This document shows positions 1-37,851 of a stretch of 37,851 nt of DNA, piece after piece. Position numbers and translations under genes: made by a program. This stretch comes from a virus: positions 1-37,851 of IMG/VR virus record IMGVR_UViG_3300025655_000012. The stretch is one strand, 5' to 3'. The notes below the pieces were generated by a model that saw only the letters and a list, made by a program, of their open reading frames with translations, had not been told where the DNA came from and did no database searches. How positions within the stretch are numbered: position 1 is the stretch's first letter; each line of letters begins with the position of its first letter.

Positions 1-127
1 GCCTGCCTGCTTTAGTCAATACACGACTTGGAGCAGCCTTACCGGTTAACCTGCGATAAGTCGCGCCGATAGCCCTACCAACATAAGGCAAAGCAGCCTC
101 AAGGCCAGCACCGAGTAAAACGCCAAC
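1..127. repeat. Terminal direct repeat, left copy (assembly overlap)
   Basis: These 127 bases are identical, base for base by eye, to 37725-37851. The gene crossing the junction stays in frame when the ends are joined. The exact length of 127 matches a common maximum k-mer of short-read assemblers, so the repeat most likely marks a circular assembly graph and not a biological terminal repeat. That fits headful packaging of a circularly permuted genome, as in P22. Confidence 0.95.
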
Positions 128-694
128 GCTTCCAGACTCCAGCGCTTGAGCTTCATCCGCAGTTCTTCCACGGGCTGATAGTCCGGCCTCTGCTCCGCCG
201 AGCGCTCCAGCAGCAGCGACCCTAGCTGGAGTTGATGCGATTTGTCCAATCGCTCCACCTGGTACAAAGAATGGGATTGCTTCACCTGTTAGTTCTCCTG
301 CTAAAGTTGTGTTAGGTCGAATGTCTTGAGCCGCTTGCCATTGTTGCTGTTCGCGTGGATCTGCCATATCCATAATGCCAAGGCCGCGCAATAAGTTAAT
401 GCCACCCTTACCAGCAGATGCAACGAATGTTTCAATGCCGCCCATTTCAGAGGCTTTCTTTCGGTCATACTGACGCTGCACCCACTCAGCATTAGGTTGA
501 CTGAGTTGTGATGCAAATTCGGCTGGATTAGCTGGAAGCTTACCAAGCAATTCAGTTGGTAAATCTGGCATTAGCTCAGGCTTTTGAATGCCTGCAGACA
601 CTAAATCTTTACCAACTTGTTCAACGCCAGCTTGATCAAACTTATCAAATGGGTTTTGGCTAGTGCTATCAAACTGGTCGAATGGATTAGCCAT
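1..694 (-). CDS. gp16-like DNA ejection (pilot) protein, N-terminal part; continues at the other end of the window
   Basis: Translation starts at ATG 692-694, preceded by AGAAGG at the end of the gp20-like gene. It reads leftwards off the window edge and continues in frame at 37724, ending at 36247. The joined product is 723 aa, against 609 aa for P22 gp16. The N-terminus has the repeated NPFDQFD / NPFDKFD motif. A small-residue and glycine-rich stretch near residues 130-215 is plausibly membrane-active. In P22, gp16 is packaged in the capsid and ejected into the periplasm and inner membrane to help DNA enter. The order gp7, gp20, gp16 matches the P22 ejection cluster. The assignment rests on position, size and composition more than on clear motifs. 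Confidence 0.85.
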   Translation of the reverse strand, partial: MANPFDQFDSTSQNPFDKFDQAGVEQVGKDLVSAGIQKPELMPDLPTELLGKLPANPAEFASQLSQPNAEWVQRQYDRKKASEMGGIETFVASAGKGGINLLRGLGIMDMADPREQQQWQAAQDIRPNTTLAGELTGEAIPFFVPGGAIGQIASTPARVAAAGALGGAEAGLSARGRTADEAQALESGSVGVLLGAGLEAALPYVGRAIGATYRRLTGKAAPSRVLTKAGR

Positions 695-696
695 TA

Positions 697-1929
697 TTAA
701 ACGCCTTCTGGTAGATAACCGTATTTAGCTTTAAACGCCGCTTTAAGGTTAGGGTTTTGCATTAGGTGCTGCACTGCTGAGTCTGGAGCGTTACCGCCTT
801 CAGGCTTGCTAGCTTTGCCACCTTGAGCCTGTTTAATCTGCTTGTTGATAATTTCTCTAACAGTGACCAAGTTCTTTCTTAATGATGCCTCTGTTTGGTC
901 TCTAGATAAGTTAGTCATTGCTGCTGTTAGCTTCTTGCCTTCTGAATCAGATAATGCACCAGCACCGCCAGCGTCTTTAAATGACTTGATAGACGCCAGG
1001 AAGTTTTTAGCGCCTAGAGTCTCAAGCTTTGCCGCGACGTCTGCCGCTGCGGTGCCTGCAATTGGAGTGCTGAAGGCTCCGAAACCTGAAGATAAACCCT
1101 TAGCACCAACAGCATTAGAAAAGCCTGGTGAATTTTCTATCTCACTTAGCAATGATAAAACCTGCTCGCCTTCATTGATAATACTTGACTTAGCAGAGTT
1201 AATATCTGTAGACGTTTGGGCTAGCTTTTGCTTTTGAGTCTCAACCTTTAGATTGGCCTGCTCAACTTTAGCTTGCAGCTCTTGGCGCTTAAGCTCGTTA
1301 GTCTCACCTTTTAATGATTGATCCATTCGTCTGGCTTGCGCTTCTAATGCTCGTAGCTTGGTATTTTCGCGCTTGATATCTAAATCTGCTGATTGAAATT
1401 CTGTCATGCTCTCAGGTCTAGTTGTCTTGAATGACTTGTATGCATCAGGAGCCATAACAGCTAAGTCTTTTTCAGCAGCCTTAAGCACCTCTTGAGCCCC
1501 ACCTTCAGCAGTTCTAATTAAACCTTGAACGTCACCGCCATTAGCTTGCACCTCTTGTATTCTTGAGGTGATAGCCTGCATAGGATCTACAGCGCCAGTT
1601 AAGATGTTTTTAGCATAAGTTAATCGACCTTCTTGAGCTTGCTGGTCTTTAAAGTTAGCAGCCTGAATAAACCCCTTCATAATATCTGGGTTTTTCAATC
1701 CGAACTCAGCTATCTGGTCAGGCGTTCCAGACTTTAATAGCTCAACTGCTTGCTGCTGTATTGCTGGCTGATTCTGCTGCGCGATAGCCTGCTGCTCTCT
1801 CTGCTGGTTAGCATACTGGTTATCGATTTGCTGTTGCTGCATGTTTTGTTGGTTAGACTGCAATTGCTGCAATCCTCCCGCCGTTCTAAAAAACGAATCG
1901 GCAGGGTTAGCCATAGTGTAATCAACCAT
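697..1929 (-). CDS. gp20-like DNA ejection protein
   Basis: A 410-aa protein with a very glutamine-rich N-terminus (residues about 20-65) and long Ala/Glu/Lys helices typical of ejection proteins. P22 gp20 is 471 aa and holds the same place between gp7 and gp16. It is packaged in the virion with scaffold and portal and released into the host envelope. The ATG at 1929 has GGAGG about 9 nt upstream and overlaps the end of the gp7-like gene, so translation is probably coupled. A second ATG five codons in (MANPAD) is possible. Identification is by synteny, size and composition. Confidence 0.8.
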   Translation of the reverse strand: MVDYTMANPADSFFRTAGGLQQLQSNQQNMQQQQIDNQYANQQREQQAIAQQNQPAIQQQAVELLKSGTPDQIAEFGLKNPDIMKGFIQAANFKDQQAQEGRLTYAKNILTGAVDPMQAITSRIQEVQANGGDVQGLIRTAEGGAQEVLKAAEKDLAVMAPDAYKSFKTTRPESMTEFQSADLDIKRENTKLRALEAQARRMDQSLKGETNELKRQELQAKVEQANLKVETQKQKLAQTSTDINSAKSSIINEGEQVLSLLSEIENSPGFSNAVGAKGLSSGFGAFSTPIAGTAAADVAAKLETLGAKNFLASIKSFKDAGGAGALSDSEGKKLTAAMTNLSRDQTEASLRKNLVTVREIINKQIKQAQGGKASKPEGGNAPDSAVQHLMQNPNLKAAFKAKYGYLPEGV

Positions 1930-2579
1930 TATACGACACCTCCAGTTGTTGGCTGGTTAAAGTAATTAAATCCAGCACCAGCAATGCTACCAATAGCATT
2001 GCCCCACATATTACCATTGGCAACTCTAGCCTGAGCTTGTTGGGCTGCGCTTTGATTTAGCGTGTTAGCTGTATTGCTTCCGTAATTTCCAGCATAAGAC
2101 GCCTGAGCACCCGCTCCAGACAGCCCAATATTTGCGAGACCTGTTAGCTGGTTGTAAGTATCTTGCTGCTGTGCAGACCGTTGAGCTAAGTAGCTTTGCC
2201 CTAGCTGAGGCGCAATTGATGCCAGCGCATTTCCTGTTGATGTTGAGCCTAGTCCTCCTGTCGCTTCTGCTGATGCTAGCTGCTGGTTTCTGGCAACGCC
2301 TGACATTTGCGCGAATTCTGGAGATTGATAATATTGCGCAAGCTCTGCATTTCTGTCTAGCGGCCTACCTGCCACACCGCCGAGTGATTCAAGCCCTTGC
2401 AATCCAGCCTGTCGATATGGGTCAAGAAGATCCAATTGCTGGTTGAACATCCTTTCCTGCATATCCATTGAGTCAGTAGCAGCTTGCTGCTGACCTCTAG
2501 ATGCTATTTCCGCTTGGTTTGATCCAACTGCACTGCTAACCAATGTTGCCCCTGCAACTGCTACAAATCCCCATGTCAT
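1929..2579 (-). CDS. gp7-like DNA ejection protein
   Basis: A 216-aa protein starting MTWGFVAVAGATLVSSAVGS, an N-terminal hydrophobic small-residue segment, followed by a helical region rich in Gln, Ala and Gly. P22 gp7 (229 aa) has the same pattern and genomic place and is the first ejection protein delivered. ATG 2579 was chosen because AGGATT sits just before it; an in-frame start six codons upstream has poorer context. The start overlaps the stop of the preceding cupin-like gene and the stop overlaps the gp20-like start, giving a tightly coupled gp14-7-20-16 block. Confidence 0.8.
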   Translation of the reverse strand: MTWGFVAVAGATLVSSAVGSNQAEIASRGQQQAATDSMDMQERMFNQQLDLLDPYRQAGLQGLESLGGVAGRPLDRNAELAQYYQSPEFAQMSGVARNQQLASAEATGGLGSTSTGNALASIAPQLGQSYLAQRSAQQQDTYNQLTGLANIGLSGAGAQASYAGNYGSNTANTLNQSAAQQAQARVANGNMWGNAIGSIAGAGFNYFNQPTTGGVV

Positions 2580-3076
2580 AATCCTATCCTCTTGCATTCT
2601 TCAATAAGTTGATCGTATGGCAGGCTTTCATAGTCAATGGATATAACCTGTTTCTCTATCTCTGCCAAGTCTTGAGTATTTGTCGGGTTAAGGTGTACGG
2701 TTCGCCAGATAACATCTGTAACATTGTAAACCACTTTCTGCACACCAGCTTCTGAAACAAATATATCGCCGCCACTATGGTCTACTGCGGTTTTTGATTT
2801 TGGCGTGTACACCTTGCACTCACCGCTTACTATCTCATTAAAATGCTCTGTTGAATGGATTTTGCCAATGATAAATGTATCAGCAGGCATTAGTATTTCC
2901 CTGATGTAAACTCCATTAGCAAACATGTGCTTTACAGGGCAATCAACTTGCTCAATGCCAGAATCTAGCAACCCTATTGCATAGCTCATTATCTTGCTTC
3001 TGTTCTTCCTGATTTCATCCTGACTAGCAACACTATCAGCAACAACGACATTATTGATTTTTGCAGTAACAATCAT
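2576..3076 (-). CDS. Cupin-like protein in the gp14 head-assembly position
   Basis: A 166-aa protein. Residues about 70-135 alternate beta-strand-like segments with a pattern resembling a small cupin or jelly-roll (GKIHSTEHFNEIVSGECKV, then GGDIFVSEAG and VIWRTVHLN). That is compatible with a double-stranded beta-helix, but I cannot assign metal ligands with certainty. P22 has gene 14, needed for head assembly, at this spot between 26 and 7. ATG 3076 follows a GAGG core; the longer frame would need TTG. The alternative is an unrelated virion protein that has replaced gp14. The fold call is inference. Confidence 0.55.
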   Translation of the reverse strand: MIVTAKINNVVVADSVASQDEIRKNRSKIMSYAIGLLDSGIEQVDCPVKHMFANGVYIREILMPADTFIIGKIHSTEHFNEIVSGECKVYTPKSKTAVDHSGGDIFVSEAGVQKVVYNVTDVIWRTVHLNPTNTQDLAEIEKQVISIDYESLPYDQLIEECKRIGL

Positions 3077-3105
3077 AACGCACCTCAAATAAAATCTATT
3101 ATAAC

Positions 3106-3780
3106 TTAGTCTGTCAAGCCATGCGAACGCATAACACTCAATGCAGCATATAGGGCTTGTCTTGTTTCTTTTAAGTCTGCTGCAATCTCAAGGATTTCCG
3201 ACTGAGTGTATGTTGCGCTTACAGTGTATGTTTTGTCAGCATTAAAAGCACCCTTGTATTCTGTTCCTGTTGGTGGTGTAAAGCCTGTTACCTGAACACC
3301 TACAACCTTAGTCCCATTAACGCTATAACTTGTTGCCACATCAATAGGGCTTGCGATCACCTGTATAGATGTTTCAGCCTTGCTAACGTAATCAAGTTGA
3401 ATGTCGGCAATGTCTAGGCTGTTTTGTTCCGCTTTGATTTCAACATCATTAAGCCTGCCTTCAAATGCTCCGCTGGTATCTTCAAGAACTGTTATTTTTC
3501 GGTTGTTGCTTGACACTAGGTTAGATACTTTACTTATCAACACGCCTTGGTCTGAAACGGTTTGATTAACACGGCTTATAGTGTCGGCTTGCGACTCTAT
3601 TGATACCTGTGAAGTATACGCACCGCTAGCAGCCTCATTAGACTTTGTTGCAATGCTGTCGGTATATTGCTGAAACTCCACAAAGAAGTTTATCAGAGGT
3701 AAAGGCCACCCAACCATTAGGCTAGAATCAATCGATCCTAAATTAGTATCAACCTTAACATTTAGTGTTTCATCAGCCAC
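3106..3780 (-). CDS. gp26-like tail needle protein
   Basis: A 224-aa protein with a short N-terminal segment, the signature NEAASGAYTSQV near residues 48-59 (P22 gp26 has NEAGQGAYDAQV), then a heptad-like coiled coil from about 60 to 130. The C-terminal 90 residues form a separate, probably beta-rich tip domain ending MRSHGLTD. In P22 the trimeric needle plugs the tail tube and is ejected first, piercing the outer membrane. At 224 aa it matches P22 (233 aa), but the tip differs, as it does in Sf6-like needles that carry a knob. It begins at GTG 3780, overlapping the gp10 stop, with AGGG upstream. Confidence 0.85.
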   Translation of the reverse strand: MADETLNVKVDTNLGSIDSSLMVGWPLPLINFFVEFQQYTDSIATKSNEAASGAYTSQVSIESQADTISRVNQTVSDQGVLISKVSNLVSSNNRKITVLEDTSGAFEGRLNDVEIKAEQNSLDIADIQLDYVSKAETSIQVIASPIDVATSYSVNGTKVVGVQVTGFTPPTGTEYKGAFNADKTYTVSATYTQSEILEIAADLKETRQALYAALSVMRSHGLTD

Positions 3781-5777
3781 TATTCAGCCCTCATTTTAAA
3801 GCGTGAAATGGTAACGGGTGTCGCGCCTACTATTCTAAGCTTAAACCCTATGCGGTGACGTATGCGACCAAGGCGGCGAAGTATCGAGCGACCAAGCCAC
3901 TGTGACGGCCTATCAATAATAATAGGCACCTCAGTGCCATAAATTACACCGTCTTCAGTTGATGACACTAACAATCTAGAAGCGACCGAGGCGATACCTT
4001 GACCTGATGTTAATTCCATATCGTAACCAACCATGTTTGTGGCCGTGATTATCGGCGTATAAAGTATGATTTCTTGGTCAATATTGTATTGACTAGAGCT
4101 TTTATCGTTAGTGGTACCTGTAATGGCTTCAAGCTTATCACCGCAAGTTGTGCGGCCACCTTCAACCATAAAGTCTATTGCTCGGTACGTTCCTTCACAT
4201 AATCCTGTCTTAAGCCTAACCCAATTACCACGGGATGCATCAAAAGCAAGTGTTTCCCTTGGTAGATGGATAATTAATAGCTTATGCTGAAGGAATGAAA
4301 GGCTTTCAAGTGTAGCGGTAGCCAATTCATCAGGCGTATATTCTGCCAGCAATCTATTAACTAGGTATCCTGATATTTCGTTATAAACACCTTGACCCAT
4401 AGTGGCAATAATTACTTGACCTCTTGACGGGCTCGTAATGAAAGCAAATGTATCCATGAATGAAGTTATTGCAAACTGTCCAGCGATACCTACTGGTACC
4501 ATGTAACTAGGCTGAACTTGTACCAGACTTTCAGCGTTACCAGTTAACCTAAAAAACTCAATAGTAGAACTCCCAAATGCAACGATGAAATCTCGCCATT
4601 CTCTCATGGCCACAATGCCATCAGGCATATTCTCTGCGCTGTAAGCAGGCGCTATCTTGTCGGGCTTACTTTCATCTTCAAGGCTAGTTAGCCAGAATCT
4701 ATCAGATCCTTTTTCAGCGAACACATAGCGGCCACGAATACGGCAAACATCGCCAACACTTCCCCAGTCATATTGTGGATTAGGAATAACGGTATCTTCA
4801 ACTTTTTGCGTGAATTCTAGAATTGAATAATCTTCTTCTGAAATATTGCCAAGGTTATCATTAATAAAATCGATTACTTCTACCGCTGAAGGATTAACGG
4901 GATCAATCTCAGTCCATAAGTCGTTAATCTCAACTATTCGAGTGTTAGGCGCGGCTATCTCGTCATCAATGAAAGCCATGTTGTCTGCAACTGATTCTAA
5001 ATCTATGTCAGCGCGCGACCAGATTGTTCTTAATGCTTTAGCTCTGTTAGTGGTTCCTGTTATCGCAGCACTCCAAGGGTTAGTAACTGCCGTGAAGTTA
5101 GGAACAAACTTATACTTGATTGATAGACTTGCTCCAGCAAACTTAATGCCGGTTATCTTAAGATCTTTAATGTATGGGATGCCTAAAGCTGGTTTGTCTT
5201 GCGAATATGATTCAGAGAAGTCGGCTTCACTTCGAGTTATTGCAGCACCAACAGCCCCGCCACGAGTAGTCGGAACAATAGTAAATGTTAGCGTGCCAGT
5301 TTCATTTGATGCAGTAATCAATAAAGAGTCACCGGCTTGATTATGAACTGACTTGGATATTGAGCTATCAAAGCCCGGGTAAGTTTCGCTGCCAGACCAG
5401 TTTGACAGGGTTTTAATCTGTCCGTCATATCTGTAGAGGGTTAGCTTATTATTTGCTGACACAGCTTGTGAGGTTCTACCATGCGCCATTGATACACGCT
5501 CTGTGCCGCCAACGTCACCAATAACTGAACCGTCTAGATAAAGGCTGCCACCCAATACGCGATAAGGTAATTCTTTAATTGTATTCCAATGTGCGCCGCG
5601 ACTAACTCCAGCAACGTCTTGAAGCTTATTAATGCCAGGAAAGAAACGGAAATAGCCCTCGACATCATCGACGGCTCTGAACACTGGAAGGATATTTGTT
5701 GGAAGTAGATCGACGTAATCAGCATTCTTACTGCTGCGCCCATCGCCTTTTAATAGTGGTAGGTTGAATTCTGGCAT
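3780..5777 (-). CDS. gp10-like tail hub / packaged DNA stabilisation protein with a large insertion
   Basis: A 665-aa protein that is recognisably P22 gp10 along both ends: KNADYVDLLP, a VSRG block, RVSMAHGRTSQAV, LEDESKPDKIAP, FIVAFGSSTIEFF, LLIIHLPRETL and a C-terminal GRIRHRIGFKLR. gp10 forms the hexameric ring between gp4 and the needle and closes the filled head. The usual length is about 470 aa. The extra roughly 195 residues lie at about 135-335, between the LSNW motif and the VGDVCRIRGRYVF motif. ATG 5777 was chosen for its GAGGTG ribosome binding site. That site lies in the loop of a perfect 8-bp hairpin described separately. Confidence 0.93.
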   Translation of the reverse strand: MPEFNLPLLKGDGRSSKNADYVDLLPTNILPVFRAVDDVEGYFRFFPGINKLQDVAGVSRGAHWNTIKELPYRVLGGSLYLDGSVIGDVGGTERVSMAHGRTSQAVSANNKLTLYRYDGQIKTLSNWSGSETYPGFDSSISKSVHNQAGDSLLITASNETGTLTFTIVPTTRGGAVGAAITRSEADFSESYSQDKPALGIPYIKDLKITGIKFAGASLSIKYKFVPNFTAVTNPWSAAITGTTNRAKALRTIWSRADIDLESVADNMAFIDDEIAAPNTRIVEINDLWTEIDPVNPSAVEVIDFINDNLGNISEEDYSILEFTQKVEDTVIPNPQYDWGSVGDVCRIRGRYVFAEKGSDRFWLTSLEDESKPDKIAPAYSAENMPDGIVAMREWRDFIVAFGSSTIEFFRLTGNAESLVQVQPSYMVPVGIAGQFAITSFMDTFAFITSPSRGQVIIATMGQGVYNEISGYLVNRLLAEYTPDELATATLESLSFLQHKLLIIHLPRETLAFDASRGNWVRLKTGLCEGTYRAIDFMVEGGRTTCGDKLEAITGTTNDKSSSQYNIDQEIILYTPIITATNMVGYDMELTSGQGIASVASRLLVSSTEDGVIYGTEVPIIIDRPSQWLGRSILRRLGRIRHRIGFKLRIVGATPVTISRFKMRAE

Positions 5778-5806
5778 TAACTGCACCTCTTTTGAGTATG
5801 CAGTTA
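5778..5806 (-). promoter_or_regulatory. Hairpin over the gp10 ribosome binding site
   Basis: On the minus strand TAACTGCA pairs perfectly with TGCAGTTA (8 bp) around a 13-nt loop, TACTCAAAAGAGG, that carries the Shine-Dalgarno core. The second arm ends directly at the gp10 ATG. This could act as a translational control element or as a protein-binding operator. The pairing is seen in the sequence; the function is inferred. Confidence 0.55.
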
Positions 5807-5836
5807 TTTTAAGCTTGTTTGGTGATTAAGGCAAAG

Positions 5837-5968
5837 TTAGCTTTTAATTGCTTTCTCGTCTAAAATTCTGCGGATAATCTCAGCGCGTGAAACATTAAGG
5901 CGTAACGCTTCCTTAACTATCCAATCGCTAGCTATTTGGCTTATCTTTTGCGGTGCTAGTCGTGGCAT
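5837..5968 (-). CDS. Arc-like ribbon-helix-helix protein, paralogue 1
   Basis: A 43-aa protein beginning MPRLAPQKIS with the helix-B motif RLNVSRAEIIRRILDE. Its layout (short N-terminal strand, helix A at about 11-24, helix B at 27-38) resembles Arc/MetJ-type RHH regulators, which bind DNA as dimers with the paired strands in the major groove. Two paralogues occur at 15592-15759 and 28382-28531; 18 of the first 37 residues are the same in all three, without gaps. An excellent site, GGAGG, lies 5 nt before the ATG. It closes the methyltransferase cassette, just before gp10. The RHH fold and the DNA-binding role are inferred from the pattern. Confidence 0.75.
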   Translation of the reverse strand: MPRLAPQKISQIASDWIVKEALRLNVSRAEIIRRILDEKAIKS

Positions 5969-5969
5969 T

Positions 5970-6068
5970 TTATTCCTCCAAATGCGGCATGTATTCTTTT
6001 ATATACTCTGCCGCTGATTGATTGCTGTATCCAAATGATTTTAGATAGTTAAATATTAGTTGGTACAT
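5970..6068 (-). CDS. Small hypothetical protein (32 aa)
   Basis: Starts at an ATG that overlaps the methyltransferase stop (TAATG) and ends 1 nt before the start of the RHH protein, so all three are probably translated in relay. The product MYQLIFNYLKSFGYSNQSAA... is aromatic and probably helical; I recognise no family. The tight packing is the main support; the gene could also be a translational linker. Confidence 0.5.
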   Translation of the reverse strand: MYQLIFNYLKSFGYSNQSAAEYIKEYMPHLEE

Positions 6069-6784
6069 TAAGCGCTTTCTATCCTATTCTTTGCTATTTC
6101 AAAATAATGATCATCCATCTCAATACCGATAAACTTGCGGTTAAGATTCTTAGCCGCGACTCCTGTTGTTCCGCTTCCCATAGTGAAATCTAAAACCGTT
6201 TCACCTTCATTGGTGTAGGTTTTGATTAGATATTCCATTAGTGCAACTGGTTTTTGAGTTGGATGCAATCCACCTTGTGCGTTATTAAACTGCAGCACAC
6301 TATTAGGCATTGTTTTATCTGCTGGGCATTTGTGAGCATCTAGCTTGTGATCGCCATAGCAATCTGTTTTCTTAGTTCTGTTTGTTACTGGTCTAATGTT
6401 GGCTGCAGGTTTATCTTTTAGCTCTGGGTTATATGTTGGCGGCTTACTATAAAAAACAGCTAAATCTTCGTGAGCCCTCATCGGCATTCTCCAAGCATTT
6501 AAATGGCCTGTACTTTGCGACTTATTCCAGACCATAGAGTACTTGAACATTTTTAAATTTGACGTAACTAACACGCTAGTAAACGGCTGACTAGCTGTCA
6601 TTACAATCGCCCCATTAGGCTTAATAATCCGCTTCAACTGATCCCACATTAAGCTTAAATCAATGACAGAATCCCATTTGCACATAGTGGTGCCGTAAGG
6701 CGGGTCAGTCAAGATCATATCGATACTACCACTTTCAATTTCTTTCATACGCTCAAGGCAATCTCCTTTCATTAGGTTAATCAT
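6068..6784 (-). CDS. DNA methyltransferase, beta-class (N6-adenine or N4-cytosine)
   Basis: A 238-aa S-adenosylmethionine-dependent methyltransferase. The catalytic DPPY lies at residues 27-30, HPTQKP at 174-179 and the AdoMet-binding FTMGSGTTG at about 200-208. The order, catalytic motif first and AdoMet motif last, defines the beta class. DPPY usually means adenine N6, but N4-cytosine cannot be excluded. No restriction endonuclease is nearby, so it is an orphan enzyme, probably protecting phage DNA or altering regulation. It sits in an accessory cassette inserted between the tail genes gp4 and gp10, downstream of that cassette's own promoter. Confidence 0.93.
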   Translation of the reverse strand: MINLMKGDCLERMKEIESGSIDMILTDPPYGTTMCKWDSVIDLSLMWDQLKRIIKPNGAIVMTASQPFTSVLVTSNLKMFKYSMVWNKSQSTGHLNAWRMPMRAHEDLAVFYSKPPTYNPELKDKPAANIRPVTNRTKKTDCYGDHKLDAHKCPADKTMPNSVLQFNNAQGGLHPTQKPVALMEYLIKTYTNEGETVLDFTMGSGTTGVAAKNLNRKFIGIEMDDHYFEIAKNRIESA

Positions 6785-6945
6785 AATAAACCCAACCCCT
6801 TTAACATGTTTCTATCTTCAAATTCATTTAACGCATCCACTCGCTTCTTTGCTTTAAGGCATAGCTTGGTAGGTCTTCGATTAGCGTTAAATGCTGCCTT
6901 TTCTGCTCTATACTGTGCAGATACTTCTTTTTTATTAGAAATCAT
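6781..6945 (-). CDS. Small basic hypothetical protein (54 aa)
   Basis: Reads MISNKKEVSAQYRAEKAAF... and is rich in Lys, Arg and Ala, probably all-helical. GAGG lies 5 nt before the ATG. Its TGA overlaps the methyltransferase ATG (ATGA), a typical coupled junction, which suggests expression at a fixed ratio with the enzyme. No family is recognised. A 17-codon open frame lies just upstream (6946-6999), overlapping the end of the 92-aa gene; it is too short to call. Confidence 0.65.
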   Translation of the reverse strand: MISNKKEVSAQYRAEKAAFNANRRPTKLCLKAKKRVDALNEFEDRNMLKGLGLL

Positions 6946-6991
6946 TTAAACCTCTACTTGGTAATCTTCACCGAAAAACTGAGTGTTATCT

Positions 6992-7270
6992 TTATACATG
7001 GTGTTCACCTCTAGCTCTTTCTAGTAGTTCGTCAACCACATCGGACAGGCCTTTATCTTCGCTTAAAATTGATAAATCAGATATTAGCTTTAGCTTTTCA
7101 TACATCTCATTAGCTACAGCAAATAATTTAGCGTCATTTTCTGCATTATCACCATATAACACGGCTATTGAGCCACCATGGAATGGTGCGATTTCTTTAT
7201 CTAAATACCAAAACCCACTTGACCCTTTTGGCTTTGTGGCAACAATTTTACCTTTAGTAAACTTTTCCAT
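6992..7270 (-). CDS. Hypothetical phage protein with 'NAKLFAVANEMYE' motif
   Basis: A 92-aa soluble protein, first gene of the methyltransferase cassette. The central part (GDNAENDAKLFAVANEMYEKLK, in two halves around residues 40-61) matches a motif widespread in small phage proteins of unknown function, usually seen as NAHLIAAAPEMYEAL. The first half is beta-like, the second helical. It is preceded by the promoter and operator-like repeat at 7294-7330. No biochemical role is known to me. Confidence 0.7.
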   Translation of the reverse strand: MEKFTKGKIVATKPKGSSGFWYLDKEIAPFHGGSIAVLYGDNAENDAKLFAVANEMYEKLKLISDLSILSEDKGLSDVVDELLERARGEHHV

Positions 7271-7293
7271 ATCTATTCACCTATCTGATTAAA

Positions 7294-7330
7294 GTGATAT
7301 CAATATAATATACTATTCGATATCACACAA
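7294..7330 (-). promoter_or_regulatory. Promoter and operator-like inverted repeat of the methyltransferase cassette
   Basis: On the minus strand a -35-like TTGTGT (7325-7330) is followed after 17 nt by a -10-like TATATT (7302-7307). A perfect 8-bp inverted repeat, GTGATATC (7294-7301) and GATATCAC (7319-7326), brackets the -10 and touches the -35. A dimeric protein binding there would block the promoter. Candidates are the RHH proteins or the Cro-like protein; this is inference. Confidence 0.6.
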
Positions 7331-7333
7331 GGT

Positions 7334-7355
7334 AAATAAAACCCCTTTCGAGGTT
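7334..7355 (-). terminator. Rho-independent terminator after gp4
   Basis: AACCTC-GAAA-GGGGTT, a 6-bp stem (one G-U) closed by a GAAA tetraloop, followed by TTATTT on the minus strand. It begins at the gp4 stop codon, separating the upstream virion genes from the methyltransferase cassette. Confidence 0.7.
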
Positions 7356-7836
7356 AAATAGTGATTTCTTCAATCGGAGTGCTATTAATCACATCTATCA
7401 TTTCTTCATCTGTCGGCATGAAAGTATTGTGATAGCCGTAACAACATCCTCTATCACCCGCGCCACTTGGCTGCATTGGGTTTTGTTTGTATGTCGGCGG
7501 TAGCGTACTGAATAAGTTGGCATACGACTCCTTTGCTGTAGCTGAAATGATAGGGTTAACTGCGCGCCCCATTATCGGAGCAATGGCAAATGCTAGGTTA
7601 GATACAAATGCTAAAGTATCTGGGCCGGTAACACCTGAGTCATCGCCAGGGTCTGCTGATGTAATATCGTCGGCAATCTTATAACCAGTGTTAAGCCCTT
7701 TAGACTCCCAAGCCTGCGCCATTATCTCAAGTTGAAATAGTGAATCCTCAATCTCTTGAGGGTCGGGAGCGGTTAAGCTGTCAACTATGCCGGACATCTT
7801 TAACGCCTGAATTACTAGATCGCCTTTGGTAATCAT
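7354..7836 (-). CDS. gp4-like head completion / tail accessory protein
   Basis: A 160-aa protein, close in length to P22 gp4 (166 aa). It starts ITKGDLVIQALKMSGI, like gp4's N-terminal TKGDLVRAALRKLG, and continues with the LE-MAQAW / ITGY-like motif and a helix-rich middle (FAIAPIMGRAVNPII). gp4 binds twelvefold beneath the portal as the first tail factor added after packaging; in P22 it also has muramidase activity, which I cannot judge here. In P22, gene 4 likewise follows coat and precedes gene 10. Confidence 0.88.
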   Translation of the reverse strand: MITKGDLVIQALKMSGIVDSLTAPDPQEIEDSLFQLEIMAQAWESKGLNTGYKIADDITSADPGDDSGVTGPDTLAFVSNLAFAIAPIMGRAVNPIISATAKESYANLFSTLPPTYKQNPMQPSGAGDRGCCYGYHNTFMPTDEEMIDVINSTPIEEITI

Positions 7837-7838
7837 AA

Positions 7839-8123
7839 TTAAGCCTTAATGCTCATGTGATCTTTAACCATCTTAATCACTGTTTTGTGGTGAATACCTT
7901 CAATGTCGATATCGTTTGCAGCAGCGTAAGCCTTAGCCTCTTCAAGAGTGATAGCTCCATCGCCGTTAGTATCTGCTGATTCAGTTGCCAAAGCTTCTTC
8001 AAGCGTCAATGACCATCCTTCAGCTTTCTTTTCATCTGCAAGCTCTTCATTGATAGCTTCGATAGAATATTCTTGGCCTTTATCGGTAGTGCGATTACCG
8101 CCTTTCTTGAAAATGTGAATCAT
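7839..8123 (-). CDS. Small virion-region protein with an EF-hand loop and HeH/SAP-like C-terminus
   Basis: A 94-aa acidic protein. Residues 51-62 (DTNGDGAITLEE) form a canonical EF-hand calcium loop with Asp, Asn and Asp at positions 1, 3 and 5, Gly at 6, Ile at 8 and Glu at 12, flanked by helices. The tail (AAANDIDIEGIHHKTVIKMV) resembles a helix-extended-loop-helix/SAP-type motif found in small phage head proteins. It lies between coat and gp4 with a GGAG site. It may be a minor capsid or head-tail joining protein needing calcium; that role is inference. Confidence 0.65.
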   Translation of the reverse strand: MIHIFKKGGNRTTDKGQEYSIEAINEELADEKKAEGWSLTLEEALATESADTNGDGAITLEEAKAYAAANDIDIEGIHHKTVIKMVKDHMSIKA

Positions 8124-8135
8124 GGTTATTTCTCC

Positions 8136-8171
8136 AAAAAAAATAAGGGGCAGCTAATGCCACCCCTTATT
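8136..8171 (-). terminator. Strong terminator after the coat gene
   Basis: AATAAGGGG (8142-8150) pairs with CCCCTTATT (8163-8171), with an inner GC pair in the loop. On the minus strand it runs into a stretch of eight T. It sits between coat and the EF-hand gene and would cut transcription after the most abundant virion product, allowing partial readthrough to tail genes. Confidence 0.85.
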
Positions 8172-8194
8172 ATAAGTTACAAACCTATTAATAA

Positions 8195-9454
8195 CTAGGC
8201 TTGACCAGCTAAGATGATACCCAACTGATTTGGGTAAACAACTTGTACGTCATAGAACACGACGGCTTTCATGTTGAATACTTCTTTGTGCGGATCGTAC
8301 CAATAAGACATGCGCATTGGTAGGCCTTGTGAAGTAGTAGCTTCAACAGAACGAACGCCACCAGCATCGCTAGGGATTGGCAAGCGACCAGGTACAAGCA
8401 CGGTTGATTCTGGCGTGTAGAATAACGACGGCGCAGAAGTAACCTTGTTTAATACCACGATAGCAGCACCAGTAGCAGCCTGTGCAGTAACGTTGCGATA
8501 AGCGCCATCAACAACAAGTGCTGGTGAAATCGTAACAGTACCTGTACCGGTAGCAACAACGGTAATCGTTTGCAGCATACCTGAGTCAGTACGGGTTTCA
8601 GGATGCAGCATGTTAACGCCTGCAATAGTGAACTTAGTACCAACTGGCATGGTTAATGCTGTAGCGTTAGTAACAGCTAATGACATAAAGCGGTTGTCTA
8701 AATAGAAGCCGTTAGCGTCATAAGTTGCAACTGTATGCTTTTGGTTACCGTTAACCGTTAGCGTAGCAGTAGTGTTACCAGCTAGGTTTAGTAAGTAATC
8801 AGAGCGCATTGTTTGGAACGTTGCTAGGTCTGGAATGCGAGCGCGTGTGATTGCGTCATTAACCAGAATGTCACGGCTAGCCTGACCAAGCTCTTTAGCT
8901 ACTTTTGCATAGTGAGAGTTAGCAAGGAACAGTTTGCGGCCAAATGCGCCCAAACCATTGTTAAGCATTAACACTTCAGCGTCGATACCATCATTAAAGC
9001 TAAATGCGCCGGTGTTAACTTGAGTCATTGTCGCTTGGTTGATCATGGTTTGATAGCAGTCAACGTCGATTACGTTAGCGATATCACGAGCAAAACCATC
9101 AGCAACTTTCTTGCGGCGCATTGGGTCGCGTAAACCTTTAGCATCAATTTGCGCTAGAACACGCTTTGAGCGGCTACGGTTAACGGGGATCATGCGGTCG
9201 ATAATGTTTTCAAAGTCAGCATCAGTAGAGATAATGCCGTCTTTTGGAGTGAAGCGATACTCTTGCGGGATGTATTCGCGGTCACTGCCAGCGTCGTTGC
9301 TGTTGTCGCTTGCGCTTGCGGCACGGTCTTTATCAGCCATGTCGTCCATGTTGTACACTTCTAAGTCTTTAGAAAGTGTCATCTTCATAGATGTAGTTTC
9401 TGCGGCTTCTTCCCACAGAGTACACATCTTGTCATGAGCAAATGTATTAGCCAT
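8195..9454 (-). CDS. Major capsid (coat) protein, P22 gp5-like HK97 fold with I-domain
   Basis: A 419-aa protein (P22 coat is 430 aa). It sits directly after the scaffold gene and before a strong terminator. The middle segment, about residues 225-340, has the character of the P22 insertion (I) domain: DNRFMSLAVT, VGTKFTIAGVNMLHPETR and VTISPALVV mirror P22's DNRFATVTLS, GDKISFAGVKFLG and VEITPKPV. The C-terminus ends in a hydrophobic QLGIILAGQA. Hundreds of copies build the icosahedral shell around the scaffold. The ATG at 9454 has AGG upstream and the gene ends in TAG, so TAG is used as a normal stop in this phage. Confidence 0.92.
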   Translation of the reverse strand: MANTFAHDKMCTLWEEAAETTSMKMTLSKDLEVYNMDDMADKDRAASASDNSNDAGSDREYIPQEYRFTPKDGIISTDADFENIIDRMIPVNRSRSKRVLAQIDAKGLRDPMRRKKVADGFARDIANVIDVDCYQTMINQATMTQVNTGAFSFNDGIDAEVLMLNNGLGAFGRKLFLANSHYAKVAKELGQASRDILVNDAITRARIPDLATFQTMRSDYLLNLAGNTTATLTVNGNQKHTVATYDANGFYLDNRFMSLAVTNATALTMPVGTKFTIAGVNMLHPETRTDSGMLQTITVVATGTGTVTISPALVVDGAYRNVTAQAATGAAIVVLNKVTSAPSLFYTPESTVLVPGRLPIPSDAGGVRSVEATTSQGLPMRMSYWYDPHKEVFNMKAVVFYDVQVVYPNQLGIILAGQA

Positions 9455-9457
9455 TTT

Positions 9458-10381
9458 TTAGCCTACCTTTTTAAGTTTTGCTTTGGCCTGTTGTAGCGCT
9501 TTGAAGTTACTTACACTAGAATCCTTTTGATAGGCTTTTCGTGCATCATCAACTTCTTTAGCTACTACATTAACAGCGCCAGTGCTATTGATTTCGGGTT
9601 CTGGTTTGGTGTCGATTTTCGACTTCTGTCGCAATTGCACTTTACCTTCGAGTTCTCGCAGTATGGTTGACACTTCATAAGGCGTTTTAGTCTTAGCTAG
9701 TGCAGCAATCTTGCTTGAGTTTTTACTCAGTGCAAATATTGCCTTAGCTGGATCAATACCAAATGCATGAGCATTGGCATAAATCGCCTTCAGTGCCGAT
9801 TGTCCGTTACCGTTGAAAGCTTCATTAAGCAGTTCGGATACATCGCCTTTTGCCTTGTCAAAGTCTGGGAAGTGTTTCTTCAACTCTGATTCATGCTTAT
9901 GACCATGGAACTCTTGATCTTCATTTAGCTCAAATTCACCATTGTTAGCTTCAGGCTTAACAGGCTTTTTAACCTCTGCATTCCCTACACCGTAATAGCT
10001 TTTTAGCTTCTGCTCGTACTCTTCTTCATCATAACTGCATGATTCGAGTGTTGGCTTGGCTCCTTTGGTAACTTTTCCGACAGTATCACTCAATGAAGCA
10101 TACTTATCTTTAAGATCCTTCAGTTCATTCTCTAATCGGTTTTCGCTTTCAGCTTTCGCTTTGCGCTTGCTGCGTTCTTCCTTCCAAGCTGCCCGCAATT
10201 GAGCTTCAGTCATACCATCTTTAGCAGGTTCTTGCTGGTCTGCTTCACCGTAAACGTGCAATTCCAATTCATCGGTATCAATGTTCTGTGCCGGAACACT
10301 TTCCTTTGCATCCACCGGCACGGTATCCGCAAGTTGATTATCTTTGTCGCTGTCGTTGGTCATATTTAGTCCAGAATCCAT
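9458..10381 (-). CDS. Scaffolding protein, P22 gp8-like
   Basis: A highly charged protein of about 307 aa (P22 gp8 is 303 aa), acidic at the N-terminus and basic and helical at the C-terminus. It ends KALQQAKAKLKKVG, very like the coat-binding helix-turn-helix of gp8 that ends YRKLKAKLKGIR. It directs procapsid assembly and leaves before DNA packaging. The start is uncertain: ATG 10381 has GAGG at 9 nt, ATG 10363 has a nearer GGA, and ATG 10399 has no clear site. The gene ends 3 nt before the coat ATG. Confidence 0.88.
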   Translation of the reverse strand: MDSGLNMTNDSDKDNQLADTVPVDAKESVPAQNIDTDELELHVYGEADQQEPAKDGMTEAQLRAAWKEERSKRKAKAESENRLENELKDLKDKYASLSDTVGKVTKGAKPTLESCSYDEEEYEQKLKSYYGVGNAEVKKPVKPEANNGEFELNEDQEFHGHKHESELKKHFPDFDKAKGDVSELLNEAFNGNGQSALKAIYANAHAFGIDPAKAIFALSKNSSKIAALAKTKTPYEVSTILRELEGKVQLRQKSKIDTKPEPEINSTGAVNVVAKEVDDARKAYQKDSSVSNFKALQQAKAKLKKVG

Positions 10382-10413
10382 AAAAGTAAGCCTCGTCATT
10401 ATGGTTAACGAAA

Positions 10414-10434
10414 CGGTGAGCTAAGGCCTCACCG
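10414..10434 (-). terminator. Hairpin between portal and scaffold genes
   Basis: CGGTGAG pairs with CTCACCG over a 7-nt loop in the short portal-scaffold gap, followed on the minus strand by TTTCGTT. The T tract is short, so it may be a partial terminator or an mRNA processing or stability element tuning portal against scaffold and coat levels. Confidence 0.45.
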
Positions 10435-10452
10435 ATGCCATTAGTGTCTATA

Positions 10453-12561
10453 TTAACTTATTTGCGCAAATGGTAGCAAATTTTGATTTTGTTGAGGAAG
10501 GTTTTTAGTTACCTTCTGGATGTTATCAATCTTCTTTCCTTGGATTTCAACGCCAGCTTTGGCCGCCTCAATCTGTGTCTTGGCTTCGTCATCGATAACT
10601 TTGCGCAACTTAATCTGATTAGATACTGCATCATTCTGCTCGTTCATTAGCGCTGCTTGACCTTCCATTAGTCGAGCTTGACCTTCTGCCATTACAGTTT
10701 GCTGCATCATCTGCTCTTGTTGCTGCTGCGCCATCATCTGTTGCTGTTGCATCTGTTGCTGAAGCTTAGCGACCAATTCTTTTTCATCGTCGTTAGCTGG
10801 TTCAGGATCCATACCATTTGAAAGCATTAACTTGATCTGTTCAGCACGGGCTAACCTGCGCATCTGCTGAGAACCTTCGCCCTGAATAGACATAACTGCA
10901 GACAGTAAAGCCATTTGACCCATAGGCGTTGAAGTATCGGCAAACTTAAGCACCTCTAGCGCTTGAGCCTTCTCTTCTTGCTTTTTGGTCTTGTAGCTTT
11001 CGCCAGCTTTAACAACAACGTCATACTTGCCACGCCCTGTATTCTTGAATGGCCCGTATTCGCCGTCATCGCCCATGGTGTACTGCAAGGTTTCTTCAGT
11101 TGAGTATCGACCATCCATCGCCATTACCCGTAAACGTCTGGCTGATGAAAAGTAAATCTTTTGTGCTGCAGGTATCCAGGCATCACAAGCCGCTCTCAAT
11201 GTCTGGCAACCATTTTGGAACATTGGCTGATAGCTATCATCTTGGCGCTCGTTCACTTGGAGTATTGCTTCACCTGAAGTATTAGACGGTAATGTTGATT
11301 GACCCATGCCGCCTTGCTCTGCGGTAGCGCCTTCAACGAATTGCAATGCAGCCGCTAATCCTGTGCCGATTTGTGGCGGTGTCTTCTTGCCAACTGGCCC
11401 AAAGTGAACAGGGATTTTGTTAGCGTCCAATATCGGATCTGCAAGTAAATAAGGGAATACCTCAATAGCATTATTAGCATGCATCTCAGAAAAGCGCTGC
11501 ACCTGTTCAGGTGCATAGATATCTTGGTCGCTTTGTGGTTGCGCAACAATAGACATTAACGCGCCATACATCATGTTATGGAAGCGCTGGTTGTCTCTTT
11601 GGCGTGCAACTTCACCACAATAGTATTCGGTGCCATTAATAACGCAATGATAGCCATACTGAGGAATGATAGGAACTCGCTTAAATGGTGTCTTGTGAGG
11701 CTTCTCTAGTACCTTGTCACCAGATAGTAAGGCGTGCCAAACCTCTTTAACCTTTTTGGTTTTGATTTCGGGATCGTTGATTGACATTAAGATATCAAAG
11801 TCTTCTTGCTCAACACGTTCACCAAATTCATCACGTAACTTACGGCCTTCTTTAGTGATAATCATATCGCCAAAGTCATAAGTTTTAATCTTCTTCTCGA
11901 CCACTTCATAATAGTGAGCGACATAGATATCTTTTGTTGAGTCGCCACACCAATCAAACCAAGCTGTCGAAGGATTAAAGCTGCTTACTAGCACACCGTA
12001 CTCGTCTTCAATCTCTTGGCGATTAGCGCGGATTAACTGCCAGCACTGCTTAGCGTCTGCCTTGTCTTTTCGGATAGCTCCAGCGTTGTAAACAACTGAT
12101 GAAGCAGCAGACCATACAGATTTAACGCAAATGCTTTGATAGTCATCATCTGGTGATTCATCATCCTCATATTCAGCTTGCAGCTTGATAGCACCAAACC
12201 CACCATAGAAGGCTTCAAATGCTGCATTGTTTACAGCCTCAACACCGTCTGATGATTGGAAGTCGTTGCGCCATCTTGACTGCAGCAAATCAGCATCTTC
12301 GTCGGTAGCGTCATCACTTGAACCGATAATCTTAGCGTTCAATTCTAAGCGCTGATACTGACCCAAGACACGGTTAACCTGTCGAGCAATCTTGTTGTTC
12401 TCAGGCTTTGGCTTGTTCTTGAATTGCTCAAGGTCTGCCCCCTTCCATTGAGAGCCTGGCACGTTTGCAAATTCGATATCTTCAAGGCATTGCATGTTAC
12501 GCTCATAGCTTCCTGCAATAGCTCTGTTGAAATCAATTAAAATATCTGAAATGTCTTTCAT
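10453..12561 (-). CDS. Portal protein, P22 gp1-like
   Basis: A 702-aa protein (P22 gp1 is 725 aa) between the large terminase and scaffold genes. Features of the P22-type portal include the N-terminal region ending QRLELNAKI, a central CYGEVARQRDNQRFHNMM-like helix, and a long C-terminal stretch (about 600-690) of Gln- and Met-rich helices matching the helical barrel that extends into the P22 capsid. Twelve copies form the ring through which DNA is packaged and ejected and to which gp4 attaches. Start ATG 12561 has a weak GGTGA; the gene begins 4 nt after the terminase stop. Confidence 0.93.
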   Translation of the reverse strand: MKDISDILIDFNRAIAGSYERNMQCLEDIEFANVPGSQWKGADLEQFKNKPKPENNKIARQVNRVLGQYQRLELNAKIIGSSDDATDEDADLLQSRWRNDFQSSDGVEAVNNAAFEAFYGGFGAIKLQAEYEDDESPDDDYQSICVKSVWSAASSVVYNAGAIRKDKADAKQCWQLIRANRQEIEDEYGVLVSSFNPSTAWFDWCGDSTKDIYVAHYYEVVEKKIKTYDFGDMIITKEGRKLRDEFGERVEQEDFDILMSINDPEIKTKKVKEVWHALLSGDKVLEKPHKTPFKRVPIIPQYGYHCVINGTEYYCGEVARQRDNQRFHNMMYGALMSIVAQPQSDQDIYAPEQVQRFSEMHANNAIEVFPYLLADPILDANKIPVHFGPVGKKTPPQIGTGLAAALQFVEGATAEQGGMGQSTLPSNTSGEAILQVNERQDDSYQPMFQNGCQTLRAACDAWIPAAQKIYFSSARRLRVMAMDGRYSTEETLQYTMGDDGEYGPFKNTGRGKYDVVVKAGESYKTKKQEEKAQALEVLKFADTSTPMGQMALLSAVMSIQGEGSQQMRRLARAEQIKLMLSNGMDPEPANDDEKELVAKLQQQMQQQQMMAQQQQEQMMQQTVMAEGQARLMEGQAALMNEQNDAVSNQIKLRKVIDDEAKTQIEAAKAGVEIQGKKIDNIQKVTKNLPQQNQNLLPFAQIS

Positions 12562-12565
12562 GCGG

Positions 12566-14017
12566 TCACCAATGGTTAGCAGTTGGGATTATAATTTTGT
12601 CGAATGACACGGTTTTAGGTCTAAGTATTTCGCCTTTAGCCTTCGCGCGTCTTTTCATCATGTACGCATATCTTACAGCATCTAGAATGTCATCCCTAGT
12701 TTTAACTATTTTACCCTTATCATCTCTGTGATACTGCAGGAACTCGTCAAAGAAATCTCGGCACCCTTGGAAGACTTTAAACGTTCCGAGCTGCATGCGC
12801 TGCCTGAGTTCGTATAAGCCTTGCTCAACTGAGTTACTTGAGCCGTCCCATGTTGCGCGCTCGCCAAGCAAGTTAAAGCCTGCATCTGAATAATGGTCAG
12901 CCTGCTGCTTTGCATCATCGCGCCCTTTCTCGCGCATCAATCCATCATGAGGCCACGCAATTGGGACTCCTTCTTGCCAGTGCTTAGTTGTTCCCCATGC
13001 ATCATTAGCTGATACTTTAGAACATTTCCAAGCATTTGTTAGGTAAATTTCATCCGAGTCTGGATTTATAGCAAGCTTAACTTGTGATTGTGGGTGATCG
13101 TAACCAAAGTCCATGCCGCCGATTAATAGCCAGTGGTCTGGGATCTCGAACGCTTCACACGATATAAAATCCTCACTCATATCATATATACGGCCATGAC
13201 CAAGCATAGGTAAACCCTTTGTGCGCATATCACGTTGATGTGCAGGGAATGAGTCTAATAGCTTTGTTTTAACGTCTTCTGATAGGTGCGGCGCATCATC
13301 CCAACCCTTACGCATAAAGTACTGGCCTGCACCTGGTGAATCCATAAACTTAATAACGAGCTCAGTTCTACCGTTTTCAGGTGTGAAGGTTAAAATGCCT
13401 CTGCCGCCTTTGCCTTTGTCGCCTGTTGCGGTACGTGTTAACACCTGCGGGTGAATAGATTGGTCTCGTGGCTCTTCATCGATATGGAACCAATCAACAC
13501 TGTCGCCCATTAACGCATGCTGACCTTGTGAGTATGACCAGAATTGCACAGTAGAAACTCCACCGCTAACATGCTTTACCCTGACAGTTCTCATAGCTCC
13601 AGGCGTGCCGGTCATTGATTCATAGCTCATAATCAAGTCAGCAGGTATCAACCCACCACTAAAGCCAGCATCAGTTTTAATACCAAACAATTCTTTTTGG
13701 AGTAAGTCGCGACACTTTTCTCCAGAATAACCAAGACACCATATTAGCGGAGGGTGTTCGAACTTGTGACCATCCCATCCTTCAGGATAATCACCCATGG
13801 CGTGAATAGCATCGATGTATGTTCCAGTGTACGTCTTACCAATACGGTTAGCGGCGCATAAGCATGTTTCTGAATAGCTTGCAGTATGCTTAATAAACTC
13901 CCGCTGCCAGTCGTAAAGAGAGCCAAACATCTTTCGATATCTGAATTTCTTTTCACGCCTAGCCTTTTCTTCCAGCAGTTCGATAAGCTCTATCTGCATT
14001 TCTCGCTTAGTTGCCAT
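12566..14017 (-). CDS. terL: Terminase large subunit, P22 gp2-like
   Basis: A 483-aa packaging motor. Walker A is AANRIGKT at about residues 55-62; Walker B and catalytic acid lie in WFHIDEEP (about 177-184); coupling motif near LTFTPENG; the RNase H-like nuclease begins at GGMDFGYDHP (about 301-309) with its first metal-binding aspartate at 303. Size and order match P22 gp2 (499 aa), a headful packaging enzyme that docks on the portal. ATG 14017 follows GGTAAG; a longer frame would need a TTG four codons upstream. Confidence 0.95.
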   Translation of the reverse strand: MATKREMQIELIELLEEKARREKKFRYRKMFGSLYDWQREFIKHTASYSETCLCAANRIGKTYTGTYIDAIHAMGDYPEGWDGHKFEHPPLIWCLGYSGEKCRDLLQKELFGIKTDAGFSGGLIPADLIMSYESMTGTPGAMRTVRVKHVSGGVSTVQFWSYSQGQHALMGDSVDWFHIDEEPRDQSIHPQVLTRTATGDKGKGGRGILTFTPENGRTELVIKFMDSPGAGQYFMRKGWDDAPHLSEDVKTKLLDSFPAHQRDMRTKGLPMLGHGRIYDMSEDFISCEAFEIPDHWLLIGGMDFGYDHPQSQVKLAINPDSDEIYLTNAWKCSKVSANDAWGTTKHWQEGVPIAWPHDGLMREKGRDDAKQQADHYSDAGFNLLGERATWDGSSNSVEQGLYELRQRMQLGTFKVFQGCRDFFDEFLQYHRDDKGKIVKTRDDILDAVRYAYMMKRRAKAKGEILRPKTVSFDKIIIPTANHW

Positions 14018-14088
14018 TAATCTTACCAAGTAAGCTTAACGACAAAAGGTTACTAAAGGCACCTTTAAATTGGTTTTTAATCATCATG

Positions 14089-14643
14089 CTAGCCACCGCT
14101 ATTTACTGACGCCATCAATCGCTTAATCTTCTGGTCAAGATCGTCGTCATCAATGTTTTCAAATGTGTGCTTGGTTTCGGTAATCTGCTTGAATGCCTGG
14201 ACATCGATATGGTCGCCAATTAGCTTTAATGCACTTAATGCAGCCTTAGCATCAAATGCGTATATCTGATTACCATTTTCATCAATCTTTGCTGTGCCGT
14301 CCTGAAACGTCAGAGGGCGTATTTCCTGCACACACCTATCATGGATATGCTTTGCTGCTTTAAGTATGAATGCGGCATCTACCTTTGCCTCTAAGGCTAC
14401 ATCTGCTCTAACCTTAGCCACCAAACCCGCTACAGCAGGAACTAGCAGGATTTCTGACGCCAAATTAGCCCTTCTAGTTTCATCCTTACACTTACCACCT
14501 GCAAGCCTATGAGCCTCACTAGGCTTCTTACCTTTCAGTGTATGAATAACCATACCCTTTTGCAGAGTAGTTAAACCATTGAATATTGCTTGCTGTTCTT
14601 CAGTTAGTCCCTTAACTGCTTTATCACCTTGGCTTTTCTTCAT
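14089..14643 (-). CDS. terS: Terminase small subunit (Terminase_2-like)
   Basis: A 184-aa protein just before the large subunit. The N-terminal half reads like a DNA-binding helical domain (LTTLQKGMVIHTLKGKKPSE, AHRLAGGKC) of the Terminase_2 family; the C-terminus is acidic (ENIDDDDLDQKIKRLMA), as in oligomerisation and large-subunit contact regions. It would recognise the pac site, in P22 found within the small-subunit gene. A good AGGTGA site precedes ATG 14643, and the putative promoter at 14674-14702 lies just upstream. About 70 nt, with a weak AAAGGT/ACCTTT hairpin, separate it from the large subunit. Confidence 0.85.
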   Translation of the reverse strand: MKKSQGDKAVKGLTEEQQAIFNGLTTLQKGMVIHTLKGKKPSEAHRLAGGKCKDETRRANLASEILLVPAVAGLVAKVRADVALEAKVDAAFILKAAKHIHDRCVQEIRPLTFQDGTAKIDENGNQIYAFDAKAALSALKLIGDHIDVQAFKQITETKHTFENIDDDDLDQKIKRLMASVNSGG

Positions 14644-14673
14644 AACTCACCTGTGAGCAATTAAATAATAGTA

Positions 14674-14702
14674 AGTATACCATATAGATTTTAGACAGTG
14701 AA
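14674..14702 (-). promoter_or_regulatory. Putative promoter for terminase and virion genes
   Basis: Minus strand: TTCACT (14697-14702), 17 nt, TATACT (14674-14679) with an extended -10 TGG just before it. It is immediately upstream of the small terminase and downstream of the terminator at 14702-14732, a fitting place for a late promoter. Confidence 0.5.
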
Positions 14703-14732
14703 AAGCCCTTGTTAAGGGGCTTTGTTTTATTG
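14702..14732. terminator. Terminator upstream of the terminase genes
   Basis: AAAGCCC (14702-14708) pairs with GGGCTTT (14717-14723) around TTGTTAAG. It is followed by TTTT on the minus strand and by GTTTTATT on the plus strand. It ends the MazG-like and small-gene unit before the structural operon begins. Confidence 0.65.
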
Positions 14733-14744
14733 TTTACTACTCCA

Positions 14745-14819
14745 TTACTGGTGTGTCATCGGCTTTTCATTGTAGGCATTGCACTCTCTACAGTATCGGT
14801 AGTACTTTTCCTTATCCAT
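14745..14819 (-). CDS. Tiny CxxC protein (24 aa)
   Basis: MDKEKYYRYCRECNAYNEKP... carries one CxxC (YCREC) as in half a zinc ribbon. AGGGTGG lies shortly before the ATG. It follows the MazG-like gene by 8 nt and precedes a terminator. No family can be assigned at this length; it may be a translated leader or a remnant of a larger zinc protein. Confidence 0.4.
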   Translation of the reverse strand: MDKEKYYRYCRECNAYNEKPMTHQ

Positions 14820-14827
14820 AAACCACC

Positions 14828-15256
14828 CTAAATAAACTTAGCTAATTCCGGTTTAGTGTAGTTAACACCCTTCGATATCTTGCCTTGCTCATTAAATACC
14901 GGCTTACCATCTTCGAACTTTGAATGATTTGAGCGGTTAACCTCTTCTAGAGCTCCTAGAATATCCATTCCTAGCATATGACCAACACCGATAGCTGTTA
15001 CTATTTGATCGCATAGCGCATCAAGAAGTTCAGTTTTACCGTGAGTGCCAATCATTAGCAGGTGCTCAGCATGGTCATCTTTTGCCGACTTGTATTCCAC
15101 AGCAAGACTATTAACAGCTTTTTCTGTGCTGTAGTCATCAGCCAGTGATTCCATCATCTCTGCAACCTCTTCATAATGGCATCCAATTTGAACGCACGCT
15201 TGCTCAATAGTCGGATTTGGTATCGCTAGTTCAAACCATTTTTTAATATCTTTCAT
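14828..15256 (-). CDS. MazG-like nucleoside triphosphate pyrophosphohydrolase
   Basis: A 142-aa all-alpha protein. EEVAEMMESL (about residues 29-38) and ELLDALCDQIV (about 77-87) give the ExxE...ExxD metal-binding pattern of the MazG/dUTPase-like superfamily. The tail LGALEEVNRSNHSKF and GVNYTKPEL matches the C-terminal signature of phage members that close over the nucleotide. It likely hydrolyses (d)NTPs to monophosphates, for example to clean the nucleotide pool or lower ppGpp-type signals. Substrate is unknown. A GGAAGG site precedes the ATG. Confidence 0.8.
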   Translation of the reverse strand: MKDIKKWFELAIPNPTIEQACVQIGCHYEEVAEMMESLADDYSTEKAVNSLAVEYKSAKDDHAEHLLMIGTHGKTELLDALCDQIVTAIGVGHMLGMDILGALEEVNRSNHSKFEDGKPVFNEQGKISKGVNYTKPELAKFI

Positions 15257-15275
15257 GTCGCCTTCCGTTTATTAA

Positions 15276-15416
15276 TTAAGTTTTAGAAATGTTATTAGCC
15301 CACATAGCCATAAACACACCTATCGCAGCTAACCACCCAGCGCTTGCAATGATTAAGGCCATACCGACAAACCCGAATACCGCACATGCTGCAGTTTCTT
15401 TTTTATTTAGCTTCAT
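15276..15416 (-). CDS. Small single-span membrane protein (46 aa)
   Basis: A charged N-terminus (MKLNKKE) is followed by one long hydrophobic segment, about residues 8-40 (FGFVGMALIIASAGWLAAIG), and a short polar tail. It lies in a run of closely packed small minus-strand genes. It could take part in superinfection exclusion or lysis, but nothing in the sequence decides this. The ribosome binding site is weak. Confidence 0.55.
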   Translation of the reverse strand: MKLNKKETAACAVFGFVGMALIIASAGWLAAIGVFMAMWANNISKT

Positions 15417-15428
15417 CGGTATCAGCCC

Positions 15429-15590
15429 TTATTGATTCATGCTTATTTCAAAGTCATCTACATTTAACTCTTCGCCGTCAAACTTAGATAATATTTCAGC
15501 TTTGCCGCCATGGCCCATAAACTTAAATAGCAAGAAATGCTCTAACTCAGCAAATCGCTTAACCTTATCGCCTACTTTAAATTTGCTCAT
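15429..15590 (-). CDS. Small hypothetical protein (53 aa)
   Basis: MSKFKVGDKVKRFAELEHF... begins like many small phage proteins with an SH3-like beta strand (FKVGDKVKR) and ends acidic (DGEELNVDDFEISMNQ). It starts 1 nt after the stop of RHH paralogue 2 and is probably cotranslated with it. No function can be assigned. Confidence 0.6.
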   Translation of the reverse strand: MSKFKVGDKVKRFAELEHFLLFKFMGHGGKAEILSKFDGEELNVDDFEISMNQ

Positions 15591-15591
15591 G

Positions 15592-15759
15592 TTAAACCGC
15601 CTTTGATTTGCTGGTTAAGTTAATCTCCTTGGTTCTCATAACATCAGTGTCAAGGATTCGACGCACCACTTCAGCCTTTGTGCAGTTAAGGCGTTCACAC
15701 TCTGCTAGGATGTGTTTATTCGCCATGTCGCTAATTGCTTGCTTTGCTAGTATTGGCAT
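15592..15759 (-). CDS. Arc-like ribbon-helix-helix protein, paralogue 2
   Basis: A 55-aa protein, MPILAKQAIS then RLNCTKAEVVRRILD, aligning without gaps over residues 1-37 with the two copies at 5837-5968 and 28382-28531. The C-terminal 18 residues are unique and basic (KEINLTSKSKAV). The RHH pattern is a short strand, helix A at about 11-24 and helix B at about 27-37. GGAGG lies 8 nt before the ATG, within the end of the 226-aa gene. DNA binding and a regulatory role are inferred. Confidence 0.75.
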   Translation of the reverse strand: MPILAKQAISDMANKHILAECERLNCTKAEVVRRILDTDVMRTKEINLTSKSKAV

Positions 15760-16440
15760 TTATTTAACCTCCGGAACTAGTCGAGTTATGTTTTTTACTT
15801 TTCCAGCCTTAACATTGCTATTGCCGATAATAAATCTATTTGTTCCTGCATGATATCTACCAAGCATATCTTCATCTTGATACTCGAAAGCGTAAGCGGC
15901 ACCGTCAACCAGCTTAATTGTAGCGTGAGTTATTGTTCCTATAGCGGATTTTATAGCTGATATGCTATGCCACCACTCGTATTTATTGCTATTCCTTAGC
16001 GATACCTTTGATTGATACATAAAGCCATTGCCGTCATTCACGTCACCTGCATATGAAAGCTCGCCGATTTCACTATCACCATTTTTGTCAGAAAATAAAT
16101 ACAACTTTCCAATTTCAACAACCACGCCATTATGCTCAACTGTTTTACTTTCCACTTTCAACGCCTCTTTATCTGCTGTTTGATACTCTGCTAGTGGTGC
16201 GCCTTTAATCCATGTAGCATGCGACAGCTCAGACACTAATGATTGAAAATCAATAAGCGAGCATACGTATCGCCAAGATTCTGTATTTAACCTTACTCCG
16301 CCACCCTGTCTTCCGCGAAAATCAGCAAGCTCATAATCGCCATCAAAAAACCATATGTGAAGACCAGCTCCAACTACATCGCTAAGGCTGCATTTTAAAT
16401 CATTTACCGCATCAATTATTGTTTTCACGTTTAACTCCAT
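15760..16440 (-). CDS. Hypothetical phage protein (226 aa)
   Basis: Mixed alpha/beta and soluble, with short aromatic motifs (HIWFFDGDY, ESWRYVCSLIDFQSLV, EYQDEDMLGRYH). The first half may hold one domain (residues 1-90) and the second a beta-rich domain with a DKNGDSEIG loop that looks like an incomplete EF-hand. It is the first gene of a minus-strand unit with its own promoter (16457-16485) and is followed directly by RHH paralogue 2. I do not recognise the family. Confidence 0.7.
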   Translation of the reverse strand: MELNVKTIIDAVNDLKCSLSDVVGAGLHIWFFDGDYELADFRGRQGGGVRLNTESWRYVCSLIDFQSLVSELSHATWIKGAPLAEYQTADKEALKVESKTVEHNGVVVEIGKLYLFSDKNGDSEIGELSYAGDVNDGNGFMYQSKVSLRNSNKYEWWHSISAIKSAIGTITHATIKLVDGAAYAFEYQDEDMLGRYHAGTNRFIIGNSNVKAGKVKNITRLVPEVK

Positions 16441-16456
16441 TTGTTCTAGTGGGTTT

Positions 16457-16485
16457 ATTATGGGGCTAAATTGAAGTTAATGCAA
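16457..16485 (-). promoter_or_regulatory. Putative promoter upstream of the 226-aa gene
   Basis: Minus strand TTGCAT (16480-16485), 17 nt, CATAAT (16457-16462). It lies between the terminator of the lysis genes and the 226-aa gene, so it would start the small-gene unit that includes RHH paralogue 2 and the MazG-like gene. Confidence 0.5.
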
Positions 16486-16489
16486 GCAA

Positions 16490-16509
16490 TAAAAAACCGC
16501 ATGTGCGGT
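16490..16509 (-). terminator. Terminator after the lysis cluster
   Basis: ACCGCA and TGCGGT pair over a tiny CA-containing loop (16496-16509), followed by six T on the minus strand. It begins 12 nt after the 3-TM holin stop codon. Confidence 0.85.
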
Positions 16510-16520
16510 AAAGTTTAAAT

Positions 16521-16967
16521 CTATTCTGGCTTGCCCATTCCTTTGGTATGAACTGCGTTCTTCTTTTCAAATGTTCGCATCATGCCAAGCCCTAGCATGC
16601 CCAATAAGATTTGCATGGTTAAGTCATCGCTTAACACTGGAAACTCTCCAGTATAACCGTTTACGTTCGCTACAAATCGCATGATAGGTTCAACGATAGT
16701 CGAGTAAGCAAATGCAAAGCCTCCACACCAACCAACGAACGGGCGCCATCCAGAAACAAAGATTGAACTATGCTCTGCTTCCTTTAGGTTGATTTGCATC
16801 TGACCAGTAAGTAATTGAACTTCTGCCTGCATTACTGCCAGGTCGCCAGCTTGCCTTAACTCTTCAAGCTTACGATATTCTTCTGCACGTTTAATTGGGT
16901 CTGGCCATATCTTATCAATGGCAGACTTTCCGAGGTCAAGAAGTGAATCGAGTAATGGAATAGACAT
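16521..16967 (-). CDS. Holin, three transmembrane segment type (GTA-holin-like)
   Basis: A 148-aa protein starting MSIPLLDSLLDLG. The amphipathic helix with PDPIKRAEEYRKLEELR and the core QINLKEAEHSSIFVSGWRPF, then hydrophobic spans at GWCGGFAFAYSTIVEPIMRFV and MQILLGMLGLGMM, match the 3-TM holin family found in gene transfer agents and many phages. It would form inner-membrane lesions that time lysis and release the endopeptidase. GGAG lies 8 nt before ATG 16967, which overlaps the end of the endolysin gene; the longer frame is less likely. Confidence 0.8.
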   Translation of the reverse strand: MSIPLLDSLLDLGKSAIDKIWPDPIKRAEEYRKLEELRQAGDLAVMQAEVQLLTGQMQINLKEAEHSSIFVSGWRPFVGWCGGFAFAYSTIVEPIMRFVANVNGYTGEFPVLSDDLTMQILLGMLGLGMMRTFEKKNAVHTKGMGKPE

Positions 16968-16969
16968 GG

Positions 16970-17338
16970 CTATAGCTCCAACTGAAAGTGAGGATAATCC
17001 TTGAAGGTTTTCCAATCTCCGCCATACGTTAATTTAATGCCAAGCTCGCTAGCTGCAGACTTCATTGCTTTAGCCGCCAACAAGAATGCTTCAATGTTAC
17101 CCCAATCTATCGGCAATGGGGCTAGGTCAACCGCCAAGCCTTTAAGGTGCAGGCTATTAAGTGTTTGCGACTTACCATCAGCTACCAATTGCTTTTGACG
17201 CTCAGCGGTTCGCAAGCCTTCCAATACGGTAAAATCAATCTCTGACCGTTCAATAGCTTTCTGAACGCAAATGATTAATAGCGGGTGAACACCTTCGAGT
17301 TTAGATATTGATTTACTGCCAAGTTTAAAGTTGTTCAT
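16970..17338 (-). CDS. Endolysin, M15-family L-alanyl-D-glutamate peptidase
   Basis: A 122-aa single-domain zinc peptidase. SLHLKGLAVD (residues 62-71) gives zinc ligands His64 and Asp71, and DYPHFQL (114-120) gives His117; the RTAERQ motif near 43-48 is also typical. It cleaves peptide cross-links of peptidoglycan. There is no signal peptide, so it needs a holin. It lies between the two holin candidates with overlapping ends, a compact lysis cassette. AAGG precedes ATG 17338. Confidence 0.93.
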   Translation of the reverse strand: MNNFKLGSKSISKLEGVHPLLIICVQKAIERSEIDFTVLEGLRTAERQKQLVADGKSQTLNSLHLKGLAVDLAPLPIDWGNIEAFLLAAKAMKSAASELGIKLTYGGDWKTFKDYPHFQLEL

Positions 17339-17720
17339 GATTACCTTTGACCTTATCGCTAATGTCCCAGTTCAAACGTCTTTCAGCAATATCATTAGCG
17401 CGTTTCATTTCCATTCTTCGTCGCTGGTTTTCTTTCCATTGTAAGAAACCGATAACCATGCCGGCAACACCAACACACATACCAACTAAGCTAATAACAT
17501 TACCAGCAGTAAACGTTAATGCGCCTCCACCTACTGCAGACAGTATGGCAGGCTTAATATCTATTGCAGTTTGGATCTTGTCGTTCATCTTTCCCTCTAA
17601 ATACTTTCTACATCTGTAAACCGTAATCGCAAAGCTTAATATAATTAAGCCAATATTTACCGTTAAATCATCGCCGTTTGATGCGCACGCCGTTAGTGGA
17701 ACGAATAGAAGCCATCGCAC
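17325..17720 (-). CDS. Holin-like membrane protein with two possible starts (131 or 87 aa)
   Basis: From GTG 17720 (AGGGG upstream) the frame gives 131 aa: a short hydrophobic start with a lipobox-like LTAC, a span at about 22-36, then ATG 17588 with a strong GAGGG site. From that inner start the 87-aa product has spans around LSAVGGGALTFTAGNVISLV and GMCVGVAGMVIGFLQW and a basic tail (NQRRRMEMKRANDI), like small class II-type holins. Two in-frame starts with good ribosome sites recall holin/antiholin pairs. It overlaps the upstream membrane gene in another frame. Which start is used cannot be decided here. Confidence 0.6.
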   Translation of the reverse strand: MRWLLFVPLTACASNGDDLTVNIGLIILSFAITVYRCRKYLEGKMNDKIQTAIDIKPAILSAVGGGALTFTAGNVISLVGMCVGVAGMVIGFLQWKENQRRRMEMKRANDIAERRLNWDISDKVKGNHEQL

Positions 17721-18174
17721 TATACACCCCTAATAAAATCATAAGGACTTCCAATGCCACTATTGTTGTGAAGTATGTGCCGTCTATTGTTTCGCCGTAT
17801 GCGTAATAATGATCGCACCCCCAGCTTGACCAATTAGATTGCACAAACCAGTGATATGCCCCAACAGCAACGCTAAGAATACAGATTGTTAAAAATATGG
17901 TAAGTAAACTTTTTGAAAATGATTTAGTATTTTTGATTACATAGAATAAAAACAGAATTGAAGTTATTGCGTAGAGGTAAAGATAAGAAACGTATTGCGT
18001 TGCAGTTGCGTATTCACTAAATCCAGTTGTTAATCCATCACACGCCAGTTCAGCAGCAAACCACATCCCACACAAAGAAAGTGTTTTATTTTTATAAAGT
18101 AAAGCGGCACAGAAAGCCGATAAGCTTATCAGTGCCGTTACTAAAGACACTAAGTGATTACTTAGAATGTCCAT
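17668..18174 (-). CDS. Polytopic membrane protein of unknown function (168 aa)
   Basis: Four hydrophobic segments at about residues 8-27, 62-80, 90-108 and 133-152, with short loops and a basic C-terminus (RSTNGVRIKRR). It lies immediately before the holin-like gene and starts directly after the stop of a tiny basic peptide gene (TAA ATG), implying coupling. No catalytic motif is seen. Candidates are a lysis accessory or superinfection exclusion protein; this is inference from location. Confidence 0.65.
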   Translation of the reverse strand: MDILSNHLVSLVTALISLSAFCAALLYKNKTLSLCGMWFAAELACDGLTTGFSEYATATQYVSYLYLYAITSILFLFYVIKNTKSFSKSLLTIFLTICILSVAVGAYHWFVQSNWSSWGCDHYYAYGETIDGTYFTTIVALEVLMILLGVYSAMASIRSTNGVRIKRR

Positions 18175-18246
18175 TTACTTTTTCTTTGGCTTAGGTCGGG
18201 TTGCTTTTTTCTGCTCTTCAGCAGGCTTAGGCATACGTGGCGGCAT
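18175..18246 (-). CDS. Tiny basic Pro/Lys-rich peptide (23 aa)
   Basis: MPPRMPKPAEEQKKATRPKP... with an AGGAG site before the ATG, and a stop that abuts the ATG of the 168-aa membrane protein. The perfect spacing suggests real translation, perhaps as a coupling leader. No family is assignable. Confidence 0.45.
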   Translation of the reverse strand: MPPRMPKPAEEQKKATRPKPKKK

Positions 18247-18257
18247 CGGTGGATCTC

Positions 18258-18497
18258 CTAGTCACATTTTACGTTTCGGAATTTTAGATCGTTTTTATCA
18301 TCAAGCTTTAAGCACTTATTGTACTCGTACTTAATCTTTTGTTGCATTTGTGGCGACAGCGCCTTTAGCTTTAAAATATTTGTATCATCCGTAATCGGTA
18401 ATGCTGCTCCATGTTGCTTCCTGCTTTTCATTCCTGCTAAATAAGCGACTGACGCCACAATTACAATAATAACACCAAACCAAATAACCGTAAACAT
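18258..18497 (-). CDS. Small N-terminally anchored membrane protein (79 aa)
   Basis: One transmembrane segment at residues 3-22 (TVIWFGVIIVIVASVAYLAG) followed by a soluble helical part containing KALSPQMQQKIKYEYNKCL and a C-terminal cysteine. The single anchor plus helical ectodomain is reminiscent of an inner-membrane spanin, but it is short and no outer-membrane partner is obvious apart from the lipobox-like start at 17720. AGGAG lies 9 nt before the ATG. Confidence 0.6.
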   Translation of the reverse strand: MFTVIWFGVIIVIVASVAYLAGMKSRKQHGAALPITDDTNILKLKALSPQMQQKIKYEYNKCLKLDDKNDLKFRNVKCD

Positions 18498-18509
18498 AAT
18501 GACTAACTC

Positions 18510-18575
18510 CTATTCCTTGGGTTTTTTATTAGTTCCAAATATCTTATCAAATGCTTCTTGTTCTTTCTTTGTCAC
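18510..18575 (-). CDS. Tiny hypothetical peptide (21 aa)
   Basis: GTG start overlapping the preceding TGA (GTGA), reading MTKKEQEAFDKIFGTNKKPKE and ending just before the AGGAG of the next gene. The overlap geometry is the only support. Confidence 0.3.
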   Translation of the reverse strand: MTKKEQEAFDKIFGTNKKPKE

Positions 18576-18715
18576 TTTGACCGCCTTGCATAATCTTTAA
18601 ATTCATCAACTGTTATTCTATGGCCTGAATAAACCATAACGCCACAACTTAAGTTATTAGGCCATTTGCCGTGCGAATATTCACAGGCCAGTTTTACTGC
18701 AAGTTTATGATTCAT
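18572..18715 (-). CDS. Small hypothetical protein (47 aa)
   Basis: MNHKLAVKLACEYSHGKWPN... ending EFKDYARRSK. The start overlaps the stop of the 38-aa membrane peptide (TAATG). It has two cysteines but no paired CxxC motif. It is part of a relay of small genes; function unknown. Confidence 0.5.
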   Translation of the reverse strand: MNHKLAVKLACEYSHGKWPNNLSCGVMVYSGHRITVDEFKDYARRSK

Positions 18716-18831
18716 TACGCCACCACAAACTTAGCAAATAAAAACCATGTTATCAGCACACCGAACGCTGCGCCTAATGATGCGCCAATGATAATGCCAT
18801 CGTGAAGTATACTTAACTCTGCTCTAGTCAT
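18715..18831 (-). CDS. Small single-span membrane protein (38 aa)
   Basis: MTRAELSILHDGIIIGASLG then a hydrophobic segment running to AKFVVA; nearly all of residues 12-38 could cross the membrane. Its ATG overlaps the end of the zinc-binding gene (AATGACTAG). Possibly involved in exclusion or lysis; there is no specific evidence. Confidence 0.5.
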   Translation of the reverse strand: MTRAELSILHDGIIIGASLGAAFGVLITWFLFAKFVVA

Positions 18832-19024
18832 TGTTAACGCCTTCTTCATTTGCTGATTCATTAAACCCCGCGCAATCTGGACAATAATCACACTCCGTTT
18901 CTTCGTTTCTAACCCAATCATACGGCCACCATTCAGGTTGATCTGCTAGGTCGTGAGCGCTGAAGAACCCTTTTTGATTAGTGCAGCCTTCAGTATCACA
19001 TTTTATAATTACTTTAAGCGTCAT
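18824..19024 (-). CDS. Small zinc-binding-type protein (66 aa)
   Basis: MTLKVIIKCDTEGCTNQ... has paired cysteines at the start (IKCDTEGC) and the end (ECDYCPDCAGF) of the domain, enclosing an aromatic stretch (PEWWPYDWV). This is the layout of small phage zinc-ribbon proteins of unknown function. GGAG lies 8 nt before ATG 19024. The open frame extends upstream to 19147, but the ribosome site supports the shorter version. Confidence 0.65.
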   Translation of the reverse strand: MTLKVIIKCDTEGCTNQKGFFSAHDLADQPEWWPYDWVRNEETECDYCPDCAGFNESANEEGVNND

Positions 19025-19026
19025 GG

Positions 19027-19206
19027 TTATAGCTCCCATTCTTTTTCTAAATTGCGTTGACTGTGTATATCTTCGATTGCGCGCCTTACTTCTGCGCGGC
19101 GCTTTGCTGATTCTTGAACCGCTTTCGATGACCTGGCAGCATTGCACGGATCGAAGTGCTTTACCTTATCGCGGCCACGGGTTAAAGCTTCTGGTAGTTT
19201 ACTCAT
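19027..19206 (-). CDS. Small basic helical protein (59 aa)
   Basis: MSKLPEALTRGRDKVKHFDP... followed by a charged helix (AKRRAEVRRAIEDIH). The ATG overlaps the stop of the zinc-ribbon gene region and the stop lies 2 nt before the ATG of the next gene. It resembles small basic phage proteins of unknown role; possible nucleic-acid binding is a guess from charge. Confidence 0.55.
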   Translation of the reverse strand: MSKLPEALTRGRDKVKHFDPCNAARSSKAVQESAKRRAEVRRAIEDIHSQRNLEKEWEL

Positions 19207-19808
19207 TAATTAGCGCCTCTGCATTTCTTGCACGGACGCCCTAGTGCGCCATGTTCATAATAATCTGCCTTGCTGGTTATACGTCCACACTTTAAGCATC
19301 TTGGCTGGTATGGTGCTTCTTTAATCACCTTGTCTTTTTCCCATTCAGCAAGATAATTCCAGCCATTCTGAATATTGAATAATTTATCACAGTGCTTGTC
19401 GTCGAACTCATAAGGAACTGTTGAGGCAATCCATCCAATATTTAATACGTGAGCAGGGTTACAGGTTCTTATTAGCTTATCGTGTCTATCATTGAGCTCA
19501 TGGCTTATTAATTCGCGTCGGTACGGGTGAATTAAATTCATTTCTTCTGATTGAATGTATTCTTCGCCAGTTTGCGAGCGACATAATACTGCCAGGTAAA
19601 CATGCCATTTGAATGCAACAGATTCAAGTGCCTTAACAATTGTTGGCCCAATAGCGCAATGCTCGCCAGTTTTCTTATTTAAAGCGTGGGTTTCTCTTAC
19701 GCCACCAATAAACACTAGCAGTAAATCCATTGTTCCATATACTGCGGTATTTGATGCTCGCTTAAGTTCACAATGCTTCTTAGTGCGCTTCTTTTTATCC
19801 TTGCTCAT
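19206..19808 (-). CDS. Zinc-ribbon protein, possible late-gene regulator (200 aa)
   Basis: The N-terminus is strongly basic (MSKDKKKRTKKHCELKR), the middle helical, and the C-terminus a clean four-cysteine ribbon: CLKCGRITSKADYYEHGALG followed by RPCKKC. Size, basic start and zinc motif are compatible with a Q-like antiterminator or another transcription factor, and it lies at the head of the unit leading to lysis genes, where Q would be expected. However, I see no convincing family match. GGAGG lies close before ATG 19808. The regulatory role is inference. Confidence 0.6.
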   Translation of the reverse strand: MSKDKKKRTKKHCELKRASNTAVYGTMDLLLVFIGGVRETHALNKKTGEHCAIGPTIVKALESVAFKWHVYLAVLCRSQTGEEYIQSEEMNLIHPYRRELISHELNDRHDKLIRTCNPAHVLNIGWIASTVPYEFDDKHCDKLFNIQNGWNYLAEWEKDKVIKEAPYQPRCLKCGRITSKADYYEHGALGRPCKKCRGAN

Positions 19809-19828
19809 TACTTCCTCCAACCTGACTT

Positions 19829-19865
19829 AATAGCTAAAGCTTACCCTAAAGCTATTTAATGTCAA
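19829..19865 (-). promoter_or_regulatory. Promoter-like element with inverted repeat before the zinc-ribbon gene
   Basis: A perfect -35 TTGACA (19860-19865, minus) is followed at 16 nt by a weak -10, TAAGCT (19838-19843). AATAGCT (19829-19835) and AGCTATT (19850-19856) form a 7-bp inverted repeat spanning the -10, and CTAAAGCT occurs twice in tandem inside. The weak -10 suggests an activated or repressed promoter. Confidence 0.5.
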
Positions 19866-19890
19866 TGTTTAATATCATTGTTGCAGGTAT

Positions 19891-19918
19891 AAAAAAGCAC
19901 CTTAATTTAAGATGCTTT
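19891..19918 (-). terminator. Terminator after the Cro-like gene
   Basis: On the minus strand AAAGCATCTTAA pairs with TTAAGGTGCTTT (one G-U), followed by TTTT. It closes the left early operon 19 nt after the Cro-like stop codon. Confidence 0.8.
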
Positions 19919-19936
19919 CTTGAAACAGATTGCTAG

Positions 19937-20125
19937 CTAGTCTTGAAGCTCTTGCGGGTCAATCATAGCGCAACGCTTAACGCCTGCAATCTCAATCACT
20001 CGCCAGTTCTTGCCGCTATTTAACCGGCTTCGTAACGTGGCTTCAACCTTATCTAGTGTCTGTGTCGCTTTGTGCCAGCCAACTGATTTAATGTAATCGG
20101 CTAAGTGTGGCAATTCATATTTCAT
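19937..20125 (-). CDS. Cro-like repressor
   Basis: A 62-aa protein whose layout follows lambda Cro: LADYIKSVGWHKATQTL matches Cro's LKDYAMRFGQTKTAKDL (helix 1 and turn), then recognition-helix-like VEATLRSRLNSGKNW (Cro: YQSAINKAIHAGRKI), then a beta hairpin WRVIEIAGVKRCAMI. It would bind operators as a dimer and shut down early promoters. ATG 20125 was chosen; a TTG two codons upstream is less likely. No CI partner gene was found. It has its own promoter-like element at 20158-20186. Confidence 0.7.
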   Translation of the reverse strand: MKYELPHLADYIKSVGWHKATQTLDKVEATLRSRLNSGKNWRVIEIAGVKRCAMIDPQELQD

Positions 20126-20157
20126 ATTCAATTCCGATCAATGATATCTAGTTGTTT

Positions 20158-20186
20158 AGTTTAATGCTTAACGCGCACTATGTAAA
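20158..20186 (-). promoter_or_regulatory. Putative promoter of the Cro-like gene
   Basis: Minus strand TTTACA (20181-20186), 17 nt, TAAACT (20158-20163), in the only gap of the left early operon. It would permit Cro-like expression independent of the recombination genes. Confidence 0.4.
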
Positions 20187-20191
20187 ATTGT

Positions 20192-20536
20192 TTATCCGCG
20201 TCCTTGGTTGTAGTTATTGCCTTGTTGGTTGTTTCCTTGATACTGGCCTTGGCCTTGATTGTTAGCGCCACCTTGTTGACCGTTACCTTGGTATTGATTG
20301 TTTGCAGTACCTTGCTGCTGACCTTGCTCTTGCTTCTCAAAGCAGCTAACAATAACACTATCCTTATTTTCAGGATTTGGAACACCTGCAGGGTTAAATG
20401 TTCGCTTTAAGATAAGGAACATCCCATTATCACCTTGCATTAATGATCCAACGTTTTCATATCGGCCTTTTGCTTGGCCTTGCTGATCAACGTACTCGCC
20501 AGTTTTTACTGCTAAATCTGAAATCTTATGAGCCAT
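20192..20536 (-). CDS. SSB-like early protein with Q/N/G-rich low-complexity tail
   Basis: A 114-aa protein. Residues 1-70 (KISDLAVKTGEYVDQQG, NVGSLMQGDNGMFLILKRTF, NPAGVPNPENKD) match a family found next to phage ERF/RecT genes and plasmid recombination modules, plausibly an OB-like single-strand-binding accessory. Residues 71-114 are almost only Gln, Asn, Gly and Tyr, resembling the disordered tail of SSB and prion-like segments, but without the acidic SSB tip. GGAG lies 9 nt before the ATG. A function in DNA annealing is inferred from context. Confidence 0.65.
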   Translation of the reverse strand: MAHKISDLAVKTGEYVDQQGQAKGRYENVGSLMQGDNGMFLILKRTFNPAGVPNPENKDSVIVSCFEKQEQGQQQGTANNQYQGNGQQGGANNQGQGQYQGNNQQGNNYNQGRG

Positions 20537-20557
20537 GTTGTAAATCTCCGTCTGTAT

Positions 20558-21640
20558 TTAGTAAGATATTTTAGTGTGTGGGATCTTGTTAGCTGCGATA
20601 AGCTTAACAACTAACTTTGCCTGATCTTCGCTAACGCCACCCATAACCATTGATCCAAGTATAGCATTGTGTATTGATGCTTTGTGCTTCTTGTCTGTTT
20701 CTCGCGCGTTAGCTTCTGCCTGCTCTTTTGCTGCAGCCTCTTGAAGCCTTAATGATTCGGCTTGCTTGGCAGCTTCAATATCTGCAACACGTCTGACTTC
20801 AGCATCAACAAGCGCCTGTTCAGCTTCAAACTCTTGCTTAGCTAATCTATCTTCGGCTTGCTTAGATGCAATTATAGCGGCCTCTTCACGCTGTTTAGAT
20901 TCTAATGCTGCTTGGTCTGCATCTAACTTTGCTTGCTCAAGCGCTCTGGCTTTAATCCCTTCTTCATAGGCTAAACGTTCCTGGTCAGCAATCCGGTCGG
21001 CTTCTTCCTGGTCAGCTTTAGCTTTTGCAGCTCGCAACGCTTCAAGCTCTAAGCGGTCTTTTTCTGCTTGTTCAGCCTCTGCTCTACGGTTAACTGCATC
21101 AGCATGGCAAGCATAAAGCACTTCTGTAGCTGTTTGCTGCGCTGACATAGCATCATCAAGCAACCTTCCAAACGTTGACTTGCTGACATCTAAGCAAGCT
21201 ATTTCGTCTATTTTCTCACTGATTTCAAATTCATCTTTATCAGTCGCCCATAAACGAATATTGTTCATTTCAACAATGATTTGTTTTCTTGCTTCAAGTT
21301 CAGCCTTCTTCCTTGCGTCGACTTCTTGATAGGCCTCTTTGTGAGGGCCCTCAATTGATTCTAATTTTTCTTTGATGAACTTAGCTTGTGAGTCGATTAA
21401 TCGGCTGTAATCAAGGTAAGGCTGCTTTTTATCCTTACGAACGGCTTCAAGGTTAGAGCGAATGTCGCGACAAGTTAGCGCTGCATTCTTACTGAACTCA
21501 TAGCCTTCACGGTTTGAGCAGTCAGGAACCACTGAACCGAATTGATCACTTAGCTTGTTAAGCTCTGCTGTGATTTCGCTATATTCCGCAACCTGACCGA
21601 TAGATAGGTTTTTGTTAATTTCCGATACGATGTCAATCAT
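20558..21640 (-). CDS. Coiled-coil protein, DUF1351-like, recombination-associated
   Basis: A 360-aa protein. Residues about 50-110 (VRKDKKQPYLDYSRLIDSQA, KLESIEGPHKEAY) match DUF1351-type phage proteins that accompany single-strand annealing proteins. Residues about 185-320 form a very long charged coiled coil rich in Ala, Glu, Lys and Gln. The end (GVSEDQAKLVVKLIAANKIP) is the conserved C-terminal motif. The start overlaps the ERF-like gene by 4 nt. The family's exact role is not established; a structural partner in recombination is likely. Confidence 0.75.
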   Translation of the reverse strand: MIDIVSEINKNLSIGQVAEYSEITAELNKLSDQFGSVVPDCSNREGYEFSKNAALTCRDIRSNLEAVRKDKKQPYLDYSRLIDSQAKFIKEKLESIEGPHKEAYQEVDARKKAELEARKQIIVEMNNIRLWATDKDEFEISEKIDEIACLDVSKSTFGRLLDDAMSAQQTATEVLYACHADAVNRRAEAEQAEKDRLELEALRAAKAKADQEEADRIADQERLAYEEGIKARALEQAKLDADQAALESKQREEAAIIASKQAEDRLAKQEFEAEQALVDAEVRRVADIEAAKQAESLRLQEAAAKEQAEANARETDKKHKASIHNAILGSMVMGGVSEDQAKLVVKLIAANKIPHTKISY

Positions 21641-22434
21641 GATTTAGCTCCTTGGGTTTCTTGCGCTGATTTCTTTGCTGCTGCATTTTCAGCTTTGATT
21701 TGTTCAATACGTTCGTTCATGTATTGGTCTATTTTGTTAATATATGGCGTAGCGTCTACACCAAGCTTTTTAAAGTCTCTATATACTTCAGCTTTAAATC
21801 CTGAAGCCTGCGCCTGTACGCTTAGAGGTACGGTGTTCTTTCCGAACGCCTGGCACATTGCTTTAACTTTGTTAATTAACTCTTCAATCTTGCCTGCTTT
21901 CTCACCTTCAGATTTAATATTTAACTCTTCTTGTCGCATTGCCAAGAAGTGCTTATCATCCATAAGGCCTAAGAATATGTCGGCACCAAAACCAAGCATT
22001 GATAAGCTCTTTTTAATCGCATCGGCTAAAGTCTTTTTATAATATTCATCATCAAAACTTGGGCCGTACTTGGTTCTCATTAGCTTTGGAGTGTGGCCGG
22101 CTTGCACTGGCATCTCTACCTTCTCACCATCTAGCGTGTACCAAAGCTTAATGATTAGCGTGTGGACTATTTCGCGCTCCTCTTTAATTACAATAGGATT
22201 GCCATTTTCGTCTTTGTAGCTTGACTCTTTGGTGATGATTGCGCCTATATCGTCACGTTCATCAACAACTTCATAGCCCCATCCTTTACCAATTGGCCCG
22301 AACTGCTCAGTCGCCATCATCACAACTGATTGCAGGCTGAATGATGTAATGTTTTGGCCTTTAAGATTCGCGTTCTTTGTGTATCGCGGATCAATTGTTT
22401 TATTGGCATTCCAAATCATCATGTTATTAGACAT
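21637..22434 (-). CDS. ERF/Rad52-like single-strand annealing recombinase
   Basis: A 265-aa protein. Residues about 1-165 show the Rad52/ERF pattern: SLQSVVMMATEQFGPIGKGW, GYEVVDE, beta strands ending in HTLIIKLWY, then DDEYYKKTLADAIKKSLSML and GFGADIFLGLMDD. P22 Erf has the same purpose: annealing complementary strands to circularise and recombine the genome, which a circularly permuted headful phage needs. The C-terminal third is helical and charged, likely for oligomerisation or partner binding. The DUF1351-like and SSB-like genes follow. Confidence 0.8.
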   Translation of the reverse strand: MSNNMMIWNANKTIDPRYTKNANLKGQNITSFSLQSVVMMATEQFGPIGKGWGYEVVDERDDIGAIITKESSYKDENGNPIVIKEEREIVHTLIIKLWYTLDGEKVEMPVQAGHTPKLMRTKYGPSFDDEYYKKTLADAIKKSLSMLGFGADIFLGLMDDKHFLAMRQEELNIKSEGEKAGKIEELINKVKAMCQAFGKNTVPLSVQAQASGFKAEVYRDFKKLGVDATPYINKIDQYMNERIEQIKAENAAAKKSAQETQGAKS

Positions 22435-22723
22435 TTTTAATAAACTCCCATATTGCAGGAATAGGCGCGAACGGTGTAATCATGATTACATTCCCTCTCA
22501 TATTGACAATTTGGTTATCTAGCGTTCTAACGCCGGTGCTTACCAGTAGCTCGCGCACGCCGCTATCTTTACGAATATCCTCCTCTGCATCAACAACTTC
22601 TTTCGCTGCTTTCTTGGCTGCTGCTTCTGCGTTAAACAATGCATCTTCAGCATTATTCTGGATTAGCTTAGCGTCTAACAATGCTTGAACTAACTTAATG
22701 TTTACTTTAGTTTTATTATCCAT
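22427..22723 (-). CDS. First gene of the left early operon, hypothetical (98 aa)
   Basis: Mostly helical: MDNKTKVNIKLVQALLDAKL and EDALFNAEAAAKKAAKEVVD, then a short beta-like region with GVRTLDNQIVNMRGNV and a hydrophobic end (PFAPIPAIWEFIKNV). GAGG lies 8 nt before ATG 22723. The end overlaps the ERF-like start by 8 nt. Its position ahead of the annealing protein suggests an accessory such as an exonuclease inhibitor, but no family is recognised. Confidence 0.65.
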   Translation of the reverse strand: MDNKTKVNIKLVQALLDAKLIQNNAEDALFNAEAAAKKAAKEVVDAEEDIRKDSGVRELLVSTGVRTLDNQIVNMRGNVIMITPFAPIPAIWEFIKNV

Positions 22724-22766
22724 GGCTCGAACCTCTGTAAGTGGTTTGGTTTGTTTCGATGGATAA

Positions 22767-22795
22767 AGATTAAAGCTTGTTACTATGAAAGTCAA
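22767..22795 (-). promoter_or_regulatory. Leftward early promoter
   Basis: Minus strand TTGACT (22790-22795), 17 nt, TAATCT (22767-22772): near-consensus sigma-70 elements 44 nt ahead of the first recombination gene and directly after the terminator of the AP2/HNH gene. Confidence 0.7.
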
Positions 22796-22840
22796 TAGTT
22801 TAATTAAATAGATTTATTTATTGATTGTTGAATTTTAGGC

Positions 22841-22868
22841 AATAAAAAACCCGCAGATTAGCGGGTTT
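22841..22868 (-). terminator. Terminator after the AP2/HNH gene
   Basis: AAACCCGC pairs with GCGGGTTT over a 6-nt loop, then a run of T on the minus strand. It isolates the AP2/HNH gene from the downstream early operon. Confidence 0.88.
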
Positions 22869-22929
22869 AGTTTGCTTCGTATACGCTTCAGGATATTCAC
22901 AGCGTTTACTAAGCTTGCTCTTCATAGCC

Positions 22930-23529
22930 TCAGATTACATCGTAATTTAATAATGCAGATTTTAACGGCTCACTACAGTTCATAGCCACATCTTTTATAA
23001 TATTTCTTTTGAATAACAAATATGCATTATGAGCATCAGATTCTTTTGCAAAAGTACCTAGGTTAACTTTTTTCCCGTTAACCCTGCATGATGCTTTAAA
23101 CTTGTGTTCATTCTTTGAATATGAAACTCCAGTAGATGATGTACTTCTACCATGCTTTTTAAAAGTCAATAGTGAGTTTATACTTCTAGGAATAAAGCAG
23201 CATGTTTTACTTGAGTATACTTTATTTCCTTGGATTAATAAATCCTTATCAAGATCCATTCCGATCCACTGATGCTTTTCCATCCAATCTTTAAAAACAG
23301 AGAATGTTAACCATTCACTATCTACAGAGCAGCCTATATAAGATTTGTTTTTACTTTGAAATGATTTGCAGTAGCACCTTTTAATCATATCTGACCATTT
23401 AAGGTAAAAATTACATGTAACCCTTTTACCGTCAACGAACTTAGTTACATTGTAGTCAGCATCGTTAACACCAACTCCGTGAACCTTTTTTCTCATAGAA
23501 ATAGATGTTTTACTTGCTTTGGTATTCAT
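22930..23529 (-). CDS. AP2-domain / HNH-like selfish DNA-binding protein
   Basis: A 199-aa protein. The C-terminal half (TGVSYSKNEHKFKASCRVNG, KKVNLGTFAKESDAHNAYLL) is an AP2-type DNA-binding domain. The N-terminal half (KWSDMIKRCYC, DLDKDLLIQGNKVYSSKTCC, FIPRSINSLL) matches the part that precedes it in phage HNH-type homing endonucleases, though I do not see a clear catalytic HNH triad. Such genes are mobile and usually not needed by the phage. It stands alone, bounded by a terminator and the switch region. Its more AT-rich, Lys/Ser-rich composition differs from its neighbours. Confidence 0.75.
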   Translation of the reverse strand: MNTKASKTSISMRKKVHGVGVNDADYNVTKFVDGKRVTCNFYLKWSDMIKRCYCKSFQSKNKSYIGCSVDSEWLTFSVFKDWMEKHQWIGMDLDKDLLIQGNKVYSSKTCCFIPRSINSLLTFKKHGRSTSSTGVSYSKNEHKFKASCRVNGKKVNLGTFAKESDAHNAYLLFKRNIIKDVAMNCSEPLKSALLNYDVI

Positions 23530-24070
23530 AGTATACCTCGATTGACATAGATATTATTAGCTCACCAGTTAGGGCTATGAATCCTAATTTTCCCCCGCTA
23601 AAGGTAGGCGAGCTGTATTTTTCAAAGGCATATATTTCACAATATTTAGCTTTGGCGGGTGCTATCGGTTCCCCTCCGAGATAAATCACCTCCAGTTATG
23701 GATTAGACCATCAATGCAATACTGGCTTTGCCTCGCCTTTCAGCTTCCAAATAGACCAGCGACCATAAATCGGTCTGTATCACATTGTTAAGGTGTCTAT
23801 CCAATCTCAAGCACTCCGATCGGAAGTTTTTCAATTAAGCACAAATGCTAGTAAGCACCTTAACAATATAATAAACCGCATCTGCGGTAACTCGTAAGCA
23901 GTAGTCTTTCCTACCAGTCAAGATTTAAACACCACACTTAACAACAGTGCGAGTAACTAATTTAGTCTGCTTGTGTTGTTGTGTCAAACTTATTTTAATT
24001 TACCATATATATGGTTGCAATAAATAATCAATGGCATATAATAACAACTCAACCAACGGCAGGGACTAAA
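23530..24070. other. Non-coding switch region rich in inverted repeats
   Basis: This 541-nt stretch lies between the divergent leftward and rightward units and has no convincing gene. By eye it contains CCCGC/GCGGG plus TAAA/TTTA (23594-23659), AGACC/GGTCT (23753-23776), a perfect 12-bp pair ATTGTTAAGGTG/CACCTTAACAAT (23784-23795 and 23856-23867), the palindrome TCCGATCGGA (23815-23824), ACCGCA/TGCGGT (23875-23888), ACAACA/TGTTGT (23941-23979), and ACCATATATATGGT (24002-24015). AAGCAC occurs three times inside or beside the 12-bp pair. It may be an operator or origin region, or encode a structured RNA. Confidence 0.6.
24002..24042 (+). promoter_or_regulatory. Rightward early promoter with palindromic operator
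   Basis: TTGCAA (24015-24020), 16 nt, perfect TATAAT (24037-24042). The 14-bp palindrome ACCATATATATGGT (24002-24015) ends on the first base of the -35. Transcription would start near 24049, ahead of the ATG at 24071. Confidence 0.7.
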
Positions 24071-24301
24071 ATGAACACTCAGCAATTAGATGTAATGAAG
24101 TTAAGAATAACGCCAGGATATAAGCTGGTTATGATCGCAATGATTGAGCATCCTGATATGAATAGAGAACAGCTATCTTCATTCTTAAACATGGATAAGA
24201 CTCAGTTAAGCACTACAACAAAGAAGCTTTCAGAGTCAGGCTTAATATCTATGGTAAGGAATGATATTACCGGCCACCGCTCTTACAAAGTTTTGGTATA
24301 A
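24071..24301 (+). CDS. Small winged-helix DNA-binding protein
   Basis: A 76-aa protein with a helix-turn-helix (MNREQLSSFLNMDKTQLSTT, TKKLSESGLI) and a short wing (MVRNDITGHRSYKVLV), the MarR/ArsR-like layout. It is the first product of the rightward operon, so it probably regulates the early promoters or assists initiation. ATG 24071 was chosen because AGGG lies just before it and the promoter lies downstream of the alternative ATG at 24011. Confidence 0.7.
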   Translation: MNTQQLDVMKLRITPGYKLVMIAMIEHPDMNREQLSSFLNMDKTQLSTTTKKLSESGLISMVRNDITGHRSYKVLV

Positions 24302-24324
24302 AAAAGCCTAGCGGCTAACTAGGC
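24300..24324 (-). terminator. Hairpin between the winged-helix and initiator genes
   Basis: GCCTAG (24306-24311) pairs with CTAGGC (24319-24324). On the minus strand it is followed by six T, so as a terminator it faces leftward, although no minus-strand gene is here. On the plus strand it may act as an attenuator or mRNA end before the initiator gene. Confidence 0.5.
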
Positions 24325-24356
24325 AATTTAAACACATCTCGGAGGTCATTATAACA

Positions 24357-25109
24357 ATGCATTATTACTCTTTCAATATAGGCGACTACGCTAGCCACAC
24401 TAGCAGGCTATCGCCAATGGAAGATCTAGCTTATAGAAGATTATTGGACTTATATTATCTTAGCGAACAGCCTTTAACTGGCTGTATTGATGATGTAGCT
24501 CGTGAGATAGGTCTTGCAGAATACAAGCAATCTGTTGAGTACGTTTTAACAAAGTTTTTTACACTTGATGAAAATGTTTTTAGACAAAAAAGAATTGATT
24601 TGGAAATTAAAAAATACAAATCTAACTCTAAAAATAAAAGCAAGGCTGGCAAGGCATCGGCAAAAGCTAGGCAGGCCAAGGCTTCTGGCGATGCAACAGG
24701 TGTTGAACAGGTGTTGAACACATCACCAACAGATGAGCAACTAAACAATAACCATAAACCATTAACCATTAACCAAGAACCATTAACCAATTTAAAAGAT
24801 AAAGATAGCACTCCCGCTATCGCAGTCGATTATTCTGCTTTGCAAATGACAGATGATGAACTTAAGGAGTTAAAGCGAATCAGAAAGAAATGCAAAGGCG
24901 GCGCATTAACCCAAAGAGTGATCAACGGTCTTGCAAAGGAATTTAATACCGCAGTTGGAATTGGTTACTCATACGATGAAATTTTAACTGAATGGGAAAC
25001 TAGAGGCTGGAAGTCTTTTAAATCTGAATGGATGAAACCAAAGCAGTCTAATAATGGATTGTCTGCACTAACGCAGAAGAACATACAAAACACTCAAGGG
25101 GATTGGTAA
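24357..25109 (+). CDS. Replication initiator-like protein, DUF1376 (YdaU/O-like)
   Basis: A 250-aa protein. The N-terminal domain (HYYSFNIGDYASHTSRLSPM, EDLAYRRLLDLYYLSEQPL) is a DUF1376 winged-helix domain, seen in phage O-type initiators. A low-complexity linker at about 90-150 contains NHKPLTINQEPLTN, encoded by six tandem 7-bp repeats that are likely the origin. The C-terminal part (RVINGLAKEFNTAVGIGYSY, WETRGWKSFKSEWM) is typical of such proteins. It would bind the iterons and, with the next gene product, load the host helicase. GGAGG lies 11 nt upstream. Confidence 0.8.
   Translation: MHYYSFNIGDYASHTSRLSPMEDLAYRRLLDLYYLSEQPLTGCIDDVAREIGLAEYKQSVEYVLTKFFTLDENVFRQKRIDLEIKKYKSNSKNKSKAGKASAKARQAKASGDATGVEQVLNTSPTDEQLNNNHKPLTINQEPLTNLKDKDSTPAIAVDYSALQMTDDELKELKRIRKKCKGGALTQRVINGLAKEFNTAVGIGYSYDEILTEWETRGWKSFKSEWMKPKQSNNGLSALTQKNIQNTQGDW
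24751..24792 (+). repeat. Tandem 7-bp iterons, candidate replication origin
   Basis: Six consecutive heptamers: ACCATAA, ACCATTA, ACCATTA, ACCAAGA, ACCATTA, ACCAATT. They lie inside the initiator-like gene and are followed by an A/T-rich stretch (tttaaaagataaagatag), the same plan as lambda ori inside gene O. Confidence 0.7.
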
Positions 25110-25666
25110 TGATTGAATCTGATAAAATTGCATTCCGTGAAATGATGATGGGAGTTGGCGAGCTGTACAGTAAGGACATCACCAAGCCTCTACTGCAAAT
25201 CTATTTTGGATCACTGGTTAACTTTTCTCTTGAGCAGGTATCGAATGGCGTTAGCAAGCATGCAGGCGATCCGAAGCACGGAACCTTCATGCCAAAGCCT
25301 GCGGATATTATTCGCCAGATTGAAGCTGATAAGCCATCTACTGAATCACGAGCTGAACTTGCATGGATGACTATCGAAAAGAAAATGAGTTCAGTAGGTG
25401 CTTACGGGTCGCTTAAACTGGATGACCTTCAAGCATTAGCTGCAGCGCAATCGTTAGGCTCATGGCGCGACCTTTGTCACACGGACACAGACAAGCTTCA
25501 ATGGAAGCGCAAAGAGTTCATAGAGGCTTATAAGAACTTTGAGAATACACCTCTTGAAGCATTGCCAAGCCATCTTGCAGGTATGATAGAAATGGATCGC
25601 AGCAAGAAAGACAGTAAGCCAACATTCATGAGCGACTTAGTTAATAAAATAGGCGTTAATAAATAA
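25109..25666 (+). CDS. Helicase loader-like replication protein (P-like position)
   Basis: A 185-aa protein starting MIESDKIAFREMMMGVGELY. The first 75 residues (LLQIYFGSLVNFSLEQVSNG, KHAGDPKHGTFMPKPADIIR) match the N-terminal signature of phage replication proteins that follow O/DUF1376 genes. The rest is helical. It likely recruits or loads the host DnaB helicase at the iterons. ATG 25109 overlaps the initiator stop (TAATG) with AAGGGG upstream, a coupled O-P pair. Confidence 0.75.
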   Translation: MIESDKIAFREMMMGVGELYSKDITKPLLQIYFGSLVNFSLEQVSNGVSKHAGDPKHGTFMPKPADIIRQIEADKPSTESRAELAWMTIEKKMSSVGAYGSLKLDDLQALAAAQSLGSWRDLCHTDTDKLQWKRKEFIEAYKNFENTPLEALPSHLAGMIEMDRSKKDSKPTFMSDLVNKIGVNK

Positions 25667-25833
25667 TGGCAGACGTTAACGGTTTTAAAATGGACGACAT
25701 AATCGATGTTATTTCAGATAGCCTAGTTAAGATTGATGTTGAAGAAATGTTTGTTTTAATGAAATCAGTCTCACCTGTAAAAGGTCAGCGACCAAAGATT
25801 GAGTTGATGGATTTATTAAGTGGTAACTGGTAG
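25666..25833 (+). CDS. Small acidic hypothetical protein (55 aa)
   Basis: MADVNGFKMDDIIDVISDSL then VEEMFVLMKSVSPVKGQRPK and ELMDLLSGNW. The ATG overlaps the preceding stop (TAATG), so it is probably cotranslated with the loader-like gene. Acidic and helical; function unknown. Confidence 0.55.
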   Translation: MADVNGFKMDDIIDVISDSLVKIDVEEMFVLMKSVSPVKGQRPKIELMDLLSGNW

Positions 25834-25855
25834 CAATAAAATAGGAAATAGAATA

Positions 25856-26431
25856 ATGAACAATAAAAAATATCAAGTAATTTATGCCGATCCTCCATGG
25901 TCATTCAATAGCAAGAAAACAGGGGGATCAATGAAGTCTGGCGCCGCAGCTCAATACGACACTATGAGCATTGAAGACTTAAAAGCTATGCCCGTTTCTG
26001 GAATAACCGCTGACGATGCAATATTGATCATGTGGTATGTTGGAAGCCAGCCGCAGGAAGCTCTAGACCTAGCTAAGGCTTGGGGGTTTAAAGTTAAAAA
26101 TATGAATGGGTTTGTTTGGGGCAAGCTAACAGTTAAATTGTTAAAGTTTTTTGGTATGGGCTTTTACACAAGAGCGGGAACTGAGTCGGCGCTTATAGCT
26201 ATCAAAGGCAAGGCTGGCAACATCATTATTAATCATAGCGTTCGGGCATACCGCGAGGCGGTAGTAAGTAAGCACTCTAAAAAGCCAGTCGAGTTCCGCG
26301 ATGACATAGTAAAAATGTGCGGGGACGTTAGCAGGCTTGAAATGTTTGCAAGGGAATCATCTGCTGGTTGGGATGTGTTCGGGAATGAAGTTGATAACAG
26401 TATTTTGATCGGCGGTAAAGATGAAGATTAA
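25856..26431 (+). CDS. MT-A70-family DNA N6-adenine methyltransferase
   Basis: A 191-aa enzyme. The catalytic ADPPW is at residues 11-15, followed by the MT-A70 pattern: TMSIEDLKAMPV, AILIMWYVG, WGFKVKNMNGFVWGK, GFYTRAGTESALIAIKGK, HSKKPVEFRDDIV and EMFARESSAGWDVFGNEV. Phage members are thought to methylate adenine in DNA, protecting it or altering regulation. It is the second methyltransferase of this phage, the other being the late beta-class enzyme. ATG 25856 with AGGA was preferred over an earlier GTG. The last codons overlap the next gene. Confidence 0.92.
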   Translation: MNNKKYQVIYADPPWSFNSKKTGGSMKSGAAAQYDTMSIEDLKAMPVSGITADDAILIMWYVGSQPQEALDLAKAWGFKVKNMNGFVWGKLTVKLLKFFGMGFYTRAGTESALIAIKGKAGNIIINHSVRAYREAVVSKHSKKPVEFRDDIVKMCGDVSRLEMFARESSAGWDVFGNEVDNSILIGGKDED

Positions 26432-26708
26432 ACAACAGGCAGAGATAGCGCTATTGGCCGATCCATTTGCTAAAACGTTTATCTGTGAAACGGTATGCTC
26501 TAGAAGTGGGTGTGATTGCTATGTGCGCAGAACATCAGGAAGCTTTGATTGCCAGGAGTGCAGCAAGAAGCGTTCTGCGGCTAGAAGATTAAATAAACCA
26601 GGAGAGGCAAAGAAAGATAACAAGTCTTGGTATGCAGCAAATAAGGAATACGTAAGGCAATATAATAAAGCAAGGTATCTGCGGAGAAAAGAACGTGAAG
26701 CAATTTGA
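26421..26708 (+). CDS. Small cysteine-rich, zinc-finger-type protein (95 aa)
   Basis: The N-terminal half holds cysteines at CETVCSRSGCDCYV and DCQEC, suggesting one or two zinc sites. The second half is very basic and aromatic (SWYAANKEYVRQYNKARYLR). Such proteins occur in nin-like regions and might bind nucleic acid. It overlaps the methyltransferase by 11 nt and the NinB-like gene by 14 nt. Confidence 0.6.
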   Translation: MKIKQQAEIALLADPFAKTFICETVCSRSGCDCYVRRTSGSFDCQECSKKRSAARRLNKPGEAKKDNKSWYAANKEYVRQYNKARYLRRKEREAI

Positions 26709-27126
26709 CGTAAAGCTTTCTAACCTTCATCAAGTGCTTTCGTCGTTAAAGCAATTTGTACGGCCAAATGAGCGTTATATTTTAACGCTAAAACCATGGG
26801 CTAAAAGAACGTTAACGGCTAATGCTCAGGCCCATGTATGGATTAAACAGATAAGCGAGCATACCGGTGAGAATATCAAGACTGTTGAAGCTCGCTGTAA
26901 ACGTGACCACGGCTTACCAATCGCTCTAAGTGGCGAAAACGGTGCAATGCTCTCATGGATGCTAGCTAGATGTAGATTTGAGCAGCTAAGCGACTCTCAG
27001 CAGCTTAAGCTTATTTCGGCAATGGAAATTACCAGGAACTTTACAACAAAGGAGCATAACGATTACCGAGATTCAATACAGCAGTTTTGGAATGACCAAG
27101 GATTGCCACTTCAGTATAAAGATTAA
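26695..27126 (+). CDS. NinB-like recombination protein (tentative)
   Basis: A 143-aa protein. Residues 28-70 (ILTLKPWAKRTLTANAQAHV, WIKQISEHTG, VEARCKRDHGLPI) and the ending AYRD-like EHNDYRDSIQQFWNDQGLPL have the shape of the NinB/Orf family (lambda Orf is 146 aa), which loads recombinases on single strands. Location in a nin-like segment with NinG supports this. The match is partial and I would not exclude a separate phage-specific family. GTG start 26695 with CGGAG upstream. Confidence 0.5.
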   Translation: MKQFDVKLSNLHQVLSSLKQFVRPNERYILTLKPWAKRTLTANAQAHVWIKQISEHTGENIKTVEARCKRDHGLPIALSGENGAMLSWMLARCRFEQLSDSQQLKLISAMEITRNFTTKEHNDYRDSIQQFWNDQGLPLQYKD

Positions 27127-27128
27127 CA

Positions 27129-27260
27129 ATGTACTTGCATAATTTAATGTCATGCAATAAGATTAATTTGTCTCTAGAAGTGGAATTCAAAAGACTATGG
27201 GCCGAAAGCTTGAAGATTAAGAGAAAGATTTTAAACCCTGATAGCGGCGCCTCTCTCTAG
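27129..27260 (+). CDS. Possible small protein (43 aa) overlapping a terminator
   Basis: MYLHNLMSCNKINLSLEVEF and so on, ending NPDSGASL. It follows the NinB-like gene by 2 nt but has no good ribosome binding site, and its last codons form the left arm of the hairpin at 27234-27284. It may be translated by coupling or be fortuitous. Confidence 0.3.
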   Translation: MYLHNLMSCNKINLSLEVEFKRLWAESLKIKRKILNPDSGASL

Positions 27261-27292
27261 GCCAATTCCAACGCTATCGGGGTTTTCTTATT
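27234..27292 (+). terminator. Long-stem terminator before the PAPS-reductase-like gene
   Basis: AACCCTGATAGCG (27234-27246) pairs with CGCTATCGGGGTT (27272-27284), 13 bp with one T-G pair, followed by TTCTTATTTT. It splits the rightward operon; the following gene starts 20 nt after the stem. Readthrough or a local promoter would be needed downstream. Confidence 0.75.
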
Positions 27293-27303
27293 TTGGAGGT
27301 TTT

Positions 27304-28305
27304 ATGAAAAAAGTAGTTAGCGATAGCGGAGGAAGGTCTAGCAAGTACCTGTCAAAGATAATGCCTGATTTGTTTGGCGTTAATAATGTTGATTTCGTAT
27401 TTATGGATACTGGAGCTGAACACGAATTAACATACCAATTTATTAGAGAGTGCAACGACCACTTCAACCTAAACCTTGTATGCTTGCGTGGTGACTTTTC
27501 ACTACCAATTGGTAAAGGTGTTGGCTACAACGTTGTTGACATAAATGATATTGGTCCAGACCTAAAGCCTTACGAAGAAATGATGGCTAAGTATGGAGTT
27601 CCTTATACTGGCGGCATGTTTTGCACTGACAGAATGAAGCTAAAGCCTTACAAAAAGTACTGCGATGATAAATACGGTAAAGGCAAATATGAAACGTGGT
27701 TAGGAATTCGATTTGACGAACCAAAGCGTCTTGTTGGTGATAACCCAAAGTATCCATTGAAATCAGCATATAAGCAGCTATCAAATGATGGGCTTAATGA
27801 TGAAGAAATAAGCCTTTTGTATGTAAATTCTAGAAAAGACATTAATGAAATAAACCAGTGGGAAATAAGCGATCTATCAAAAGAACTGCTTGCAAAAAGA
27901 ATTACTTATTTAGATAAAGAAAATCTGCACTACTTGGCTGAGGTTTGTGAGCTTGAAAAGAAAGATATAATTAGCTACTGGTCAAAAATGCCATTCGATT
28001 TACTTATTGATGAGTGGAGCGGCAATTGTGAATACTGCCCTAAAAAGTCAAGCTTAAAGCTAGCGGCATCAAAAATTGATTCCCCAAAGTCTTACGTCAA
28101 GTTTGTATGCGCGCTGCATTCGGATTCAGTTCGCGTAGATGATAAAACAGGCCATTGGTCTAAAATGTATCGCGGCAATCAATCGCTTGAGCAGTTAATA
28201 GCAACGTTCGACGGCTCAACTGGCGATGAAATTAAAGCTCGTATGCGAGGAGCTAAACATCTTGATACAGGAAGCTGCTCAGAGTCGTGCGAAGTCTTTA
28301 GTTAG
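27304..28305 (+). CDS. PAPS-reductase / ATP-pyrophosphatase family protein
   Basis: A 333-aa protein of the adenine nucleotide alpha-hydrolase fold. The PP-loop is SGGRSS (8-13), with FMDTGAEH (33-40), a CTDRMKLKP block (Cys107) and LGIRFDEPKRL (133-143), all landmarks of phage PAPS-reductase-like proteins. Cys242 and Cys245 (GNCEYCPKK) with Cys107 might hold an iron-sulfur cluster, as in DndC. The insert at about 155-230 is helical. The reaction is unknown; sulfur transfer to DNA or RNA, or nucleotide activation, are the possibilities. GGAGG lies before the ATG. Confidence 0.8.
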   Translation: MKKVVSDSGGRSSKYLSKIMPDLFGVNNVDFVFMDTGAEHELTYQFIRECNDHFNLNLVCLRGDFSLPIGKGVGYNVVDINDIGPDLKPYEEMMAKYGVPYTGGMFCTDRMKLKPYKKYCDDKYGKGKYETWLGIRFDEPKRLVGDNPKYPLKSAYKQLSNDGLNDEEISLLYVNSRKDINEINQWEISDLSKELLAKRITYLDKENLHYLAEVCELEKKDIISYWSKMPFDLLIDEWSGNCEYCPKKSSLKLAASKIDSPKSYVKFVCALHSDSVRVDDKTGHWSKMYRGNQSLEQLIATFDGSTGDEIKARMRGAKHLDTGSCSESCEVFS

Positions 28306-28320
28306 TTAATGTTTTATTGC

Positions 28321-28362
28321 TTGCAATGGGGACGCTTTAAAGTTAAGGTATCCCCACTGCAA
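28321..28362 (+). promoter_or_regulatory. Long hairpin upstream of RHH paralogue 3
   Basis: TTGCA-A-TGGGGA (28321-28332) pairs with TCCCCA-C-TGCAA (28351-28362), 11 pairs with one mismatch over an 18-nt loop, and no T tract after it. It lies between the PAPS-reductase-like gene and the third RHH gene. It could be an mRNA processing site or operator. Confidence 0.45.
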
Positions 28363-28381
28363 TTAATTAATAGGATTTACA

Positions 28382-28531
28382 ATGCCAATATTAGCCAAGC
28401 AACCTGTAAGTGAAACCGCTTTAAAATGGATTATCAGCGAAGCAAAACGTTTGAATTGCTCAAGAGCTGAAATCGTTCGCCGCTTACTTGATGTTGAATC
28501 AAGCAAGGTAACTAAGTGCGGCAGCAAGTAA
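28382..28531 (+). CDS. Arc-like ribbon-helix-helix protein, paralogue 3
   Basis: A 49-aa protein, MPILAKQPVS and RLNCSRAEIVRRLLD, gap-free alignable with the minus-strand paralogues at 5837-5968 and 15592-15759 over the first 37 residues. Predicted strand at 3-9, helix A at 11-24, helix B at 27-38; the tail carries a cysteine (VTKCGSK). AGGA lies 6 nt before the ATG. Its stop overlaps the ATG of a PapB-like regulator, making a two-regulator pair. DNA binding is inferred from the RHH pattern. Confidence 0.75.
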   Translation: MPILAKQPVSETALKWIISEAKRLNCSRAEIVRRLLDVESSKVTKCGSK

Positions 28532-28761
28532 TGAAATATCTATTTGCCTCACAGTCTAGTGTTAACGATGTTTTCTGGTTAATCGAGCTTACAAAGATTG
28601 ATGACCCTTATGTTGTTAATGCGCTTATCGACCACTTAGTAAAAGGATGGCAGGCATCAATGGCAGCTAGAAAAAACGGCCTTGACCAATCAAACTTTAA
28701 CAAGAGTTTAGCGCGACTTGAGCAAATAGAAGCTCATTACCAAAAGCGTAATAATGGTTAG
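28531..28761 (+). CDS. PapB-like helix-turn-helix regulator
   Basis: A 76-aa protein. VFWLIELTKIDDPYVVNALI, DHLVKGWQASMAARKNGL and SNFNKSLARLEQIEAHY resemble PapB/FocB-type regulators (PapB: LLIELSSIHSEKIINALRDY, LVMGHSRKEVC, GYFSTTLGRL). PapB proteins bind AT-rich sites cooperatively. The gene is translationally coupled to RHH paralogue 3 (TAATG), so the two may act on the same target. The longer frame from 28516 overlaps the RHH gene and is less likely. Confidence 0.7.
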   Translation: MKYLFASQSSVNDVFWLIELTKIDDPYVVNALIDHLVKGWQASMAARKNGLDQSNFNKSLARLEQIEAHYQKRNNG

Positions 28762-28803
28762 ATAAAATACCTTTTAAAAATAAACAAATGTTAAGGATTG
28801 TTT

Positions 28804-29115
28804 ATGACTAACATTATAGAATTTATAAAGTCTGATAGAGAAAGTCAGTTTTATTTATCTGGTGATAAAGTAGAAGATTATGCATGTAGGCATCAAAGTG
28901 TAAAATTAAATGAGTTAAAGAGAGTTATTGAATGCAAAAAATGCGGTCAAGTAATAGAGCCTTTTGATTTTATTTATAAAATAGCATCAAAAGAAGTGAC
29001 ACTTAAAAATGACTCAAAAATTTATAAGCTCGAAATATTGGAATTGAAAAAAGAAATTGAAATTCTTTCAAAGAAAAAAGAAAGCTTAAAGCGTTCAATA
29101 AAGAGGCTTTTATGA
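28804..29115 (+). CDS. Small zinc-binding coiled-coil protein (103 aa)
   Basis: The N-terminal part includes YACRHQSVKLNELKRVIECK and KCGQVIEPFD, a C-x-H plus CxxC arrangement like a phage zinc ribbon. The last 40 residues form a Lys/Glu coiled coil (LEILELKKEIEILSKKKESL). AAGGA precedes ATG 28804, and the end overlaps ninG (ATGA). The role is unknown; association with NinG is suggested by the overlap. Confidence 0.65.
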   Translation: MTNIIEFIKSDRESQFYLSGDKVEDYACRHQSVKLNELKRVIECKKCGQVIEPFDFIYKIASKEVTLKNDSKIYKLEILELKKEIEILSKKKESLKRSIKRLL

Positions 29116-29732
29116 ATTCAATTAAACCAAAGCAACCACGTAAGAAAAAATGCAAACAGTGTCTTGAGTGGTTTCAGCCAGAACGACAAATGCAAGAAAC
29201 CTGCGGCATTAAATGCGCTATCAAGCTTGCAGAAGTTAAGCGGGAAAAGAAAGCCGCTAAAGATGCCGCAAACGTTAAGAAGAAAGAGCAATTAGCCACC
29301 AAGAAAAATAACAAACGTAAGCGTGAATTTCTTGAGAATGATAGAAGCCACCAGCTTAAGCTTACTCAGCAAGCGTTTAATGCATGGATAAGATTTAGGG
29401 ATGATGGTTGTGCATGTATAAGCTGCGGAAGGAATACAGGCGCTAAGGTTAACGCAGGGCACTATCTAAGCGTTGGTTCAAGTCCAGAGCTTAGGTTTAA
29501 TCCTCTCAACGTGTCGCTGCAGTGCGAATATTGCAACGTATATAAGTCTGGAAATATAGGTGAATACAGACCTGCTTTAGTTAATAAAATTGGTCTTGAG
29601 TTGGTCGAGTGGCTAGATGGTCCACACAAACCAAAGAAATACACTTGTAAGCAGCTAATTGAGATTAGATCTTACTACGCTAAATTAACTCGTGATGGCA
29701 TTAAAGATGATGCTGACCGACCATATAAATAA
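29112..29732 (+). CDS. ninG: NinG (Rap) recombination endonuclease family
   Basis: A 206-aa protein. The zinc site near the start (CKQCLEWF, ETCGIKCA), a long basic coiled coil (residues about 45-85), and the HNH-like core with ACISCGRNTGAKVNAGHYLS, FNPLNVSLQCEYCNVYKSGN and a C-terminal YKLTR-like end are those of NinG/Rap. Lambda Rap (204 aa) is a structure-specific nuclease cutting recombination intermediates. It should work with the ERF-like protein in the other early operon. GAGG lies just before the ATG. Confidence 0.92.
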   Translation: MNSIKPKQPRKKKCKQCLEWFQPERQMQETCGIKCAIKLAEVKREKKAAKDAANVKKKEQLATKKNNKRKREFLENDRSHQLKLTQQAFNAWIRFRDDGCACISCGRNTGAKVNAGHYLSVGSSPELRFNPLNVSLQCEYCNVYKSGNIGEYRPALVNKIGLELVEWLDGPHKPKKYTCKQLIEIRSYYAKLTRDGIKDDADRPYK

Positions 29733-29742
29733 AGGAAGCATT

Positions 29743-30384
29743 ATGACAAACAAGACAGATTTAATACCACCAGCAGGCACTACGCACACTATTAAAGATG
29801 GACACGGCAAGTCTCCTTTATGGAATACCATTAAAGTGCTTGGCAATAAAGGCTTTTACTTTAATGGCACTCAATGGATGGACATTCTTGACGAAAACTA
29901 TCTTGGTTATTACCTAAAATATTACGATGCCGTTACGCACGAAGAAATCCCAACCGAAACGCCAGAAGAGGCGGAGGCATTTAATAAAATGAAGCCTTAT
30001 GAATTTGATGAGCATGTTAGTGTGGCTAAACCAGTATTCACGCAAGAAATGGCTGAGCCGTCTATTGGGTTTAAGCTTAAGTTCAATCATGATATTGATG
30101 GCAAGTTCAAGCACCTTCATGATGAAAAATACGGGTGGGAGGATGGTGATAATTTAGAGGTAATTCACATAACCGTAAATCATGATGAAGATATATGTTA
30201 TATCGTGCTTAATTGTCAACAAGACGTTTTAACTACAGCGGTAGTTACTGACTTATCATTTTTCGACACTCGCACGCCAAAGCAAAAGGCGGTTGATGAC
30301 ATGCTTAACGACTCTAGGTGTAACGGAAGTGTTATAGAGGTGGCTCTTGAAAGGCTTTATGACAAAGGCTATCGCAAGTGCTAG
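29743..30384 (+). CDS. Hypothetical phage protein (213 aa)
   Basis: The first 60 residues contain a compact, aromatic beta-like unit (GHGKSPLWNTIKVLGNKGFY, FNGTQWMDILDENYL), common in small early phage proteins. The rest is acidic with NHDEDICYIVLN and ends with a helical part (KQKAVDDMLNDSRCN). AAGGA precedes ATG 29743; the open frame begins earlier but overlaps ninG. No enzyme motif is recognised. Confidence 0.6.
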   Translation: MTNKTDLIPPAGTTHTIKDGHGKSPLWNTIKVLGNKGFYFNGTQWMDILDENYLGYYLKYYDAVTHEEIPTETPEEAEAFNKMKPYEFDEHVSVAKPVFTQEMAEPSIGFKLKFNHDIDGKFKHLHDEKYGWEDGDNLEVIHITVNHDEDICYIVLNCQQDVLTTAVVTDLSFFDTRTPKQKAVDDMLNDSRCNGSVIEVALERLYDKGYRKC

Positions 30385-30593
30385 ACCTACCCCCAACATA
30401 CTGCGAGTCACAGCAGCTCGCAGCAGTTGATATAATGACAGCAGTTAACCTAGCTGATTTGAGTAAAATCAAGTCAGCTAATACAGATAAGAAAATACTG
30501 CGCAAGGCGCTTGATAATTTGGTTAATGAGCAGCTAAATGTTAATGAGTTTTCAATAATGATTTATGAGGGATGCGAAGATGAGCGAATTTAA
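30378..30593 (+). CDS. Small hypothetical protein (71 aa)
   Basis: Begins at a GTG overlapping the previous stop (GTGCTAG), or at ATG 30435, giving 52 aa. The core MTAVNLADLSKIKSANTDKK and ALDNLVNEQLNVNEF is helical. It overlaps the next gene by about 14 nt. No family is recognised, and neither start has a convincing ribosome site. Confidence 0.45.
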   Translation: MLDLPPTYCESQQLAAVDIMTAVNLADLSKIKSANTDKKILRKALDNLVNEQLNVNEFSIMIYEGCEDERI

Positions 30594-30855
30594 AGCACTG
30601 TCTGATTTATTAGATATGGATATGGGTGAGTGCGTTGATTGGATTGAAAGTAATGCGCATGATAATTTCATTGTTAGCAGGGATTTTGCTGATGATTACG
30701 AAGAGTCTTTATTCCTAAAAGATAGTGATATCAACAAACTAACCGAGCAAAACAAGCTGCTGCGAGAGGCTTTGGATAAAATAGCTAATGGCGGGTTGGT
30801 TAGAAAAGAGTTAATCAGACTTGCATCTGAAGCGCTAGAGGCCACCAAATGCTAA
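30580..30855 (+). CDS. Small acidic hypothetical protein (91 aa)
   Basis: MSEFKALSDLLDMDMGECVD then an acidic linker and a coiled-coil-like C-terminus (INKLTEQNKLLREALDKIAN) ending SEALEATKC. Such C-terminal helices (NxLLREAL) are frequent in accessory phage proteins near nin regions. GAGGG lies before ATG 30580; an ATG five codons earlier is possible. Confidence 0.6.
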   Translation: MSEFKALSDLLDMDMGECVDWIESNAHDNFIVSRDFADDYEESLFLKDSDINKLTEQNKLLREALDKIANGGLVRKELIRLASEALEATKC

Positions 30856-30987
30856 CTAAATCAAAAAGCAGTTGTAAAACTGGCTGGTGGCTAGAAATGA
30901 ACGGGCGACCAATGGCAAAGTTTGGGGCGTGAAGAAGATGTTGATTATCTTTTAGGATTGCAGGATAAGGCGAATAAAGAACCTTAA
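30849..30987 (+). pseudogene. Probable frameshifted small gene
   Basis: ATG 30849 (overlapping the previous stop) opens MLTKSKSSCKTGWWLEMNGR and stops at TGA after GGGG (30924-30927). If that run were three G, the frame would continue as GREEDVDYLLGLQDKANKEP to TAA 30985-30987, giving a 45-aa protein. The continued sequence looks natural, so a one-base insertion or a sequencing error is likely. Confidence 0.4.
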
Positions 30988-31019
30988 ACATACGATATTG
31001 TGGCGTAACCTTTGAAACA

Positions 31020-31050
31020 ATAGCGCAGCCGTTAAGCTGCGCTATCTTTA
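31020..31050. terminator. Two-way terminator between convergent operons
   Basis: ATAGCGCAGC pairs with GCTGCGCTAT, 10 bp, loop CGTTAA, then CTTTATTT on the plus strand. On the minus strand the stem is followed by TGTTTC. It ends the rightward early operon and the leftward tail operon, whose last gene stops at 31052. Confidence 0.9.
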
Positions 31051-31051
31051 T

Positions 31052-31780
31052 TTAGCTAATTCCGTAAGAGCTAACAATTACCCCTGCTGAAGATGGTGCG
31101 CCACCGGAAGCTGCTTTAGAGATAACCGATACCGCTTTAGATGCATTGTTAGTTACATGCCTAAATCTAAACCTTTCACCAACAACGCCTTTAATGGCAA
31201 GCGTTATGTCAACGATTCGGATTTCATTAACTTCACTGCTTGATATGGTCACCCGTCGAGCCGTGCCAGGGTATGCAATCCAAGTAACGCCATTATCAAT
31301 TGATGTTTCAACAAATGCAGCCCAAGTTACCGACCCGCCTGCAGTTTCTCTGATTAGCTGAAACGACGCAGATAACATTAAGCTGCCATTAAGTAAGAAT
31401 GTAAATTCTCCGTCAGCAAGGCTAGCCCCTAGCAGCTCAGTTTCCCATTGATGCGCAGTAAGGATTAACCCTTGTGGCACGTCGCTTGTAACTAGAGTTT
31501 GTTTAATGTCGGATCCTGTTGTCGTCAAATAAACATCACGCGAGCTTTTGCCTGTTTCAATTCCATCAGGAATTATAGTGGTTACCTGTGAGCTATCGCT
31601 CATTGTAAGTGTGAGAGTTTCGCCAACATAGCTTGCAGATGAAACATACTTATTGCCAATAGAGTTTTTAATTACTGACGCTACAACCGCCCTAGTTCTA
31701 GAGCTTTCACTATCCCAAATTGGGATTATGTCGTTATCGTTTAGGCTTTCTTTCTGGTTTAACTCATTTATTTTTGTCAT
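31052..31780 (-). CDS. Small tail fibre-like or tailspike accessory protein (242 aa)
   Basis: The N-terminal 40 residues (INELNQKESLNDNDIIPIWD, SESSRTRAVVASVIKN) match the short motif found at the start of many phage fibre and receptor-binding proteins. The rest is beta-rich with TWAAFVETSIDNGVTWIAYP and a Gly/Ser-rich end. It is the last gene of the tail operon, after two tailspikes; it may be a third adhesin, a decoration or a chaperone-like partner. AAGGAG precedes the ATG. Confidence 0.6.
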   Translation of the reverse strand: MTKINELNQKESLNDNDIIPIWDSESSRTRAVVASVIKNSIGNKYVSSASYVGETLTLTMSDSSQVTTIIPDGIETGKSSRDVYLTTTGSDIKQTLVTSDVPQGLILTAHQWETELLGASLADGEFTFLLNGSLMLSASFQLIRETAGGSVTWAAFVETSIDNGVTWIAYPGTARRVTISSSEVNEIRIVDITLAIKGVVGERFRFRHVTNNASKAVSVISKAASGGAPSSAGVIVSSYGIS

Positions 31781-31793
31781 AAGATCTCCTTAG

Positions 31794-34175
31794 CTAGACA
31801 AAAGAAACTGCTGATAGGTCAATGTCATTTATGACCATTCCATCAGTGTATATTGGTGAAATCTCAGTACCGCCAACAGGTAGATTAAACCCGTAGCAAT
31901 TACCATCAGTGCCAATATAAGCATTAGCAACGCCCAAAGGTAAAGTTGATTTCAATGCTGTGCATGGCTTCATTGTTACCGCAGTTGGGTATAAGTATTT
32001 AGGCAACTTCATAAATGGATTTCCTTCAGCTACACCAGCGCCGCCAAAGTCAACAGTGCCTGATATAACAAACCCTTTCATAGTTGGCCTTGATACCAAC
32101 CCAAATCCATTACGCATCCAGCTAGGCGGTACTGACTCAAATGGCTGCATGCTTGAATCATCAAACCTATGCAGCGCACCCAATACAGATTCAGACCAGC
32201 CTAAGCCAAGCATCATAGCTCCGTATGGCGTCGGGTGGATGTTATCGACTAGTATCGAGTCTATCTGCTCACCTTCAACAACTGCGTCCAGCCAAGAAGC
32301 TGTCATGGCTCCGAAATCTTTCATTGACTGCAGGTTTACCAACCCACCAGCGCTAGCTGCGGCACGAATTAATACCGACCGATAAGTATGAACTGTGTCG
32401 TTGTTGGCGGTATCTTGTCCACCAGTTTGCCCGTGCGCATTTGCTTCTGCTTTTGAATAAAATGAAGTTGGTAATCCTATAATTGGTATAGCTCCAATCG
32501 TTCTGGCGTAGTTGCATATATTTGATATTGTCGCGCTAAATGCTGCTGTTGGTGTCAACCCTTGCGCATCATTAACTCCAACCTGACATAGCACAAAGTC
32601 ATAACCAGCGCCAATAGTTTGCAATCTAGCATATTGCTGAGATGCTGTCTCTCCTGCTACCGATAAGTTTTTAAGCTCTGCTAGTTGTTGGCCTTGAGTT
32701 TGAAGAATACTCGCCATGTATCGATAAGGTGAATACTGGACATCGTTGTCGCTAATGGAGTCACCAAGCGCGATAATCCTTAAGGGCTTGCTGCCACCAG
32801 TTGAGTTTGTTTTAACTGACGAAAACTGTGACACAAACGTTGTATTGGATATATTGTCAGTTCCGAACATCACGCCAATGATATTTGATCGGGTGCTATA
32901 GGTCCCGATAACCATACCGTTACATAACACGCTGAACTTTCTAGTAGAGATAACCCTGACGCTTAATAGCCCGTTGTTGAATAAGTCCCTCTGCTGCTCC
33001 ATTAGCGCATAAGAAACCCCAACAACAACGCTAGGAAGCCCATTAACGCCTTCATTAAGTACCACTGCTTGAGTAGAGCTGTTTTGTGAGTAGTAAGCCT
33101 GACCGTTTAAGGTTTTAACTCCAGCAAAGAAGATTCCGCTTGATGCATTTTGAATTAGCGCAAAAACCTCCTCACCAATCTTTGAAGCCTTGACAGCAGC
33201 AATTAATTTACCGGTACCATTAAATGATATTGTATCTGACACCCTAGTTAACGGTTCAATTGTGTTATCGGGATCCGCCAAGTCAATAACAACAAAGTTT
33301 TCTCCAGAAAGCGCCCTGGGTTCTGAGTAGATTCCTTGAGTTTGGGTTATTGTTGGTAATGTTGCTGAAGGTCTTAACCCTACTTTTTGGGCGCCGTAAT
33401 TCTTAAAGCCAAAGTTTTGCTGAATCTTCAATAGTTCGCGATTGTATTTAAGATCGTTGTTAGCAAATGGGCTATTAGCAACGCCGCCACTGTAGATAAT
33501 GCGAAGGTAAACCCCTTCATCGGCCACAATCTCAATAGGCGCTAATACTGGTGTAACATCATCACCATTAATAAAATAGCCGCCAGTGTCGGTTTTAGGC
33601 AAATACATCTTACCCCCACCAATACTGTTTAGATAAGTAAAGTACTTAGCGAACGCTATTAAGTTGTTAGTTGTGGTCAATGTGCCGTCATCGTCATCTA
33701 CACCGCCGAAATCAAGAATAGTTCTATGGTCTTGCAATACATCCTGAAGCACCCTAACAACTCCGTCATTAGTTGGTGAAATACTAGCGGCATCATGAGC
33801 TTCACCATTGCCAGGTGTTCTACCAATTAAGTCTTGGTGATTTGCGCTTGAAAAGTCAATCGTTCTAATGTCGTTAACTCGCCACTTTTCAGCATTAAAG
33901 CGATCTAACACCACCATTGAATAAGGCGTGTCGCAAACAAACTTTGATGGATGCCCCTGATAAACAGCAAAGCCACCTGAGTTAATTTCAATAGGTTGAT
34001 CAACTAAAGTCTGCAAGCCATCTTCACCAACTGAATATATTGGTATTTGCTGTGTTTCGTTTAGTGGGTCTGTGTCAACTTGACCAATGTATATTTTACC
34101 GCTGAACATAGCTTTTAATGCTAATGGGTCGGTAAATATCTTTGTTAGCGGTGCGGATATTAGGTACTATGTCAT
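31794..34175 (-). CDS. Tailspike 2: P22-type head-binding domain plus SGNH esterase domain, with an amber codon at codon 3
   Basis: From ATG 34175, with AGGA 10 nt upstream, the frame reads M-T-stop(TAG)-YLISAPLTKIFTDPLALKA and then ATG 34109 followed by FSGKIYIGQVDTDPLNETQQ and 749 further residues. The head-binding fold of P22-like tailspikes clearly includes the part before ATG 34109. Downstream are a beta-helix entry (ILDFGGVDDDDG) and an SGNH hydrolase at about residues 441-645 of the 771-aa part: GDS (Ser451), Gly486, Asn513 in GVND, and Asp622/His625 in DNIHP. This would deacetylate surface polysaccharide. The protein may need readthrough or restart at 34109, or the TAG may be a mutation. 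Confidence 0.8.
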
Positions 34176-34205
34176 GGCTAAGCATTCCTATTGTGTTTTA
34201 TATGG

Positions 34206-34233
34206 AAAAGACGGCTCGTTGAGAACCGTCTTT
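34206..34233 (-). terminator. Terminator between the two tailspike genes
   Basis: AAAGACGG pairs with CCGTCTTT around an 11-nt loop (inner CTC/GAG). On the minus strand TTTTCC follows. It lies 16 nt past the tailspike 1 stop and 31 nt before the tailspike 2 start, so the second tailspike would be made in smaller amounts or from its own signal. Confidence 0.75.
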
Positions 34234-34249
34234 GTGTTGGTGGTTAATG

Positions 34250-36244
34250 TTACGGAATTAGCAATCCGACACCTATTAGTAACCACTTCTTTTCTAGTGA
34301 TGCGTATACCCAAGTAGCCCCAGACCTAGCCCCAGACTGAGAGCCAATAGTGACCGCTCCTGTAGGTATGACGGCAGTTGTTCCGTTTACAATCTCGACA
34401 TTTCCGCCGCGACCTATCATATGCAATACAGTCCCGTCACCAGCAGGAGTCCCAAGAAGCATTCCTGCAATATCTCCTATTGTACAGCCAGTATACGCTG
34501 CTCCACCGTTAACGTACTGAGTGATAACCTGACCGTCTTGGTTGATAGGGATAACAAAACCATTGGCGTTAACCTGTACTAACTGGTTGCCATAGTCCTC
34601 AGATACAAGTAGCCCTGTTGAGCTTCTAATTTCAGTTGCGGCATCTTTAACCAAATTAGCGTCACGAAGCGTTAAAGGTATAGCGACCGATGATTGAGTG
34701 TTAGGTGATACATAAGACTTAGCAGCTTGCAATCTTACAGAGCCGCCAAGGGCAGTCATTGCTTTTTGCCAACCACTTACCGCTAACTGAACGTTTGACC
34801 CCCTAGCTACAATGTTTTCATTAAAGTCTGAAAACGATGCGGTTAGGTTTGCGTTCTGTAGTGTTAAATCTCCGTTGAATATGGTCTTATACAATACTTC
34901 CGAGCTAGTGGTTTGCATGTCTCCACCAGATGCAATGCGTATCGCTCCGTTAGCTGTGCAGCTTTGCGCGAACTGAATGAAGCCTGTGCAAGTTACATTG
35001 CCTATGTCAGAGCCTGCTCCAGCTAGTGAACATGCTGATGTTGCGTACACTACTACGTCAGCAGTAGACCCGCTTATCTTACTTGATATAATTTCAGCCC
35101 ATCCGCCAGCCTCACAAACTAAACCTATACCAGCACCAACACCACCAACATCTAAATTTCTACCGTGAACGTAAGCGCCCCTATGTGATACTAGCAAAGA
35201 ACTTGAAGACGCCCCTGATTTAGGCTTTATTGATAAGTCCTGTAGCGCTATTTCTGTACCTGAAACGTACACACCGTAAGGATACCCACCTGCTGGATCT
35301 GTTTCTATAATTGAAACTCCGACACCAGCGCCACGGATAACAACCATACCTGTTAAATCTGTTCCACTCTGCGCTGTTCTTTTTGCAATATATTTACCTT
35401 GAGGATAAAATATCGCGGGCCTAGGCATAGATGCTGCCGATCTTGATGTCTGGTTACATGTTCCGCTGAACAGTGCGAATTCCTGCTTTTTGTTAATGAA
35501 ATTTGGCAAAGAGTCCCAAGCAAATTGAAGAGTTTTGTACGCACCAGAACCCGGCGACAAACCCGCACCCCAAGCGTCAGATCCTAAATCTTGATCAACA
35601 TAGAACGTTTGCTCTGTGTAAGTTTCTAGTATACTTTCCTTATAAACTAATGCGGTTTTACCACCACCGGCATTGAATACGTTATACCCATTTACCGTAC
35701 CTCCATTTTGAATAACTGCCAATGCGTTGTTATAGTCGATCAGGCGTACAATTGTATTTAGTGGATAATCATGGGTAGGTAGTTCAGCTATCGATGTATT
35801 TACACCATGAATCTTAGATAAAGCATCCAAACGTTGCGATGCGATAGCCGTGTCAGGCAGTCCGTTTGGTGTGATACCCGCTTCTGATAACAGGGCGTTT
35901 GAGAATCCATTCCAATCATCGCCGCTTAGATTGAATACCTTATCAACTCGCCATTCTTCAACATTGTTAGCATTTTTTACTACAATAGAAAATGGCTGCT
36001 TAACAACGAACTGTGAAGCGCCTCCGTTGTAAGATAAAAAACCTCCAGCATTGATTGCTATTGGTTGGCTTACAGGCACGCAATCACCGCACCCATTTTT
36101 ATGATAAACCTGTATCTGCTGAGATACGTTTAAAGGGTCGCCGCACTCTATGCCAACATACACTTTACCGTTAGCAACAGCCTTAAACTGATTGTTAACA
36201 GTAAATGGTGTAAACGGGTCATTAACTAAAAATTGCTGAGCCAT
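34250..36244 (-). CDS. Tailspike 1: P22-type head-binding domain plus beta-helix
   Basis: A 664-aa protein. Residues about 5-108 form the P22 gp9-type head-binding domain: NQFKAVANGKVYVGIECGDP, NVSQQIQVYH, PIAINAGGFLSYNGG, PFSIVVKNANNVEEWRVDKV. The rest is a parallel beta-helix (GSGAYKTLQFAWDSL entry, then repeated GVYVSGTEIALQDLSI-type turns) and a beta-rich trimerisation end. Tailspikes bind and often cleave O-antigen or capsule; the substrate is not readable here. The unusual CGDC pair at residues about 52-55 adds cysteines to the head-binding domain. It starts 2 nt after the gp16-like stop. Confidence 0.88.
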   Translation of the reverse strand: MAQQFLVNDPFTPFTVNNQFKAVANGKVYVGIECGDPLNVSQQIQVYHKNGCGDCVPVSQPIAINAGGFLSYNGGASQFVVKQPFSIVVKNANNVEEWRVDKVFNLSGDDWNGFSNALLSEAGITPNGLPDTAIASQRLDALSKIHGVNTSIAELPTHDYPLNTIVRLIDYNNALAVIQNGGTVNGYNVFNAGGGKTALVYKESILETYTEQTFYVDQDLGSDAWGAGLSPGSGAYKTLQFAWDSLPNFINKKQEFALFSGTCNQTSRSAASMPRPAIFYPQGKYIAKRTAQSGTDLTGMVVIRGAGVGVSIIETDPAGGYPYGVYVSGTEIALQDLSIKPKSGASSSSLLVSHRGAYVHGRNLDVGGVGAGIGLVCEAGGWAEIISSKISGSTADVVVYATSACSLAGAGSDIGNVTCTGFIQFAQSCTANGAIRIASGGDMQTTSSEVLYKTIFNGDLTLQNANLTASFSDFNENIVARGSNVQLAVSGWQKAMTALGGSVRLQAAKSYVSPNTQSSVAIPLTLRDANLVKDAATEIRSSTGLLVSEDYGNQLVQVNANGFVIPINQDGQVITQYVNGGAAYTGCTIGDIAGMLLGTPAGDGTVLHMIGRGGNVEIVNGTTAVIPTGAVTIGSQSGARSGATWVYASLEKKWLLIGVGLLIP

Positions 36245-36246
36245 GG

Positions 36247-37851
36247 TTATTCCTCTGTGGTTGCTTGACCTACACCTGCAATGCCTAACGCTTGCGCTAG
36301 TGCTGGGTAACTTCTGTTGATTTCTATGGCTAGTTTAAGTTGATCTGGCTTTGCTGCCAAAGCTTTATTAACTTGCGACCGTGTTGCTGAGTTTTTGGAT
36401 ATAGTGCCAATTGTCTCATTAATAAGATTTCCGACTAAAGGAACCTTTGAGGCAAGCCCAAGACCAAAGAGCTTATTGGCTATTTCAAGGTTAACCATTG
36501 CTGAACCTTTCGGTACTGCTGAGCTTGATGGCTGGATCAACTTTGCAATTTCGCTAATGTTGTTGATCTTCTTTAAAGCCGCTGGATTGTTAGCAAATAG
36601 AATGTTTAATTTATCCTTGCCAATTTTATCAACCGCTTTTTTATATGCCCCTGCACCAAAGGTATTAACACCGTCGATTTGCCTAGTTCCTGCACCGAAA
36701 GCATTATCCATTATTTGCAGGATTGCAGTTGATTGAAGATCGCCAATAGCCTGCTTACCTTTTTGTCCAGATTGCGACAAGGTTTGCATGGTTCTTAATA
36801 AGTCCTCTTTTGTTCCAGTAGCACCAAGAAGCTTAGGCGATACCTTAGAGGCTTCTATGATTGGCGTAACGCCATCACGCTTTAAGCCTGATAGTCTTCC
36901 AGCAATTGACTGAGGGCTAAACTCTGTTTTCTCTTGTCGTACTGCCGCCCTAGCTTGCTTTAATGTTTCTCTTAGTGCTGGAGGAATACCTACTCCAGCT
37001 TCAGTCATTAACTCTAGTTCGTCATCTAGCGCGCGTTTAATTGGCCCGATAGCAACACTTGAAGCGCCTGTTTGGTCGCTGCGTTCAATACTGTTAAGCG
37101 TCTTTCTGAATCGCTCTACGTTCTCAATATTTAATGGCGTTGTAGCAACCTCAGCGCCTTCTGCTGCTGGTTTAATTCCATACTTAACCAAGATGCCATC
37201 TAAAGCTTTTATTTGGCTTGGCGCGGTTATGGCTAAGTCTTCAAGATCTGCAACCGGTATTGATGCATTAATGCGGTCGGTCACCACATCAACGCCGCCA
37301 GCACTTGCTGCTTGCTCTTTTGCAGACTCGTACAATGCGCGTCTTTCTGTCTTCATTTGGTTAAGGCGTGAAGATAAGGCTTCTTTGGTGGCCTCGCCAG
37401 CTCGTTCTGGTACGCCTGCAGCAAGCTCTGATTCTAATGAACCTCTAATGGCTTCGGACTGTTGCAATCGCTTAGAGCGAAATGGATCCGCTAATGGATC
37501 GTTTGATGATTCTATTAAGCGAGCCTCAGCAGTTTGGTCTGGTAGCTGCTTGGTAATATCTCCGCGAGTGTAAGGAATGTCAGCTTCATTAAACACTGCC
37601 ATTCTCGCAGCTTGTTCTGGGCTGGTTGATGGCGGCAAGTCTTGCATTTGTTTTAATGCTTTATCTGATAATGCGTCAAAATCTAAACCAGCGTCATCAA
37701 GCACCTTTTGCACTCCTGGAGTTGGCCTGCCTGCTTTAGTCAATACACGACTTGGAGCAGCCTTACCGGTTAACCTGCGATAAGTCGCGCCGATAGCCCT
37801 ACCAACATAAGGCAAAGCAGCCTCAAGGCCAGCACCGAGTAAAACGCCAAC
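36247..37851 (-). CDS. gp16-like DNA ejection (pilot) protein, C-terminal part; begins at the other end of the window
   Basis: This is the remaining roughly 490 residues of the split gene (37724 to 36247), plus the duplicated 127 bases. The sequence is rich in Ala, Lys, Glu and Gln with long predicted helices, as in other gp16-type pilot proteins, and ends in TTEE. A shorter reading from TTG at 37815 is possible but is not the real start, because the frame is open upstream to the ATG at 694 of the joined genome. The stop lies 2 nt before the ATG of tailspike 1, so the two are probably cotranscribed, recalling the 16-to-9 gene order of P22. Confidence 0.85.
   Translation of the reverse strand, partial: VGVLLGAGLEAALPYVGRAIGATYRRLTGKAAPSRVLTKAGRPTPGVQKVLDDAGLDFDALSDKALKQMQDLPPSTSPEQAARMAVFNEADIPYTRGDITKQLPDQTAEARLIESSNDPLADPFRSKRLQQSEAIRGSLESELAAGVPERAGEATKEALSSRLNQMKTERRALYESAKEQAASAGGVDVVTDRINASIPVADLEDLAITAPSQIKALDGILVKYGIKPAAEGAEVATTPLNIENVERFRKTLNSIERSDQTGASSVAIGPIKRALDDELELMTEAGVGIPPALRETLKQARAAVRQEKTEFSPQSIAGRLSGLKRDGVTPIIEASKVSPKLLGATGTKEDLLRTMQTLSQSGQKGKQAIGDLQSTAILQIMDNAFGAGTRQIDGVNTFGAGAYKKAVDKIGKDKLNILFANNPAALKKINNISEIAKLIQPSSSAVPKGSAMVNLEIANKLFGLGLASKVPLVGNLINETIGTISKNSATRSQVNKALAAKPDQLKLAIEINRSYPALAQALGIAGVGQATTEE
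37725..37851. repeat. Terminal direct repeat, right copy (assembly overlap)
   Basis: This is the second copy of bases 1-127. Removing one copy gives a unit genome of about 37,724 bp. It lies within the coding sequence of the gp16-like ejection protein and has no genetic boundary at its edges, as expected for an arbitrary opening point. Confidence 0.95.

Follow-up and report, generated by a model that had tools for sequence, protein, structure and literature searches.

What does an in-frame stop at the third codon of a tailspike gene mean in a phage whose other tailspike is intact? The question arises in the 37,851-base IMG/VR virus record IMGVR_UViG_3300025655_000012, which we analysed along its whole length and call the window. 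The first-pass annotation had listed three options, namely readthrough of the stop, restart at an internal ATG at 34109, and a mutation or mixed population, and that list was well drawn. Taken together, the evidence suggests that tailspike 2 is probably a genuine accessory receptor-binding protein gene behind an intact main tailspike, and that the window holds a recent nonsense allele of it in a phage that keeps its first spike. An ordinary nonsense mutation in an accessory spike gene would account for everything seen.

The window has a P22-like gene order (portal, scaffold, coat and a gp10-like closure protein) and, on the replication side, genes for NinG and primosomal/replication O-like proteins. 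A phosphoadenosine phosphosulfate reductase-like gene (phrog_33262; window 27304-28305) sits among the plus-strand genes. Because the ends form an exact 127-bp direct terminal repeat (1-127 = 37725-37851), the genome is very probably complete and circular, at about 37.7 kb (~37,724 bp); the injection-protein gene seen at both window ends is likewise very probably one gene split by the contig ends.

The interrupted frame and its start codon

The features of the tailspike 2 gene are as follows.
31794 to 34175, minus strand: tailspike 2 reading frame, with a head-binding domain and a GDSL hydrolase module; codon 3 is the sole interruption, and the frame terminates in TAG.
34173 to 34175, minus strand: ATG start codon of tailspike 2, with AGGA at 34189-34186 and the register found in the IMG/VR spikes L023, L030 and L040.
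34167 to 34169, minus strand: in-frame TAG at codon 3, read directly from the sequence.
34107 to 34109, minus strand: first internal ATG, at codon 23, a possible restart that has no Shine-Dalgarno sequence (-0.1 kcal/mol) and whose use removes strand E4-7.
33855 to 34172, minus strand: P22-type head-binding domain of tailspike 2, which contains the TAG (Pfam match and AlphaFold2 model).
32220 to 32771, minus strand: GDSL lipase/acylhydrolase domain of tailspike 2 (PF13472), with the catalytic motifs GDS, GxND and DxxHP present.

Direct reading confirmed the amber codon and the open frame claimed to follow it. The minus strand reads AATAGGAATGCTTAGCC-ATG(34175-34173)-ACA-TAG(34169-34167)-TAC-CTA-ATA-TCC-GCA-CCG and is afterwards open until TAG 31796-31794; with this one stop and no other lesion, more than 770 codons beyond the TAG stay open. 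Over residues 4-107 the frame matches the P22 head-binding domain (Pfam PF09008), the profile match spanning positions 11-106 with an E-value of 2.7e-22 when the 5′ part is included versus 2.9e-18 from the internal ATG. The N-terminal head-binding domain is thus complete, though codon 3 is a stop, and translation from the start typical of the family is interrupted by the TAG at 34169-34167. By its sequence the gene is related to the PF09008 family, and the assembled allele would not be a working member unless recoded. An AlphaFold2 model of the domain, in which the TAG was entered as a residue for modelling only, has a mean pLDDT of 87.5 and superimposes on the P22 structures 1lkt and 2xc1 with TM scores of 0.86-0.87 (0.83-0.87 over 2xc1, 1lkt and 7sg7). 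The GDSL motifs are common to Aeromonas phage phiA014S, and tailspike 2 as a whole is a fusion of a P22-type head-binding domain with a GDSL hydrolase/receptor module.

ATG 34175 had been named as the best start, and it stands as the true start because three IMG/VR spikes (L023, L030 and L040) match its length and register, no indel being required. The window opens M-T-*-Y-L-I-S-A-P and these spikes open M-S-N-Y-[LV]-I-S-M-P; in L040 the DNA matches nearly codon by codon (ATG TCA AAT TAC CTG ATA TCC against ATG ACA TAG TAC CTA ATA TCC in the window). They belong to a set of 37 related-spike starts gathered from IMG/VR and genome loci, in which the start was chosen mechanically as the nearest upstream ATG, a rule that gave one member (L105) a Met downstream of its likely start. 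The spike of Shewanella phage ZP9 opens MANQYLV and tailspike 1 opens MAQQFLV, and the TAG of tailspike 2 occupies the site of Asn or Gln in relatives, directly ahead of the first strand. The AGGA said to precede ATG 34175 is present, but it stands 10 nt away compared with 6 nt in tailspike 1, and its pairing is weaker: the anti-Shine-Dalgarno pairing energy is -4.2 kcal/mol at 34175, -6.0 at tailspike 1 and -0.1 at 34109.

An alternative start in another frame, at ATG 34185, would give M-L-S-H-D-I-V-P-N-I, joined to the spike frame by a one-base frame change, and its DIVPNI resembles the D-I-I-P-N-V opening of enterobacterial spikes. We consider it exceedingly improbable: the AGGA abuts this ATG directly and leaves it without a usable Shine-Dalgarno sequence, its frame closes in fewer than 30 codons, and the YLIS-opening relatives fit ATG 34175 in length and register without any indel. 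It was rejected on the register of L023, L030 and L040.

A second alternative accepts the early stop and has ribosomes restart at ATG 34109 (codon 23), yielding a spike 2 whose head-binding domain is cut short at the N-terminus. Early stops can permit restarts, as in lacI, which counts in its favour, and the frame from 34109 still has 771 codons and scores as Head_binding. That ATG, however, has next to no pairing with the ribosome, and the collected starts of intact homologues all precede the strand equivalent to YLIS. As the first-pass annotation had held, the residues between the stop and Met23 belong to the family; they align with it and include an invariant P and F. Restart would forfeit residues 1-22, with the first beta-strand (E4-7 in the model) and two invariant residues, and because of that loss a spike clipped at Met23 would probably fail to attach. 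We regard restart as quite unlikely. Homologues that start naturally at the internal ATG had been named beforehand as an observation that would overturn the amber interpretation; none was found among intact relatives, and a natural start of tailspike 2 at this ATG was rejected on the same ground.

Two spikes in tandem

The neighbours of tailspike 2 on the same strand are as follows.
34250 to 36244, minus strand: tailspike 1, intact; its head-binding domain is joined to a receptor module resembling the one in Pseudoalteromonas phages HS1/HS5/H105-1.
34207 to 34233, minus strand: strong hairpin ending in a short U tail, located between tailspikes 1 and 2 and intrinsic-terminator-like by its fold.
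31052 to 31780, minus strand: gene for a 242-aa protein that resembles tail fibre proteins in its C-terminal part (phrog_26397, phrog_37013); it closes the late unit.

An intact main spike is followed by a second that bears a single lesion, the pattern of an inactivated accessory receptor-binding protein. The receptor module of tailspike 1 matches that of HS1/HS5/H105-1 at 47-50%, and the head-binding domains of the two tailspikes are about 40% identical. In the tree both lie on very long branches (1.3 changes per column), whereas that of ZP9 is short (0.21). Judging by branch lengths, both window domains look as if they had diverged fast. Tailspike 2 as a recent duplicate of tailspike 1 was rejected, given the ~40% identity and the long separate branches.

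Two tandem P22-type spikes with different C-terminal modules are unusual. No second record with such a pair was found among 182 phage records (183 places); the single double among them, NM-3, repeats the same gene block and is a duplicated assembly, and the loci retrieved, like the full phage records, have one P22-type spike each. P22-like tails bear six trimeric spikes (PMC3741392), and because there are six positions, tailspikes 1 and 2 would be expected to compete for them if both were made. Under the nonsense reading, translation would begin at ATG 34175 and end after a dipeptide; spike 2 would be absent or nearly so, and tailspike 1 would fill all six positions of the virion. From this we infer loss of tailspike 2 expression, its dispensability and a consequence for host range. 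If the nonsense reading is right, the window presents a natural loss of an accessory receptor-binding protein caught before decay, in an unusual two-spike P22-like phage, and tandem spikes sharing a type of attachment domain raise the question of mixed occupancy on a six-position tail.

The 171-nt region with the hairpin between the tailspikes has a fold z of -4.0; a consensus terminator scan did not list the hairpin. A promoter search for tailspike 2 gave no minus-strand match nearby, and the matches found were at chance level. The 242-aa gene after tailspike 2 has a strong Shine-Dalgarno sequence (-9.1 kcal/mol), and its product is possibly a third tail-associated protein. Downstream of it, a terminator-like site at 31020-31045 is listed on the plus strand.

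Age of the lesion and possible residual expression

Of 62 head-binding domains in 60 genomes or records, only that of tailspike 2 contains a stop (0/61 others), and the codon-3 stop is more than chance. Comparison of this codon with related phages, proposed with the first-pass annotation, found Asn or Gln in relatives and a stop in none of the 61 other domains. An orthologue of tailspike 2 was not found in either state, intact or interrupted, the head-binding family alone being known intact. In phages no DNA relatives of its N-terminus were found, and in IMG/VR neither close relatives of tailspike 2, the injection protein or gp10 nor any match to a degenerate IFTDPLALKA pattern; 395 genomes of the order held no near relatives of tailspike 2 and two distant hits only.

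Broken or truncated head-binding reading frames do occur elsewhere, as decayed copies in Arsenophonus (L113, L115 and L116). An IMG/VR phage (L073) has a 113-aa head-binding frame (4977-5318) apart from a 587-aa frame (6729-8492); here the spike has been shortened or divided in some other way. Because broken or truncated spikes are found in L073 and Arsenophonus, the loss of a spike gene would not be exotic in itself.

No decay is detectable from the TAG to Met23: the similarity of residues 4-22 to relatives is 0.375, compared with 0.404 +/- 0.069 in comparably diverged pairs, in a test whose power is low (19 codons, no close relative). This would fit a young lesion, or else a gene that retains some level of use. 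Because the remainder of the tailspike 2 frame has not decayed, the lesion appears to be recent.

The undecayed post-stop segment and 770-codon remainder would also be expected from continued low-level expression, that is, if readthrough or natural amber suppression by the host gave a little full-length tailspike 2 and virions bore spike 1 in the main, with a spike 2 now and then. A low dose could matter where two spikes with like head-binding domains compete for six positions. Several observations speak against this reading, which we hold to be unlikely. No tRNA genes were found in the phage genome, which leaves the phage without a suppressor tRNA. That TAG serves as an ordinary stop elsewhere, as claimed, was borne out: in the mechanically compiled list it terminates 12 of 46 reading frames, including those of coat, gp10 and tailspike 2, and because of this strong suppression would lengthen many proteins. 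Programmed readthrough would be marked by a stop conserved in relatives and set in a readthrough context, and the codon-3 stop is conserved in none of them, no orthologue of the whole gene being known. To our knowledge, UAG followed by U is not regarded as a leaky context.

Phage-wide reading of TAG as Gln (genetic code 15) was rejected, since TAG ends 12/46 frames and the phage has no tRNA; reading TAG=Q across the genome mostly appends short tails. For comparison, the amber suppressor tRNA Sup-CTA is present in 52% of code-15 phages (PMC11210395).

Readthrough, if real, would amount to host-range dosage control. In its most specific version, the amber codon would let only traces of spike 2 be made, through basal or host-dependent readthrough, a few virions would bear the alternative spike, and the phage would thereby control host-range dosage or hedge its bets. 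This version strikes us as very doubtful; we know of no host-range dosage control in this phage group. The earlier proposal of a single-base on/off switch for host range is likewise unsupported, there being no suppressor tRNA, no conserved stop and no recoding of TAG.

Alternatively, most or many genomes in the population may have a sense codon 3, the contig having taken the other base. The 127-bp terminal repeat suggests a circular contig from a k = 127 graph assembly, and such assemblers merge single-base variants into one path; a frame undamaged apart from codon 3 also fits a mixed population. Substitution errors in short-read consensus sequences are rare, which weighs against an artefact, and we rate this alternative as rather unlikely. 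A nonsense allele of an accessory spike remains the reading that we prefer.

Comparison with known systems

The closest parallels for a nonsense allele of this kind are lambda PaPa, with its frameshift in stf (side tail fibre), and Gordonia phage SoilAssassin, with gene 29; in these, adsorption and plaque size change when the accessory fibre is lost (PMC4929510). As in the window, a single small mutation has hit an accessory or second receptor-binding gene towards the end of the tail operon, and the main adsorption organ is intact. The lambda PaPa lesion is a frameshift, whereas that of the window is a nonsense codon; both parallels have known intact sisters with plaque or adsorption phenotypes, whereas no intact sister was found for the window.

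P22 gp9 and Sf6 gp14 share with the window the head-binding domain (35-39% identity; predicted fold with TM 0.83-0.87) and the late position after the DNA-injection genes. The surveyed P22-like phages have one spike, in contrast to the tandem pair of the window, with its different C-terminal modules and its second member stopped at codon 3. Along most of its length the GDSL module of tailspike 2 shares 34-36% identity with that of the Aeromonas phages phiA014S, phiA014L and ST21 (Autographiviridae); in phiA014S it is carried on an unrelated N-terminus, and in the window on a P22-type head-binding domain. The nearest named relative is Shewanella phage ZP9 (OR636717), whose gp10-like protein matches at 57%, whose DNA matches at 73% over 1.7 kb at the junction of injection gene and spike, and whose head-binding domain matches at 51-54%. 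Unlike the window, ZP9 has a single, uninterrupted spike.
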